A stretch of DNA of 57,858 bases from Candidatus Poribacteria bacterium (GTDB taxonomy: Bacteria; Poribacteria; WGA-4E; PCPOR2b). The position numbers were made by a program, and so were the translations under genes. The notes below the pieces were generated by a model. That model ran no database searches and was not told the origin of the DNA. It worked only from the letters and a program-made list of their open reading frames with translations. This document shows, in pieces, positions 1 through 57,858 of the stretch (the first letter of the stretch is position 1; each line of letters starts with the position of its first letter). The DNA lies in NCBI GenBank assembly GCA_022822005.1, contig JAJECO010000073.1, positions 1-57,858 of the forward strand, written 5' to 3'.

Positions 1-1512
1 CGTGAAGCGTTACCGAGCCCATTGGTTGTGGAAGTTCGTGATCAGTATGGGGGGGCGGTGGGAGGAGTACCGGTGGCCTTTGCTGTCAGTGCAGGCGATG
101 GTGTGTTAAGTGATACCACTGCAACGACCAACGTATACGGACGGGCAGAAAGCACGCTGACCCTTGGACCTAGCCCCGGCATAAACACTGTTGATGTCAG
201 TGTCGAGGGGCTTACCGAAACCGCAACCTTCAACGCTGTCGCTAAGCTGCTCGAGTTTGACCTCTCCCTTCCGGCAGGAATCAGCTTGATTCATATTCCG
301 CTGAAGGTAAGAACAATTAAAGGGGTGGCGGGAACCATCGAATCAATTGCTGATCTCTACGATGCACTCGGTGGTGCGGATGCCGTCAGTTTCCTCAGCA
401 CCTATGATCCTGCAACTCAAGATTGGTTCAGCTATTTCGGTGTTTCAGACAAAGGTACGTCTGTGGATAGGGGTTTAACTGATGACATCGGGATTCTCGC
501 CAGTATGACAGTCCCGGTGACCATTCGTCTCGGTGGCGACGCACTAGGAACAAATAGAAGTAGCATCATTGCGTTAAACCAGGGTCTCAATCTTGTGGGG
601 CTACCGTTGAGGGATTCAAGAATTACCCGTGTGAGTGATCTGTTTGCGCTTGAAGGGATTATGGATAATGTTTCTGTGATTGTTGTTTCGGATAACGGAG
701 AGTTCAAGTGGGTTGGTCGCGCAGGTGATCCTGGGGATATAGAAATCATTGGAGGACAATCCTTTATCTTGGCCGCTCAGCAGGCGAGGACGGTTACTAT
801 CTCCGGCGATGCTTGGGATAATGCCTTCGGCGGCACGATGGCTGCGTCACCAATGATGGTGAAGGGAATCCAACCGACTGAAATTGCTCCTGTTCTGGCA
901 CTAAGCGGTTCGATTGTTGACGGTGTGAAAGGCATCAACAGCGCAAGACTCCGTGTTACCGTTAAGAACCTCTCAACTGGCAGCACAGTTACCACTGGAG
1001 TTAAAGATACGGGTAGTACTTCATCGCAGTTTGGCTATCGACTCACTGTTGTTGACATAGAGAACGGACGAGCGGCAGCGATGGGGGATACTCTTGAAAT
1101 CTCAGTCACATCGCAGGAGACTCCTATCGGTGTGGAGCCGTTGCGATATACTATTACGGCTGAAGACGTGAGACGCAGCCGTGTTGAATTGCCGCTACTA
1201 TCTCTCCGAGAGATACCAACAGAGACAGAACTATTACGAAACTATCCGAATCCATTCAACCCAGAGACATGGATCCCCTATCGGCTAGCAGAAGACGCCT
1301 TCGTCACCTTGACCATCTATGACAGTAGCGGTCAGGTTATTCTTACACTTGACGTCGGGTACCAAACCGCAGCTGCCTATGAGAATCGGTCCAAAGCAGC
1401 ATATTGGGATGGTAGAAATGATCTCGGTGAGTCGGTAGCAAGTGGCGTGTATTTTTACACGCTTACGGCAGGGGATTATTCTGCCACGCGCAAGATGCTT
1501 ATCCTAAAGTAG
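1..1512 (+). CDS. Surface/secreted protein, 3' part, Ig-like domain plus C-terminal sorting-type domain (partial)
   Basis: The reading frame is open at the left edge, so the N-terminus lies outside the window; about 503 residues are visible. The first ~70 resemble a bacterial Ig-like (Big_1/invasin) domain: VVEVRDQYGGAV, then a Gly/Thr-rich strand pattern ending in VEG. A middle ~300-residue part is unrecognised. The last ~85 residues begin NYPNPFNPETWIPYRL and end SGVYFYTLTAGDYSATRKML, the FlgD-like fold found at the C-terminus of many secreted Poribacteria and Fibrobacteres-Chlorobi-Bacteroidetes proteins, where it acts as a type-IX-like sorting signal. Export to the surface is inferred. 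The gene converges on the acyl-CoA synthetase gene. Confidence 0.85.
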   Translation, partial: REALPSPLVVEVRDQYGGAVGGVPVAFAVSAGDGVLSDTTATTNVYGRAESTLTLGPSPGINTVDVSVEGLTETATFNAVAKLLEFDLSLPAGISLIHIPLKVRTIKGVAGTIESIADLYDALGGADAVSFLSTYDPATQDWFSYFGVSDKGTSVDRGLTDDIGILASMTVPVTIRLGGDALGTNRSSIIALNQGLNLVGLPLRDSRITRVSDLFALEGIMDNVSVIVVSDNGEFKWVGRAGDPGDIEIIGGQSFILAAQQARTVTISGDAWDNAFGGTMAASPMMVKGIQPTEIAPVLALSGSIVDGVKGINSARLRVTVKNLSTGSTVTTGVKDTGSTSSQFGYRLTVVDIENGRAAAMGDTLEISVTSQETPIGVEPLRYTITAEDVRRSRVELPLLSLREIPTETELLRNYPNPFNPETWIPYRLAEDAFVTLTIYDSSGQVILTLDVGYQTAAAYENRSKAAYWDGRNDLGESVASGVYFYTLTAGDYSATRKMLILK

Positions 1513-1514
1513 TA

Positions 1515-1586
1515 GGCACACGTTGCTTTGAATCTTGCCTGTCCCGGTTTATCGAGGATTTATCGGGGTTGTGTGCCGTAACAATT
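1515..1586. terminator. Possible shared terminator between convergent genes
   Basis: The gap between two converging genes contains GGCACAC at 1516-1522 and its inverse GTGTGCC at 1571-1577, followed on the plus strand by a short T-rich stretch (AATTTTA, 1583-1589). The loop is long (about 48 bases), so this is a weak candidate. Confidence 0.3.
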
Positions 1587-3614
1587 TTAACGGCACTGCT
1601 CATCGCGCAGGACACGGCGCATGATTTTGTTAGAGACGGTTCGGGGCAGGGCATCGACAACAATCACATCGTGAATCCGAAAGAGCGGATTAAGATGTTC
1701 CCGGATTGCCGATCGTAGGGAGGCGTGTAGCGAACCGGTATCTACTCCCGGCAGCAGCACAGCGTAAATGACCAACTGACTGGGACCCCCGTCCGGCGGA
1801 GGCACAGCAATCGCTGCGACTTCTCGAATCCCACTCACCGAATTGAGAACTGCCTCAATCTCCGCCGAACTGACCTTGATGCCGTTGAGATTCATCGTAT
1901 CATCCACGCGTCCATGGATACGGTAGTAGCTATCAGCCAACCGCTCGACCCCATCTCCATGACGACGAAGGGGTGGCATCTTCGACAATCGGGGAGTTCC
2001 CTCAAAATACACATCGTGATGATCGTTATTTAACAATTCGGTGGAAAGTCCAATAGAGGGTGGCGTTACAAAGACCTCGCCATTGTCGGCTGGTTGACCG
2101 TCCTCATCGCAGATGACTATATCCAGCCCCAAGGCAGGCGTTGTAAATGTCGACGGAGCAGCGGGCTGGACAGTCGTGCCGGTGATATAGCCACCCCCTA
2201 TCTCTGTCCCGCCGCAATATTCGATAATCGGGCGGTATCCCGCCAAAGACATCAGAAACAACATATCCTCAGAGTTGGAACACTCGCCTGTGGAACTGAA
2301 GGCTTTAATCGCGGTCCAATCAAGCCCCTTCATACAGCCCGTATTTTTCCAAGCTCTCACTAAACTTGGCACGACGCCGAGCATTGTAACGCCAGCATTT
2401 TGCACAAACTCGCCAAACTCCCGTTCCGTTGGGGCACCATCGTATAACGCAATCGTCCCCTGATTAATCAAGCTGGCGTAGATGAGCCAAGGTCCCATCA
2501 TCCAGCCAAGATTTGTGGGCCATGCCAAAACATCTCCACGTTGAGTATCGTGATGCAGATGTGCATCCACTGCGCATTTAATCGGCGTGGTTTGTGTCCA
2601 CGGAATTGCTTTAGGTTCTCCCGTGGTTCCCGACGAGAACAGGATATTCGTATGGTCGTGCGGACCGCAGCCAACTGCGTCGAACTGATCACTATTGCTA
2701 AGAAACGCATCCCAAGTCAAATCACCTTCTCGCAATTCGATCCGGTTCTCGCCCTCGCGGGAAAGTACTATCGCCTTTGGCGCGTTCGCGTCAACAACCT
2801 TTGAATATAACGGCAACTGTTTTCCTGCACGGCGGATATAGTCTTGCGTGAAGATCCCCTTCGCATTTGCGATATGCAGGCGCATCTGAATCTCATCAGG
2901 CGCGAAACTGTCCGCAATCGAAATCACAACGCCACCCGCTTTGATAATTCCGAGATAGATTCCAACCGATTCGGTATGCATCGGCATGTTGACAGCGATA
3001 GGGTCACCCGGCTGGAACCCAGCATCCACAAATCCATTGGCAACCCGATTGACAAGTACATTGAGTTCTCCGTAACTCATCGTCGAAAGCGTTGAACCTT
3101 CTGATTGAAACACAATTGCAGTCGCATCGCTTGACGCGTTAAAGCAGCTTTTGACAATGTTAAGCCGTGCATCTACCAGCCAGTCGGGAAATTCATCCCC
3201 GTTGGACAGATCCATCACCTGACTAAATTTCCGATGGAACTGAATTCCAATCCGATCAATCATTAACTGCCAGAAATCGGCGCGATGGTGTGCCGACCAC
3301 GAATGAAGCATCTCATAAGAATCAAGATTGAGTTCCCGCATAACCGCCGCGATATTTGTTTTTTCAATTTCCTCTTCAGTTGGAAACCAGGCGGGGGCAA
3401 CCGCACCTTTCCAGTCAGCAAAAATTGTGTTATAGATCAGTTGATGTAGCGCGAACGGATGGTCAGGGGTTAAAATGGTTTGCGAAATTTCTTCCCAACA
3501 GGCTGCGGCTGGCAGCGATGCGAGTAACGGATTGATGCGCTCTATTAGATGATCCGATGCAGCTTTGTCCAACCCGCATTCGATGAGATTTTCACGCGTC
3601 AGTTTCTTTGCCAT
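1587..3614 (-). CDS. AMP-forming acyl-CoA synthetase (acetoacetyl-CoA synthetase/AAE17-18-like)
   Basis: A 675-residue ANL-superfamily adenylating enzyme, expected to form an acyl-adenylate from a carboxylic acid and ATP and then the CoA thioester. The phosphate-binding motif SSGTTGEPKAIPWT is at about residues 328-341, the aromatic/acidic motif YCGGTEIGGG near 465, and the hinge region YRIHGRVDDTMNLNGIKVSSAEIE near 560. The C-terminal PRTVSNKIMRR holds the probable catalytic Lys. The N-terminal ~120 residues match an acetyl-CoA synthetase N-terminal cap, as in long members such as plant AAE17/18. I chose ATG 3614 over the TTG one codon upstream; AGGAAGG lies 5' of it. It is the last gene of the sox operon, 24 bases after soxG. 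The substrate is unknown. Confidence 0.85.
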   Translation of the reverse strand: MAKKLTRENLIECGLDKAASDHLIERINPLLASLPAAACWEEISQTILTPDHPFALHQLIYNTIFADWKGAVAPAWFPTEEEIEKTNIAAVMRELNLDSYEMLHSWSAHHRADFWQLMIDRIGIQFHRKFSQVMDLSNGDEFPDWLVDARLNIVKSCFNASSDATAIVFQSEGSTLSTMSYGELNVLVNRVANGFVDAGFQPGDPIAVNMPMHTESVGIYLGIIKAGGVVISIADSFAPDEIQMRLHIANAKGIFTQDYIRRAGKQLPLYSKVVDANAPKAIVLSREGENRIELREGDLTWDAFLSNSDQFDAVGCGPHDHTNILFSSGTTGEPKAIPWTQTTPIKCAVDAHLHHDTQRGDVLAWPTNLGWMMGPWLIYASLINQGTIALYDGAPTEREFGEFVQNAGVTMLGVVPSLVRAWKNTGCMKGLDWTAIKAFSSTGECSNSEDMLFLMSLAGYRPIIEYCGGTEIGGGYITGTTVQPAAPSTFTTPALGLDIVICDEDGQPADNGEVFVTPPSIGLSTELLNNDHHDVYFEGTPRLSKMPPLRRHGDGVERLADSYYRIHGRVDDTMNLNGIKVSSAEIEAVLNSVSGIREVAAIAVPPPDGGPSQLVIYAVLLPGVDTGSLHASLRSAIREHLNPLFRIHDVIVVDALPRTVSNKIMRRVLRDEQCR

Positions 3615-3638
3615 CAAAGGAGACCTTCCTCCCTGCCC

Positions 3639-4325
3639 TTACCCTTTTATCAACTCGGCTAACGCCGCCCTGCCAATCGGGACAACCCCAAATTCTCTAC
3701 CTGCTTCTATTAGGGTATCCCAGACATAGACACCCAATGACTGTGTGCCAATGATGGAAAATGCTGGCAATTCGCCAATATCACGGCGAATAATTAGCTG
3801 AGTTGTTTTGGCAAGACTGCTCTGTTTCGCTGTTTCGTTTGGAAACGCTGCAGGATGAAAATCCAGTCCGCATACCTTACTCAAAAGCTCTTGACTGGCG
3901 GGACCAATCACCCGAATCTCCGCTCTGCCGTGCGTAACCTCTGTGACTGTTACAAATTGTTCCGATGCTGCCGATACAGTCGTCAGTTTTTTCTGTGCTC
4001 TCACCTCTCTGCCGGGCGGAGTAGTAATAAAAAAGAGATCGTTCCGCAAACAATAGATGCCATCGCGTCCTTCGTTGACTTGAAGTGGGTCTAAATCGAG
4101 AGCGTCCATCAACACAGATTCGGCGTGATCTCCTTCAAGCAGCAGTTTCCCATTCGGTGTTTCGTCAGCGAGAACAACCCGTTCACGGGCGGCGGTGATT
4201 TCATCCTCCTCCGTCGTATAAACCTCTGGGATACGCCAGCCTTGTTCCTCCGTGAACGTTACGCCCAAACGTTGGGTGATCGAATGTAAAGGGGTCAGCT
4301 TGATAGGTGTTTTGGAGGTGCTCAC
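3639..4325 (-). CDS. soxG: Sarcosine oxidase gamma subunit-like (SoxG)
   Basis: A 228-residue protein with a GcvT-like N-terminal fold, as in the gamma subunit of heterotetrameric sarcosine oxidase. SoxG caps the alpha/beta core and has no catalytic cofactor of its own. Recognisable parts are the TPLHSITQRLG start, the GRAEIRVIGPASQELLSKVCGLD block near residues 130-155, and the ending VWDTLIEAGREFGVVPIGRAAL, which also resembles the end of GcvT domains. Its ATG overlaps the soxA stop codon (ATGA), which implies translational coupling. The assignment leans on position (fourth in B-D-A-G order) as well as sequence, because gamma subunits diverge strongly. Confidence 0.8.
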   Translation of the reverse strand: MSTSKTPIKLTPLHSITQRLGVTFTEEQGWRIPEVYTTEEDEITAARERVVLADETPNGKLLLEGDHAESVLMDALDLDPLQVNEGRDGIYCLRNDLFFITTPPGREVRAQKKLTTVSAASEQFVTVTEVTHGRAEIRVIGPASQELLSKVCGLDFHPAAFPNETAKQSSLAKTTQLIIRRDIGELPAFSIIGTQSLGVYVWDTLIEAGREFGVVPIGRAALAELIKG

Positions 4326-7252
4326 ATGCGTAACCTTTCTCCATCGGGGTCATAGAAGGCGTCATGATGGACACGCGCTTCTACCAGATTTCCGTCTATG
4401 CGAATCGTAAAGGGAGCACCGTCTTGAGATGCCAACTCTGGCGGTAACCAACAGAGTCCAATTGCCTCCGCTAATGTTGGACTGAATCGGCTGGAGGTGA
4501 CCCAGCCCGTGATTGTCAATCTTCCATCTGCGTCGGGTTCGACAATCTGTAACCCTTCATCGGGAACAACGTCCGAATCTACCATCTTGAAGCCGACCAA
4601 AAGCTGCTTTGGTCCTTCAGTAGAGATTCGCATCAGGGAAGGCTTTCCCAGAAAGTCGGGCTTATCTAATTTCACCGCCCACGCCATATTGGCAGAGAGC
4701 GGGTCAGACATAGCGTCGGTATCCTGCCCGACGATAATATGTGCCTTTTCCAATCGCAATATGCGCTGCGCCTCCACGCCAAATGGAGCAATGCCAAACT
4801 CTCTACCCGCATCCATCAGTGCTTCCCAGATGTGCAAGGCATAGGCGGATGGACAATGAACTTCGTAAGAAAGTTCACCTGTGAAACCGATACGCAGCAA
4901 TCGACACGGTACATCCGCAACCTTAGCGGACCGGACGCGCATGTAAGGGAAGGCTTTGTTGGTAAGATTCCGGTCTGTTAATTTCTCTAACACTGCCCGT
5001 GATTGGGGACCCGCCAAGTTGAAAGCGGAGTAGGCATCGGTTAGATCCGTTAAGTGGATTCCCTCACCCCACCCGGACTGTAGCCACCATTGCAACCACT
5101 CAAAGATCGGTGTTGCGCCGGTAGAAGTCGTAGTCATATACCATGTTTCGTCGTTCAGATGTGCACAAACCCCATCGTTTAGCACCACACCTTCATCATT
5201 GCACATCACACCGTAGCGTACCCGTCCAACAGGGAGGTTTTTCCACTGATTGGTGTAGATGCGTTCCAGCAGCTCAGGCACTCCGGGACCAGTAAGCTGT
5301 AGTTTTCCCAAGGGACTCACATCAATAAGACCAGCGCGCTCACGGACGCCCATCGCTTCTGATGCTGGATCGCCGTAGTGATTTGGGCGCAGCCAAAATC
5401 CAGCGACCATCATGTCTGCGCCGTGGTCGAGGTGCCATTGGTGTATCGGTGTTGTCTGCACCGGTTCCATATTTTGTCCCGCCAAAGCACCGAGCGTCAC
5501 CGGCGTGGTGGGCGGTCTCGCAGTCGTGGTGCCGGTTTCCTGTATTGTCGAGCTGTTGGCATGTGCGCAAAGATGAATGGTGTTCATTGAACACATAGCA
5601 CCCTGACAGGGCCCCATCGAAATGGTGCTGTATCGCTTGAGCAACTCGATGCTGTCATATCCCTCTGCAATCGCCGTCTGTACGTCTTCGTCCGTGACAT
5701 CTTCACAATAGCACACGAATCGTTTCTTGTTACCGGGAACGCACACCCGCTCCGAAGTGCGGCGCGGTTTTGAAATATCAGGCGAATGCGCTGTTAATCC
5801 ATCGACTTCACCGAAACCTACGAAGGCGGCTGCAGCCGTTCCTATCTGTTGGGCTTCCGCAATCTGTGAATCAAGGGCGTGTGTTCCCGACGCTCGTCCT
5901 ACCACATAAATGCCCGGCGGAGTGGATACCGGTATTATTTCCGCTCGTTCTTCGTTGTATTCCGATTTTCCGCCCGCCATGTAGGCGAGCTCGGTGGCGG
6001 GAGTCCAGCCCATGCTTGTCACAATGAGATCGCAATGTAGTGATTGCGTCGTTTTGGGGGAGATTTCGCCGTGTTCGTCTATGCGCGTGATCTTCGCGCC
6101 TCTTACTGCGTTTGAACCAAGCGCCTCAACGATGATATGCCGATAAAACACTGGAACACCAGCGTTGATCAATCCGTCCCGGTATGGGCTTGAGCAGGCG
6201 TTGGACTCACGTTCTTCCACGATAGCCCCCACGTTCACTCCCAGCGACTGAAGGTCAGCAGCTACGTCCCAGCCATCCTCATTAGCCGTTACAATCACAA
6301 CCTGTTTGCCGGGAAGGACGCCGAAAAGATGTACCAAACGCTGCACAGCACTTCCCAACATAACGCCCGGCAGATCGTTGTTATCGAAGATTAGGGGCAC
6401 TTCATAAGCACCGGTCGCCACAATCACCGATTTCGTTCGTATCTTAAACAAACGTGTCCCCTTTACGGCGCAAAGCCAGTGGTCCTGATACCAGCCCAGA
6501 ACACTCGTATCGGTGAAAACTGTGATATTTGGTTGGTGATTGACCGCTTCCAGCAGTTCCGGCAGGTTTTTGGATGCTTCCGGGGGCGAAGAGGAATCCA
6601 TAGGGACGGTGAAGCGAAGATGACCGCCGAGTGTCGGGTTTTCATCGAAGAGCAGCACCTGTGCACCGGCTTCTGCCGCCGCCAATGCCGCGCCGATTCC
6701 CGCTGGTCCTCCACCAGCTACAACGACATCGGTGTGCAGGTATTGCTTGTCAAACTCACCCAAGGGTGTATCAATATGGACCTCGCCCAAGCCAGCGATA
6801 TGGCGTAGCGTATGTTCGTAGAGGGGCCACAGCTTTTGTGGGCGGATAAAAGTTTTATAATAAAAACCCACCGGCATAAAACGTGATCCCAGTTGGGTCA
6901 AAGAAAGCAGATCTCGATTGAGCGAGGGCCAAACGTTCTGCGCTCGGACCTCCATCCCTGCTTCAACCGGTCTAGTACATGCCCGGACGTTCGGTTCGTC
7001 TCCAATCTGCACCAAACAGTTGGGACAATGTCCGGAACAACAAAGCAAGCCACGCGGACGATGATACTTAAACGAGCGACTCAGAACTTGGACACCTGCT
7101 GCAGTCAAAGCTGAAGCAACGGTATCACCAGGATGGGCAGTATACTCTACTCCATCAAAAGTGAATCGAATCGTAGTAGTGCGATCAATCACCTCACCTC
7201 CCTTTGGATGAAGTCGATTGGGGGTTATTAGTATATCATGTTCAGTTCGCAT
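4322..7252 (-). CDS. soxA: Sarcosine oxidase alpha subunit-like protein with two predicted [2Fe-2S] sites
   Basis: A 976-residue cytoplasmic flavoprotein with four parts. (1) An N-terminal ferredoxin-like domain with Cys71, Cys76, Cys79 and Cys92 (spacing C-x4-C-x2-C-x12-C). (2) An FAD/NAD-binding domain with GGGPAG at about 180-185. (3) A BFD-like segment with Cys514, Cys516, Cys549 and Cys554 (C-x-C-x32-C-x4-C). (4) A folate-binding GcvT domain from about 600 to the end. This is the SoxA architecture, where methyl groups from sarcosine-like amines are passed to tetrahydrofolate. As I recall, well-studied oxygen-using SoxA proteins lack these cysteines, so this one may hand electrons to a carrier. 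I chose ATG 7252 because GGAG sits 5 bases upstream; a GTG at 7270 is the alternative. Confidence 0.88.
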   Translation of the reverse strand: MRTEHDILITPNRLHPKGGEVIDRTTTIRFTFDGVEYTAHPGDTVASALTAAGVQVLSRSFKYHRPRGLLCCSGHCPNCLVQIGDEPNVRACTRPVEAGMEVRAQNVWPSLNRDLLSLTQLGSRFMPVGFYYKTFIRPQKLWPLYEHTLRHIAGLGEVHIDTPLGEFDKQYLHTDVVVAGGGPAGIGAALAAAEAGAQVLLFDENPTLGGHLRFTVPMDSSSPPEASKNLPELLEAVNHQPNITVFTDTSVLGWYQDHWLCAVKGTRLFKIRTKSVIVATGAYEVPLIFDNNDLPGVMLGSAVQRLVHLFGVLPGKQVVIVTANEDGWDVAADLQSLGVNVGAIVEERESNACSSPYRDGLINAGVPVFYRHIIVEALGSNAVRGAKITRIDEHGEISPKTTQSLHCDLIVTSMGWTPATELAYMAGGKSEYNEERAEIIPVSTPPGIYVVGRASGTHALDSQIAEAQQIGTAAAAFVGFGEVDGLTAHSPDISKPRRTSERVCVPGNKKRFVCYCEDVTDEDVQTAIAEGYDSIELLKRYSTISMGPCQGAMCSMNTIHLCAHANSSTIQETGTTTARPPTTPVTLGALAGQNMEPVQTTPIHQWHLDHGADMMVAGFWLRPNHYGDPASEAMGVRERAGLIDVSPLGKLQLTGPGVPELLERIYTNQWKNLPVGRVRYGVMCNDEGVVLNDGVCAHLNDETWYMTTTSTGATPIFEWLQWWLQSGWGEGIHLTDLTDAYSAFNLAGPQSRAVLEKLTDRNLTNKAFPYMRVRSAKVADVPCRLLRIGFTGELSYEVHCPSAYALHIWEALMDAGREFGIAPFGVEAQRILRLEKAHIIVGQDTDAMSDPLSANMAWAVKLDKPDFLGKPSLMRISTEGPKQLLVGFKMVDSDVVPDEGLQIVEPDADGRLTITGWVTSSRFSPTLAEAIGLCWLPPELASQDGAPFTIRIDGNLVEARVHHDAFYDPDGERLRM

Positions 7253-7302
7253 TAATTCTCCAGTTACCACCTATAGCAAGTAATAGGATAGAAAGATCCC
7301 CG

Positions 7303-7569
7303 TCACGCATTACGTTTCGCGTAAGGATAAGTCTTTATCACTTCATTAGTTCGTGTGTGTCGTTCCGCCAAAAACCATAGACCACAGCCAGCGTTATGAT
7401 GCCACCACTCCGTTTGCGCATCCATGACGTTATTGCGCATATAAAGATAGTTTGCCCATTCTGTACTGCTAAGAGCTGAGGGATCTTTGGGACGTGAACT
7501 GAGCTCTCCACCAAAACGGAACTCGCTTACATTTCGGTTTCCGCAGTTAGGGCAGGTTAAAAGTAACAT
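7303..7569 (-). CDS. soxD: Sarcosine oxidase delta subunit-like (SoxD)
   Basis: An 88-residue small subunit. It opens MLLLTCPNCGNRNVSEF, the zinc-knuckle start of SoxD, followed by EFRFGGELSSRPKDP, WANYLYMRNN and the HHNAGCGLWF block that supplies the remaining zinc ligands. In the heterotetramer it is the zinc-binding structural subunit. ATG 7569 is preferred because GGAG lies six bases upstream and the resulting N-terminus matches the family; a start four codons upstream is possible. It lies between soxB (19-base gap) and soxA (50-base gap), the canonical order. Confidence 0.93.
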   Translation of the reverse strand: MLLLTCPNCGNRNVSEFRFGGELSSRPKDPSALSSTEWANYLYMRNNVMDAQTEWWHHNAGCGLWFLAERHTRTNEVIKTYPYAKRNA

Positions 7570-7588
7570 ATTGATCTCCATTCGCGTT

Positions 7589-8827
7589 TTAGTGCCCTAC
7601 GGACGCTGCACCTTTCTCACCGACCAAGTCATTCTCTTCAAAACGTGATAAACGGAAGGGAGCGATGAGATCTGGAGTCTTGTCCGTCGCGATTAATTCC
7701 GCTAAGGTTTTACCAGCAATGGGAGACGCTTTGAATCCATAAGTACCCCAACCGACATCTATTAAAAATCCATTGACGGGAGTGAACCCCATAATTGGGC
7801 TATAGTCCGGAGGCATCTCACAGATACCTGCCCACTGGCGTAGGATTCGCACATTACTCAGTGCGGGGAAGAGTTCGAGAACATGCCCCGCGATGCCTTC
7901 AAGAAACGTCAGGGAACCTGCCATCGAATAGGAAGAAAAAGGATCTACACTTGCGCCCATCACCAATTCACCCCGGTCTGTCTGACTAATGTATACGTGC
8001 AGACTACCGGAGACAACAACCACGTCCAGGAAGGGCTTGAGCGGCTCAGTCACGCAGGCTTGCAGCGGGATAGTAGTCAGCGGAAGTTTGATGTCCACCA
8101 TCGTCGTAATGGTCGATGCCCAGCCAGCAGTCGCGTTAAGAACGGTTCCAGTCTTGATACGACCGCGAGTTGTTTCCACCCCCGTCACTTTCCCTTTCTT
8201 CACCTTGATTCCGGTTACCTCTGTATTTTGGTGAATATGGGCACCGCGCACGTCTGCTTGGTGGGCATAACCCCAAACGACTGCATCGTGGCGAATTATG
8301 CCGCCGGGTGGATGGTAAAGTGCCGCCAAAATGGGATAACGGGGATGGTCACTCACATCAAGATAGGGACAGAGTCTCTTGATCTCATCAGGCCAAATCA
8401 AACGCGAATCAACACCTTCGATCTGGTTCACCTCCGCCCTCCGCCGCATCGTATTGACGCCGCCATCGGTATGGGCGAGGGTCAGGTGCCCTCGCTGGCT
8501 GAACATCACATTGAAATTGAGGTCGTCGGACAGTTGTTCGTAGAGTTTGACGCTCTCGTCGTAAAATCGTACGCCCTCTGGGGTGAGGTAGTTGCTGCGG
8601 ACAATTGCGGTGTTGCGACCGCTACCGCCCGCCCCGATGTAGCTTTTTTCCAGTATGGCCACATCGGTGATGCCGTGCTCTTCGGCGAGATAATAAGCAC
8701 AGGCGAGTCCGTGTGCGCCGCCACCGATGATGACGACATCGTAACGTTTTTTCAGTTCGTGTGACCGCCACATTTTTGGTGGAGGTTGGCTACTGTTGAA
8801 AGCTTGTCGGATGAGTTGGACTGACAT
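7589..8827 (-). CDS. soxB: Sarcosine oxidase beta subunit-like FAD-dependent oxidoreductase (SoxB)
   Basis: A 412-residue DAO-family flavoprotein that oxidises the N-methyl amine in SoxBDAG complexes. The Rossmann motif VVIIGGGAHGLACAYYLAEE is at 31-50. RHDAVVWGY places a His at residue 180, matching the position that binds FMN covalently in heterotetrameric sarcosine oxidase. The C-terminal WAGICEMPPDYSPIMG and GFLIDVGWGTYGFKASPIAG blocks are the usual flavin-lid motifs. Length and order (B-D-A-G) fit. The substrate could be sarcosine, dimethylglycine or another secondary amine. A large antisense open frame at 7883-8764 is a shadow of this gene. Confidence 0.93.
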   Translation of the reverse strand: MSVQLIRQAFNSSQPPPKMWRSHELKKRYDVVIIGGGAHGLACAYYLAEEHGITDVAILEKSYIGAGGSGRNTAIVRSNYLTPEGVRFYDESVKLYEQLSDDLNFNVMFSQRGHLTLAHTDGGVNTMRRRAEVNQIEGVDSRLIWPDEIKRLCPYLDVSDHPRYPILAALYHPPGGIIRHDAVVWGYAHQADVRGAHIHQNTEVTGIKVKKGKVTGVETTRGRIKTGTVLNATAGWASTITTMVDIKLPLTTIPLQACVTEPLKPFLDVVVVSGSLHVYISQTDRGELVMGASVDPFSSYSMAGSLTFLEGIAGHVLELFPALSNVRILRQWAGICEMPPDYSPIMGFTPVNGFLIDVGWGTYGFKASPIAGKTLAELIATDKTPDLIAPFRLSRFEENDLVGEKGAASVGH

Positions 8828-8887
8828 CTGTTTCGTAGGTAGGATCCTTAGAGGGAGTGCGCTTGACTTGGCGTCAATCTATTGAGG

Positions 8888-9739
8888 CTACCTAATCTTT
8901 CCTTTCCGAGATCGGTCCTGCAACTCATAAAGTGACGCGCTTCTATCCTTATAGTGAGGGACAGGAAATTCTTTCATTGTAAAACGTGCCATCTCTGCAC
9001 GATGTCCACGCACTACTCGCGTGTACGTTTCGACGTGACTCGTCATCTCACCATAGTAGATGGGAAAGGCATCGGCCGCGCGATAACTCAGGATGAGCGT
9101 ACGTCGGGAACGATTTGAGCGATTTGTAGTCGAGGCGTGTGGGGTCATACTGTGCATGAAGATTGCTGCACCAGCTTTGCCCTCAACCAACACTGCTTCT
9201 GAACTATCGACCGCTTCGGTGGTTCTGCCTTGGAAGTACCCTTCGCTCGTATGGGCAAGTAGATCTCCTTCATGCCGACCGGGCAGCATCTGTAGACAGC
9301 CGTTTTCCGCATCCGCGTCATCAAGATAAAACAGTACAGCAAGTGAATCTCGGTTTGTCAGTGGATAGTACGAGAGGTCTTGATGCCATTCCACAACCGA
9401 ACCTATTTCCGGGGGTTTCATATTGAGTTTGCTGTAATGAAACAGAATATTAGGACCTACCAGATCCTCCACAGCGTCTAACAATTTTTCGGAATCGGAT
9501 AACTCCCTGAAAAGTGGGTAGTGACTGCACGGTTCATAAAGCCGACGCACTTTTGCTCCGTCCTGCGGCTGATCGGGCTCCATCTCCATCCGCTTTTTGT
9601 CGTGATTCGCAAGCGTATTACCACTGATAATCCGCTCAGTTTCGGCAAGTAACCGAGCAACCTCCTCCGAACTTAAGAAATTTGGGCAAGCGGTGTATCC
9701 GTCCTGATGATATTCAGTTATTTGTGTGTTATTTAACAT
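8888..9739 (-). CDS. Phytanoyl-CoA dioxygenase (PhyH) family oxygenase
   Basis: A 283-residue non-heme Fe(II)/2-oxoglutarate-dependent oxygenase. The iron-binding set is H119-x-D121 (VEWHQDLSYYPLTNRD) and His201 (HSMTPHAS), with Arg213 placed to hold 2-oxoglutarate. GCLQMLPGRHEGDL is the usual strand before the distal His. The family hydroxylates diverse small molecules, and phytanoyl-CoA is only one known substrate. Start: the second of two adjacent ATGs, five bases after AGGAGG (the first at 9742 is equally possible). It lies 60 bases upstream of soxB on the same strand, so it probably prepares or processes a substrate for that complex. Confidence 0.88.
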   Translation of the reverse strand: MLNNTQITEYHQDGYTACPNFLSSEEVARLLAETERIISGNTLANHDKKRMEMEPDQPQDGAKVRRLYEPCSHYPLFRELSDSEKLLDAVEDLVGPNILFHYSKLNMKPPEIGSVVEWHQDLSYYPLTNRDSLAVLFYLDDADAENGCLQMLPGRHEGDLLAHTSEGYFQGRTTEAVDSSEAVLVEGKAGAAIFMHSMTPHASTTNRSNRSRRTLILSYRAADAFPIYYGEMTSHVETYTRVVRGHRAEMARFTMKEFPVPHYKDRSASLYELQDRSRKGKIR

Positions 9740-9808
9740 CATAGCCTCCTGTTTGATGCGAATACTAAGCGTCATCTGTTTTTTGTTTATGCCTACTGAA
9801 CTTGACAG

Positions 9809-12112
9809 TTACGCTACATAGTCAATGTAAATCGGACTGCTCCAAGCCATCTCCATATCTGTCTGGACGACCCGTACCCAATAAGGATTGATGCCGGGGT
9901 TTGGCGATGGATCCGCAAATAAGAATTTAACCTCGCCAGCCTCCTGTAGTGCAGGTGCCAGTGACATCGTTACCCGCCGATTTAACCCACCGATTTCCAT
10001 CGTCACAGGACCTTTTTTCAGTTCAGTCAAGTTGATATTGAACGCTACTTTCTCTGCCGGGGCGTAGGACATCCGCCTAGGGGGATTGATTCCACTTTCC
10101 CCGTAGAGCGGTCCCGTGATCACGGATGTATTGACCACTAACTCCAACTCTCCATCATTTTCCCCTACTAGATCCAATATTATCCCACTTCGGTAGCCAC
10201 AGGTTACCGAATGCCAGCGTAACCCATAATCTTCCACGTCGAACACTCGTGAGCGTGGGCTATCGAATCGAATCTTATCTACGCCTGTAATCCGACGACC
10301 GGTAACACTCAGTTTCCCCTCCCAGATCACCCCGGAGTAACTGCTCTTACGACTGGCACCCTCCCAGAGGATGCGCACGCGGTTACTATCCACGCCACAG
10401 TCCACGGGGTGGCTGTAAATGCGTTCTATCCCCCGAAATAATTCTACCGATTCAAACGGTGCCGTGCCAGCGATAAACGCTGAAATACAAGGCTTTTTTG
10501 CTGTGGTGAATTCTGTTCCCATCAAGTGTCCTGCGGCCTCGGTGCGCATCAAAATCCGTGCTCCTGTTGTAGCGTAAATGCGTCTATCCTTATACGCCGA
10601 AAGCACCGACGAAATCGTCAACTCAGGGGCGTACACGGCTGCCAATCCAGCTTTGGCGTAGCGCCGGTGCTGGAAGCCGGGCGTATCGTTTCCCGGTCGA
10701 CCGTTGTGACTATCGCTGCCTCCGAAAAACCCCATTTTATAATTTCGTTGAAGTGCCTCCTCCAAAATCCACTCAAATGTCCCGTGGTCAGATGTCACCT
10801 CCACCGCTGGCTCCAGCGCCGGATCATGATAGGTCAAATCCGAGTGCTCGCCCCCAACATGAGCTGTGATCACTGCGTCCGAGTTTCGGAAAGCCTCGTA
10901 GACATCTTGGATATGGTACAGATCCGTATCCGCATCCGACTTGTCTTCCAACCCTCCATGATCGGAGCGCCGAATAGGTTGATCATGTCGGCGAAAATAC
11001 ACGTTGTGATGCCCACCCCGACTCGTATTCGCTGACCACTCGTAACCGGGGAGCGCCACAAACCGACCGGGTTGATCGTAGGCACGTTCGGCTGTCTGTT
11101 GTAACACCCAGTCCCGCTTGGACAGCACATGATCATTCCGTTGGTAGCCTGCGAAGTGGATTGCCGCAACGTCCCGGGCGTACTGAAAGAAATCCGAAAT
11201 CTTCTCCGCCATCGCTATCTGCCCGCCGTGAGAATCCCCCCAGTAGAGGTTATAGGGTGCCTTGGTCTCTTCACATAGGGTTGGATTACTCTGTGCGGTC
11301 AATCCCGCTTCTTCATCGACCGCTGTCAATCGGTGAATTCCTGCTTGCATGACAGTACATCCTTCGATCCACCGCACACCCTTATCCGCTTCGCCAAACG
11401 TTAACTGCTCTGTTGGCACCCTTACATTTCCTGACTGTATTACTACCGTGCCCTGATACGCCGCGGCGGGATTCCCCCACGTATCCTCTGCCCTAACCTG
11501 AATCTCGAACTGCTCTCCTGCAACGACCATTGATGGTACGGTCACTACCAGCTTTTCCGCCTGTCCACCGACGATGCTCAAGTACGGCGGCTCCGGCAGT
11601 GTCACGACGTTTCCATCGCCCTCGGTATCCACATCTACCCAGAAATAGTGCCGCGCCTCTTGAAAGGTCTGTGATCGGAACCCCGGACCACCCTTGTGCC
11701 GATCCCCGTAGGTCACAGTCACCTGCTCGCCCTGCTGAAGTGCCCGACCATTCACCGTCAGTACCACTGAAAGTACGCTCTGCACTAACACACCTATTCG
11801 GGTGGCTTTCGGCGCCTTTATCGTCAGGTAGTCTGCACCTGCTGGGTCGTCCATCTGTGGTGTCGCCCGATCCGAATCCGCATCAGTGTAAATCCTTATC
11901 TGCCCCCCTGTCGCTACGCCCTTCTTACCTACAGTATAAGTCAGTGTCCATGTCCCGTAACTTCCGGCCACCACCTTGTCCTGCGGCTGAAGACACACTT
12001 CACCATAAAGTTGATGAATGTCTGTATTAGGCATGTCCAATTTCTTCGAGGCATCCATTTTGAAGACCGGCTCTGCCTCATTGACGAGTGTCGTCGGTTG
12101 TTCTTCAGCCAT
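9809..12112 (-). CDS. DUF3604 family protein (PHP-like metal-dependent)
   Basis: A 767-residue protein. The C-terminal ~480 residues show the DUF3604 signature: YNLYWGDSHGG near 295, VALPGYEWSANTSRGGHHNVYF near 355, AVITAHVGGEHSDLTYHDP near 415, and MGFFGGSDSHNGRPG near 465. The clusters of His and Asp suggest a PHP-type di- or trinuclear metal site and hydrolase activity, but no substrate is established. Residues ~180-290 look like an Ig-like domain (AGEQFEIQVRAEDTWGNPAAAYQGTV). There is no obvious signal peptide, which is odd beside Ig-like repeats. It is the first gene of the sox operon and lies 69 bases before the PhyH gene. Confidence 0.8.
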   Translation of the reverse strand: MAEEQPTTLVNEAEPVFKMDASKKLDMPNTDIHQLYGEVCLQPQDKVVAGSYGTWTLTYTVGKKGVATGGQIRIYTDADSDRATPQMDDPAGADYLTIKAPKATRIGVLVQSVLSVVLTVNGRALQQGEQVTVTYGDRHKGGPGFRSQTFQEARHYFWVDVDTEGDGNVVTLPEPPYLSIVGGQAEKLVVTVPSMVVAGEQFEIQVRAEDTWGNPAAAYQGTVVIQSGNVRVPTEQLTFGEADKGVRWIEGCTVMQAGIHRLTAVDEEAGLTAQSNPTLCEETKAPYNLYWGDSHGGQIAMAEKISDFFQYARDVAAIHFAGYQRNDHVLSKRDWVLQQTAERAYDQPGRFVALPGYEWSANTSRGGHHNVYFRRHDQPIRRSDHGGLEDKSDADTDLYHIQDVYEAFRNSDAVITAHVGGEHSDLTYHDPALEPAVEVTSDHGTFEWILEEALQRNYKMGFFGGSDSHNGRPGNDTPGFQHRRYAKAGLAAVYAPELTISSVLSAYKDRRIYATTGARILMRTEAAGHLMGTEFTTAKKPCISAFIAGTAPFESVELFRGIERIYSHPVDCGVDSNRVRILWEGASRKSSYSGVIWEGKLSVTGRRITGVDKIRFDSPRSRVFDVEDYGLRWHSVTCGYRSGIILDLVGENDGELELVVNTSVITGPLYGESGINPPRRMSYAPAEKVAFNINLTELKKGPVTMEIGGLNRRVTMSLAPALQEAGEVKFLFADPSPNPGINPYWVRVVQTDMEMAWSSPIYIDYVA

Positions 12113-12583
12113 TAAGATTTGTTTCCTCTCCAGAGCATTTTCGATATGGCCTGACTGGTTCGCTCCATTTGCCTATTTTGTTATGCACACCGGTTACCCA
12201 TTCCTCTCTGCTTTAATGCAAACATCTATCCTTGGAACGGTTACGGCGTTGTTACGTTCGCTGCCTGTGATTTTAATCGGTGAAGCGGTGCCATTCTTAT
12301 ATCACAATTCTGTTCAACTCGTCAACAGAAAAGCGCCAGTCGCCTGCTTGCCTTATTTTTGTGTTCTCCTTTCGGGTGCGATATGCTACTATGTTGTCGT
12401 GCTAACCTAATATGCTCTAACCCGTATGCATAACCGTTGGTCGGGCATCTTGCCCGGTCCTAACGATCTATTGCGTTCAATTTGTAGGGAAGCAGATCTG
12501 CGTTCCGTTTCTTCTTACTAGTAACTGGTGTTATCCTGCTTATAATCTAATCTCACGTATCACACGAGGGTAAGGAGTCGTTC
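12113..12583. other. Divergent intergenic region, probable promoters, repeat remnant
   Basis: 471 bases between the DUF3604 gene (minus) and the first enolase-superfamily gene (plus). A TATAAT at 12541-12546 is 38 bases before the plus-strand gene, with no clear -35. Inside the gap is a short hairpin repeat around 12443-12460 (CGGGCATCTTGCCCG), which recurs inverted at about 39740. The plus-strand open frame covering 12018-12410 starts inside the DUF3604 gene and looks non-coding. Confidence 0.5.
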
Positions 12584-13690
12584 ATGTCCGATCAATCAAA
12601 AATTGAAGATAGTGGATCTCAAATCAGAGTTACCGCGCTGTACGCTTTCCCCATGGGTGTCAAAGCGTATGTCAAAATCGAAACCAACATGGGAGTGACA
12701 GGTTGGGGCGAAATTAATAACATGGAGAACAGTGTCACCTGTCGCCTCGCAGAGTCGCTTTCGGAACTTATTATCGGTGAAAATCCGACGCGCATTGAGC
12801 ATCACTGGCAACGACTCTTTCGCGCCCATCGTAATATCCGCGGCGGTGGGTTGATGGTGCATACCATCTCCGCAATTGACATGGCATTATGGGACATCGC
12901 TGGTAAACTCTGGAATGTTCCCGTTTATCGTCTACTCGGAGGCCCATGCCGCGACAAGATCTGGAAGTATCCAAGCCCCAAAGCCATCAAAACAGGTCCC
13001 GGCGGTTCCAAACCGTTCGCCGGAACACCCGTGGAGATTGAAGGATTGGTCCAGAAAGTACGGGAAGCGCGTGAAAAGGTGGGACCCGATGGGGCTGTGA
13101 TGTTCGACGCCCACAGTTGTCTGCCACCACCTATTGTCAAGCAGTTTGCAAGCTACCTGAAAGCTGATGACCTGCTCTTCTTGGAAGAAGCGTGGGTGCC
13201 CGGTAACATTGAAGTAATGCGGAAGATTCGCGAATCCGTTCCTGTTCCGCTTGCAACTGGAGAACGCGATCGGACGATCTGGGAGGTCCGCGAGATCCTC
13301 GAAGCGCAGGTGATTGACATCCTTCAACCCGATTGTGGGCATGGCGGCGGTATCAGTCAAATGAAGAAAGTCGCAGCTCTGGCAGAAGCGCATCACGTAC
13401 CCCTTGCGCCGCACTGCACAATGTCACACCTCGGCTTGACCGCTAGCCTACACGTGGCGGCGTCTGTTCCATTTTTCTTGATACATGAGGGATACGAAGG
13501 TGTGCTGCCAGACGGTGTCGCACACAAGAACTGGGAAATGGATGCGGAAGGTTATGTGTCGCTACCGGAGGGCCCAGGTTTGGGCGTTGAGGTTGATGAA
13601 GCGCAAGTGATTGAAACAGGAAAAGATCCAGACCGTAGATTTGATTGGCCCAACAGTCGCTTAGAGGACGGCTCAATCGCAGATTACTAG
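12584..13690 (+). CDS. Mandelate racemase/muconate lactonizing (enolase superfamily) protein, probable sugar-acid dehydratase
   Basis: A 368-residue enolase-superfamily enzyme. Metal ligands are Asp175 (MFDAHS), Glu201 (FLEEAW) and Glu227 (TGER), spaced 26 residues apart as in the family. His177 in the D-x-H pair and a His277/Asp250 dyad place it in the MR subgroup near galactonate/gluconate-type acid-sugar dehydratases, which remove water from an aldonate. The N-terminal cap contains the typical SAIDMALWDIAGKLWNVPVYRLLGG segment. AAGGAG lies six bases before the ATG. The specific sugar acid cannot be read from sequence. Confidence 0.9.
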   Translation: MSDQSKIEDSGSQIRVTALYAFPMGVKAYVKIETNMGVTGWGEINNMENSVTCRLAESLSELIIGENPTRIEHHWQRLFRAHRNIRGGGLMVHTISAIDMALWDIAGKLWNVPVYRLLGGPCRDKIWKYPSPKAIKTGPGGSKPFAGTPVEIEGLVQKVREAREKVGPDGAVMFDAHSCLPPPIVKQFASYLKADDLLFLEEAWVPGNIEVMRKIRESVPVPLATGERDRTIWEVREILEAQVIDILQPDCGHGGGISQMKKVAALAEAHHVPLAPHCTMSHLGLTASLHVAASVPFFLIHEGYEGVLPDGVAHKNWEMDAEGYVSLPEGPGLGVEVDEAQVIETGKDPDRRFDWPNSRLEDGSIADY

Positions 13691-13752
13691 AGTCCAAATT
13701 TAGATATCGAACCTCCGTCTGTTTACTGCTAAATCTGCAGAGTTCTGCCTTC

Positions 13753-13830
13753 TGCTCTAGCGGAGCAATATGTCTATAGTTGGACGACATGTTCAATCTC
13801 GGCGCTCCGGAGGAGCACAATGTGTATAGC
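13753..13830 (-). repeat. Two-unit palindromic (REP-like) repeat
   Basis: Two hairpin units, read on the minus strand as CTATACACATTG followed by a GCTCC/GGAGC stem (13830-13801) and CTATAGACATATTG followed by a GCTC/GAGC stem (13779-13753), separated by 21 bases. The same pair in the same order and spacing recurs at 47.5 and 50.7 kb and, more diverged, at 57.8 kb. Here it sits between the two enolase-superfamily genes. Confidence 0.8.
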
Positions 13831-13944
13831 AGAGCTTTATCTTGGCTTTACTTTCATTATTTGCTTGAGCTTAACGGCAACTGGCATGTCGTAGTATTGG
13901 ATATAACAGAATTCTGATTGTCTTGGTGTGAGGAGAGGCGTGCT

Positions 13945-15033
13945 ATGAAAATAACTTCTGTTGAAAGTTTTCGGGTTGAAGTTCCGATATCCGAGGAAGA
14001 ACGGCAAAAGAGATACTACAATTCTTCGGCGATTACAAGAATCCGAACCGATGAAGGTCTGACAGGTTACGGATTCGAGGCAGTGGATGCCGATGCTGTT
14101 AGCCAAATTTTGTTGGGGGGAGATCCATTTTATATTGAGCGACATCTCGAAGCCGGTCTAAATGAGTGGTTTGGTGCTGAAAACGCGCTCTGGGATATCG
14201 TAGGCAAAGCCGCTGGGCTTCCCCTGCACAAGCTAATGGGTGCCTATCGCGATGAAATCCCTTTATACTTGACCTGTGTGTGGCCCGGTGCAGCAGATCA
14301 GACCGACGTAACGCCGCACCAACAGGCTGAAGATGTTGCCCGGTATTCAGAGCAGGGGTGGAAAGCGGTCAAAATTCGCATCTTCCGACCAGATCTGATG
14401 GAAGATGTCGAAGCCATCCGATTAATCCGTGAACGGGTTGGAGGACCCGACAAAATAGAAGTAATGGTGGACAGAACGGGAGAATACTCAGGATCCACTT
14501 GGGATTATGATACCGCCCTTCGCGCCGCCAGAGCATTGGAGGAGGTCGATGCCACATGGTTAGAAGAGCCGTTCACCCGTGGTGACATACACCTTCACGC
14601 TCGTCTACGCGCCGAAACAGACATCGCTATCACCGGCGGCGAGCATCAACCGGATGAGGTGTATCGGGGATACGCCCAAGGCGAAGCGTTTGATATTGTC
14701 CAGCCCCATTGTGCCAACCTAATCACTACCCTAAAAAAGGTAGCAAGTATGGCTGAGATGTTTGGCACGGAATGTATCTTTCACGGCTCGCACGGGATGG
14801 ATCTGATCTATTCGCTCCAGGTTGCTGCAACCATCCGCACATGCCGGATGCAGGAATTGGTTTACACAACCCCACCAATCCGCCCTGAGGATGCTTGGTC
14901 GCCGTTGAACAAGTTGGTTAAGGCCGACACGTTATATACGGTGAAAGATGGCTGCGTTCAGATTCCGCAAGGGCCGGGAATGGGGATAGAACTCGACGAG
15001 GAAGCAATTGAGCGATATCGGGTCGATACCTAA
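13945..15033 (+). CDS. Second enolase-superfamily (mandelate racemase/muconate lactonizing) protein
   Basis: A 362-residue paralogue-like member of the same superfamily, clearly diverged from its upstream neighbour. Visible residues are a K143-x-R145 motif on the second barrel strand (AVKIRIF), metal ligands Asp176 (MVDRTGE), Glu207 (WLEEPF) and Glu233 (GGEH), and His280 (IFHGSHG) near the end of the barrel. This fits a dehydratase or epimerase acting on a carboxylate sugar. I chose ATG 13945, which follows GAGGAGAGG, over the upstream TTG that extends the frame. With the next gene it forms a small sugar-acid catabolism cluster. Confidence 0.88.
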   Translation: MKITSVESFRVEVPISEEERQKRYYNSSAITRIRTDEGLTGYGFEAVDADAVSQILLGGDPFYIERHLEAGLNEWFGAENALWDIVGKAAGLPLHKLMGAYRDEIPLYLTCVWPGAADQTDVTPHQQAEDVARYSEQGWKAVKIRIFRPDLMEDVEAIRLIRERVGGPDKIEVMVDRTGEYSGSTWDYDTALRAARALEEVDATWLEEPFTRGDIHLHARLRAETDIAITGGEHQPDEVYRGYAQGEAFDIVQPHCANLITTLKKVASMAEMFGTECIFHGSHGMDLIYSLQVAATIRTCRMQELVYTTPPIRPEDAWSPLNKLVKADTLYTVKDGCVQIPQGPGMGIELDEEAIERYRVDT

Positions 15034-15203
15034 CTGTTAATAGCTCAAGTTGCTAGATGTCCCCAACAAGGGTTAGATAAATCTCTAAACCCATGAACCT
15101 ATCATCAACTTACTACACACTACGTATTACGCATTACATTCAATACGCAAACAGACATTGGACCAATAGGTAGCACCCTACAGTATCCTAAAGGAGAATA
15201 TAC

Positions 15204-15998
15204 ATGATGAATCGTTTCGGCTTTGATGTTTCAGGTCAACCGATTGAAGACTTAATTGGCTGGGCATCCGAAAATGGTTTTTGGTACATTGATTTTCAAG
15301 CAGACCTGCCCCCGAATGACATTGCCTCATTCGACGCCGCGCGTGTTCGGGGAGTGCGAGACCTCTGCGAAAGGCATGATATTGCCATTGGCATCCATCC
15401 GTCGTCCGCAATAAATAACGCCGAGTATGTACCTATCATGGCGGAAGCGGTGGACGAATACCTGTTTGCCAACCTCAACTTGGCTGCCCGACTCGGCTGC
15501 GGTTGGCTCGTGGGACATGGAGGGTATCATTTCGGGGACGTGCTCCGCCGACGGGAAGTGGCGGTTGAACGGATGAAGCGATTGGTAGACAAAGCAGAGC
15601 GAGTAGACGTCCCCATCTTCTTCGAGAACCACAACAAAGAACCCGACTATGCCGAAATCCACTACATCCCGCACAACGTCGAAGAGACTCACTGGTTCTT
15701 TGATGCTATTCAATCACCGTACTTTCAGTGGGCATTCAATGTCGCTCACGGTCATCTCGTGCCCGAGGGTTGGGAGGGGTTCCTTGATGCGTTTGGTGTG
15801 GAGACTATTGGTCAGGTACGCCTCAATGACAACACCGGCGATTATGAGGTTCATCTCGTCCCCGGTGAGGGAACTATTGACTTTGACGCGTTGTTTGCCC
15901 GGCTGAAAGCGGAGGGCTATTCTGGTTGGTTCAGTCTCGGTTTTGGAAACGACGCGGATAAAGTGCGGGTGCGGGATTGGTTCGCTACTCTGGTGTGA
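15204..15998 (+). CDS. Sugar phosphate isomerase/epimerase family (AP-endonuclease-2-like TIM barrel)
   Basis: A 264-residue xylose-isomerase-like TIM barrel. FDVSGQPIEDLIGWASENGFWYIDF opens strand 1, LVGHGGYHFGD and FFENHNKEPDYAEIHY carry likely metal-binding His/Glu residues, FNVAHGHL gives a further His, and VPGEGTIDFDALFARLKAEGYSGWFSLGF is the usual last strand with its Glu/Asp ligands. These enzymes interconvert keto- and aldo-sugars or epimerise them. AAGGAG precedes the first ATG by seven bases. It follows two sugar-acid enzymes on the same strand and probably belongs to the same pathway. Confidence 0.85.
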   Translation: MMNRFGFDVSGQPIEDLIGWASENGFWYIDFQADLPPNDIASFDAARVRGVRDLCERHDIAIGIHPSSAINNAEYVPIMAEAVDEYLFANLNLAARLGCGWLVGHGGYHFGDVLRRREVAVERMKRLVDKAERVDVPIFFENHNKEPDYAEIHYIPHNVEETHWFFDAIQSPYFQWAFNVAHGHLVPEGWEGFLDAFGVETIGQVRLNDNTGDYEVHLVPGEGTIDFDALFARLKAEGYSGWFSLGFGNDADKVRVRDWFATLV

Positions 15999-16041
15999 TG
16001 GAATCGCCCCTCTGTCTTCCCTCGTTCTGATCATTTTTTTC

Positions 16042-16070
16042 TTGACAGTTATAGGTCTGAATGCTAACAT
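16042..16070 (+). promoter_or_regulatory. Sigma-70-type promoter for tRNA-Pro (and probably hom)
   Basis: TTGACA at 16042-16047, a 17-base spacer, and TAACAT at 16065-16070 preceded by TGC (extended -10). The predicted start is near 16077, about 25 bases before the tRNA. No other promoter-like sequence is obvious before hom. Confidence 0.75.
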
Positions 16071-16101
16071 TTACCCGCATTGCATCCCAGTAAATAATGG
16101 T

Positions 16102-16175
16102 CGGGGCGTAGCGCAGCCCGGAAGCGCGCTTGAATGGGGTTCAAGAGGTCGCTGGTTCAAATCCAGTCGCCCCGA
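16102..16175 (+). tRNA. tRNA-Pro (anticodon GGG)
   Basis: A 74-base cloverleaf: acceptor CGGGGCG pairs with CGCCCCG, D-stem GCGC with GCGC, anticodon stem CTTGA with TCAAG around the seven-base loop ATGGGGT, and T-stem GCTGG with CCAGT (one G-U) around TTCAAAT. The anticodon is GGG. The 3' CCA is not encoded; the discriminator A is followed directly by seven T. The gene sits only 23 bases before hom, in what is probably the hom leader. Confidence 0.96.
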
Positions 16176-16198
16176 TTTTTTTGTGTAGAGAGGTAGTA

Positions 16199-17521
16199 GT
16201 GGATAAAGCCAGTATCAGTGTGGGACTTCTTGGTTGGGGCACCGTCGGCACAGGTGTTTCCAAGATTTTGCTCAACCAGAATGATTTAATTGAGCAGAAC
16301 GCAGGAATTCAACTCCGTCTAATCAAAATTGCAAAACGTACGCTACCGGCAACCCGTCCCGGGGTTGAGCTGGAGGCGAGGTGTTTAACGACAAACCCTG
16401 CCGAAATTGTTGAGAACCCTGAGATCGATATAGTTGTAGAATTAATGGGTGGGACCGATGAAGCGCGCCTCTTAGTCACTCAAGCTATCCGCAACGGAAA
16501 GCATGTTGTCACAGCGAATAAGGCACTATTGGCATCGCACGGATTTGAACTCTTTCAACTTGCTGATAAGCATAATGTCAGCCTGAACTTTGAGGCGAGC
16601 GCGGCCGGGGGTATCCCGATAATCAAAACCCTGCGCGAAAGCTTCGCCGCAAACCGCATCCACTCGATCTACGGCATCATCAACGGCACATGTAATTACA
16701 TCTTGACGGAGATGCACGAAAACGAAGTCGATTTCGACGAGGTGCTGAAAGATGCCCAAGCCAAGGGGTATGCTGAGGCAGATCCGACATTTGATGTTGA
16801 AGGCGTTGATGCCGCGCATAAACTGACTCTCCTCACTTCCCTCGCCTACGGTTTCGCTATGCCGATGGAAGGGGTGTATACGGAAGGTATCACATATATC
16901 ACACCCAATGAGATTCAGTACGCTCGTGAACTCGGATACGTGATTAAACTCCTTGCGATTGCAAAGCTTAATCAAGGTCGAGTTGAAACGCGCGTCCACC
17001 CGACGTTAGTGCCCATACGCAGTATGCTCGCAAATGTTGGTGGTGCATTCAACACAGTCTGTGTCATCGGTGATGCCGTGGGGCCAACCCTTTTCTACGG
17101 ACAGGGTGCCGGTGAAATGCCGACAGCAAGTGCCGTTGTCGCGGACATTATCGATGCAGCGAAATCAATTAGCGGTAAGGTTAGATCTCAAGTTCCGCGT
17201 GGCTGGCTTTCCGGGTCGCAAGCCAACATTTCTCTCTGCCCCATTGGTGACATTGAAACCCGCTACTACGTTCGCCTCGTTGTCTTGGATCAGCCGGGGG
17301 TGTTAGCGCAGATTAGCAGTATCCTTGGGCAGCACCGTATCAGTATTGCATCTGTTATCCAGAAAGAACGCCATGAAATTGACGATACCGCTTCGCTCGT
17401 TATCGTAACGCACAAAGCAGTCGAAAAAAATATGCAAACGGCGATTCAAGAGATTGATACGCTTGATGTTGTCAAGGGGACCAGTCGACTAATCCGTATT
17501 GAAGAGGAAGTTGCATTTTAA
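16199..17521 (+). CDS. hom: Homoserine dehydrogenase
   Basis: A 440-residue NAD(P)-dependent enzyme that reduces aspartate semialdehyde to homoserine. The nucleotide-binding [12 protein letters not shown] is at about 9-20, [12 protein letters not shown] near 100, the catalytic-domain [14 protein letters not shown] near 160, and [13 protein letters not shown] with the substrate-binding acids near 190. A C-terminal ACT domain (~350-430, [20 protein letters not shown]) is the usual threonine-feedback sensor. The frame runs back into the tRNA, so I use GTG 16199, which follows AGAGG by five bases and matches family length. It is followed by thrC after 14 bases. Confidence 0.95.
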
Positions 17522-17535
17522 GGAAATCGCAGCGA

Positions 17536-18597
17536 ATGATTTGGCAGGGGGTTATCCCTCACTACCGCGCATATCTACCGGTTACATCAAAGACTCCGAT
17601 TATTACGCTCAAGGAAGGGAATACACCCCTCATTGAGGCGACCAGCTTCAATGAAGTAATCGGTAACGACCTACGTATCTACCTGAAGTACGAAGGTCTA
17701 AATCCGACAAGCTCCTTCAAAGATCGGGGCATGACCGTTGCCATCTCTAAATCTGTTGAAGATGGTGCCCAAGCGGTTATGTGTGCTTCAACTGGCAACA
17801 CGTCGGCGTCCGCCGCTGCATACGCTGCGAAGGCGAGACTCAGATGTATCGTGCTAGTCCCAAAAGGGGAAATTGCTCTTGGGAAATTGGCACAGGCGTT
17901 GATGCACGGCGCAAAAGTCCTTGCAGTCGATGGAAACTTCGACAAGGCACTTCAACTTGTGCGAGACATCACCGAAAAACACCCGGTTCATCTGGTGAAT
18001 TCGCTTAACCCCTATCGTCTTGAAGGGCAGAAAACGGGTGCCTTTGAAGTCATTGACCATCTTGGTTTTGCCCCTGATTATCAAGCGATGCCTGTCGGTA
18101 ATGCGGGAAATATTACTGCTTATTGGAAGGGATACAAAGAATATTACGACTGTGGCAAGGCGGAGCGTCTTCCCAAAATGCTTGGCTTTCAGGCTGCCCA
18201 AGCGGCACCGATAGTTTTAGGGCATACTATTGAGGAGCCGCAGACAGTTGCGAGCGCAATTAAGATAGGAAATCCCGCAAGCTGGCGGGCTGCGGAGAAA
18301 GCGCGCGACGAATCGAAAGGATTAATCGGTTACGTGTCGGACGACGAAATTTTGCAAGCCTATCAGATGCTGGCAAAATTAGAAGGGCTGTTTGTTGAGC
18401 CCGCTTCGGCAGCTTCTGTTGCTGGTATCATTAAATTAAATCGGAGCGGATATTTCAAGCCGGGTTCCACAGTTGTCTGCATCTTGACAGGACATGGTTT
18501 AAAGGATCCAGACACTGCATTGGGGGAAATTGGGGGAGAGCCGATCACAGTGTCCGCGAGCGAAGATGAAATCTTGGAGTACGTCTATGAAGCCTGA
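17536..18597 (+). CDS. thrC: Threonine synthase
   Basis: A 353-residue PLP enzyme that converts O-phosphohomoserine to threonine. The motif [17 protein letters not shown] holds the Schiff-base Lys. [36 protein letters not shown] (phosphate cup) and [13 protein letters not shown] are typical of the short class of threonine synthases. The start codon follows AAGGAAA in the short gap after hom. Homoserine kinase (thrB), which would link hom and thrC, is not in this window. Confidence 0.95.
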
Positions 18598-18680
18598 TTG
18601 GCGTGGATACAGTAACCCCGGTCTGATAGCTGCTCTGTGCCAACGGAAGGTGCCTTGACCTACAGGTGTGAAAGAGGTTA

Positions 18681-19910
18681 GTGAGCGTGGGAATTATTGT
18701 TCAAAAATTTGGCGGGAGTTCTGTTGCGGATGCTACAAAAATCAAAAATGTTGCCAAGCGAATCGCACGAACGCATGAGGAGGGACATTCCGTTGTTGTC
18801 GCTGTTTCGGCAATGGGAGACACGACCGATAACCTAATCCGACTCGCCCATGAAATCTCAATAGATCCCCCTGAACGTGAACTCGACATGCTATTGTCCA
18901 CCGGTGAACAGGTCTCAATTGCCCTGTTAGCCATGGCGGTATCGGAGCTCGGATGCCAAGCAATCTCGCTTACAGGAACACAGGTCGGCATCATCACCAA
19001 CGGTTTTTATAGTGACGCCAGAATTCAGAGCATCAATAAAGCGCGGATCTTATCGGAACTTGAGCGGGGAAGGATTGTAATATTAGCTGGTTTTCAGGGA
19101 GTAAGCATTGATAACGAGATTACGACTCTTGGACGAGGCGCCTCCGATACTACCGCTGTTGCCATCGCTGCTACACTGAAGGCTGATCGCTGCGACATTT
19201 ATACAGATGTGGAGGGTGTCTACACCGCAGACCCACGCGTCGTTCCGAATGCGCGTAAGCACAATCAGATTACCCATGATGAAATGCTTGAGATGGCGAG
19301 GCTTGGTGCGAAGGTTTTGCACTCCCGATGCGTAGAGCTTGCGAAGAAATTCAATGTTCACCTTTGTGTTCGCTCCAGCTTCAGTGAAGCCGAAGGCACA
19401 ATGGTGGTAAGGGAAGACGAGATGATAGAAGAAGTTGTCGTCAGTGCGGTGACCTCCGATAAAGATCAAGCAAAAGTCTCACTGCTCGGTGTGCCGGATA
19501 TACCGGGGATTGCAGCCCGTATTTTTCAGGCGGTTGCTGATGAGCATATCAGTATTGATATGGTTATTCAGACGACAAATCCGAAGGGTACGGCTGACAT
19601 ATCATTTACAGTCGCTGAGAAGGATTTACAAGCAACAATTAAGATTATTCAGGGACTCAAAGGCGAGATCGGTTTCGACAGCGTCAATCCAGACAAGAAC
19701 ATTGCGCAGGTGTCATTGGTCGGCATCGGAATGAAAAGCCATGTCGGTATCGCTGCACGAATGTTTCAAGCACTCGCTGATGCAGATATCAACATCCAGA
19801 TGATCAGTTCCTCAGAAATCACGATTTCCTGCGTGATAAATGAGGTTGAGACCGAACGCGCCGTGCGTACGATTCACGACCAATTTGAACTCGGAGGCGC
19901 TTCCTCGTGA
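18681..19910 (+). CDS. lysC: Aspartokinase
   Basis: A 409-residue enzyme that phosphorylates aspartate at the head of the Lys/Met/Thr pathway. The N-terminal [43 protein letters not shown] and [16 protein letters not shown] blocks form the kinase domain. Two C-terminal ACT domains (~265-330 with [16 protein letters not shown]; ~340-405 with [20 protein letters not shown]) give lysine/threonine control. The GTG start follows AGAGG. It overlaps the next gene by four bases (GTGA). Confidence 0.96.
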
Positions 19911-20452
19911 AAACGCTCGAATTTATTGTTAGAGAGATTTCTGACAACCAATCTGCACGGTATGAGGTTTCGGTTCCTCCTGCGGAAATTGACCTCGAGT
20001 TAGAAGAAGCACATCCTGTTGGTGAGATTCAGGGCCAGCTCCAACTTTCACGACGCGTGGAAGATGTCTATGTGAAAGGAAGTTTTTCAACATCAGTTGA
20101 GGTCGAGTGTCGTTGCTGCGTTGAACCATTCGCAACCAGTATCTCGGGGGACATTGAAGTCCAGTTTTATCCGGCAGATGTCACCACGCCTTCAGACCCG
20201 TGGCAGGCAGACACCGGCGAGCGATATTATTTGGGAGATACAATCGACTTATCTGAGGAGGTCCGGCAAAGCCTTATACTCGAAATTCCAAGTTGGCCCC
20301 TCTGCTCAGAGACGTGTAAGGGGTTGTGCCCGCAATGTGGACAAAATCTTAATGTCGCTGGCTGCGATTGTCATATCTCCGAAGAGAGTTCCTCGCCATT
20401 TGCTGCTTTGGCGGATCTCTTGGATCGGTCTGATGGTGCACTTAAAAACTGA
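19907..20452 (+). CDS. yceD: YceD family (DUF177) protein
   Basis: A 181-residue member of the family encoded beside rpmF in many bacteria. In plants and E. coli it is linked to 23S rRNA/ribosome accumulation. The central motif [10 protein letters not shown] (about residue 65) and the C-terminal cysteine cluster [23 protein letters not shown] are characteristic, and the latter may bind zinc. The GTG start overlaps the lysC stop by four bases, which joins the aspartate-family genes to the ribosome/fatty-acid block. Confidence 0.9.
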
Positions 20453-20502
20453 TTTTTCTGATTCCAAAATACATAATTCTATGGTAGTTAAGGAGATGAC
20501 CT

Positions 20503-20688
20503 ATGGCACATCCAAAACGTCGAACTTCAAAATCAAAAAAACGAATGCGAAGAAGCCACCATGCACTTGAGGATAAATTTGTCTCAACGTGTCCCCACTG
20601 TTCCGAAACAATCCTATCTCATCGTGTTTGTCCGAGTTGTGGATACTATAACGGGCGGGTTGTGGTGAAAACAGCTGAAGAAGCTTAA
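20503..20688 (+). CDS. rpmF: 50S ribosomal protein L32
   Basis: A 61-residue basic protein. MAHPKRRTSKSKKRMRRSHH is the L32 N-terminus, followed by a CPHC...CPSCGYYNGR zinc ribbon. It is the zinc-binding form of L32. An AAGGAG ribosome binding site precedes the ATG. In most bacteria plsX follows; here fabH follows after 68 bases. Confidence 0.97.
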   Translation: MAHPKRRTSKSKKRMRRSHHALEDKFVSTCPHCSETILSHRVCPSCGYYNGRVVVKTAEEA

Positions 20689-20756
20689 TTCAATACCATC
20701 ATCAGCTTCAATTGTCGGATTGAATAGCAGCTGAAACCGAAAAGGACGCTATCATA

Positions 20757-21746
20757 ATGGCTCGACACGCGGCAATTACCGGGACAGGTTCATACCTACC
20801 GGAGGAAATCTTAACAAACTTTGACTTAGAGAAACTGGTCGACACCAGCGATGAATGGATTCGACAGCGAACCGGTATTGTCGAGCGTCGAATCGCCGAT
20901 TCCGATATGGCAACCTCGGATTTATGTGTTCGGGCATCTCGCCAAGCTATTAAAGCTGCTGATATTGATCCGCTTGATGTCGAAATGGTCATCGTTGGCA
21001 CGGCGACCCCCGATACATTTTTCCCTTCAACAGCCTGTTATGTGCAGCAAGGAATTGGTGCCAAGAATGCTTGCGCTTTCGATCTATCGGCGGCTTGTGC
21101 AGGGTTTATTTATGCACTCGACCTTGCCGATGGCATGATCCAATCCGGACGTTACAAAACAATCTTGGTCGTTGGTGGAGAAGTCTTCAACAAGATTCTC
21201 GATTGGGAAGACCGAAATACCTGCGTCTTGTTCGGAGATGCCGCGGGTGCTGCGATCGTGCAGGGGACCGATGAGGAAAAAGGAATTCTGGCATCCTATA
21301 TTGGATCTGATGGTGACTATGCTGATACAGATCTGTTGGGGATGCCCGCCGGTGGTACGCGCCTGCCAGCAAGTCATGAAACCATCAATAACAGACAGCA
21401 TGCAATCAAAATGCGCGGGCGGGAGGTGTTCAAGCTCGGCACCCGTATTATGCCAGAAGCCGCCCAACGTGCATTGGATATGGCAGGAATGACGGTTGAC
21501 GATATCGATCTGCTTATTCCGCATCAGGCAAATATTCGTATCATCGAAGCTGTCGGAGAGCGGCTTGGGGTTGACCCCGAGAAAGTATATATCAACGTTG
21601 ATAGGTATGGTAATACCTCTGCTGCAACCACCATCGTTGCACTCGACGAAGCCCTCCGGTCCGGACGGGCTAAGCTGGGTGACTTGGTATTGTTGGTTAC
21701 CTTCGGCGCTGGGCTAACGTGGGGAAGCACCCTGATCAAGCTCTAA
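20757..21746 (+). CDS. fabH: 3-oxoacyl-ACP synthase III (KAS III)
   Basis: A 329-residue condensing enzyme that starts fatty-acid synthesis from acyl-CoA and malonyl-ACP. The catalytic Cys114 is in FDLSAACAGF, His in LIPHQANIRI and Asn in VDRYGNTSAAT, a complete Cys-His-Asn triad. DEWIRQRTGIVERR is the CoA-binding N-terminal segment. It opens the fabHDG-acpP-fabF run. Confidence 0.96.
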   Translation: MARHAAITGTGSYLPEEILTNFDLEKLVDTSDEWIRQRTGIVERRIADSDMATSDLCVRASRQAIKAADIDPLDVEMVIVGTATPDTFFPSTACYVQQGIGAKNACAFDLSAACAGFIYALDLADGMIQSGRYKTILVVGGEVFNKILDWEDRNTCVLFGDAAGAAIVQGTDEEKGILASYIGSDGDYADTDLLGMPAGGTRLPASHETINNRQHAIKMRGREVFKLGTRIMPEAAQRALDMAGMTVDDIDLLIPHQANIRIIEAVGERLGVDPEKVYINVDRYGNTSAATTIVALDEALRSGRAKLGDLVLLVTFGAGLTWGSTLIKL

Positions 21747-21768
21747 ACGAACTATAAATTTATGTCTC

Positions 21769-22743
21769 ATGTCTGATATGATCGAACCCTCGTCAAAAAC
21801 ATTCGGGGATACAATCGCTTTTCTCTTTCCCGGTCAAGGTTCTCAAAAAGTGGGAATGGGGTTGGAGCTTTCCCAAGAATACGCCGCAGCGCGTAGGATC
21901 TTTGATGAGGCAGACGCGATCCTGAATCGGAAGTTAAGCCAGCTTTGCTTTGAGGGGCCTGCGGAGGCGCTGAAACAGACCGAAAACACACAACTGGCGG
22001 TTCTCACATGCAGCGTGGCAGCGTTACGTGTCTTGCATGAGCAGGGAATTACACCCCGTGCTGTTGCTGGTCATAGCCTCGGTGAGTATTCCGCCCTTGT
22101 TGCCGCGGAGGTGCTTTCATTCGCCGATGCGCTGAAGTTGGTCGAGTATCGAGCCCAAGTCATGGCGGAGGCGTCCCAGCAACAAGATTGCACGATGGCT
22201 GCAATTTTAGGATTGGATGAAGAAACATTACAAGATCTTTGTGAAGCTGCATCGTCTTACGGCGTGGTTCAAATCGGGAACTACAACTGTCCCGGACAAC
22301 TAATTGTTTCTGGCGACACCGCCGCTGTTGAAGCGGTCATGGGTAGTGCTAAAGCTGCCGGTGCCAAACGTTGCGTCCAGCTTGAAGTGAGTGGGGCATT
22401 CCATTCTGCATTGATGGGGCCAGCACAGGAACAACTCCAAACTGTAATCGATGGCTTCCAATTCAACGATCCAAGGATTCAGGTGGTTGCTAATGTAACG
22501 GGCGAGATTGTAAAAGCTACGGATGAGATCCGTCGCTTGTTGATAGCGCAAGTAACCTCCGCTGTTCGGTGGGAAAAATCAATACGAACTATCGGCGCTG
22601 CTGGTATCTCACACTTTGTGGAGGTAGGACCTGGCACAGTGCTTTCTGGGATGGTACGCCGTACCCTTCGGAAAGCGATTTGTCTGAATGTAGAAGATAC
22701 CCAAAGCTTGGATAAAGTGATGGGTATAGTGTATAAGGGTTGA
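21769..22743 (+). CDS. fabD: Malonyl-CoA:ACP transacylase
   Basis: A 324-residue transacylase that loads malonyl groups onto acyl carrier protein. LFPGQGSQKVGMG is at ~19-31, and the nucleophile Ser103 is in GHSLGEYSALVAAE. GAFHSALMGPA carries the catalytic His. The ribosome binding site before ATG 21769 is weak; an overlapping ATG at 21762 runs into a stop at once. It lies 22 bases after fabH. Confidence 0.95.
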   Translation: MSDMIEPSSKTFGDTIAFLFPGQGSQKVGMGLELSQEYAAARRIFDEADAILNRKLSQLCFEGPAEALKQTENTQLAVLTCSVAALRVLHEQGITPRAVAGHSLGEYSALVAAEVLSFADALKLVEYRAQVMAEASQQQDCTMAAILGLDEETLQDLCEAASSYGVVQIGNYNCPGQLIVSGDTAAVEAVMGSAKAAGAKRCVQLEVSGAFHSALMGPAQEQLQTVIDGFQFNDPRIQVVANVTGEIVKATDEIRRLLIAQVTSAVRWEKSIRTIGAAGISHFVEVGPGTVLSGMVRRTLRKAICLNVEDTQSLDKVMGIVYKG

Positions 22744-22747
22744 TTAA

Positions 22748-23488
22748 ATGACACTTAAAGATAAAGTAGCGATTGTAACAGGTGCATCGCGCGGCATTGG
22801 GGAAGCGACTGCTCGAAAGTTCTGCCAAGAAGGAGCAAGTGTGATGCTCTGTTCACGTTCCGCTGAAGGTGTTGCTGCTATCGCTGAATCCCTTTCAGGC
22901 GAAGGCGGAAACGCGAAATCAACGCAAGCCGATATTTCCAACAAAGTCGATGTAGAGGCACTCGTGGATTTGACGCTGCAGGAATTTGACCGTGTCGATA
23001 TCCTTGTAAATAACGCAGGAATTACCCGTGATGCCTTGTTTATGCGGATGAAGGACGAGGACTGGGACGCGGTCTTACAGACCAATCTCACCGGAACGGC
23101 GTATTGCATGCAGACTGTCATTCGTTTGATGATGCGCCAAAGAAGTGGTAGAATCATTAATATCTCATCGGTTGTGGGAGTTGCAGGAAATGCCGGACAA
23201 GCGAACTATGCCGCTTCTAAAGCCGGGATAATTGGCTTGACAAAATCTGTTGCAAAAGAGGTTGGTAGTCGCGGCATCACCGTCAATGCAATCACCCCCG
23301 GTTTTATCACAACTGATATGACCCAAAAAATACCCGAAACAAATCAACAGAAAATGTTAGAGATGATCCCAATAGGCAGTTTCGGCACACCAGAGGATGT
23401 TGCAGAAACTGCACTGTTTTTGGCATCGGATGCCGCCCGATACATTACAGGACAAGCCATCCAAGTTGATGGCGGCATGCTTATGTAA
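22748..23488 (+). CDS. fabG: 3-oxoacyl-ACP reductase
   Basis: A 246-residue short-chain dehydrogenase that reduces 3-oxoacyl-ACP with NADPH. TGASRGIGEA is at 11-20, NNAGITRD near 88, and the catalytic Ser141, Tyr154 and Lys158 (NYAASKAG). The C-terminal PGFITTDMT and ITGQAIQVDGGM blocks are standard FabG. It starts four bases after fabD. Confidence 0.96.
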   Translation: MTLKDKVAIVTGASRGIGEATARKFCQEGASVMLCSRSAEGVAAIAESLSGEGGNAKSTQADISNKVDVEALVDLTLQEFDRVDILVNNAGITRDALFMRMKDEDWDAVLQTNLTGTAYCMQTVIRLMMRQRSGRIINISSVVGVAGNAGQANYAASKAGIIGLTKSVAKEVGSRGITVNAITPGFITTDMTQKIPETNQQKMLEMIPIGSFGTPEDVAETALFLASDAARYITGQAIQVDGGMLM

Positions 23489-23534
23489 GTGAGTTGACAT
23501 ACAATTTCCAATAACTTAGGAGGTTTATAAATCA

Positions 23535-23768
23535 ATGGCAATAGATCAAGATCGAATTATCAAGATGATTGCAGATCAGTTACAGATTGACGAAGAACAG
23601 GTTAAGCCTGATGCTTCGTTTATGGATGATTTGGGTGCTGATTCGTTAGATACAGTGGAATTGATCATGGCGCTTGAAGAGGAATTTGATATTGAAATTC
23701 CAGACAGCGAAGCTGAAAAGATTCGTACTGTGCAACAGGCACTTGATTACTTAGATGAGAATGCCTAA
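23535..23768 (+). CDS. acpP: Acyl carrier protein
   Basis: A 77-residue acidic four-helix carrier. The 4'-phosphopantetheine attachment Ser37 is in [24 protein letters not shown] sits about 12 bases before the ATG. It lies between fabG and fabF as in most bacteria. Confidence 0.97.
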
Positions 23769-23929
23769 AAGTTATATTCGCTCTATCTGAGTGTCGCATT
23801 TACCAGTCCGGTAGACGGTATTTTGCTTATTGGCTGGGAATGTGTGCTATCAACCTATGGTTATGTATTAGCGCACGTTTCCTTTCTACCAATTTATCCC
23901 TATATTTCTAATGCGAGAGAGGTATATTC

Positions 23930-25171
23930 GTGGGGGCTCGAGTCGTTGTCACTGGAATGGGAGTTGTCTGCTCTGCAGGCAATACCAAAGATGAGTTTTG
24001 GGAATCTATTGCGGTAGGCAAAAGTGGTATTGATCGTGTTACACATTTTGATCCGCAGGATTTTCGCACACAAATTGGAGGCGAAATCAAAGGGTTTGCG
24101 CCGGAGGCATATCTTCCACCGAAGGCTGCAGCGCGCTTGCCACAGTTTATCCAATATGCACTGGTATCTGCAATGCAGGCTCAACAGGATGCAAATCTTG
24201 ATCTTTCTTCAATAGATCCTTACCGCGTTGGGGTCGGTGTTGGATCCGGGATCGGTGGTATCAGTGTGCTGGAAGAAAATCACCGACTCCTGATGGAAAA
24301 AGGACCGAGAAGGGTCAGCCCTTTCTTTGTGCCGTACGAGATTATCAACATGGCCGCCGGGCAGATCTCTATCCACTTGAAACTCAAGGGTCCCAATTTT
24401 GCATCTGTTACCGCCTGTGCAACCGCGAACAACGCGATTGGGGAGTCGTTTAAGATCATCCAACGTGGCGACGCCGATGTGATGTTTACCGGTGGCTCAG
24501 AGGACGCTATTACTCCATTGAGTTTTGCTGGATTCTGCGCCATGCGCGCGATGTCCACACGTAACGATGAACCGCAGCGGGCAAGCCGTCCATTTGATAA
24601 AGAGCGTGATGGATTTGTGATGGGTGAGGGAGCGGGCGTGCTTGTTTTAGAATCCCTCTCACACGCCTTGAAGCGCAATGCGCCTATCTACGGCGAGATT
24701 GTTGGCTACGGGATGAGTGCGGACGCGTATGACATGGTGCACCCGAGCGAAAACGGTGAAGGTGCTGCCAAGTCAATGGAATTGGCGCTCAAAGATGCCC
24801 AAGTTGTACCAGAAGACGTTGATTATATCAATGCCCACGGCACTTCAACGCCGTCCGGCGATATCGCAGAAACACTGGCTGTTAAGTCGCTGTTTGGGGA
24901 CCACGCCAATCGTGTTGCCATGAGTGCGACGAAATCTATGATAGGCCACCTGCTTGGGGCTGCCGGAGCAGTCGAACTGATTGCTACCTTGTGCGCGATG
25001 GAAAATGACTACATTCCGCCAACCATCAACTACGAAAACCCCGATCCGGAATGTGATTTGGACTGCGTACCGAATCAAGGGCGGTCTGCAAATATCCAAG
25101 TGGCATTGTCGAACGCGTTTGGCTTCGGTGGACACAACACATCCATCGCTGTCCGAAAATATGTGGCGTAA
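23930..25171 (+). CDS. fabF: 3-oxoacyl-ACP synthase II (KAS II)
   Basis: A 413-residue elongation condensing enzyme. The catalytic Cys163 lies in [14 protein letters not shown], His near 303 in [11 protein letters not shown] and His near 340 in [12 protein letters not shown], close to the E. coli FabF numbering. The GTG start follows GAGAGAGG. A 161-base gap separates it from acpP. The usual downstream rnc gene is absent; a terminator-like hairpin follows. Confidence 0.96.
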
Positions 25172-25173
25172 AA

Positions 25174-25266
25174 CGCAAGTCGCTGGAAGACACAACCTGA
25201 TAGGGAAGAACTTACACAGCCAACTGTGGGGCATCCCCGATGGGATCGGGATCCAAAGCGACTTGC
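25174..25266. other. Structured intergenic segment after fabF
   Basis: GCAAGTCGCT (25174-25183) and its exact inverse AGCGACTTGC (25257-25266) enclose a segment that itself contains a smaller near-perfect hairpin (ATCCCCGAT/ATCGGGAT). CTGTGC...GCACAG follows shortly downstream. It could be an RNA 3' structure or a repeat; I do not recognise an RNA family. Confidence 0.4.
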
Positions 25267-25325
25267 CCCGCGCTAACTGTGCTTAAATGCACAGGTCCTT
25301 ATAGAGAATAAAGCATTTCATTTGT

Positions 25326-25393
25326 GGCTCATGAAAAAAGAAAGTGCAAAATCTCGGTTTCTTTTGCACGATCTCTTAGCATGAGCCTTTTTT
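25326..25393 (+). terminator. Probable rho-independent terminator of the fab operon
   Basis: GGCTCATG (25326-25333) pairs with CATGAGCC (25380-25387), with a nested stem GTGCAAAA (25344-25351)/TTTTGCAC (25362-25369), and six T follow at 25388-25393. The left arm is also a dispersed repeat: its inverse complement recurs almost unchanged at 50932-50962. Confidence 0.7.
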
Positions 25394-25479
25394 GTGCCTG
25401 TTAGTGCGTATCAACGCCCGATGAATGGGACAGTACGGGCAATCCGTGCGGTTGCCTATGCTTAGACATCTATCGTGTT

Positions 25480-26820
25480 TTAGAATTGTTGGAAAGCATT
25501 CCGAACCTCTGACACCAACCTGTCGATATGCGCCTCCGTCATTGGGAGTGACACATTCCCACCGCTTGTCCAATGAATCCCATGGTTCAGGAGCCAGAAG
25601 AAGAGATAATCCTGCAATAGCTTGTCGTCTTGTGCAGCTTCTCGATAGTTCTGTGGACGGCGCGGCAGAAAGTGGACCCGGAAAAGCGATCCAACCGCAG
25701 TGACTTGGGCTTCGACCCCTACTTCCGCAAACACAGATTCTAATCCCGCTCCCAACCGCTGGGTCAGGGCACCGATTTTCTCGTACACCTCCGGCGTCAT
25801 TGTTTGGAGCGTTACGAGTCCGGCGACGGTAGCAATGGGATTCGCATTGTAGGTCCCCGACTGAGGAATCTTCGCCCCAGAGGTGGGATCGTACAACTCC
25901 ATGACATCAGCGCGTCCGCCGAAAGCTGCGCCCGCCGTTCCACCTGCGATAACTTTTGCCATGCACGTCAAATCCGGTCTCACGCCGTAAAGTCCCTGTG
26001 CGCCGTTCGGGGAAGCCCTGAAACTGATAATCTCATCAAAAACCAGCAGTGCCCCTACCTGCGTCGTAAGTTCTCTAAGGCGGGGCAGGAAGCCATCCAC
26101 CGGAAGGCAGGTGCCCGCGCCCGTGTGGAGCGGATCTACAATTACGGCTGCCAAGTCATCGGCGTTTTCATTGATAATCTCCGCGCAAGTATCTGCGTCA
26201 TTGAATGGTAATACGACCACCTCTTCGAGGACTGCTGGCGAAAGTCCAGCAGTCGAAGGTACGGATCGAGGACGATCAGCGGAACCCAATTCTGGTCCTA
26301 ACGGCGGAACATAGCTAACTAACGCGTATTCACCGACACCGTGATACGCCCCTTCAAATCTGGCAATTTTACGTTTTCCCGTGAAACCTCGGGCGACCCT
26401 CAGTGCATTCAGTACCGCTTCGGTTCCAGAGCTACAGAAGCGAATCCGTTCCAGGGAGGGCACCCGTTCCCGCAGCAGTTCCGCCATCTCCACTTCAAGG
26501 GCTGTCGGTCGAGAAAACGCTGTTCCCTTTGCGACACGGTCCTGAAGTGCTTCGACAATCGCAGGATGAGCGTGCCCCAAAATCAAGGCTGTGTTGTTGT
26601 TGACGAAATCTAACAGGCGGTGACCATCTAAGTCATAAAAATAGACGCCTTCACCACGCTCTATATAAATCGGAAAGGGACGCATATAGGCGCCAGTACG
26701 TGTGTTACCACCCGGTAACGATTCCTTTGCCCGTTCAGACATTTCCCTGGAGCGAGGATTGTTAGCCACATATTCCGTGACCAAGCTATCCAGTGAGTTT
26801 TGCAATACTTGCTTGTCCAT
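25480..26820 (-). CDS. Class III aminotransferase (glutamate-1-semialdehyde aminomutase-like)
   Basis: A 446-residue PLP enzyme of fold type I. RFCSSGTEAVLNALRVAR is the cofactor phosphate loop, ARFEGAYHG follows, DEIISFRAS supplies the Asp to the pyridine nitrogen, and the CMAKVIAGG segment holds the Schiff-base Lys. It resembles HemL-like proteins but may be a general aminotransferase or aminomutase, so heme synthesis is not claimed. ATG 26820 has GGAG five bases upstream. A GTG at 26886 that overlaps the upstream stop by four bases would add 22 residues and imply coupling; both are plausible. Confidence 0.85.
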   Translation of the reverse strand: MDKQVLQNSLDSLVTEYVANNPRSREMSERAKESLPGGNTRTGAYMRPFPIYIERGEGVYFYDLDGHRLLDFVNNNTALILGHAHPAIVEALQDRVAKGTAFSRPTALEVEMAELLRERVPSLERIRFCSSGTEAVLNALRVARGFTGKRKIARFEGAYHGVGEYALVSYVPPLGPELGSADRPRSVPSTAGLSPAVLEEVVVLPFNDADTCAEIINENADDLAAVIVDPLHTGAGTCLPVDGFLPRLRELTTQVGALLVFDEIISFRASPNGAQGLYGVRPDLTCMAKVIAGGTAGAAFGGRADVMELYDPTSGAKIPQSGTYNANPIATVAGLVTLQTMTPEVYEKIGALTQRLGAGLESVFAEVGVEAQVTAVGSLFRVHFLPRRPQNYREAAQDDKLLQDYLFFWLLNHGIHWTSGGNVSLPMTEAHIDRLVSEVRNAFQQF

Positions 26821-26882
26821 CTTATCTCCCTTATTTTCTACTAACTTTTTTAATTCTTCTTGTGAGTTCGTGAGGCTATCGC

Positions 26883-27350
26883 TCACGCATTACGCTCCGT
26901 TTCCGGCTTTGGGGGCTGAAAAAGTTCCATCGTGATGCCGTCTGGATCGGTCATATAAACCGCCCAAGCACCTCTATTTGCACCTGCTGAAATCTCGACG
27001 GGTGGCGAACGGAATTTCACGCCCGCAGCGCACAATTCTTCATACGCTGCACGTAAGTCCTCGACGAAAAATGCCATGTGTGAGCTGCCCACGTTTTTGG
27101 TGCGGACATCGGCGGCGATACCCCGTGGGACAACGTACTCAATTAACTCAATGGCATGGGGCGAACTGGGAACCCTCAACATGGCCATCTGCGCAACGCT
27201 GTCGGGGTAGCCCACAATATCGCGGAAGTATTGGTCCCGATTCTCGCGTCGCCAAATCACCTCGCAGCCGAGCAGCCCTACGTAGAATTCAAGCGAGCGT
27301 TCAAGGTTAGAAACCGTATAACTGGTGTGATGCGCACCGGTGATTTTCAT
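26883..27350 (-). CDS. VOC (glyoxalase/bleomycin-resistance) family protein
   Basis: A 155-residue protein with two beta-alpha-beta-beta-beta modules. Candidate metal ligands are His in AHHTSYTV (residues 7-8), Glu in AIELIEY, His in GSSHMAFFV and Glu in ITMELFQPP, the methylmalonyl-CoA-epimerase/glyoxalase arrangement. AGGAGG sits directly before the ATG. It is upstream of the aminotransferase in a two-gene unit. The substrate is unknown. Confidence 0.85.
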   Translation of the reverse strand: MKITGAHHTSYTVSNLERSLEFYVGLLGCEVIWRRENRDQYFRDIVGYPDSVAQMAMLRVPSSPHAIELIEYVVPRGIAADVRTKNVGSSHMAFFVEDLRAAYEELCAAGVKFRSPPVEISAGANRGAWAVYMTDPDGITMELFQPPKPETERNA

Positions 27351-27448
27351 GCCTCCTCCTGAAGATTGCGGGTCATCAGAAAATTAGTCCATTCACTACG
27401 GGTGTGCATTTTACCAGAGATTCGAGGTGGCGTCAATTAAGAATGTTG

Positions 27449-27477
27449 TTCCAATCCCTTGTGAATCGTGCTATAAT
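27449..27477 (+). promoter_or_regulatory. Extended -10 promoter upstream of the permease gene
   Basis: TGCTATAAT at 27469-27477 is a consensus extended -10; the -35 (TTCCAA at 27449-27454, 17-base spacing) is weak. It would give a leader of about 260 bases before ATG 27743. No gene is visible in the 392-base gap at 27351-27742. Confidence 0.5.
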
Positions 27478-27742
27478 CTGTGCGTGGCGCTAAGCATGAC
27501 TACCTATCAGTTACCCTGCCAAGTATGAATTCAACCACTTTGAAAAAGAAATAAGACGGAAGCTAACTCGGAGAAGCTGGCGACAGCACCGCTGAATTGA
27601 ATGTCGATAGTCGCGATAACGTGAACCTTACCGGATCTGCTGCATTGAATTGGTCCCGCGAATGGTGGTTCTTAATCCTTAGACGCTAAATTCCGTCTGA
27701 ATGCATAAACAGGGGTGAACCCAAAAGATGTGGGAGAATTGA

Positions 27743-28990
27743 ATGCAAATTATACAGAGCTTGTTCATTGGATTAGCTGCCCTGAGACGGAATAAGCTGA
27801 GGTCTCTACTGACCATGCTCGGCATTATCATCGGCATTTCGGCGGTAGTCGGTATGGTCTCGATAGGTGACGGGGCAAAGTTTTTAGTCTTGGCGGAATT
27901 TGAACGAATGGGTGGATCCGATTTAATTATCTGTTTTCGTCCGCGTTGGATCCAAAGAGAAGAAGATGGTGAATGGATCCAGAATAAAGCCCCAGTGTAT
28001 CTCGAATACGAAGATATCAATGCAATTATGATGTCCTGCCCTTCGATCAAAAGCATCACAGGGGAGATTGATACAATGGCGCAACCTATATCCTACAAAG
28101 GAGAGACGAAGCATTTTCGCTTTGAGGGTGTTACACCACTCTATCAAGAGGTGCACAATTGGTATGTCCAATCGGGGCGTTTTCTCCAACGGGAGGATCT
28201 GGATCGGAACGAATCGGTAGTCGTGATTGGCGCAAAGGTTCAGGAGGATTTATTCGGTAAAACGGATCCAATCGGTCAAGAGTTGAAGATTGGTAGGCAG
28301 CGGTTTACCGTCGTTGGCGTCATGGAGGAGAAAGGCGACAGAATGGCGACGGGCGGCTGGGATGAAAAGTTGATTGTTCCATTTACCACAATGTGGACCC
28401 GTTTCATCGGCAATCAGAAGCGGGGATTTGAATTATGGATGAAAGCGGAGAGTTTTGAAAAAGTAGATCAAGCACTGGCAGAAGTGATGATTACCCTGCG
28501 TCGTCAACACGGTTCCGAAGAACACTTCCAGTTTTATACCGCCAAGGCGGTCTTGGAACAGGTCGGTAAAGTTAGCCAGGTACTTAAGATTCTGCTCGGC
28601 GGTGTGGCAAGTATCTCGCTATTGGTTGGCGGTATCGGTATCATGAATATCATGCTCGTTTCCGTTACGGAACGTACACGGGAAATTGGGTTGCGCAAAG
28701 CTGTGGGCGCAAGACACCGCGATATTCTGCAGCAGTTTCTAATTGAAGCAGTTGTTCTGAGCGTTTCTGGAGGACTGATCGGGATCTTCATTAGTGGCTT
28801 CATCACTTTTGTGGTTGCATGGGGTGTCACGACGTTTCTCATCAAAGAGACGGAATGGCCCGCAGTGGTATCATTATGGGCAGCAGCTGCCGCTTTCTGT
28901 TCCTCGGTGCTTATTGGTGTAATATTTGGTATTCTTCCTGCCTATAAGGCTGCACGGCTCATGCCAACTGAAGCGCTGCGACATGAGTAA
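27743..28990 (+). CDS. MacB/FtsX-type ABC transporter permease
   Basis: A 415-residue inner-membrane protein. An N-terminal membrane helix (RSLLTMLGIIIGISAVVGMVSIGDG, ~20-45) is followed by a large periplasmic MacB_PCD domain (~50-280). Three C-terminal helices (~290-400) include the conserved SVTERTREIGLRKAVGARHRDIL cytoplasmic loop and end with LPAYKAARLMPTEALRHE. MacB permeases work with an ATPase and often a membrane-fusion protein. Neither is adjacent, so the partner must be elsewhere. No strong ribosome binding site except GGGAG about eight bases before the ATG. Confidence 0.9.
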   Translation: MQIIQSLFIGLAALRRNKLRSLLTMLGIIIGISAVVGMVSIGDGAKFLVLAEFERMGGSDLIICFRPRWIQREEDGEWIQNKAPVYLEYEDINAIMMSCPSIKSITGEIDTMAQPISYKGETKHFRFEGVTPLYQEVHNWYVQSGRFLQREDLDRNESVVVIGAKVQEDLFGKTDPIGQELKIGRQRFTVVGVMEEKGDRMATGGWDEKLIVPFTTMWTRFIGNQKRGFELWMKAESFEKVDQALAEVMITLRRQHGSEEHFQFYTAKAVLEQVGKVSQVLKILLGGVASISLLVGGIGIMNIMLVSVTERTREIGLRKAVGARHRDILQQFLIEAVVLSVSGGLIGIFISGFITFVVAWGVTTFLIKETEWPAVVSLWAAAAAFCSSVLIGVIFGILPAYKAARLMPTEALRHE

Positions 28991-29075
28991 AGTTGCAATG
29001 GATCAAAAGCTACTACGTCGGTGAACGTAAATTGATGAAAATTAGAAAATGTAGAGCTTGAAAGGAGAGGTAGAT

Positions 29076-30170
29076 GTGATTAAATTATACGGCGAGGAGC
29101 ACAATCGTTCACAACTGCTCCGACATATCGGAGACATTTCCCAGATTGCCGGTGTAAAGCAATATGAATTAGCGAGTGGACTGGAAAAAGGGGTTGCTGG
29201 CGTTGATTTCCGGACGGGTTCCGGGTTAAATTTTTCCGTGCTACCAGATCGTGGATTGGATATCTCCTATGCGGAATACAACGGTATTCCATTATGCTGG
29301 CGTTCGAGCACCGGCGATATGGCACCGACATTTTATGAACCAGAAGGTAATGGCTGGTTACGCGGATTCTTTGGTGGGTTACTAACCACCTGCGGAATGA
29401 CCTATCTTGGCGAACCGGACACTGATGATGAAGAATCCCTTGGCTTGCATGGTCGAGTCTCTTATATTCCCGCCCAAAATGTATGGGTCGATAGCCGGTG
29501 GGAGGGAGATCGGTACATCATGTGGGCGCAAGGAAAAGTGACAGAGACAACAGTTTCGGGTGAGAACCTCTGTCGAACCCGTCGCGTTTGGACAGAGCTT
29601 GGTGCAACGAAGCTTCATATTGAAGATATCGTTGAAAATGTTGGGTATCAGGATACACCGCACATGTATCTATTTCATGTTAATCCTGGGTTCCCAATCG
29701 TTGCTGAAGGCTCTGAGTTGATAGCTCCTTCATCGCACATCATTCCCATCGATGAACACTCAGAAGGAAAATTGAATGACCATGCGCGCTGCGAAGCACC
29801 TACCGTCGACTTTCGTGAAGAAGTGTACTACCATGAAATGCAAGCGGACGAGGATAACCATATCTATGTTGCTTTAGTTAATAGGGCCTTTAACAACGGA
29901 CGGGGTATTGGACTCTATGTAAGATATCACCAAACTCAACTGCCGAAATTCGTGCAGTGGAAAATGAACGGTGAAGGGCTCTATGTTATCGGTTTGGAAC
30001 CGGCGAACTGTTGGGTTGATGGTAGGTCAAAGGAGCGAGAGCGGGGGACGCTCGAATTTCTTGAACCGGGTGGACGCAGACATTATGAGGTTGAAATCGG
30101 TGTTCTGACTTCTAACGCAGCGATTGAGAGGTTAGCAGAAAATATTGAGGCGACAAAGAGAAATAACTAA
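29076..30170 (+). CDS. DUF4432 family protein (aldose 1-epimerase-like)
   Basis: A 364-residue galactose-mutarotase-like beta-sandwich protein. FSVLPDRGLDISYAEYNGIPLCW, the LTTCGMTYLG block and LGLHGRVSYIPAQNV are the usual DUF4432 signatures. HMYLFHVNPGFP and GLEPANCWVDGRSKERERG supply the likely sugar-binding His and Glu. These proteins probably act on sugars; the reaction is not established. GTG 29076 is chosen because AAAGGAGAGG lies five bases upstream. The end overlaps the next gene's proposed TTG start by 26 bases. Confidence 0.82.
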   Translation: MIKLYGEEHNRSQLLRHIGDISQIAGVKQYELASGLEKGVAGVDFRTGSGLNFSVLPDRGLDISYAEYNGIPLCWRSSTGDMAPTFYEPEGNGWLRGFFGGLLTTCGMTYLGEPDTDDEESLGLHGRVSYIPAQNVWVDSRWEGDRYIMWAQGKVTETTVSGENLCRTRRVWTELGATKLHIEDIVENVGYQDTPHMYLFHVNPGFPIVAEGSELIAPSSHIIPIDEHSEGKLNDHARCEAPTVDFREEVYYHEMQADEDNHIYVALVNRAFNNGRGIGLYVRYHQTQLPKFVQWKMNGEGLYVIGLEPANCWVDGRSKERERGTLEFLEPGGRRHYEVEIGVLTSNAAIERLAENIEATKRNN

Positions 30171-32718
30171 TCTGGGTCGGAGTCCCAATCCAATTTTGCC
30201 AATCGAGGCAGTACGGGTTGTCTTGGATAACGGCATGACAGTGATTCTGAAAGAAATTCATCACGCTCCGATCGTTTCTTTTCAAGCTTATGTCAAAGTT
30301 GGGAGTATCCACGAAGGGAAGTATTTAGGCACAGGCATCTCCCATTTTATTGAACATCTGATCGATGATGGAACTGAACGACGAACGCGCGAGGAAATTG
30401 ATAATCTCGTTGAAGCGATAGGAAATGCCTCCAACGCCTATACGACGAAAGACCATTCCCAATATCACATCACCACTTCCCGTCAATATTTAATCGACGC
30501 CCTTGATCTCCTCTCTGACTGCATCAAACAATCCACATTTCCGCATGATGAGGTGGAGATTCAGCGTGGGGTCATCTGGAACGAACTGAATAGCGAACTC
30601 GACGAACCGACTCAGGTGCTGTCTGACCTTTATTATGAGACGGCATTTCGTGAACATCCCGTGCGCTTCCCTGTGGGCGGATACAAAGAAATGTTCGTAG
30701 AGTTGACGCGAAATGATCTCGTTGAATTCTATCAGCAACACTATGTTCCTGATAATCTAATCTTTGTGGCTACCGGCGATTTTCGGTTGGAGGAAATGCT
30801 GGAACGGATTGACAAAGCATTTCAGGATTTTCCGCGCCGTAGTCCGCCTACGATAGAGCTTCCCCGTGAGCGCCGCCAACTCGTCGCGCGACGCGCTGAA
30901 CGGCAGATGGATGTGGAATTGACGTATCTTGCAATGGGATATCATGGCGTCAGTATCGATCACGAAGATGCGCCGGCATTAGACCTTATTGCAACGGTGT
31001 TAAGCAGCGGAGAGAGTTCGAGGCTTATTCAGACGCTGAGAAATCAATGCCAGCTGGTTTATAACGTCCAAGCTTGGTCAGATACGCCTCGTTACGATGG
31101 CGGGTGTTTTGGCGTTGAAGCAGAGCTTGTGCATGACAAGTCAGTCGAAGCGGAAATGAGATTGCTCCAAGAGATCGAACGCCTGAAATCTGAGCCGGTG
31201 TCAGAACGCGAATTGCGACGCGCCCAAACCATTGAAACAAGCGACTATTTCTTTGCGTTACAATTTGTTGAAGAGCAAGGTACAATGCTCGGTGTTGACC
31301 AACTCACGACGGGTGATTATGGGTTTCATGAGAAATACCTCCAGCAGATCTGTGCGGTGACGCCAGAGGACATACAACGGGTAGCACACACCTATTTTCG
31401 TCCAGAGAACCTCACCACGGTTACAATTCGGCCGAACGAGGACCGGTCGTCAATTTGTGTTCCTCAAACACAATTGGCGCCATCGGATGTTGAGAAGCAT
31501 CTATTTCCGAACGGGCTGCGTCTGATTACGAAATCTATTGATACTGCCCCGATCATTTCCATTCAAGCAATGTTTCTCGGAGGCGCGCGATTTGAAACAG
31601 AAGAGAATAACGGCGTCTTCCACCTTATGACAAATCTCTTACTGAAAGGGACAGAAAACTGTTCCGCGGAGGCACTTTTTGAAGAAATTGAAGCAAGAGG
31701 TGGCGGCGTAGGGGCAGTAGCCGGACATAATGCGTTCGGTATTACGCTGAATTTGCTTCGCCAAGACATAGAATACGGCTTAGAATGCTTGGCAGACGTG
31801 CTTCTCAGTCCGGTTTTTGATACAGGGGCACTTGAAAAATTAAAATCAGAGACAATCGTTGGCATTCATGCGGAAGAGGATGATTGGTACGCTTCAGGTA
31901 GGCGTCAATTTCTGGAAACGATGTTTCAAGTCCATCCGCATCGGCTCCGCGCAGCCGGATCTGTTTCATCAATTAAACAGTTATCCCGTGAAGATGTGTT
32001 AGCCTGTTATCAGCGTTACTGTGTGCCCAACAACATGGTAATTGGTGTCTTTGGCGATGCGAAACCGGATTACACCCAAGACCTCGTTAAGCGGTATTTC
32101 GGATCGCTCTTGCCGGTCGAACTCGAATTTCCAACAGTACCGATCGAACCGCTGCTATGCGACGTCCGTCGTGTTGAACGGCATAAGAACTTGGCACAAG
32201 CCGTCATTTTTCAGGGATATCCGGGCATCTCTAGTCAACATTCTGACCGTGAAGTCGTTGAAGTCCTTAGCAGTTTGCTCTTCGGTATCGGGCAACCAGG
32301 GGGACGGTTGTATAAGCGTCTTCGCAATGAGCAATCGGTCTATCACCTTCACGGCTATCCATATTTTGGTTCTGATTGTGGCTACCTTGCAATTTGCGGC
32401 AGTACAACGCCAAATCAAATCGAATCATTGATAGACTTGATTGACGACGAAATTTTGAACCTACAGCACCACGATATCTCTGCCGCAGAGTTAGAGCGTG
32501 GAAAACAGATGTGCCTGACAAACTATCTGCTTGGCACCCAAACGGCGGGTGTTCAGGCGTCAATCGCTGTGCTGGATGAACTCTGCGGACTCGGTTACGA
32601 TTATGCGAACCGATATGAAACAAAGATTACCGCTGTTTCCAAAGAAGCCATTCGACACGCTGCCAATACGTACCTACCACTGGACAAGCGGGTCATTAGT
32701 ATTATTCGTAATGCCTAA
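30145..32718 (+). CDS. M16 family zinc metallopeptidase (two-lobe, single chain)
   Basis: An 857-residue inverzincin-type peptidase with both halves of the clamshell in one chain. The N-terminal half has the inverted zinc motif His67-Phe-Ile-Glu70-His71, with the third ligand Glu147 in VIWNELNS. In the C-terminal half the matching position reads GVFHLMTNLLLKGT, so that half is catalytically dead, as expected. There is no signal peptide, so it is probably cytoplasmic. The start is uncertain: TTG 30145 overlaps the upstream gene and lacks a good ribosome binding site; a CTG or TTG about 10-17 codons in is possible. Confidence 0.9.
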   Translation: MRRQREITNLGRSPNPILPIEAVRVVLDNGMTVILKEIHHAPIVSFQAYVKVGSIHEGKYLGTGISHFIEHLIDDGTERRTREEIDNLVEAIGNASNAYTTKDHSQYHITTSRQYLIDALDLLSDCIKQSTFPHDEVEIQRGVIWNELNSELDEPTQVLSDLYYETAFREHPVRFPVGGYKEMFVELTRNDLVEFYQQHYVPDNLIFVATGDFRLEEMLERIDKAFQDFPRRSPPTIELPRERRQLVARRAERQMDVELTYLAMGYHGVSIDHEDAPALDLIATVLSSGESSRLIQTLRNQCQLVYNVQAWSDTPRYDGGCFGVEAELVHDKSVEAEMRLLQEIERLKSEPVSERELRRAQTIETSDYFFALQFVEEQGTMLGVDQLTTGDYGFHEKYLQQICAVTPEDIQRVAHTYFRPENLTTVTIRPNEDRSSICVPQTQLAPSDVEKHLFPNGLRLITKSIDTAPIISIQAMFLGGARFETEENNGVFHLMTNLLLKGTENCSAEALFEEIEARGGGVGAVAGHNAFGITLNLLRQDIEYGLECLADVLLSPVFDTGALEKLKSETIVGIHAEEDDWYASGRRQFLETMFQVHPHRLRAAGSVSSIKQLSREDVLACYQRYCVPNNMVIGVFGDAKPDYTQDLVKRYFGSLLPVELEFPTVPIEPLLCDVRRVERHKNLAQAVIFQGYPGISSQHSDREVVEVLSSLLFGIGQPGGRLYKRLRNEQSVYHLHGYPYFGSDCGYLAICGSTTPNQIESLIDLIDDEILNLQHHDISAAELERGKQMCLTNYLLGTQTAGVQASIAVLDELCGLGYDYANRYETKITAVSKEAIRHAANTYLPLDKRVISIIRNA

Positions 32719-32891
32719 GGTACGATAGTTGCCCGTCGCGTGGTACGTGACACGTTCTGATGACTTTAAAAACAGGTTAGCGGACATCAATGAATTTATC
32801 GTATCTCATTCCAAAATGTGTTGCGACGCAGCATGATGCTAAAATCAACTCCATGTACTCCCTACTCACCTTCACAAAGGAGAAGCAAATT

Positions 32892-34838
32892 ATGAAAATG
32901 TCCTGTCGTTTAACTACCGCAGTCCTAATCTTGGTGGCTTGCATCATGGTGTCGAATTGCAGCGGTAAGGAAATGGCAACACCTGCTGAGGTTACGCCCG
33001 TTAGCGATGCAGAGATTATATCTGAGAGTGCGGCCGTCGCTTCCGATAGTGCAGATGTCGTTTCCGATAGTGCCGTAGACATTGCTGTAGATATCGCTCC
33101 CGATAGCGTTTTGAATGTTATACCCCAAGACACTGTTGGACTGATTTACATACCTAGCTTACTCGGACTCAATGACGAAATTAACGCACTCATGGCGGAG
33201 ATGGTTCCTTCAGATCCACCACAGGAAATACTCGCTCAGATCTTAGCAGATACTTTTAGCGCAGGTTTTGAGACGCTCGCAGAATTGGAAGAGCTGGGCT
33301 TAGACATGCGGAGGGACTTCGCGGTGTTTCTCTCCAGCGCCAATCCACCAATGCCTTCCGCAGCGGTTCACGTTAAGGATGCCGAAAGCGTCAAACAACT
33401 CATTGAAATGGAAGCAGAAGGCAGTAGCACTGTCATCCATAATGGTGTAACATATCACACCACAGGTGAGGAGGGCGCATTCGTTCTGATGGGCGATGTG
33501 ATGGTGTATTCAAACTCAGCAGCGGTCTGCGAAAAAGTGATTGATACCCAAAAGAAGATGATGCCATCGATCGCTGCCAATACAGATTTCCAATCGCTCG
33601 AACTCGATACTACATCTGGCGTAAATGATTTGATTGCCTATTTTGCGATGGATGCCATCGTAGATGATCTCCGCCCCATGTTGACTGATAAGGCAGAGGG
33701 GCTAAAGATGGAGATGGAGGCAAGCGCGGAATCAGACCCAGAGCTTAGTGTTGGTTTAAAGTATACTGAAAGTCTGATCGACGGTGGTATATGGTTGCTC
33801 GACCAGTCAAGAACCTTCAGTCTTACGCTGCAACTCAACGGCAGCGACCTACAGATCTCTCCATTCCTCAAATTTAAGCGGGATAGTGCAGTCCAAACAT
33901 ACATTCGCCAAGGGCCACAAGAGCTAACACACCTCAAATACCTGCCTCAAAATGCGTTTGTCAACGGTGAAATGCGATTTCAGAAAGAGACGCTCATTAG
34001 TCTTACGCAGACAATGATGAAGTTGTTTGTCCCTTCGGATCCGAACGCGGATACAACGGGGATCCAAACCGCGTCTGAGGCGTTGAATGAAGCCTTCATA
34101 GAGTTCTACGAAGGCTTGGGAGATGGGCAAGCTCTTTCCTTTAATTTCAGTGAAAGCATAATGCCCGATATACTGTATATCTACGATGTAACGGACGAAG
34201 AGCTGGTTAAATCGTATATGGAAGAGGATTTCATTGAATATTTCGGAGCCTCGATGGGACTTGTCAAAGCGATGGGAGCCGGTCAGGAATTCGCTAGCAT
34301 ATACGCGGACGTGTCGGCGGGTCCCCCTGAGATATACAACGGTGTGGAAATCAGAAGTTACCTCCTTCCGAATATCACCTCCAGTCTCGGTGAACTTCCG
34401 CCCGAAATGGCAGGTGTCGCCCCAGAACAGTGGAACGTCTACTACGCTATTAGCGGCGGGAAAATGCTCTACGGGATGGCGGGCAATGCTCAACCGGTGA
34501 AGAATGCCCTTGACCGAATGGCCGGTATGAGCGCAGGTTTTGATCAGGGAGAGGGCTATGCTAAGCTGGCAGATGCATTGACGTTGGAAAATAACATGCT
34601 CTTTGCGATCTCGCCTGTCACAGCAATCAAGAACCTCGTACAGATTTTTGCTCAGTTGGATCCAAACGTCGGCACGATCCAGATGTTTTTAGTTAACATC
34701 CCCGAAGCCTACAGCATCGGTATTGCCAGCCAAAATCGGGATGAAGGAATTGCAGGGGAGCTATTTATCTCGCTCGGCGATTTCAAGGAAATCATCACTA
34801 TGATTATCGGGCTGCAGCAAATGGGTGGGGTGCAGTGA
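32892..34838 (+). CDS. DUF3352-like lipoprotein
   Basis: A 648-residue protein with a signal peptide MKMSCRLTTAVLILVACIMV and candidate lipobox VSNC, so it is probably anchored in a membrane. A short Ser/Asp/Ala/Val-rich linker (SDSADVVSDSAVDIAVD) follows. The body begins with VIPQDTVGLIYIPSLLGLNDEI and repeats the pattern of DUF3352 proteins, whose role is unknown. AAAGGAG precedes ATG 32892; the longer open frame from 32790 lacks this. The gene stands alone and converges on the candidate selenoprotein gene. Confidence 0.65.
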   Translation: MKMSCRLTTAVLILVACIMVSNCSGKEMATPAEVTPVSDAEIISESAAVASDSADVVSDSAVDIAVDIAPDSVLNVIPQDTVGLIYIPSLLGLNDEINALMAEMVPSDPPQEILAQILADTFSAGFETLAELEELGLDMRRDFAVFLSSANPPMPSAAVHVKDAESVKQLIEMEAEGSSTVIHNGVTYHTTGEEGAFVLMGDVMVYSNSAAVCEKVIDTQKKMMPSIAANTDFQSLELDTTSGVNDLIAYFAMDAIVDDLRPMLTDKAEGLKMEMEASAESDPELSVGLKYTESLIDGGIWLLDQSRTFSLTLQLNGSDLQISPFLKFKRDSAVQTYIRQGPQELTHLKYLPQNAFVNGEMRFQKETLISLTQTMMKLFVPSDPNADTTGIQTASEALNEAFIEFYEGLGDGQALSFNFSESIMPDILYIYDVTDEELVKSYMEEDFIEYFGASMGLVKAMGAGQEFASIYADVSAGPPEIYNGVEIRSYLLPNITSSLGELPPEMAGVAPEQWNVYYAISGGKMLYGMAGNAQPVKNALDRMAGMSAGFDQGEGYAKLADALTLENNMLFAISPVTAIKNLVQIFAQLDPNVGTIQMFLVNIPEAYSIGIASQNRDEGIAGELFISLGDFKEIITMIIGLQQMGGVQ

Positions 34839-34902
34839 TGTGATGACAGGTCTTATCAAAGGACCACCGAACGATGTTGTGATGGGGGGGAAAGGAAGGG
34901 CA

Positions 34903-34945
34903 AGAACGGAAGGTGTCGATGCGTTAATTCGAAACCTTCCGTTCT
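34903..34945. terminator. Bidirectional hairpin between convergent genes
   Basis: AGAACGGAAGGT (34903-34914) and its exact inverse ACCTTCCGTTCT (34934-34945) form a 12-bp stem with a 19-base loop between the DUF3352-like gene (plus) and the HMA lipoprotein gene (minus). T-tracts are short on both sides, so termination is likely but not textbook. Confidence 0.6.
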
Positions 34946-34966
34946 CGATTTAACCGTAGGGACCGG

Positions 34967-35350
34967 CTAATTTGTTGCGGTTTTTGCGCTAAAACCTGCG
35001 TTTTTGACAGCATCAGCCAATTGGGCACCAGTGGCTTTGCCTTTTTCCAGCTTAACGATGGCTGTACCATCTGCTTGGGAAACATCGGCACTAATCACGC
35101 CAGGAACGTTTGTAAGTGCGGACCGCACTTTGGCTACACAGCTCCCTCACGCCAGCCCATCAACGTCTAATGTGACCTGTTCGTAAGTCAGCGGAGCTGC
35201 TTCAGACATATCCGTGCTTGCAGCGGTTTCGGTTTTTGTCATTGCTGGCTCTGCTGTCTCAGCCGCTTTTTCCATCGCTTTTTCTGAAGCACAGCCGATA
35301 GCAAGCAGGATTGCAACGCAGCAAATTAGTGTGAGTTTTAGTATACGCAT
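34967..35350 (-). CDS. HMA-domain lipoprotein, candidate selenoprotein (in-frame TGA at the first CxxC position)
   Basis: A 127-residue product if the TGA at 35149-35147 is read as selenocysteine (residue 68). It starts with a lipoprotein signal (MRILKLTLICCVAILLAIGC), then an Ala/Glu/Thr-rich linker, then a heavy-metal-associated domain from TLDVDGLA through U-G-S-C and VAKVRSALTNVPGVISADV to the end. HMA domains bind soft metals through GMTCxxC; here the reading is GLA-U-GSC, so the stop codon replaces exactly the first metal-binding Cys while the rest of the domain stays in frame to TAG 34967. A SECIS-like hairpin follows the TGA. AAAGGAG lies 11 bases before the ATG. The alternative is a recent nonsense mutation or sequencing error. 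Confidence 0.75.
35114..35146 (-). promoter_or_regulatory. Bacterial SECIS-like element after the in-frame TGA
   Basis: On the minus strand the RNA reads AAGUGC-GGUCC-GCACUU (35130-35114): a six- to seven-bp stem with loop GGUCC starting 22 bases after the UGA. E. coli fdhF SECIS has a GGUCU apical loop at a similar distance (known biology), and bacterial SECIS loops normally lie about 16-37 bases after the UGA. The element is inside the coding sequence, as required. Confidence 0.65.
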
Positions 35351-35525
35351 TTGGGTTACATCTCCTTTCAGAACTTAATTAAGTGCCTACCCATTGTATG
35401 TGAAAACATCGGTTTTGTCAAATAGAATTAACTTCAGCTCACCAAATGATGGTGATAACGACATCACCTGCCGACTCCACAGCAATGGAACATCAACATA
35501 CTTCAATTACAGAAAGACGCTCTTC

Positions 35526-36569
35526 ATGAAAGTAGACGTGAATTGGGTGAGAACGGTTTATAGTAACGGCAGAGGCTGGCATGTGGGCAATATGGTGCAG
35601 TGGAGAAGGGTATACTACATCTGTTTCGTTGATGGAACGGGGCATGGCACCGAGGATTCCCAAATCAGGGTGTGTGCGTCCACGGATTTAATAAGTTGGA
35701 CGTCCCAGATTGCCATTGGAAAAAAGACAATCGATCCCAACCTCCTGCCTGTTGGTGATAAACTCTTGTTATATGGGGTTAAGGAGTATGAGAGTACAGA
35801 GGATTCTGATTTCGGTTTCCCGTCTCAGCAGGTGGTGACATGGACTGAGGACGGAGCAACTTGGGCAGTGCCAAAGAGATGCTTTCTAAGGAATCACGAT
35901 TTTTGGCATCCAACCGAATTTGGTGGGCGCTATTATGTAGCGTGTGATACGACCGGGCATGCGCCGCCCGGCAACCACAATTCGGTCGATCTGCTCACTT
36001 CGGAGGACGGCGAAGGATGGGAGTGGGTTACGGAGGTCGCGCACGGATCCAATGAACCCGTATACTACGATACAACAGGTATCCACTTTGGAACCCCTTC
36101 ACCAAGTGAAACCTCCCTCTGCTTCTTTGATGATGGGCGTCTGCTAACAATCACACGGGCACGGGGGCACTGTGCGTTGCTCTCCACTTCAGAACCGCCT
36201 TATGACCAATGGGAGCGCTATCTTTCCCGCGAATCTCGTTGCTACGGATCGGCTGTCGCCAGAGTCGGTGAGGGTATTATCGTCACCGGCAGAAGTTTCG
36301 CCAATGAAGGTGTTCGCGCCACAGAAGATCGGTTCAACGATCCATTTAGCGAACACGACCAGACCCAACTCAGAACCGGGGTCTTCCTATATGAAGAGGG
36401 CGATATCCGTCTGCACGCGGTACTTCCAAGCGGGGGAGACACCGGCTACGGTGGGATTCTTCCTGTCAGCGACAACCAAGCACTGATTGCGTACTATTCG
36501 TCCCACGAATATCCACCGGGGGATAACGGGGGTTCCAACGTTTATCTTGCGTCTGTGTCACTGACGTGA
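35526..36569 (+). CDS. Putative beta-propeller glycosidase/sialidase-like protein
   Basis: A 347-residue protein with repeated propeller-blade patterns: VYYICFVDGTGHGTEDSQIRVCAS, SWTSQ, DGATWAVPKR, GGRYYVACDTTGH, LLTSEDGEGWEWV and ALLSTSEPPYDQW. The recurring S-x-D-x-x-x-W (Asp-box-like) turns suggest a five- or six-bladed GH32/43- or sialidase-like fold. No signal peptide is visible and catalytic residues cannot be assigned. ATG 35526 is a guess; the frame is open from 35394 with no strong ribosome binding site at either place. Confidence 0.65.
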   Translation: MKVDVNWVRTVYSNGRGWHVGNMVQWRRVYYICFVDGTGHGTEDSQIRVCASTDLISWTSQIAIGKKTIDPNLLPVGDKLLLYGVKEYESTEDSDFGFPSQQVVTWTEDGATWAVPKRCFLRNHDFWHPTEFGGRYYVACDTTGHAPPGNHNSVDLLTSEDGEGWEWVTEVAHGSNEPVYYDTTGIHFGTPSPSETSLCFFDDGRLLTITRARGHCALLSTSEPPYDQWERYLSRESRCYGSAVARVGEGIIVTGRSFANEGVRATEDRFNDPFSEHDQTQLRTGVFLYEEGDIRLHAVLPSGGDTGYGGILPVSDNQALIAYYSSHEYPPGDNGGSNVYLASVSLT

Positions 36570-36594
36570 ATTGTGTGTTTTTGCCTGAATACGG

Positions 36595-37668
36595 CTAAAC
36601 GTCCATCAGTTCCGCAGACATGGATTCAACATCAACACGAGTGCTACTTCGCGCTGACGCAATGCACGCTTCCATCAATATCCATGTCCCCAACGTGCTT
36701 TCCTGTAACCATTTTCGATCCTTACCGGTGGAGATGGCGGCTGCAAAGGCATCGAACTGAAGCCGATCATCTTCAACGAGTCCGGGATGGAGGTCTTGAA
36801 GCTGGCATTCTTCAACACATTCGCCCTTACGGAAAAGTTGGAGATGCCCCGCATCCCGTCGAATATCCCCATCTTCCCCAAGAAATGTCCAATGACCGCT
36901 CCAGCCGAATGGGTTTGCATGTGAGGCGTTAGTTCCCGTATAGCAGAAAGGTGCGCCATTTGGATATTCCAGCAAAGCCTGAGCACCTGCTGTTCCCCAA
37001 ACACCGGTCTGAGCGATCTCACGGTCTTCCCGTTGATGGATTCGTGCTGTCACATATTTCGGGAGCCCTTTCGCTGCAACGAGTTGGTCCAGTTGATGTG
37101 CCGTAGCAGCGTGGAAGAAAATCCCCTCAACATAGGAGTCCGGATAACGTGAATTGTCCGCCCGCCAAAGATTTTGACGGATCCAAAATCGACATTCCCC
37201 ACCGAGCATTTCACCGATACCGTCCGCCCCGCGGAGCCATTCGCGCATCTTAGAAGCGGCTGGATTCCATCGCTTATTTTGGCCCTGTACCAATACCAGA
37301 TCCGGATGTGCCTTGTGAGTCTTGATAATTTCTCGGAACTCCTCTGACGTTGTTGCAATCGGTTTGACACACAGCGTGTGCATTCCAAGATTCAGGCTTT
37401 CGACGACCAGTTGTGCATGTACCGGCGTCGAGGCATAGATGAGGCACGCTTCCGCGCCGTGTCGCTCTCGTGCTGCTGTAATTGTGGTGTAGATCCGCTC
37501 ACCAAGCCCTTCAGGCACATCGCCCTCCAACGATGCCACCCCCTCTCGCGCCTCAGCGAGATTGATGTCGACGCAGGCGACGGGGGACAGCCCCTCACAA
37601 TTGACCAAGGCTTGAAGCCGTCCAAGGGCGAAGTGGGTGCAGCCCACATGAATAGTTGGTATAGCCAT
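36595..37668 (-). CDS. Gfo/Idh/MocA family oxidoreductase
   Basis: A 357-residue NAD(P)-dependent sugar/inositol-type dehydrogenase. The N-terminal Rossmann part has ACVDINLAEAREG and LIYASTPVHAQLVVESLNLGMHTLCVKPIATTSEEF; CVKPIA carries the conserved Lys of the family. The C-terminal alpha/beta domain has SYVEGIFFHAATAHQLDQL, with the His near the active site. AAGGAGG precedes the ATG. It is the second gene of a pair with the HpcH/HpaI gene, 35 bases apart. Confidence 0.88.
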   Translation of the reverse strand: MAIPTIHVGCTHFALGRLQALVNCEGLSPVACVDINLAEAREGVASLEGDVPEGLGERIYTTITAARERHGAEACLIYASTPVHAQLVVESLNLGMHTLCVKPIATTSEEFREIIKTHKAHPDLVLVQGQNKRWNPAASKMREWLRGADGIGEMLGGECRFWIRQNLWRADNSRYPDSYVEGIFFHAATAHQLDQLVAAKGLPKYVTARIHQREDREIAQTGVWGTAGAQALLEYPNGAPFCYTGTNASHANPFGWSGHWTFLGEDGDIRRDAGHLQLFRKGECVEECQLQDLHPGLVEDDRLQFDAFAAAISTGKDRKWLQESTLGTWILMEACIASARSSTRVDVESMSAELMDV

Positions 37669-37703
37669 GATTGCCTCCTTGTATAGGTCGCCAAAATTTA
37701 GTG

Positions 37704-38486
37704 CTACTCTCCCAAGGCTTCCCCAAAATCTTGGCTGCTGCTCTCCAACACAGCGGCGAGCCCGAAGTCTCCGCCGTAAGCCAGCAGCTGCGCTCCCAAT
37801 GCACGATACTGCTTAATCAGTTCAGGCGTTCCGGCGGGGATGCCCCAAGCGATGCCCTTTCTTCGAGCTACAACCGCAACTTGAGCGATAGCTTCATCAA
37901 GGCTAATCTGTGAGCCACCTTCACTTTGGTTCAGGCGCAGTCCGAGATCCCCGGGACCGACAAAGAGTGCGTCCACTCCCGGCACAGACGCAATCTCCTC
38001 GACGTTGGCGAGTGCCTCTGGTGTCTCGATTTGAATCGCGATGAAGGATTCTCTGTTGGCGTCATCGGTATAAGTGCTGTTGGGTTGCCACACCTCAAGG
38101 CCGTAATCACCATCCAGACCAGCCCCGTCCATGCCACGGTTTCCTATCGGCGGAAATTTCACAGCGTTCACAATACGCTGTGCCTCCTCCGCATCTGAAA
38201 CCAACGGCATCATCAAACCGGTCGCACCGTCCTCAAAATACCTATACAGCCTCGTCCGTTCTTGGGTAGGTGGACGTACCATGCAGTCAATATCGTTGTG
38301 GTAACACAGGCTCAACAGGCTCTGGACCTCGCGATCGGTCATTGCCCGGTGCTCTAAGTCTAACCAGATGACGTCGTAGCCGAAATGTGCAGCGTAACGC
38401 ACAAAAAATGGAAGGTAGTGTCCCAACCCACATACTCGGGCGCATCGGTTTTGCTGGATTTTGTTTAAGGTTCTGCTATTTCTCAT
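37704..38486 (-). CDS. HpcH/HpaI aldolase/citrate lyase family protein
   Basis: A 260-residue class II (metal-dependent) pyruvate-type aldolase. DVIWLDLEHRAMTDREV (near residues 37-53) has the conserved Asp/Glu-His, the DCMVRPPTQERTRLYRYFEDGATGLMMPLV block matches the phosphate/pyruvate side, and IAIQIETPEALANVEEIASVPGVDALFVGPGDLG holds the metal-binding Glu and Asp. It cleaves or forms 2-keto-3-deoxy-type acids. ATG 38486 has GAGGAGG directly upstream. It probably acts in sugar-acid breakdown with the oxidoreductase downstream. Confidence 0.88.
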   Translation of the reverse strand: MRNSRTLNKIQQNRCARVCGLGHYLPFFVRYAAHFGYDVIWLDLEHRAMTDREVQSLLSLCYHNDIDCMVRPPTQERTRLYRYFEDGATGLMMPLVSDAEEAQRIVNAVKFPPIGNRGMDGAGLDGDYGLEVWQPNSTYTDDANRESFIAIQIETPEALANVEEIASVPGVDALFVGPGDLGLRLNQSEGGSQISLDEAIAQVAVVARRKGIAWGIPAGTPELIKQYRALGAQLLAYGGDFGLAAVLESSSQDFGEALGE

Positions 38487-38640
38487 ATTCCTCCTCATTT
38501 GGGTTAAGGAAATTTAGTTCTCCTGTAGGAGGGATCTCCGAATCCCGATCTCTCGATCCTCACTTTCTGCTCAGACAGGGAGAAAAACGAAAACTATGGT
38601 AGATTTTACAATTACTTAGACATTCCCACTGCACAGCCAA

Positions 38641-38670
38641 CCCCCTAAATCCCCCTTGTCAGGGGGACTT
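38641..38670. repeat. Short G/C-run hairpin repeat
   Basis: CCCCCTAAAT then CCCCCTTGTCAGGGGGACTT: a six-bp CCCCCT/AGGGGG stem. This kind of element is scattered in many bacterial genomes between genes; it lies upstream of the HpcH/HpaI gene. Confidence 0.6.
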
Positions 38671-38738
38671 TGGAAACCTCTCGAAGGTCGGAGTTATGGG
38701 TAGTGTTTACTTATTTCTATAATTCACCATAAATCACC

Positions 38739-39614
38739 CTAGTCACAGGTAAAGATGGTTCCCACAAGCCAATCTGTTACACCGGGGTACTGATCGAGAT
38801 CTAAAACAAATTCCTGTCCCCGACTAGCGCTCTGTAGGTAGGTGTGGTGACCATCATGATTCCAGCGGTCAGGTTTGGGGTGATAGGTAAGCGGGGGCTT
38901 GTTGTTGTCGGGATAGAAAGCCCGGGGCAATCGCCAATCTGTCACCCCGGATCCATCCGGGTTTGTCAAAACCAACCGTTCGTGAAACTTCGGGAAACAC
39001 CCCGCCCCTGGTGCTATCGATCTATTGCCCAAGCGCAACTCCTCAGACGCAATATAGAGGGTATTGGCTGGATTTCTACCCCGTGAGGGATGCCGATGTG
39101 GATGGTAGCGTGACCATGAGAGTTCATCTTTCGCAAGCTCATCGACCTTACGAATTTTCCCAATCTGAAGCCAACCCCATAGGATATGTTGCTTAGGGGT
39201 ATCTTTGACAAAGCACCACCCGCCAGAAGTTTTCTCAATCTTCTGGAAGAGGCCGAAAAACAGGAACAGATCGCCGATGCATACGTTTTGGTTTTCTAGA
39301 TGACCTTGGGCTGCGCCCGACTGGCCAAATAGCGGGCGCCAGCCTCTCTTCCGTGGTGAGTAAGCTGAACGATTTATATCCGGATCTAAGTGAGCACGGC
39401 ACTTGGAACCAATGCGATCTTTAGGTTTGCGTCCGCGGGTAAGATCTTTGACCATCTTCCCAATATTCGTGTTGCCATGCCTAATATCGCGGTATCTAAT
39501 TTTTGAATACCGGCCGGGTATCGGCAGGGAATATATCGTGCCGTCAGGAAAAATAGGGCTGGGGCAACCTCCCGACTGCGAATCGAATCCCTTTCTGCTG
39601 AGAATGAGTTTCAT
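38739..39614 (-). CDS. Nmad3 (nucleotide modification associated domain 3) family protein
   Basis: A 291-residue protein. The opening MKLILSRKGFDSQSGGCPSP and PDGTIYSLPIP match my recollection of the Nmad3 family, proposed from comparative genomics to act with DNA base hypermodification; no enzyme activity is established. Later motifs are HLDPDINRSAYSPRKRGWRPLFGQ, GDLFLFFGLF, WGWLQIGKI and NTLYIASEEL. The start ATG 39614 begins the recognised motif; a TTG at 39656 would add 14 residues. There is no base-modification gene beside it. Confidence 0.75.
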   Translation of the reverse strand: MKLILSRKGFDSQSGGCPSPIFPDGTIYSLPIPGRYSKIRYRDIRHGNTNIGKMVKDLTRGRKPKDRIGSKCRAHLDPDINRSAYSPRKRGWRPLFGQSGAAQGHLENQNVCIGDLFLFFGLFQKIEKTSGGWCFVKDTPKQHILWGWLQIGKIRKVDELAKDELSWSRYHPHRHPSRGRNPANTLYIASEELRLGNRSIAPGAGCFPKFHERLVLTNPDGSGVTDWRLPRAFYPDNNKPPLTYHPKPDRWNHDGHHTYLQSASRGQEFVLDLDQYPGVTDWLVGTIFTCD

Positions 39615-40080
39615 GTGTGATGGATTCCCCACTAAATTCAAAATTTCCCCAACCAAAAAGGCTAGGTGCTGTTGAGATGTAGTGTCGAGATATGAATCTC
39701 GACCTGCGGACTATCTGCCGGTACTGGACCGATCGAGAGGGTCGGGCAAGATGCCCGACCTACGGGTCTGGTGTTAGGTTTCACTTTATCCATACTATAA
39801 GGGGCGGTATTGAAAGGTGTAGCTTCTATTGTACTTGAGAGGAATTCGCTTTTACCGTTCAACCCAACCTACGTGCTATTTCTTAACATGAGTAAAGATG
39901 TTTTCCATTATAACCGATTCTTATCGCGAAAAGACACCTAAATCTAATCACCCTTTTTATAGCCAAAAAGTCCCCATGAGCCCCCCGACTTTTTCGTTGC
40001 GGAAATGGAGGGACTTTGCTATGATACCGGGAAACAGAGCCGAATCATAAATCCATTTTTCAGGCACACCGGAGGACTCA
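39615..40080. other. Intergenic region with small hairpin repeats
   Basis: About 466 bases between divergent genes. GTCGAGAT (39684-39691)/ATCTCGAC (39696-39703) is a perfect eight-bp hairpin, and CGGGCAAGATGCCCG near 39743 is another that recurs at 12443. No open frame here looks like a gene. The promoter of the TPP-enzyme gene presumably lies at the right end. Confidence 0.5.
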
Positions 40081-41814
40081 ATGCGAAAAACGATTAGCGG
40101 TACAGGCGGTATGATTCTAACCAAAATGCTCAAGGAATGCGGCGTCGAATATCTCTTCACCAACCCCGGTTCGGCAGAAACGGGATTATTTGCAGCTGTC
40201 GCGGAGGACGGGGATTTAAGGATTGCTATGGCGAAACATGAGGGGTTAGTTTCCGCCATGGCGGATGGATACTACCGCACCAGTGGCAAAGTAGGCGTGG
40301 CTATCGCCCATGTGACCGGCGGTTCGCTTCAGATGGCGGGTCAGCTCTATAACGCCCAGATGGCGGGGTCGGCGGTGGTTGTCATCGCTGGGGATTGGAC
40401 AATGGAGGTCCAGGATTTTCGAGGGTTAACCCCCTTTCCCGGACTGAGTCAGGCGGAACTGATGCGCGGCGTGACGAAAGAGGCGCGTTGTGCCTATCAA
40501 GTGAGCTATCAGCCGGAGGCGCTTACGGTCGCAACAGCGAGGGCAATGCGGGAGGCGACGAACCCACCCACGGGTCCCGTTTTTATCTCAGTCAACGCGA
40601 ATCTGCTCAATCAGGAAGGGCTTGAGGCGGAAATTGGAGAAGGGGCAGGTTATCAGATTGAAGGACCGGGGGCAGCGCGTCCTCAAACAATCGAGGCGAT
40701 TGCTCGAAAACTTGGCGAGTGTAGCTGTCCCGCATTGATGTTTGGTGATGATGTCTGGAACCAGAACGCACAAGCCGAAGCGGTACAACTGGCGGAATTG
40801 ATTGGCTCCCCGGTGTTCAGCAGCCGACAAACCAACGCTAACTTCCCAACGCACCATCCGTTGTCTTGTGGTGGCTATCCGGTCGAGAAGGAATTCTCTG
40901 AAGTAACCGGCTTGCAACCCGATCTTCTGTTCATGGTGGGTTGCCGGGGGCTGCATGGGGCGGCGGAGGAACCGACCGTGATGCAGATTGGTCCTAATCC
41001 AACGCTGATGGGGCGACACTATCCGCTCGATCTGGCTGCCCAATGTAACCTAAAAGATACTTTACCCCTTCTTTGTGAGTCGATCACGAACCTGTACGGG
41101 TCGGATACCATTGAATTGTGGCGGAACCAGCGCGGCAAAGTCTCAACTTACGCAAAGCGCCTGATTGAACGCGAGGAGGCGGTGGTGCGGGAACATGCGG
41201 ACGACGGAGTGATTCACCCCAGTCTGCTGGAAGCACAGATGGCAACGCTTCTGCCGAAGGATTCGATAATCATTGGCGAAAATCCAACCGCCCGGACAAC
41301 CCTGTTGCCATTTGGGCATGAGCAGATGTGGCGTTTCGGCGGCGGCGGTGGTTCGCTCGGTTGGGCGGTCGGCGGTGCGATCGGCGCGAAGATCGGAATC
41401 GGAGACGAGAGACCCGTCGTGTTGAGCATCGGCGATGGCTCGCTCACCTATAGCGCAGCGGGGTTCTGGTCAATGGCTCGGTATAAGGCCCCTGTGTTGA
41501 CAGTTGTTTCGAATAACGAAAGTTATCAGGTGGTGCGGATAAATTGGGCGCGGGAGATGCCGGACAGCCAGATGGTGCAGGAGGGCAAATATCCCGGACT
41601 CTTCCTTGGAGGTCCCTCAATTGATTACGCTGGCCTCGCTCGCTCTCAGGGTGTGGATGGCGAACGGGTTACCGACCCGTCAGAGTTGGAAGCGGCGCTT
41701 AAGCGAGGGATTGACTGTATCACCAAAGAAAATCGACCATATCTACTTGATGTTGTTGTAGCGCGAGAAGGGATTGGTCATGATTCCGAATGGCATCAGG
41801 GCTGGCAGATGTAG
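40081..41814 (+). CDS. Thiamine-pyrophosphate-dependent enzyme (acetolactate synthase/benzoylformate decarboxylase family)
   Basis: A 577-residue three-domain TPP enzyme. The N-terminal domain has CGVEYLFTNPGSAETGLF and MAKHEGLVSAMADGYYR with the cofactor-activating Glu. The C-terminal domain has the TPP/Mg motif GDGSLTYSAAGFWSMARYKAPV ending in VVSNNESYQ (GDG-...-NN). The middle domain is poorly conserved. The family includes acetolactate synthases, 2-oxoacid decarboxylases and oxalyl-CoA decarboxylases; the substrate is not clear. GGAGG precedes the ATG. The TonB receptor gene begins 38 bases after it. Confidence 0.88.
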   Translation: MRKTISGTGGMILTKMLKECGVEYLFTNPGSAETGLFAAVAEDGDLRIAMAKHEGLVSAMADGYYRTSGKVGVAIAHVTGGSLQMAGQLYNAQMAGSAVVVIAGDWTMEVQDFRGLTPFPGLSQAELMRGVTKEARCAYQVSYQPEALTVATARAMREATNPPTGPVFISVNANLLNQEGLEAEIGEGAGYQIEGPGAARPQTIEAIARKLGECSCPALMFGDDVWNQNAQAEAVQLAELIGSPVFSSRQTNANFPTHHPLSCGGYPVEKEFSEVTGLQPDLLFMVGCRGLHGAAEEPTVMQIGPNPTLMGRHYPLDLAAQCNLKDTLPLLCESITNLYGSDTIELWRNQRGKVSTYAKRLIEREEAVVREHADDGVIHPSLLEAQMATLLPKDSIIIGENPTARTTLLPFGHEQMWRFGGGGGSLGWAVGGAIGAKIGIGDERPVVLSIGDGSLTYSAAGFWSMARYKAPVLTVVSNNESYQVVRINWAREMPDSQMVQEGKYPGLFLGGPSIDYAGLARSQGVDGERVTDPSELEAALKRGIDCITKENRPYLLDVVVAREGIGHDSEWHQGWQM

Positions 41815-41852
41815 GACAAATGTCGACGTTCGTTCAGTTTCGGAGGAAAAAT

Positions 41853-44087
41853 ATGGGTTTTGGTAGGCGGTTTTGTGCTTTGGCTTTCTCGGCGATGTTA
41901 TCTACATCCATCACAGTTCTTGCCGATGAAGAGATCGAAGAGGTTGTTATGATGGAGGAGGTCGTGGTTACGGCCCAAAAGCGCGAGCAACGGTCTTTTG
42001 ATGTGCCGCTCTCCATTTCGACGCTGCAGGGCGAAAAATCCGACGCTTTGCGCTCATCTGGTATGGATGTACGTTTCCTGTCGAACCGTACGCCCAGTTT
42101 GCAGATGGAGTCGTCGTTTGGGCGTGTCTTCCCTCGCTTCTATATTCGAGGTTTAGGTAATACTGATTTTGATCTCAATGCTTCGCAGCCGGTTTCCGTT
42201 CTTTACGATGGGATTGTGCTTGAGAATGCGCTGTTAAAGGGATTTCCCGCTTTCGATCTGGATCGAATTGAGGTGTTACGCGGTCCACAAGGCACACTGT
42301 TTGGGCGCAATACGCCCGCGGGTATTGTTAAGTTTGAGTCCGCGCGTCCCACACAGACATTGGAAGCGTATGGTCGGTTGAGTTATGGCCAGTTCAGTAG
42401 CAGTAATTTTGAGGGTGCGTTGTCAGGTCCAATTGTTCCGTCGGTGTTGTCCGCTCGACTATCACTGCTCGACCAACGGCGAGGCGACTGGATAGATAAC
42501 GTATACACGGGCGAAGATGATGCCGTGGGAGGATATCGAGATATTGCGGGCCGCCTACAGTTTTTGTGGACACCCACCCCGGAACTGGAAGCATGGGTCA
42601 AGCTCCATGCACGTGATCTCGACGGTACTGCGCGTCTGTTTCGCGCCAATACCCTGTTGAAGGGGCAGGGGGATTTCGTGTCAGATTTTGACCGAAGTCA
42701 TATCGCACATGACGGGCGGAATGAACAAACCTTGAGCACACAGGGCTTGGCGGCTGAGATCCGTTACGACATAGGGGATTTCCAGCTGGTTTCACTGACG
42801 GGGATGGAGCGACTCACCACCTTTTCGCGCGGAGACATTGACGGCGGATATGGCGCTATCTTCACCCCGCAGAGTGGTCCCGGCGAGATTCCTTTTCCTT
42901 CCGAAACTGCGTCCGGCATTCCCAAGCTGCGTCAGTTCAGTCAAGAAGTCCGCCTGGTGAGCACAGAACGCTACCGTTTTGCCTATCAGTTCGGTTTGTA
43001 CTATTTCCGCGAGTTTGTCGAGATGGAGGATTTCAACTACAATACCTTGGCTGGAGGCGAGCAGGACGGGAAGGTGCGTCAAGAGCAATTAGCCACCGCA
43101 GGGGCAGCGTTTGTGGCATCAACCATTCGATTAATGGAAAACCTGGAACTGGGAACGGGCTTACGATTGTCACATGACACGAAGGACTACACCGCATGGC
43201 GGGACGAGGCTCCCGCTGTTACGGAGGCAGGTCCACTCGGTCCCATCAACGAGAATCCTCAAGCCACAGTGTGGAGTGGTGATTTGAGTCTGCGTTATCG
43301 AGTCACCCCGAGTGCACAGACATATCTACGTGTAGCGCGTGGCTTTCGTGCTCCCAGCATACAAGGACGCCTGTTATTTGGCAATGAGGTCACGGTGGCG
43401 GATACCGAAACCATTCTGTCAGTCGAAGGTGGTACAAAATTGCGCTTATGGGGACAACGCCTGCGCTTGGATACCGCTCTGTTCCACTACTTTATGCAGG
43501 ATCAGCAACTCACTGCGGTCGGTGGAGAGACCAATTTCAACCGCCTGCTAAACGCTGAAAGCACCATCGGGCGCGGTGTTGAAACAGAGTTAGTCTTCGC
43601 ACCGAGCACCGCATTAGAGGTTACGGCGGGACTCAGCTATAACCAAACGCGCCTTGACGATCCGGATTTGGCTATACAGGGATGCGGCGCGCCGTGTACG
43701 GTTCTGGATTCGCCCGCATCTGCTGAAGGAGCTTTTTTGATTGACGGTAACGGTCTACCGCAGGCTCCGGGCTGGATCGCAGATGTGACGCTGCGTTATG
43801 CGCTTGATCTTCCGGGGGGTGTGCGCCTGATCGCCTCTACGGATTGGGCGTATCGGAGTCGTGTGCGCTTCTTTCTCTACGATTCCGTAGAATACGCTGA
43901 TGATTCGCTCTTGGAAGGTGGTCTTCGTCTTGCTTGTCTACTGCCTTACGGCGACACGGAAGTAGCGATTATAGGACGCAATATCCTCAACGACACCTCT
44001 CCCACCGGCGGTATCGACTTCAACAACCTGACCAGCTTTGTCAATGAACCCCGGTTCTGGGGACTGGAGGTAGTGCGACGTTTCTGA
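41853..44087 (+). CDS. TonB-dependent outer-membrane receptor
   Basis: A 744-residue outer-membrane transporter. A signal peptide (MGFGRRFCALAFSAMLSTSITVLA) is followed by EEVVVTAQKREQRSFDVPLS, the TonB-box/plug start. The plug has YIRGLGNTDFD and LRGPQGTLFGRNTPAG. The barrel ends in VVRRF with a terminal aromatic residue, the outer-membrane insertion signature. It imports a ligand using proton-motive force. ATG 41853 follows CGGAGG; the frame extends upstream into the TPP-enzyme gene without a good start. Coupling to the TPP-dependent enzyme suggests uptake of its substrate, but this is inference. Confidence 0.92.
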   Translation: MGFGRRFCALAFSAMLSTSITVLADEEIEEVVMMEEVVVTAQKREQRSFDVPLSISTLQGEKSDALRSSGMDVRFLSNRTPSLQMESSFGRVFPRFYIRGLGNTDFDLNASQPVSVLYDGIVLENALLKGFPAFDLDRIEVLRGPQGTLFGRNTPAGIVKFESARPTQTLEAYGRLSYGQFSSSNFEGALSGPIVPSVLSARLSLLDQRRGDWIDNVYTGEDDAVGGYRDIAGRLQFLWTPTPELEAWVKLHARDLDGTARLFRANTLLKGQGDFVSDFDRSHIAHDGRNEQTLSTQGLAAEIRYDIGDFQLVSLTGMERLTTFSRGDIDGGYGAIFTPQSGPGEIPFPSETASGIPKLRQFSQEVRLVSTERYRFAYQFGLYYFREFVEMEDFNYNTLAGGEQDGKVRQEQLATAGAAFVASTIRLMENLELGTGLRLSHDTKDYTAWRDEAPAVTEAGPLGPINENPQATVWSGDLSLRYRVTPSAQTYLRVARGFRAPSIQGRLLFGNEVTVADTETILSVEGGTKLRLWGQRLRLDTALFHYFMQDQQLTAVGGETNFNRLLNAESTIGRGVETELVFAPSTALEVTAGLSYNQTRLDDPDLAIQGCGAPCTVLDSPASAEGAFLIDGNGLPQAPGWIADVTLRYALDLPGGVRLIASTDWAYRSRVRFFLYDSVEYADDSLLEGGLRLACLLPYGDTEVAIIGRNILNDTSPTGGIDFNNLTSFVNEPRFWGLEVVRRF

Positions 44088-44132
44088 ACGATACTAGTAC
44101 TTCGTCAAATTGTGACAAGCCACTCACCGCTC

Positions 44133-44208
44133 GGCTTGGATAGACATATCCAAGCCATAAATACCCGGACGATAGTGCATCTGTGTAGTGGATTTGTCAA
44201 TCCACTAC
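44133..44208. repeat. Two perfect 10-bp hairpins
   Basis: GGCTTGGATA-gaca-TATCCAAGCC (44133-44156) and GTAGTGGATT-tgtc-AATCCACTAC (44185-44208). Both have four-base loops and different stems. They occupy the gap between the TonB receptor and metallophosphoesterase genes and may double as a weak terminator. Confidence 0.8.
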
Positions 44209-44282
44209 GAGCAGGACCATTAGCATTTACCTGACAGTGTACTAGCGTTTTCCTTCAATCCTCCGACGCTTGGCTATAAGAT

Positions 44283-46343
44283 ATGTTTAATAAATCCTTT
44301 CTACCCAAGGCACTCTTTGAATTCGTCATTATCTCCGATTCCCACTATATGCTCGACCCCGGCGGTGCGTCCCTCGAATTTGAGAACCGTCGTAAGCAGT
44401 CCACTCGCCGAGAAATCGCTCTCCGCATGGCAGCGGCCCTTGAACCTCAATTCGTCCTCCACAACGGGGATATGGTTCAGGAATACCCCGATAATTTAGA
44501 GAGTTTTTATAAGTCGATGGATGAATCGCTTGAGCAGATGCGCGCCTGCTGGGTTGAGCCTTATTATGTTGCGGGAAATCATGACATCGGCGATAAACCC
44601 GATCCGACCGCCCCCGCTTCCCCCGTTAGCCGAGAGGTGTTGGATTGGTATCATCAGACGTTCGGAAAGTCTTGGTACAGCTTTGATCAGGGTGATTGCC
44701 ATTTTGTGGTACTCAACTCACAAATCATGAATAGCACACTCCCCGATGCTACTGAGCAGGAGGCATGGGCGGAAAAAGACTTGGCGGAGAATGCGGTCAA
44801 ACGCATCTTCATAGTGCTGCACATGCCGCCCTATCTGTTCGATGAAACCGAACCTTCGATCGGGCACTATGATAATATCGCACCTCCTGCAAGGACTTGG
44901 CTGCTCGACTTGGCGCGGGTTTACAAAGTAGAAATGCTTGTCGCTGGACACGTTCACTTCGCCTTCTATGATCACTCGGCGGGGACCCGATACGCGGTCT
45001 TGGCATCTCCTGTTTTTACCCGCCCCGGATTTTCTTGTCTGTTTGCCGGTCCCCCGCCGCCTGAGCGTGGACGGAATGATGTCCCCAAATTCGGGTTTTA
45101 TCTGATGAGAGTGAGAGCCGACAAAACGGACCTCCATTTTATTCGGACAGCCGGTGCTGAAAAGACGCCACCAAGTACGGAACAACGGCTTATCACACGC
45201 GTGAGCGGTACGCTACCCCACTCTCCGTTGGGTATCACACTGAGTCAGCCATTAGCAACGGTTGCCGAAATCCCACGTGCTTGGCCCGCTGCGATACGGG
45301 AGAAAGTGAGAAATGACTACCCCCTACTTGCCTGCATGGAGATGGGTGTTGAATACCTCCGTGCGCCGTTGACAGATTTCCAAGACTCTTTTCAGGGGAG
45401 TCGCTTGGAGATCTTGCGCAAGGAGGGCGTGAATCTTAGTGCCATTGCCATTTTCTCCGAAGAGTTCAATATTATAGATGCGGTGTCTCAAATCCGACCA
45501 AGGATTGATGGCTTAGACATCCAAACACCGGGAGAGCTTTTGCCATCGGAAAAATGTATCGACGCTATCAAGGTTATTCAGGAACGTTTTGGTCTGTCCG
45601 TGACGTTATCACCAATTGTGTGTAGAGAGGTTACTTCGGGAAAACAGTTCCCCCGCTTTCGTCTCGGAGTCACACCTGGCGAGATTGCAGTGCTTAACGA
45701 TTTTCTGGCAGGGAAGCAGGTAGAAATCGACAGGGTTGTTTGCAAACTAAATAACAGTGAAGCACTGTCCGATCAGGTTCAGAAAATTGTGGAAATAGGT
45801 CCTCTCAGCCAGATATCGAACGTAGATTTCGTCCTTGAATTCTCGGCGACAGATGACCAAACCAATGCAACCTTAGCGGCGGAGGCACTGTTTTCAGTGG
45901 GTATGCTGCCGGGGGCTCGCATCTACTTTGAACCTCTTAGCGATTTCGATCGGACGATGGATATAACACATGGGCTGCTTGATACACTTTGCAATCCGCG
46001 TCCCACAAGTTCTGTCCTGCAATCTCTCAACACGATCCTGTACAGCCAACCACTGAAGTTTTCAAGGCGCCAGTTTGAACTGAAGCAGGTGAACGGCTTG
46101 AAGGCTTTACAGCTTTCGACCGATACCTCGACCTATACACTACTACTGCACAACGGGCCAGAATCCACAGCAAGTGAACCGATCAACATAGACGCACTTA
46201 TGGAGTTGAAAGAGGTTGAGTTGTTGAAGATCTACCAATTGTCCAAGATGAGTCTCAAGAGTATAGATTTTCGCGATGCCCAGAACACGGCATTAACCTC
46301 TTCCCAAACCCCTGTCCTTATCGAGGGTTCACCGGTTCATTAA
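44283..46343 (+). CDS. Metallophosphoesterase with a large C-terminal domain of unknown function
   Basis: A 686-residue protein. Residues ~10-230 are a calcineurin-like phosphoesterase: Asp19-x-His21 (ISDSH), Asp63 (HNGDM), Asn99-His100-Asp101 (GNHD), His180 (LHMPP), and His223/His225 (GHVH), a full metal set. Residues ~330-580 form an alternating alpha/beta pattern (LLACMEMGVEYLRAPL, VNLSAIAIFSEEF, IDGLDIQTPGELL, LSVTLSPIVC, VDFVLEFSATDD) that looks like a TIM-barrel half of unknown type. There is no signal peptide. The combination is unusual. The ribosome binding site is weak and the start is the first ATG. Confidence 0.85.
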   Translation: MFNKSFLPKALFEFVIISDSHYMLDPGGASLEFENRRKQSTRREIALRMAAALEPQFVLHNGDMVQEYPDNLESFYKSMDESLEQMRACWVEPYYVAGNHDIGDKPDPTAPASPVSREVLDWYHQTFGKSWYSFDQGDCHFVVLNSQIMNSTLPDATEQEAWAEKDLAENAVKRIFIVLHMPPYLFDETEPSIGHYDNIAPPARTWLLDLARVYKVEMLVAGHVHFAFYDHSAGTRYAVLASPVFTRPGFSCLFAGPPPPERGRNDVPKFGFYLMRVRADKTDLHFIRTAGAEKTPPSTEQRLITRVSGTLPHSPLGITLSQPLATVAEIPRAWPAAIREKVRNDYPLLACMEMGVEYLRAPLTDFQDSFQGSRLEILRKEGVNLSAIAIFSEEFNIIDAVSQIRPRIDGLDIQTPGELLPSEKCIDAIKVIQERFGLSVTLSPIVCREVTSGKQFPRFRLGVTPGEIAVLNDFLAGKQVEIDRVVCKLNNSEALSDQVQKIVEIGPLSQISNVDFVLEFSATDDQTNATLAAEALFSVGMLPGARIYFEPLSDFDRTMDITHGLLDTLCNPRPTSSVLQSLNTILYSQPLKFSRRQFELKQVNGLKALQLSTDTSTYTLLLHNGPESTASEPINIDALMELKEVELLKIYQLSKMSLKSIDFRDAQNTALTSSQTPVLIEGSPVH

Positions 46344-46415
46344 CAAGGAAAACGCATTAAAAAACCTTCAAGCGCGCTGACAGCCTATGAGGTCAGACGA
46401 CGGAGGCGAAATCCT

Positions 46416-47471
46416 ATGCAAGCACTGCCTATTTCATTCCGTTACGCCTATTCGCCAACCCTACCCAAACTGCTCTGGCGATTGGGGTGCACGCTGGTCT
46501 TTAGCACCTATCAAGCGGGTAAGGTTATCTTTATCCGCGCGACAAGTCCGGACAAGATTGAGCAGCACGCCTTGGATTTCCCAAGACCGATGGGATTGGC
46601 GGTTTCCGATCAACGCATTGCGGTAGCCACACGCGAGGAGGTCGTAGTCCTTACCAACACTTCAGTCGAGGAACCCCCTGAGTCCCACTATGCCGACTCA
46701 GGGACCGGCGCAGTTGGAAACAGCGCCTACCGAACGGAAGGCCCTGAGTCACAGCATGTCGATCCAGGTATTCTGGTCGGCGCGGCAGAAGGCACCTATG
46801 TCCCTGAGAAAACCTATTTTAGCGGAGAGGTTGACACCCATGATCTCGCTTGGGGAAAGGACGGCTTGTGGGCAATCAACACCCTCCTCTCATCAATGTC
46901 TCTGGCAGACAATGATTCCAGATTCGAAGCGCAATGGCGTCCTCCATTCGTCAGCGACATAGTGCCGGAAGATCGTTGCCATCTGAACAGTGTGGCGATG
47001 GTAGATGGTCAACCTGAGTATGTGACAGCGTTTGGGGAGGTGGACACGTTTGAGGGTTGGCGTGAGAATAGGGTATCGGGTGGGATTGTGATGGACGTTT
47101 CCAGCGGGGAGGTTGTGTTGGAAGGGTTACCTATGCCGCACTCCCCGCGGGTTTATGACGGGAAACTCTATCTGCTGCTCTCTGGGACTGGTGAGTTGGT
47201 GCGCGCCGAGCCGGAAGCAGGTGGGTATGAAGTGATTGCGCAGCTGCCCGGCTTTGTGCGTGGGATGGCGCGTTGTGGTGATTATCTGTTTGTGGGATTG
47301 TCAAAGCTGCGAAAGTCAAGTTCCACCTTCGCAGCGCTGCCAATCTCCGATCAAGCACTGTTCAGCGGCATTGTGGCGGTGTCTCTATCCGAGGGACGTA
47401 TTGTAGAACACCTCAGGTATGAGACGGGTGTGGAAGAAATTTATGATGTGCAGGTCCTTACTGGAGATTGA
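46416..47471 (+). CDS. TIGR03032 family protein (beta-propeller-like) with an in-frame insertion
   Basis: A 351-residue protein. LVFSTYQAGKVIFIR, FPRPMGLAVSDQRIAVATREEVVVLTN, DTHDLAWGKDGLWAINTLLS, RWRPPFVSDIVPEDRCHLNSVA-like segments, MPHSPRVYDGKLYLLLSGTGEL and PGFVRGMARCGDYLFVGLSKLR are diagnostic of TIGR03032, a family of unknown function. Between residues ~87 and ~130 is an extra segment (PPESHYADSGTG...PESQHVDPG) that my memory of the family does not include. At the DNA level it contains a 9-bp palindromic repeat. GGAGG precedes the ATG. It follows the metallophosphoesterase by 72 bases. Confidence 0.85.
   Translation: MQALPISFRYAYSPTLPKLLWRLGCTLVFSTYQAGKVIFIRATSPDKIEQHALDFPRPMGLAVSDQRIAVATREEVVVLTNTSVEEPPESHYADSGTGAVGNSAYRTEGPESQHVDPGILVGAAEGTYVPEKTYFSGEVDTHDLAWGKDGLWAINTLLSSMSLADNDSRFEAQWRPPFVSDIVPEDRCHLNSVAMVDGQPEYVTAFGEVDTFEGWRENRVSGGIVMDVSSGEVVLEGLPMPHSPRVYDGKLYLLLSGTGELVRAEPEAGGYEVIAQLPGFVRGMARCGDYLFVGLSKLRKSSSTFAALPISDQALFSGIVAVSLSEGRIVEHLRYETGVEEIYDVQVLTGD
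46676..46750. repeat. Palindromic repeat inside the TIGR03032 gene
   Basis: CCCTGAGTC (46676-46684) faces its exact inverse GACTCAGGG (46695-46703) across ten bases, and CCCTGAGTC occurs again at 46742-46750. All lie in frame in the coding sequence and correspond to the extra protein segment. Confidence 0.7.
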
Positions 47472-47487
47472 TGGGTGATTCGCCCTG

Positions 47488-47565
47488 CCATACACATTGC
47501 GCTCCTCTGGAGCGCAGGAATTGACCTTATCACCGTTCTATAGACATATCGCTCCTCTGGAGCGA
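47488..47565 (+). repeat. Two-unit palindromic (REP-like) repeat
   Basis: Unit 1 CATACACATTG plus CGCTCC/GGAGCG stem (47488-47516), 21-base spacer, then unit 2 CTATAGACATATC plus GCTCC/GGAGC stem (47538-47565). Same order and spacing as at 13.8 and 50.7 kb. It lies in the 290-base gap after the TIGR03032 gene, which shows no gene. Confidence 0.85.
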
Positions 47566-47761
47566 AAAGCAGGATCCCTCAACCTTAACAACAAACCGAT
47601 AGGTTAGGGGAATTGCATCTGTGATAGAAATTACGCAGCGGAGATCACAAGTTAGGAAACCTGCGGCTACGAATACATTGCCATTATCGTATGCCAAAAT
47701 CACATACACGATTTACATGTGATGGCTCTGACCGACAGATTCTCAATACTAGCAATTTGCA

Positions 47762-48490
47762 TTACTGTAGACTTTCTATCGGCTGTGAGTGTCCAAAAAC
47801 AGGTTGGGGTCCATCAATCGGTGCAGCCCAACCCGCTGCATTAGCAATAACACGCAACACGTCTGGATTGTGATAAATTGGATAGGTTTCGTGCCCGGGG
47901 CGAAAATAAAAAATCTTTCCCTTGCCGCGGAGATAGCAACAGCCGCTGCGGAATACCTCGCCGCCCGGGAACCAACTGACAAAGATCAGCGTGTCCGGTT
48001 CAGGAATATCGAAAGGCTCACCGTACATTTCTGCGTGCTCAATCTCAAAAGACTCGCCGATTCCCTCGACAATCGGGTGGCCATGCTCTATGACCCAGAG
48101 CCGCTCTTTCTCGCCCGATTCCCGCCATTTGAGGCTGCACGATGTTCCCATCAGCTTGGTAAAGATCTTGGAGTAGTGCGACGAATGTAAGCAGATTAAG
48201 CCCATGCCATCAAGGATACGAACTTGCATTCTATCAACAACTTCGTCCGCGACCTCTCCATGCGCCCCGTGTCCCCACCAAATTAAGACATCTGTGTCGG
48301 CAAGAACCGCTTCTGTCAGACCATGTTCTGGCTCATCCAACGTCGCTGTGTGCACCTCGAACCCCGGTTGTTTTTTGAGATAATTTCCGATTGCGTTGTG
48401 CATGCCATCGGGGTAAATCTGTCCAATCTGCTCGTTGGTCTTTTCGTGGCGATATTCGTTCCAAACAGTGACTCGAATCGGTTTGCTCAT
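47762..48490 (-). CDS. ThuA-like (trehalose utilisation) domain protein
   Basis: A 242-residue class-I glutamine-amidotransferase-like fold protein. [13 protein letters not shown] opens the first strand, [14 protein letters not shown] and [21 protein letters not shown] follow, and [23 protein letters not shown] and the [24 protein letters not shown] end are ThuA hallmarks. ThuA proteins are linked to disaccharide use, possibly as keto-disaccharide enzymes. ATG 48490 follows an AAAGGAC site. It is 19 bases after the upstream gene on the same strand. Confidence 0.85.
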
Positions 48491-48509
48491 CTGATTTGTC
48501 CTTTGTTGT

Positions 48510-49295
48510 TTATCCATCATCCTGGATCGCGCTGATTTCATCTCTGGAGATCTTGTGGACGCTTTTGGGGTTGAATGTCTGCGTTGTTTCAGATCGCAGT
48601 GCAACTTCAATTCTTCCGCCGGTCAATACGAAAAACTGAATTAAGAATCCACCGCCCTGCATCGACTCGACCTGATACTGATCTGCGTCTAATCCATCGA
48701 CCCATGTCGGAACCGTGTCAGCGAAATCGGGGTGATCTATCACCTCCTGCGGCAATGCGATAACCAGTGTGCCGGGTTCGTCGCCTATGGCATCTGCGAT
48801 CACCGTTCGGGTCCTGACCATGAAACGCACCACCTGACCTGCGTAGTCGAAATCGCTCGTACCGTTACGTTCCGGTGGGACAATGCCCCACGTTAGGTGG
48901 TGGATGAACGGATTGCCGTACCCCTGACTTAGCATGTGATTCAGGGCTTGGTTGTCAACGGGGTGGACAACCGCTACATAATCGAACCATCCCTTGCCTC
49001 GCTCTGCACTGTCCTCTGGCAATCTTGCTGAAACGTTGATGTAGTCACACTCATCGACCGGTGAGGGATAACAACGGGCATCCCAACCGGAGATATAACC
49101 GAGTTGTTTTAATGGTCCCGCAACGATGTACGGTGGGTCGCAAAAGATCGCGGCGTGATCCAGATTGGGATGTAATTGAACCCCCGCTGCGGTGACTTTT
49201 TGGGCTACTTCTGATGCTTCTGTAAATCGCTGTGGTGCGTTGTCGATGGTGAGGTAATCTCCGAAATCATCAGGTAGAACCGCGGAATTTCCCAT
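48510..49295 (-). CDS. Unrecognised protein in a two-gene unit with ThuA
   Basis: A 261-residue cytoplasmic-looking protein with no family I recognise. Visible features are [63 protein letters not shown] and a C-terminal [21 protein letters not shown]. The FIHHLTWGI pattern recalls the first strand of VOC-fold proteins, but that is weak. GGAGG lies seven bases before ATG 49295; the frame continues 13 codons upstream. Co-transcription with the ThuA gene suggests a role in the same sugar-related step. Confidence 0.75.
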
Positions 49296-49557
49296 GATAA
49301 ACCTCCAAGATAAATTATTGATTGATATTGGCAATTTTCAGCATAATACCACAAAAGAGGAACCTTTTCAAGAGAATAGAATTGTGTATCCTCTAGGGCT
49401 ATTCAGTTTTAGGCTTATTACGCATTTTGCTTGAAAAGTCGGAGTTGGAAAGTCGCTCGTAGAGCGACGTGCCGGGATTTGGAAATCCCTCCTACAGAAG
49501 AATTAAATGATCCTAATTGTGTGTCCTCGCGGTTGTATTCTAATCGTGCTTGTGTTA

Positions 49558-49566
49558 TGGTATAAT
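49558..49566 (+). promoter_or_regulatory. Extended -10 element upstream of the 2-hydroxyacid dehydrogenase gene
   Basis: TGGTATAAT matches the extended -10 consensus and is 65 bases before the ATG. The -35 is poor. Just upstream (49453-49495) are two small hairpins of the intergenic repeat type (GTCGCTC/GAGCGAC and GGGATTT/AAATCCC). Confidence 0.55.
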
Positions 49567-49630
49567 CGAATCTTGCGAAGTATCTGTTTCAAGCAAAGAG
49601 AAAATTATATGTCAGAAAGGATACGCCATT

Positions 49631-50638
49631 ATGTCTTATAAATATAAAGTGATGATGACGGATTATGCGTGGCCCTCCGTTGAGCCTGAGCGAGGGGTCT
49701 TAGCGGAGATTGGTGCGGAACTAATCGTTGCGGAGAGTGGGACGGAGGAGGAATTTATCGAATTAGCACCTCAGGTCGATGGTATCCTGACCTGCTGGCT
49801 CAATGTAACCACAGCGGTTGTTGAGGCTGCTCAACAGTGCAAGGTCATCGGTCGATGTGGAATTGGTCTGGATAACATTGATGTAGAAACGGCGACCGCT
49901 CTCGGTATGGTAGTGACAAATGTCCCTGCATACTGCATTGATGAAGTTTCGGACCACACAATGGCATTGCTGCTGGCGTGTGCACGGAAAATTAGCTTAC
50001 TTGATCGAACTATGAGAAGTGGTGGTTGGACGCGAGACGTGGGTCCCCCAATGCGCCGGATTCGTGGACAAAAGTTGGGTATCGTTGGATTGGGAAAGAT
50101 CGGGAAGGCAATTGTACCGAAGGCGAAATCATTCGGACTGGAGGTCTTGGTATACTCGCCACGAGCCACTCAGGAGATGGCGGACGAACATGGGGTAACG
50201 TTGGTCGATTTCCCTGAACTTTTGGCGGAGTCTGATTATATCACCGTCCATGCACCGCTGACCCCTGAAACACAGGACCTATTGAACGAAGACGCATTCC
50301 GTCGGATGAAATCGACAGCCTACGTCCTCAATACCTCCCGGGGCGGGATCATTGAACCTACTGCGCTGTACAATGCACTCACGACCGGGGAGATTGCCGG
50401 AGCAGGATTGGATGTTTTCGTGGAGGAACCTCCGCAGCCTGACGATCCACTCCTTACGCTGGACAACGTGGTCCTGACGCCCCATGCTGCGTTTACCTCT
50501 GAAGAATCGACCTATGACCTTGAGGTGACAGCCGCAGCAGAGGTCGCACGGGTCTTAACGGGACAGATGCCTGAGTCGGTGGTCAATCCAGAAGTCCTGA
50601 GCAGTCCAATCCTTCGCGCAACCGTACTCGCTCAATAA
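49631..50638 (+). CDS. D-isomer-specific 2-hydroxyacid dehydrogenase (phosphoglycerate dehydrogenase-like)
   Basis: A 335-residue NAD-dependent dehydrogenase. The NAD motif GIVGLGKIGKAI is near 155-166, the catalytic Arg is in LNTSRGGIIEP, the Glu in VEEPPQPDDP and the His in LTPHAA, a complete Arg-Glu-His set. CGIGLDNIDVETATALGMVVTNVP is the substrate-domain signature. It lacks the C-terminal ACT domain of many SerA proteins, so the substrate could be phosphoglycerate or another 2-hydroxyacid. ATG 49631 follows AAAGGA; the upstream frame from 49550 has no ribosome binding site. Confidence 0.9.
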   Translation: MSYKYKVMMTDYAWPSVEPERGVLAEIGAELIVAESGTEEEFIELAPQVDGILTCWLNVTTAVVEAAQQCKVIGRCGIGLDNIDVETATALGMVVTNVPAYCIDEVSDHTMALLLACARKISLLDRTMRSGGWTRDVGPPMRRIRGQKLGIVGLGKIGKAIVPKAKSFGLEVLVYSPRATQEMADEHGVTLVDFPELLAESDYITVHAPLTPETQDLLNEDAFRRMKSTAYVLNTSRGGIIEPTALYNALTTGEIAGAGLDVFVEEPPQPDDPLLTLDNVVLTPHAAFTSEESTYDLEVTAAAEVARVLTGQMPESVVNPEVLSSPILRATVLAQ

Positions 50639-50982
50639 CAGTAACGGTTCATGTTAAGAAAGCCTAAGTTGCTAGTTATTAAGTCTGCTATACACATTGC
50701 ACTCCTCTGGAGTGCGAGGACTAGACATATCCGCGTTGCTATAGACATATCGCTCCGCTGGAGCGAAAGATGAAACCTATTAACCTAAACCGAAAATCAA
50801 TGGATTTTCAACGACTAGCAACTTGCGTTAAGAAAGCATGCAATAGCAAGCGAATTTTCGTAGGGGTTGGATCCCCCAACCCTTACGGGCTGCGGGCGGG
50901 GAGACCCCGCCCCTACGATTTCGCTACGCGTTTTGCACTTTCTTTTAATATGAGCCACAATAATTAGCTTGAGAATACAGCG
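50639..50982. other. Repeat-rich intergenic region
   Basis: 344 bases without a gene. It contains the two-unit hairpin repeat (listed separately), then GTAGGGGTTGG/CCCAACCCTTAC and GGGCGGGG-aga-CCCCGCCC hairpins at about 50860-50922. At 50932-50962 there is a copy of the sequence that forms the left arm of the fab terminator, in inverse orientation. Confidence 0.7.
50688..50766 (+). repeat. Two-unit palindromic (REP-like) repeat
   Basis: Unit 1 CTATACACATTGC plus ACTCC/GGAGT stem (50688-50717) and unit 2 CTATAGACATATC plus GCTCC/GGAGC stem (50739-50766), 21 bases apart. The stem of unit 1 has compensating changes (GCACTCC/GGAGTGC) compared with the 47.5-kb copy (GCGCTCC/GGAGCGC), so pairing is conserved. 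Confidence 0.85.
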
Positions 50983-51765
50983 ATGAAATCTTTCAAAGGC
51001 GCAACTGTCTTGGTCACCGGTGCTTCATCTGGTATCGGCGAAGCGTTTGCCCATAACCTTGCAAATCGAGGGGCGAATTTAATCCTGACGGCGCGATCAG
51101 AGGATAAGCTCCGTCAGATCGCCAAGGCGTTGTCGGAAAGACACACCGTCCAAGTTGATGTGTTTCCGGGGGATCTCAGCCAACCGGATACCCCGCAACA
51201 GTTGTGGGAACAGATTCAATCCGCGTCACTTTCAGTCGATGTGCTGATAAATAATGCCGGTTTCGGAAGGTGCGGGCCTTTCCTTGCATACGATTACCAA
51301 AGCTACCAAGATATGCTGAATCTCAACATCAAAGCGTTGGTGGGCTTAACGCATCTCTTTCTACCCTCAATGTTGGAGAAAGGGGACGGTGGGGTTATCA
51401 ATGTCGCGTCGACAGCGGCGTTCCAGCCAATTCCCTACCTCGCCGTCTACTGTGCCACGAAGGCATTTGTTCTCGGCTTCTCAGAATCACTTTGGGGAGA
51501 GTATCACGAACAGGGATTGACGGTACTTGCGCTCTGCCCCGGTAACACCGCCACGAACTTCGCCGATGTTGCCAACGCGGACGTGACACGGATGACCAGA
51601 GCGGAAACCCCTGAAACGGTGGTGGAAGCAGGTTTGAGGGCTTTTTTGAAGGGACGGAATTATGTGGTTCCGGGGAGGCGTGTCAACTATCTGTTGGCGA
51701 ATCTGTCTCGACTCTTGCCGCGTCGCCGTGTACTTGGGATAACGTCGGATATATTCAAGGAATGA
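50983..51765 (+). CDS. Short-chain dehydrogenase/reductase
   Basis: A 260-residue classical SDR of the DltE/YqjQ-like type. The cofactor motif VTGASSGIGEAFA is at ~11-23, NNAGFGR near 92, the active Ser in VASTAAF, and Tyr/Lys in YCATKAF. The C-terminal PGRRVNYLLANLSRLLPRRRVLGI is typical of this subgroup. The acid or base after the beta-2 strand (TARSEDKL) favours NADP. The substrate is unknown. It stands alone on its strand. Confidence 0.9.
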   Translation: MKSFKGATVLVTGASSGIGEAFAHNLANRGANLILTARSEDKLRQIAKALSERHTVQVDVFPGDLSQPDTPQQLWEQIQSASLSVDVLINNAGFGRCGPFLAYDYQSYQDMLNLNIKALVGLTHLFLPSMLEKGDGGVINVASTAAFQPIPYLAVYCATKAFVLGFSESLWGEYHEQGLTVLALCPGNTATNFADVANADVTRMTRAETPETVVEAGLRAFLKGRNYVVPGRRVNYLLANLSRLLPRRRVLGITSDIFKE

Positions 51766-51933
51766 AACGTGATGCGTGAAACGTGAAAATCGAAAAACGG
51801 ACAACTGAATCGTCTCATTTTTCTCATCATGCCGCAATGAACTAATGAACCAGTGAACTAATGAACAACTGGAGTTTCTTGTAAGTGGCCCCGAATGATG
51901 CGACACAATTATTCAGAGACGGTATAAATCAGG

Positions 51934-53046
51934 TTACTGTGATTTCCCTCTTGCGGCGATCTCCCAAACGTCTTCGACAATCCCGTTGCGAACTGCGTAA
52001 TACTGGTCGTGGAGATTCACTGTCGTGCAGCAGTGTGTTGGTAGAAGTTCAATTTTATCGCCGGGCTTGAGCGTGACGCTTGGGTCCGCCGTCAGGTTCC
52101 CGTGTTCCTCGGATAACCCCCGCATCTCTAAGCCTTCAATCCCCACTGGCTGTGGTGTGCCAGAGTCGCTTGTCAGCACCTTTGCCCCTGCATCGACGAT
52201 CACACGTGTGGGCTGTGGGCGACTTACGACTGTCGTCAACATAGTCAGGGCGCAGCCAAACTCCTCACCGATACCCTCGACCGTTCGATAACTCGAATCG
52301 ATAAAGACATAAGACCCCGCCTGGATCTCTGTCATCTCCGGGTAGGCACCGGTGATCGCGTACGTACCTGTGCCGCCGCCGCTCAGAATCTTCACAGGGA
52401 CACCGTTCTGTTCGAGATACCGTCTGCTCCCAACCAGCATGTCAACGGACTCGCTCGTTAAAGTTTTGCGCTCGGCAAAGGTCGGCGTGATGACGGTATG
52501 CCCCTCATAACCCATCAGCCCTTCAAACTTGAGCGCTTTCGATTGCAGGATGTGACGTGCCAGATCCAGTGTCGGTTGCCCCGGCTCGGTCCCACACCGG
52601 TTCATGCCGGAGTTGACTTCAATCAGAACACGTAACGTGGTGCCTTTTGCTTCGGCAGCCGCGGAAAGTTGATCGACATTATCCGGATCATCAACGGCTA
52701 CCATAACCTCGGAGTGTTTAGCGAGGTTAATCAGACGCGCAATCTTCTGTTTCCCAACAATCTGATTGGCAATCAGCACGTCGCGGATACCCGCGTGGAT
52801 CATCGCTTCCGCCTCACCCAGTTTGGCGCAGGTCATACCGATCGCACCCGCCTCCATCTGTTTATGCGCGATAATTGGGGTCTTGTGCGTTTTGACGTGT
52901 GGGCGGAGATCCGCGTTGACCGTCTTGAAATAGTCTGCCATCTTCTGGATATTGGCTTCCATGATATCCACATCGATTAGCAGCGCCGGGGTATCAATCT
53001 CTTCTTTGGGTATGCCGATAAACACATCAGGGTTGGATGCTGACAT
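51934..53046 (-). CDS. D-threonine aldolase / D-serine dehydratase-like PLP enzyme
   Basis: A 370-residue fold-type III PLP enzyme (alanine-racemase-like barrel). Lys52 in RPHVKTHK is the Schiff-base residue. The end of the protein has a metal site: LPTHCCTTVNLHD with His338 and Cys340. As I recall, D-serine dehydratases use His-x-Cys for zinc, and D-threonine aldolases use His-x-Asp. The Cys favours the dehydratase-like group or an intermediate one. AGGAG precedes the ATG by seven bases. It is monocistronic, so no context helps choose the amino-acid substrate. Confidence 0.87.
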   Translation of the reverse strand: MSASNPDVFIGIPKEEIDTPALLIDVDIMEANIQKMADYFKTVNADLRPHVKTHKTPIIAHKQMEAGAIGMTCAKLGEAEAMIHAGIRDVLIANQIVGKQKIARLINLAKHSEVMVAVDDPDNVDQLSAAAEAKGTTLRVLIEVNSGMNRCGTEPGQPTLDLARHILQSKALKFEGLMGYEGHTVITPTFAERKTLTSESVDMLVGSRRYLEQNGVPVKILSGGGTGTYAITGAYPEMTEIQAGSYVFIDSSYRTVEGIGEEFGCALTMLTTVVSRPQPTRVIVDAGAKVLTSDSGTPQPVGIEGLEMRGLSEEHGNLTADPSVTLKPGDKIELLPTHCCTTVNLHDQYYAVRNGIVEDVWEIAARGKSQ

Positions 53047-53157
53047 CGGTTTGTCTCCTAATTTTTTGATCGTCCTTGTCGGGAGGAGAATTGTATTTGT
53101 ATATTTGAGGGGGTGCCTCTTTATTGTCTGAGGTTCATGTTAGGAAATAGTGCAACA

Positions 53158-53221
53158 GAAACCGAGTTTTGCAGTCCCGCGTAGCGTGGATGCTCGACAA
53201 GTCGGCAAAAAACTCGGTTTC
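53158..53221. repeat. 13-bp inverted repeat element
   Basis: GAAACCGAGTTTT (53158-53170) and AAAACTCGGTTTC (53209-53221) bracket a 38-base centre. A related core (TCTCGGTTTCTTTTGCAC) lies in the fab terminator at 25352-25369. It sits between two minus-strand genes and could terminate the multi-HTH transcript. Confidence 0.75.
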
Positions 53222-53231
53222 TCCTCGCGTT

Positions 53232-53993
53232 TTAGAGTCCATGTTTCATTCGTTCTGATAACGCTGTTGCCTTGAGCAGATGGGTTGCGGCTTGCATTCT
53301 GATTTTTTCGTCCTCGCTATTAAGCAGATCCTGTAGGACGGCGATTACTTTTGGCGTGGCGGCGGACAGTGCGGTGATTTGGGTGTCGAGATACGCCTCA
53401 CGGGCTTCCTTTAGTTCCTTGATAAAATGTTTGTCTTGGTTACGCCATCGGTTGATTGTTTCTCTCCTTTTACCGAGTACCTCACCGACTTGGGCATCGG
53501 TTTTCCCTTCGACGATGAGCGGTATCGCTCGGACCTGATCATCATTCAAGGCTTTGTTCTCTACTTCGGGCTCCGGGGCTTCGTTGAATTTGTTTGGGAC
53601 ACCCTCTTTCATCTCCTTGAGTAGTAGATTAAAGGCGTTGTCGTCTGACCAACGGATGTCTTCCTGTACCCACTCCATTAGGGTGCCTTCTTTCAAGCCG
53701 ACGATGGCTTCGGTTTGGGCGTAGGAGATATTGGCAAAGACGAGTGCGGCGGCCTGTTTTTCTTCGGGGCTCGCTTCGATTCCTAAGCGGTGATCGGCTA
53801 TCTCCACAAGAAAAATTGGCAGGTTTTTCCACTGCGTAAGGAGTTCCGGTGTAATGCCGAGTGCGGCGGCGATTTCGTTTTCACTTGTCGCTTCCCAAAG
53901 TAGAGTGGCCTGCGTCTGTTTTTGGGTGAGGGACAATACGAATTCGTCTGTTGGGAGGGCTTCCGGTGTTGTGTTCTTTTTGGTTTTGCTCAT
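53232..53993 (-). CDS. Multi-helix-turn-helix protein (phBC6A51-type), DNA-binding
   Basis: A 253-residue protein with three likely HTH segments: LLWEATSENEIAAALGITPELLTQWKNLP (~33-60), VFANISYAQTEAIVGLKEGTLMEWVQEDIRW (~85-117), and IVEGKTDAQVGEVLGKRRETINRWRNQ (~157-185). It has a helical C-terminus. This layout resembles phage small-terminase-like/phBC6A51 HTH proteins. CAGGAAAC precedes the ATG. Directly upstream is a 10-bp-period repeat array, which is a natural binding target (inferred). It could be a regulator, a replication initiator or a phage remnant. Confidence 0.75.
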   Translation of the reverse strand: MSKTKKNTTPEALPTDEFVLSLTQKQTQATLLWEATSENEIAAALGITPELLTQWKNLPIFLVEIADHRLGIEASPEEKQAAALVFANISYAQTEAIVGLKEGTLMEWVQEDIRWSDDNAFNLLLKEMKEGVPNKFNEAPEPEVENKALNDDQVRAIPLIVEGKTDAQVGEVLGKRRETINRWRNQDKHFIKELKEAREAYLDTQITALSAATPKVIAVLQDLLNSEDEKIRMQAATHLLKATALSERMKHGL

Positions 53994-54030
53994 TGTGTTT
54001 CCTGTTCACTCGGATTTAAGGATTATCGGT

Positions 54031-54163
54031 CGGATGTCACAAAATGTCACAAAATGTCACATATTTTGCATATTTTTGTAACTGGTTGCTAAGATGTGCA
54101 GGATTAAAGGGAATTTGTTTATTCGGATGTCACAAAATGTCACATATTATCACATATCCTCAC
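54031..54163. repeat. Iteron-like array, 10-bp period (TGTCACAAAA type)
   Basis: TGTCAC occurs at 54035, 54045 and 54055, then again at 54128 and 54138, followed by diverged copies TATCAC (54148) and CCTCAC (54158), each exactly 10 bases apart. The 21-bp start of each cluster is identical (54031-54051 and 54124-54144). All copies face the same side of the helix. The array begins about 38 bases upstream of the multi-HTH start codon. Confidence 0.85.
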
Positions 54164-54180
54164 ATATTTTTTATTTGAGT

Positions 54181-54200
54181 GTGCGTTTTTGTGCGTTTTT
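54181..54200. repeat. Tandem 10-mer GTGCGTTTTT
   Basis: Two exact copies of GTGCGTTTTT at 54181-54190 and 54191-54200, followed by a partial GTGAG. The inverse complement (AAAAACGCAC) is 7/10 like AAAATGTCAC, so this may be a diverged, inverted part of the neighbouring array. Confidence 0.65.
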
Positions 54201-54587
54201 GTGAGGTGGTGTCTCTATAGAGATGCGCGTATTTGTCTGAATTAGGAGCCTTAGGTTTAAAAGATTCACAGGATTAGATCCAACGCTTAAACGGGTGTCG
54301 GGTAAAGGGTAATTGTCTTGTTGACGGTTCAGATGATAGATTTATCAAATGCAATTATCATTTTAACATATCGGTATAGTATATTGCAAGTGAAAATTCA
54401 GCCTATGAGCGGCCTATTTCGGCGGGTTAGATTTACTTTAGCAGCAGACCTTGGGGATTTGGTGCGCTAGCGGGGGCGAGCTAGTGCTGTTGGTAAGTCA
54501 CTTCATAGTCCGAATAGGAGTCTGGAGCGATAAATTACCCTTAAACCTACACCTTTGCTTCGGAATATGAATGACCTTGCGCTCCGC

Positions 54588-55760
54588 TTATTCCCATCTC
54601 TGAAGTAGTTCTTCAAGCTCAGCTTTTAGGCTTTCATCGCCAGATTGTTCCGCAAGTTTCAAGGCGATTTCAAAATCCTGTTTTACATCGCAAGAAAGTT
54701 TGACCTCTCCCTTGATAAGCCCTCGATTGAGGTAAGCTGCGGCAAAGTTGGGGTCGAGGTCAATAGCAGTATCAAGGTCAGCGATAGCGGATTCACGTTG
54801 TCCTAAGTTAGCTTTTGCTATCCCTTGACTAAGGTACGCTTCAGTAAAGTCAGGGTCGAGGCAGATAGCAATCTCACAATCAACAATGGCATCAGCGTAT
54901 TGCTCTATATGTAACTTCGCAACCCCTCGAAAATGGTAGAGATCGGCATAATCGGGGTTAGGACGGATAGCGGCATCGTAATCAGCAATAGCATCTGCAT
55001 ATCGTCCCAAGTCTGCCTTGACGAGTCCCCGATTGAGATAGGCATCGGCATAGTCGGATTCAAGGCTAATAGCGATATCAAAATCTCTTATTGCGGATTC
55101 ATGTTGTTCCAACTCTGATTTGGCAACCCCACGCTGAAGGTAAACGGCCGCATAATCGGGTTCAAGATCGATAACCGTGTCAAAATCTCTTATTGCGGAT
55201 TCATGTTGTCCCAATTCTAATTTGGCAACCCCACGCTGGAAGAAAGCTTCCTCAAAATAGGATTCAAGATCGATAGCTGTGTCGAAGTCGGTAATAGCAT
55301 CTTCATGGTCACCTATTTCTGCTTTTGCAACCCCTCGATAAAGGTAGATCTCTGCGACTTCCTCCTCGTCGGGCTCAAGTCGAATTGCAGCGTCGAAGTC
55401 GAGAATGGCAGCCTCATATTGTTCTAATCTGGCAAGAACCTGTCCACGCTGGAGGTAAGAACCCTCATTTGGATCGATTTCGATTGCTTTTGTATAGTCG
55501 GCAATGGCCTGATCAAGATTACCGCGACCACCGTGAGCCACGCCACGACCATGATAAGCACTGGCATAATTTGGATTGAGGTCAATCGCTTGGGTAAAAT
55601 CGGTAATGGCTTGCTGAAAATTACCCAAGGCAATGTGAGCCCCACCCCGGTTCAAATAGGCCTCGAAATCATTGGGATTGAGTTCTAATACGGCGTTATA
55701 ACGCTCAATATCCTCCTCGAATTTCATGCCAATATCTCTAAGATCTATAGTAATTTCCAT
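54588..55760 (-). CDS. TPR repeat protein (ten repeats)
   Basis: A 390-residue protein made almost wholly of 34-residue tetratricopeptide repeats; I count ten, each starting with a pattern like AYLNRGVAKAELGQ and ending AIxLxPDY. There is no signal peptide, so it is probably a cytoplasmic scaffold. Two adjacent repeats (DNA around 55079 and 55181, 102 bases apart) are nearly identical, a sign of recent duplication. GGAGG lies nine bases before the ATG. The C-terminal 40 residues (KLAEQSGDESLKAELEELLQRWE) are a capping helix. Confidence 0.92.
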   Translation of the reverse strand: MEITIDLRDIGMKFEEDIERYNAVLELNPNDFEAYLNRGGAHIALGNFQQAITDFTQAIDLNPNYASAYHGRGVAHGGRGNLDQAIADYTKAIEIDPNEGSYLQRGQVLARLEQYEAAILDFDAAIRLEPDEEEVAEIYLYRGVAKAEIGDHEDAITDFDTAIDLESYFEEAFFQRGVAKLELGQHESAIRDFDTVIDLEPDYAAVYLQRGVAKSELEQHESAIRDFDIAISLESDYADAYLNRGLVKADLGRYADAIADYDAAIRPNPDYADLYHFRGVAKLHIEQYADAIVDCEIAICLDPDFTEAYLSQGIAKANLGQRESAIADLDTAIDLDPNFAAAYLNRGLIKGEVKLSCDVKQDFEIALKLAEQSGDESLKAELEELLQRWE

Positions 55761-55914
55761 AAGTTTATTGCCTCCTAGTTGTCCATTTATAGGATAGGTC
55801 CAGTTTAGAGTTGATGCCTAGTTGAGAATTATTCCTCCGGGTATCAGTCAGTTGGGTGGCGATCCTGTTGAAATGATTCAAGACCAGAGTGAGGTTCGTA
55901 GCCATCGCAATAGA

Positions 55915-56100
55915 TTACAATTTTGGCTTCCGGGTATCTTTGAAGGCGGCGCCGGCGGCTTGGCTACCGATAGGAGCAGCGTAGTTGCGGTTAGAATTGA
56001 AGGGCGGATCGAGATAGATGAGATCGACGCTATCGCTATTCATTTCCCGCATGATGTGGAGGTTGTCACCGATGAAGATTGTTTTGTCTTTCCAGTTCAT
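55915..56100 (-). pseudogene. Truncated DNA methyltransferase (N-terminal fragment)
   Basis: Sixty-one residues that begin MNWKDKTIFIGDNLHIMREMNSDS and contain VDLIYLDPPFNSNRNY, the catalytic DPPF motif IV of N6-adenine/N4-cytosine methyltransferases of the type-III-like group. Intact family members run several hundred residues. Here the frame stops just after AAFKDT, and no continuation appears in any frame toward 55761. It is a remnant of a restriction or phage methylase. Confidence 0.8.
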
Positions 56101-56433
56101 TTTGGTTCCAGTCTGACCATGATCAAGTCATTTCGGCGTACTCGTCGCGCTATCTGCACAACGGAAACCGCGTCCCTTGCTCGCACCATCTGGGGAAGTT
56201 CTGTAGCAATCGGCGGGGTAGATACGCTGCCGGGAGTGCATAGTCCGTAGGGGTTAGGAGGCGGAGGTGAGGCATGCTTCTTAGTAGGAAATCCCTCACA
56301 GATTTTGACGACCTTTGGGATCATCCAGAGTTCCTGCCTGACCGCCTGTACTGATACAACGATAATCTGCTTGTAAATTGCGCGGAAGTCTGCGATAAAA
56401 ACAAAATCAATCCAACTATTGACTCTGAGATTA
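56101..56433. other. Degenerate region upstream of the methylase fragment
   Basis: 333 bases with two minus-strand open frames (56097-56324 and 56321-56533) that match no family I know. The first would overlap the methylase ATG by four bases. It contains a repeat-like stretch (GTAGGGGTTAGGAGGC near 56251). I see no convincing gene. Confidence 0.4.
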
Positions 56434-57003
56434 TCAATGGGTCAAGGTCTCTAAATAGACGTAAACCGTGGTAGATTCCCCGGTATCGTCCACCCACACC
56501 TGATGCATATGCCAATCGGTAATAAAATACCACCCGTCTGTCCAGCGGAGATGTTTTATCCGTTTATCTGGATCATACCCCAGTCGCCTTAGCGCGTCCA
56601 TCGGCGAGACATGTTTGATGAAACTCACGATAACCACATCAACGACTTCGCCAAAGAGTTGACTAAAATTAAGTATGATGTCGGGTTTCTTCCCTTCGTT
56701 TGTCATCTCACCATTCTCTATAGAATACACTCTACTCTCAACCGTGCCTCCGTCGGGGATTTGACCTTTTGCGATCTCCCAGCATTCTATCAGTGCAACA
56801 TAAGCATCTTCGTCGTTTTCTGCTGACAACCGACAATCCTGTATCATTTTGCACGGGACCATCTCCTTGAGCAGTTTGTCAGCTTTAGCGGGGCTCGCGC
56901 CAGCGAGTTTCTCCGCATCAATGACATACGGCACAGGTTTTACAGCACAACCCACGACCAATAAAAGCGGAAAGATGCTACAAAAAAGGATGGGGCGTAC
57001 CAT
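56434..57003 (-). CDS. Putative lipoprotein of unknown function
   Basis: A 189-residue protein with a lipoprotein signal MVRPILFCSIFPLLLVVGC (lipobox VVGC). The mature part includes AGASPAKADKLLKEMVPCKMIQDCRLSAENDEDAYVALIECWEIAKGQ, with three further cysteines, and a C-terminal strand-rich part HLRWTDGWYFITDWHMHQVWVDD. I recognise no family. The predicted location is a membrane surface. The ribosome binding site is AAGAG, ten bases before the ATG. Confidence 0.7.
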   Translation of the reverse strand: MVRPILFCSIFPLLLVVGCAVKPVPYVIDAEKLAGASPAKADKLLKEMVPCKMIQDCRLSAENDEDAYVALIECWEIAKGQIPDGGTVESRVYSIENGEMTNEGKKPDIILNFSQLFGEVVDVVIVSFIKHVSPMDALRRLGYDPDKRIKHLRWTDGWYFITDWHMHQVWVDDTGESTTVYVYLETLTH

Positions 57004-57075
57004 GTTTTCATCTCTTTAACGGGTGTTTTAGGTTATCGAATATTTCACCGGGGTGGTGCCCTGATAGAAGTTATC

Positions 57076-57330
57076 TTATTCGTTCAAGTTTTCAACTCGT
57101 CCTCGCACAAACCTCGCTTTTAATGTAATTCCAAGAACTAGCACTAAACTAATTCCAAACAGTGCAATAGCTGCCTGAGCCAAGCTAGGCTTAGGATATA
57201 TCCATGAAATTTCAATTGTTTTAGACAATAGCACCACTAGAGCTACAACGAAATATATCCAGAACATCCAAACCCAAAGTGTATGGGCGCTTAGGCTCTT
57301 TCCACCTGCTTTGACCCTTATCCTTCTCAA
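57076..57330 (-). CDS. Small two-helix membrane protein, hypothetical
   Basis: An 84-residue protein with two hydrophobic segments (TLWVWMFWIYFVVALVVLLS and AQAAIALFGISLVLVLGITL) and basic ends. The start is TTG 57330, with AGGA just upstream. It lies 37 bases after the next gene, so the two may be co-expressed. No family recognised; it is short and could be spurious. Confidence 0.45.
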   Translation of the reverse strand: MRRIRVKAGGKSLSAHTLWVWMFWIYFVVALVVLLSKTIEISWIYPKPSLAQAAIALFGISLVLVLGITLKARFVRGRVENLNE

Positions 57331-57367
57331 TTCATCCTGACCCCTGAATCGCTCAAGACCGATCGTT

Positions 57368-57658
57368 CTAAAATTTGTCTTCTAACTTATAAATTATTGA
57401 GTGTCTTATTTTAGATTTAGTCTCCATGATTTGGCATGAAATGCCCCAGAATGTCATTAACATTATTCCTCCCATAGGTGCCAACAGTGCAATCACCTCG
57501 TTCGTTCCACTGCTTTGCACATAGGGCGCACCCAACACAGCAATAGAGAGTGGGAGGATAATGCTTGTAAATCTATGGAGTAGACTATTTTCATGCTTCC
57601 AACTTGCGGTTTGCTCTCTGTAGCTTTCTATCAAAAGTGTTTCGTTCTTGTCTAACAT
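57368..57658 (-). CDS. Small membrane protein, hypothetical
   Basis: A 96-residue protein. An N-terminal soluble helix (LDKNETLLIESYREQTASWKHENSLLHRF) is followed by two membrane segments (TSIILPLSIAVLGAPYV and EVIALLAPMGGIMLMTFWGIS) and a basic C-terminus. The layout, soluble helix then two membrane helices, is shared by several small defence- or stress-associated membrane proteins, but I cannot assign it. AAGGA is ten bases before the ATG. Confidence 0.55.
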   Translation of the reverse strand: MLDKNETLLIESYREQTASWKHENSLLHRFTSIILPLSIAVLGAPYVQSSGTNEVIALLAPMGGIMLMTFWGISCQIMETKSKIRHSIIYKLEDKF

Positions 57659-57784
57659 AACATGAAATCCTTAATTTCTTCGTTTGTCCGATTTGCAAAT
57701 TTTACAACCTCTATATCTCATTTCCACAGCAGTGAAGTGCCATCGCTATCTCCTTGTGCAGAATTTATTAAACTAGCGCAAGTT

Positions 57785-57858
57785 GCACATGTCGCCCCTC
57801 TGGGGCTTGGACGAAGGGGCCTATCGCTCGGCTATAAACATGTCGCCCCGCTGGGGCT
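57785..57858 (+). repeat. Two-unit palindromic (REP-like) repeat, cut by the window end
   Basis: Unit 1 CACATGTC plus GCCCC/GGGGC stem (about 57786-57808) and unit 2 CTATAAACATGTC plus GCCCC/GGGGC stem (57832-57858), about 22 bases apart. The stem bases differ from the other copies (CCCC/GGGG instead of CTCC/GGAG) but pairing, order and spacing are kept. Confidence 0.75.

Follow-up and report, generated by a model that had tools for sequence, protein, structure and literature searches.

An in-frame TGA at the metal site of an HMA lipoprotein gene

The window, by which we mean the whole 57,858-nucleotide stretch analysed here, lies on contig 42 of a 6.0-Mb Poribacteria genome. On its minus strand a reading frame begins with ATG at 35350, meets a TGA at 35149–35147 and runs on in the same frame to a TAG at 34969–34967. 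When the TGA is read as a residue the frame yields a 127-residue protein with selenocysteine (Sec, U) at position 68, in which a lipobox signal peptide is followed by a low-complexity linker of approximately 40 residues and a C-terminal HMA domain. The features of the locus are as follows.

34967–35350, minus strand: predicted Sec-HMA lipoprotein gene, from ATG to TAG, with TGA-bearing homologues in 59/59 same-order genomes
35147–35149, minus strand: in-frame TGA, predicted selenocysteine 68, at the first position of the HMA CxxC; Cys in the paralogous domains L080, L081, L084, L093 and L095
35114–35130, minus strand: SECIS-like hairpin AAGTGCG-GTC-CGCACTT; conserved, covarying and not in Cys versions
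34991–35173, minus strand: HMA domain PF00403, residues 60–120, with the UGSC site; from profile, AlphaFold fold and Foldseek matches to MerP 1osd and CopZ 6ff2
35291–35350, minus strand: lipoprotein signal peptide with lipobox LAIG-C20; from the sequence, with Cys20 invariant in 18 homologues
35362–35368, minus strand: putative Shine-Dalgarno-like AAAGGAG, 11 nt upstream of the ATG
34904–34944, no strand assigned: 11-bp perfect inverted repeat GAACGGAAGGT...ACCTTCCGTTC between convergent genes, a possible terminator

The TGA falls precisely where the metal site begins (GLA-U-GSC), and the second metal-binding position is a TGT Cys, such that the two-ligand HMA site is present as UxxC (UGSC) with Sec replacing the first Cys of CxxC. 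An earlier note on this DNA had described just such a frame, running from a lipoprotein signal through a TGA at the first metal-site Cys and on into intact HMA sequence, and its coordinates and its reading of the frame hold. With the TGA read through, PF00403 matches across it over residues 60–120 (E=1.6e-11, 44.8 bits against a curated cut-off of 24.8). The signal peptide and the lipobox LAIGC, with Cys20, mark the product as a lipoprotein, and an alignment of 18 full-length homologues shows no variation at the lipobox Cys, the Sec or the second Cys, nor over much of the HMA core. Standard annotation would cut Sec-HMA genes short at residue 67, or overlook them.

The gene looks monocistronic, and its neighbours vary between families; across the order we find no metal-gene neighbourhood and no dedicated reductase partner conserved beside it. 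On the plus strand of the window, 32790–34838 encodes a conserved 682-residue protein without a Pfam match; in most members of family f1 it is encoded next to the Sec-HMA gene and convergent with it.

The hairpin and the selenocysteine machinery

Downstream of the TGA lies the hairpin AAGTGCGGTCCGCACTT (35130–35114), with a predicted energy of −8.2 kcal/mol; its 22-nt core has z=−3.8 and folds better than 200 of 200 shuffles. As the earlier note had it, a 5-nt loop reading GGTCC begins 22 bases after the TGA. The hairpin conforms to a published bacterial SECIS model, which calls for a loop of 3–9 nt, a stem of at least 4 bp, a G at loop position 1 or 2 and a distance of 16–37 nt from the UGA (PMC13188914). 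A search of 34900–35350 with the Rfam library gave no SECIS match, only chance hits. Because the 47-nt region around the hairpin is not unusual by folding energy alone (z=−1.0), it is the comparative evidence that carries the case for a SECIS.

This evidence is extensive. The pattern GTGC-RGNNY-GCAC is kept at 84 of 89 TGA sites, 81 of them at one distance and three shifted by three bases; the shifted sites are those of family f4 (L091, L092), whose metal site has an extra codon and is spaced UxxxC (UGISC). At the five sites off the pattern it is the closing pair or a single stem pair that deviates. None of nine Cys-HMA sites of the same clade carries the pattern (Fisher p=1e-9, uncorrected for relatedness; as the sequences are related, this value overstates independence). 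Codon choice is uniform: a Val codon is GTG and an Ala codon GCA in 58/58 TGA sites each, against usages of 29% and 28% respectively in the window, whereas an adjacent conserved Val codon in the proteins of the same 58 sites is GTT, GTC or GTA instead. Across 25 distinct sequences 96.6% of cells are paired, against no more than 52% when slid; the closing position holds A-U in 18 of them and G-C in seven, and is unpaired in none. A control within a single gene is provided by L093:2822–4018 (minus strand), which encodes five nearly identical HMA domains in one protein: the three TGA domains have the hairpin, and in the two TGT (Cys) domains it is broken. L095:2511–3662 (plus strand), with one Cys domain beside three TGA domains, behaves in the same way, only the Sec domains carrying the hairpin.

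The combined pattern TGA-N18-GTGCRGNNYGCAC matches once in the 6.0-Mb genome, at this site; all 73 genomes of the order have it, and none of 12 genomes from elsewhere in the phylum does. With the pattern reversed there are no matches in the 73 order genomes and three overall, all in one genome outside the order. Two regular-expression matches (L016, position 2180; L065, position 6401) lie in non-HMA frames and were dropped. The TGA and hairpin occur together far beyond chance, as the earlier note had argued in holding a random stop with a SECIS to be unlikely.

That note had also proposed searching the genome for the Sec machinery, and all four components are present, each over its curated cut-off. 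The genes for tRNA-Sec (C78:285–374, 76 bits), selB (C78:432–2324) and selA (C78:2400–3758) adjoin on one contig and selD lies on another (C66:75130–76050). In the phylum as a whole selB is present in 76 of 85 genomes, and in 55 of the 56 good ones. The host SelD gene itself carries a TGA, in a TCGUAAK site (L055:1441–2526, G000:C66), and would thus be a selenoprotein in its own right, which is an internal sign that the selenocysteine code is in use.

Conservation across the TGA and cysteine counterparts

HMA-protein matches with one in-frame TGA are found in all 59 same-order genomes searched, and both the TGA and the HMA sequence downstream of it, which the earlier note had suggested following through an alignment, are kept over 11 genera. 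Within the genus itself (six genomes) the full 127-residue protein aligns and the TGA is retained; dN/dS downstream of the TGA is 0.12–0.51 in 15 same-genus sequence pairs, indicating purifying selection. The frame thus codes through the TGA.

The same note had also looked for Cys at the Sec position in relatives, and it is there in the close paralogues or domains L080, L081, L084, L093 and L095. Three of these belong to a sister family, in which a cytochrome-c-like CxxCH region and a WD40 propeller precede a C-terminal HMA domain. Most genera have Sec in this family (L082:1704–3542 and L083:1767–3455, minus strand; L085:272–2119, plus strand), and its Cys forms L080, L081 and L084 are two members from the own genus and one from genus g4, which belongs to the same taxonomic family. 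The cytochrome/WD40/Sec-HMA fusion is a predicted second selenoprotein family. In the genome under study the only HMA matches over the cut-off are the present domain and two domains of CopA, both of the ordinary Cys type. A contig scan not confined to the phylum returned TGA forms from Poribacteria only and elsewhere Cys-HMA proteins, mostly in long, P-type-ATPase-sized frames; this distribution beyond Poribacteria rests on a single narrow scan. Outside the order, an HMA frame near position 1306 of L102 (G070, family f8) has, besides its TGA, a TAG that lies in frame within the hairpin region, through decay or something else.

Two readings would dispense with selenocysteine altogether. A nonsense mutation, pseudogene or sequencing error would account for a TGA that splits the frame under standard annotation, but a site common to 59/59 same-order genomes, with purifying selection downstream and a conserved, covarying hairpin, rules this out, and we give it a negligible probability. 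A general reassignment of TGA, or leaky readthrough with Trp or Cys, would likewise explain a TGA in frame. However, 12 of the window's 38 long ORFs end in TGA as an ordinary stop, which shows that it has not been reassigned; in alignments the position falls on Cys rather than Trp, and the hairpin goes with the TGA while copies with a Cys codon are without it. With reassignment ruled out on these grounds, we regard this second reading as a whole as highly improbable. The protein is, by contrast with both, almost certainly a selenoprotein, as predicted from its sequence and those of its relatives.

A predicted soft-metal ligand and its precedents

The AlphaFold model has a confidently predicted beta-alpha-beta-beta-alpha-beta domain; 68 residues reach a pLDDT of at least 90, and the mean is 73.9 when the disordered linker is included. 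Foldseek matches are to MerP, CopZ, PacS and ATP7A/B domains, the best being MerP 1osd (TMt 0.93, 29% identity), with CopZ 6ff2 at 38% identity. HMA domains hold their metal just ahead of the first helix, and residue 68 lies directly before that helix. The residue before the metal site is Thr or Ala and not Asp; Thr or Ala is characteristic of Cu/Hg-type HMA domains and Asp of the Zn/Cd/Pb type. At neutral pH a selenolate is in its ionised form, with a high affinity for Cu(I), Hg(II), Ag(I) and Cd(II).

A plausible explanation of the locus, and one that we consider very likely, is that it encodes a genuine selenoprotein, an exported and lipid-anchored HMA domain with a Sec68-x-x-Cys71 soft-metal site, predicted to act in the capture, buffering or handover of Cu(I). 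In this model SelB with Sec-tRNA would insert selenocysteine at the UGA at 35149–35147, directed by the SECIS hairpin at 35130–35114. The product would be exported and lipid-anchored at Cys20. In the periplasm or outer envelope it would display its single HMA domain on the low-complexity linker, with Sec68-x-x-Cys71 in place of Cys-x-x-Cys. The domain would most likely capture, buffer or pass on extracytoplasmic Cu(I), with Hg(II) as the alternative. A role for the Sec as a soft-metal ligand is probable; that copper is the main metal is a prediction on which our judgement is evenly poised. We infer the identity of the metal from homology and from the gene content of the rest of the genome.

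The earlier note had envisaged a membrane-anchored selenium-based metal binder or detoxifying protein, possibly for mercury or copper; its soft-metal part stands, but its mercury part finds no support and copper is the better guess. A protein devoted to mercury, capturing Hg(II) in the manner of MerP, would suit the top Foldseek match, 1osd, and the extreme affinity of selenolate for mercury known from general chemistry. Against the MerP profile (TIGR02052), however, the protein scores 45.5 bits where the cut-off is 92.55. No MerA is found over the cut-off in the genome; the two best candidates fall below it and are without the C-terminal CC pair, and for this reason look like dihydrolipoamide dehydrogenases. 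A MerT search of the genome also gave no match, although its positive control was likewise silent. As the genome has CopA and yielded no genuine MerA, Cu(I) is more likely than Hg(II); extracytoplasmic capture or buffering of Cu(I) would be favoured over mercury resistance, and a dedicated mercury protein seems to us quite improbable. It is also unlikely, if less so, that the UxxC is a thiol/selenol redox centre on an HMA scaffold (a selenenylsulfide reductase, or a site of peroxide or metal reduction) and not a metal carrier. Sec usually marks redox catalysis; in the sister family the Sec-HMA domain shares one protein with a WD40 propeller and a cytochrome region bearing CxxCH, and in two genera of the family the gene lies opposite, and divergent to, a multihaem MtrC/F-like cytochrome gene, arrangements that hint at a redox setting. 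Set against this, in fold and sequence the domain belongs with the metal-carrying HMA domains and not with the thioredoxin fold, neither the second Cys nor much of the HMA core varies, and no dedicated reductase partner is conserved beside the gene.

Sec in HMA-like metal proteins has precedents. The UxxU metal-binding (seleno)protein NF041115 (putative mercuric reductase HMA, Olavius symbiont), a type listed in PMC13188914, likewise carries Sec at the metal site of a small HMA domain; it has two Sec (UxxU), whereas the Poribacteria protein has one (UxxC) and is a lipoprotein with a 40-residue linker, scoring 56.9 bits (E=1.6e-15) where that profile's cut-off is 95. A cation-transporting ATPase E1-E2 selenoprotein is listed with a UxxC motif (PMC2398784, PMC13188914), which we would place in its N-terminal HMA domain; this is a transport ATPase, and the Poribacteria protein is free-standing and without one. 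A Sec-containing MerP is listed, with two sequences, from the GOS metagenomes (PMC2398784). MerP shares the HMA fold, GMTxxxC and the predicted location in the periplasm with the protein described here, for which no mer context was found. CopZ (NF047957; PDB 6ff2) is also a single HMA domain without Asp ahead of the site, of the Cu rather than the Zn type, but is cytosolic and uses Cys, in contrast to the exported Sec lipoprotein, which reaches 57.6 bits against a cut-off of 85. Finally, the MerT/CopZ fusion-like heavy metal transport selenoprotein NF045683 is CopZ-like too, although its MerT-like membrane part is missing here (31.8 bits, cut-off 375).

The family is a variation on this theme and is unusual in its extent, which includes tandem genes, polyproteins in which three of four or five HMA domains have Sec, and cytochrome/WD40 fusions. 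Among the papers searched none joins HMA domain and selenoprotein, and none links Poribacteria and selenoprotein. A redox role is assumed for many of the selenoproteins predicted in bacteria; few have Sec as a candidate metal ligand on a carrier domain, and these are uncharacterised (PMC13188914). The Sec-HMA family is found in every examined genome of an order of uncultured sponge symbionts. Slaby et al. (2017, PMC5649159) reported that SelA and SelB are enriched in sponge symbionts, the two occurring together in most of the symbiont bins, which come from various phyla. The passage on SelA and SelB in that paper names no target, and the Sec-HMA family would be a concrete one. It is possible, and we suggest it tentatively, that the Poribacteria of this order use selenocysteine largely for extracytoplasmic soft-metal handling, by way of UxxC lipoproteins, tandem copies, polyproteins and fusions, which if true would explain at least in part the retention of the Sec machinery in these symbionts. 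The natural Sec/Cys pairs inside single genes make the metal affinities of Sec and Cys directly testable.

Further divergent lipoproteins with GI(A/T)UGGC HMA-like sites occur at L114:341 (minus strand) and in L112 (plus strand) and may form a third subfamily; several pattern matches in genome G040, for example at C181:4313, resemble these sites.
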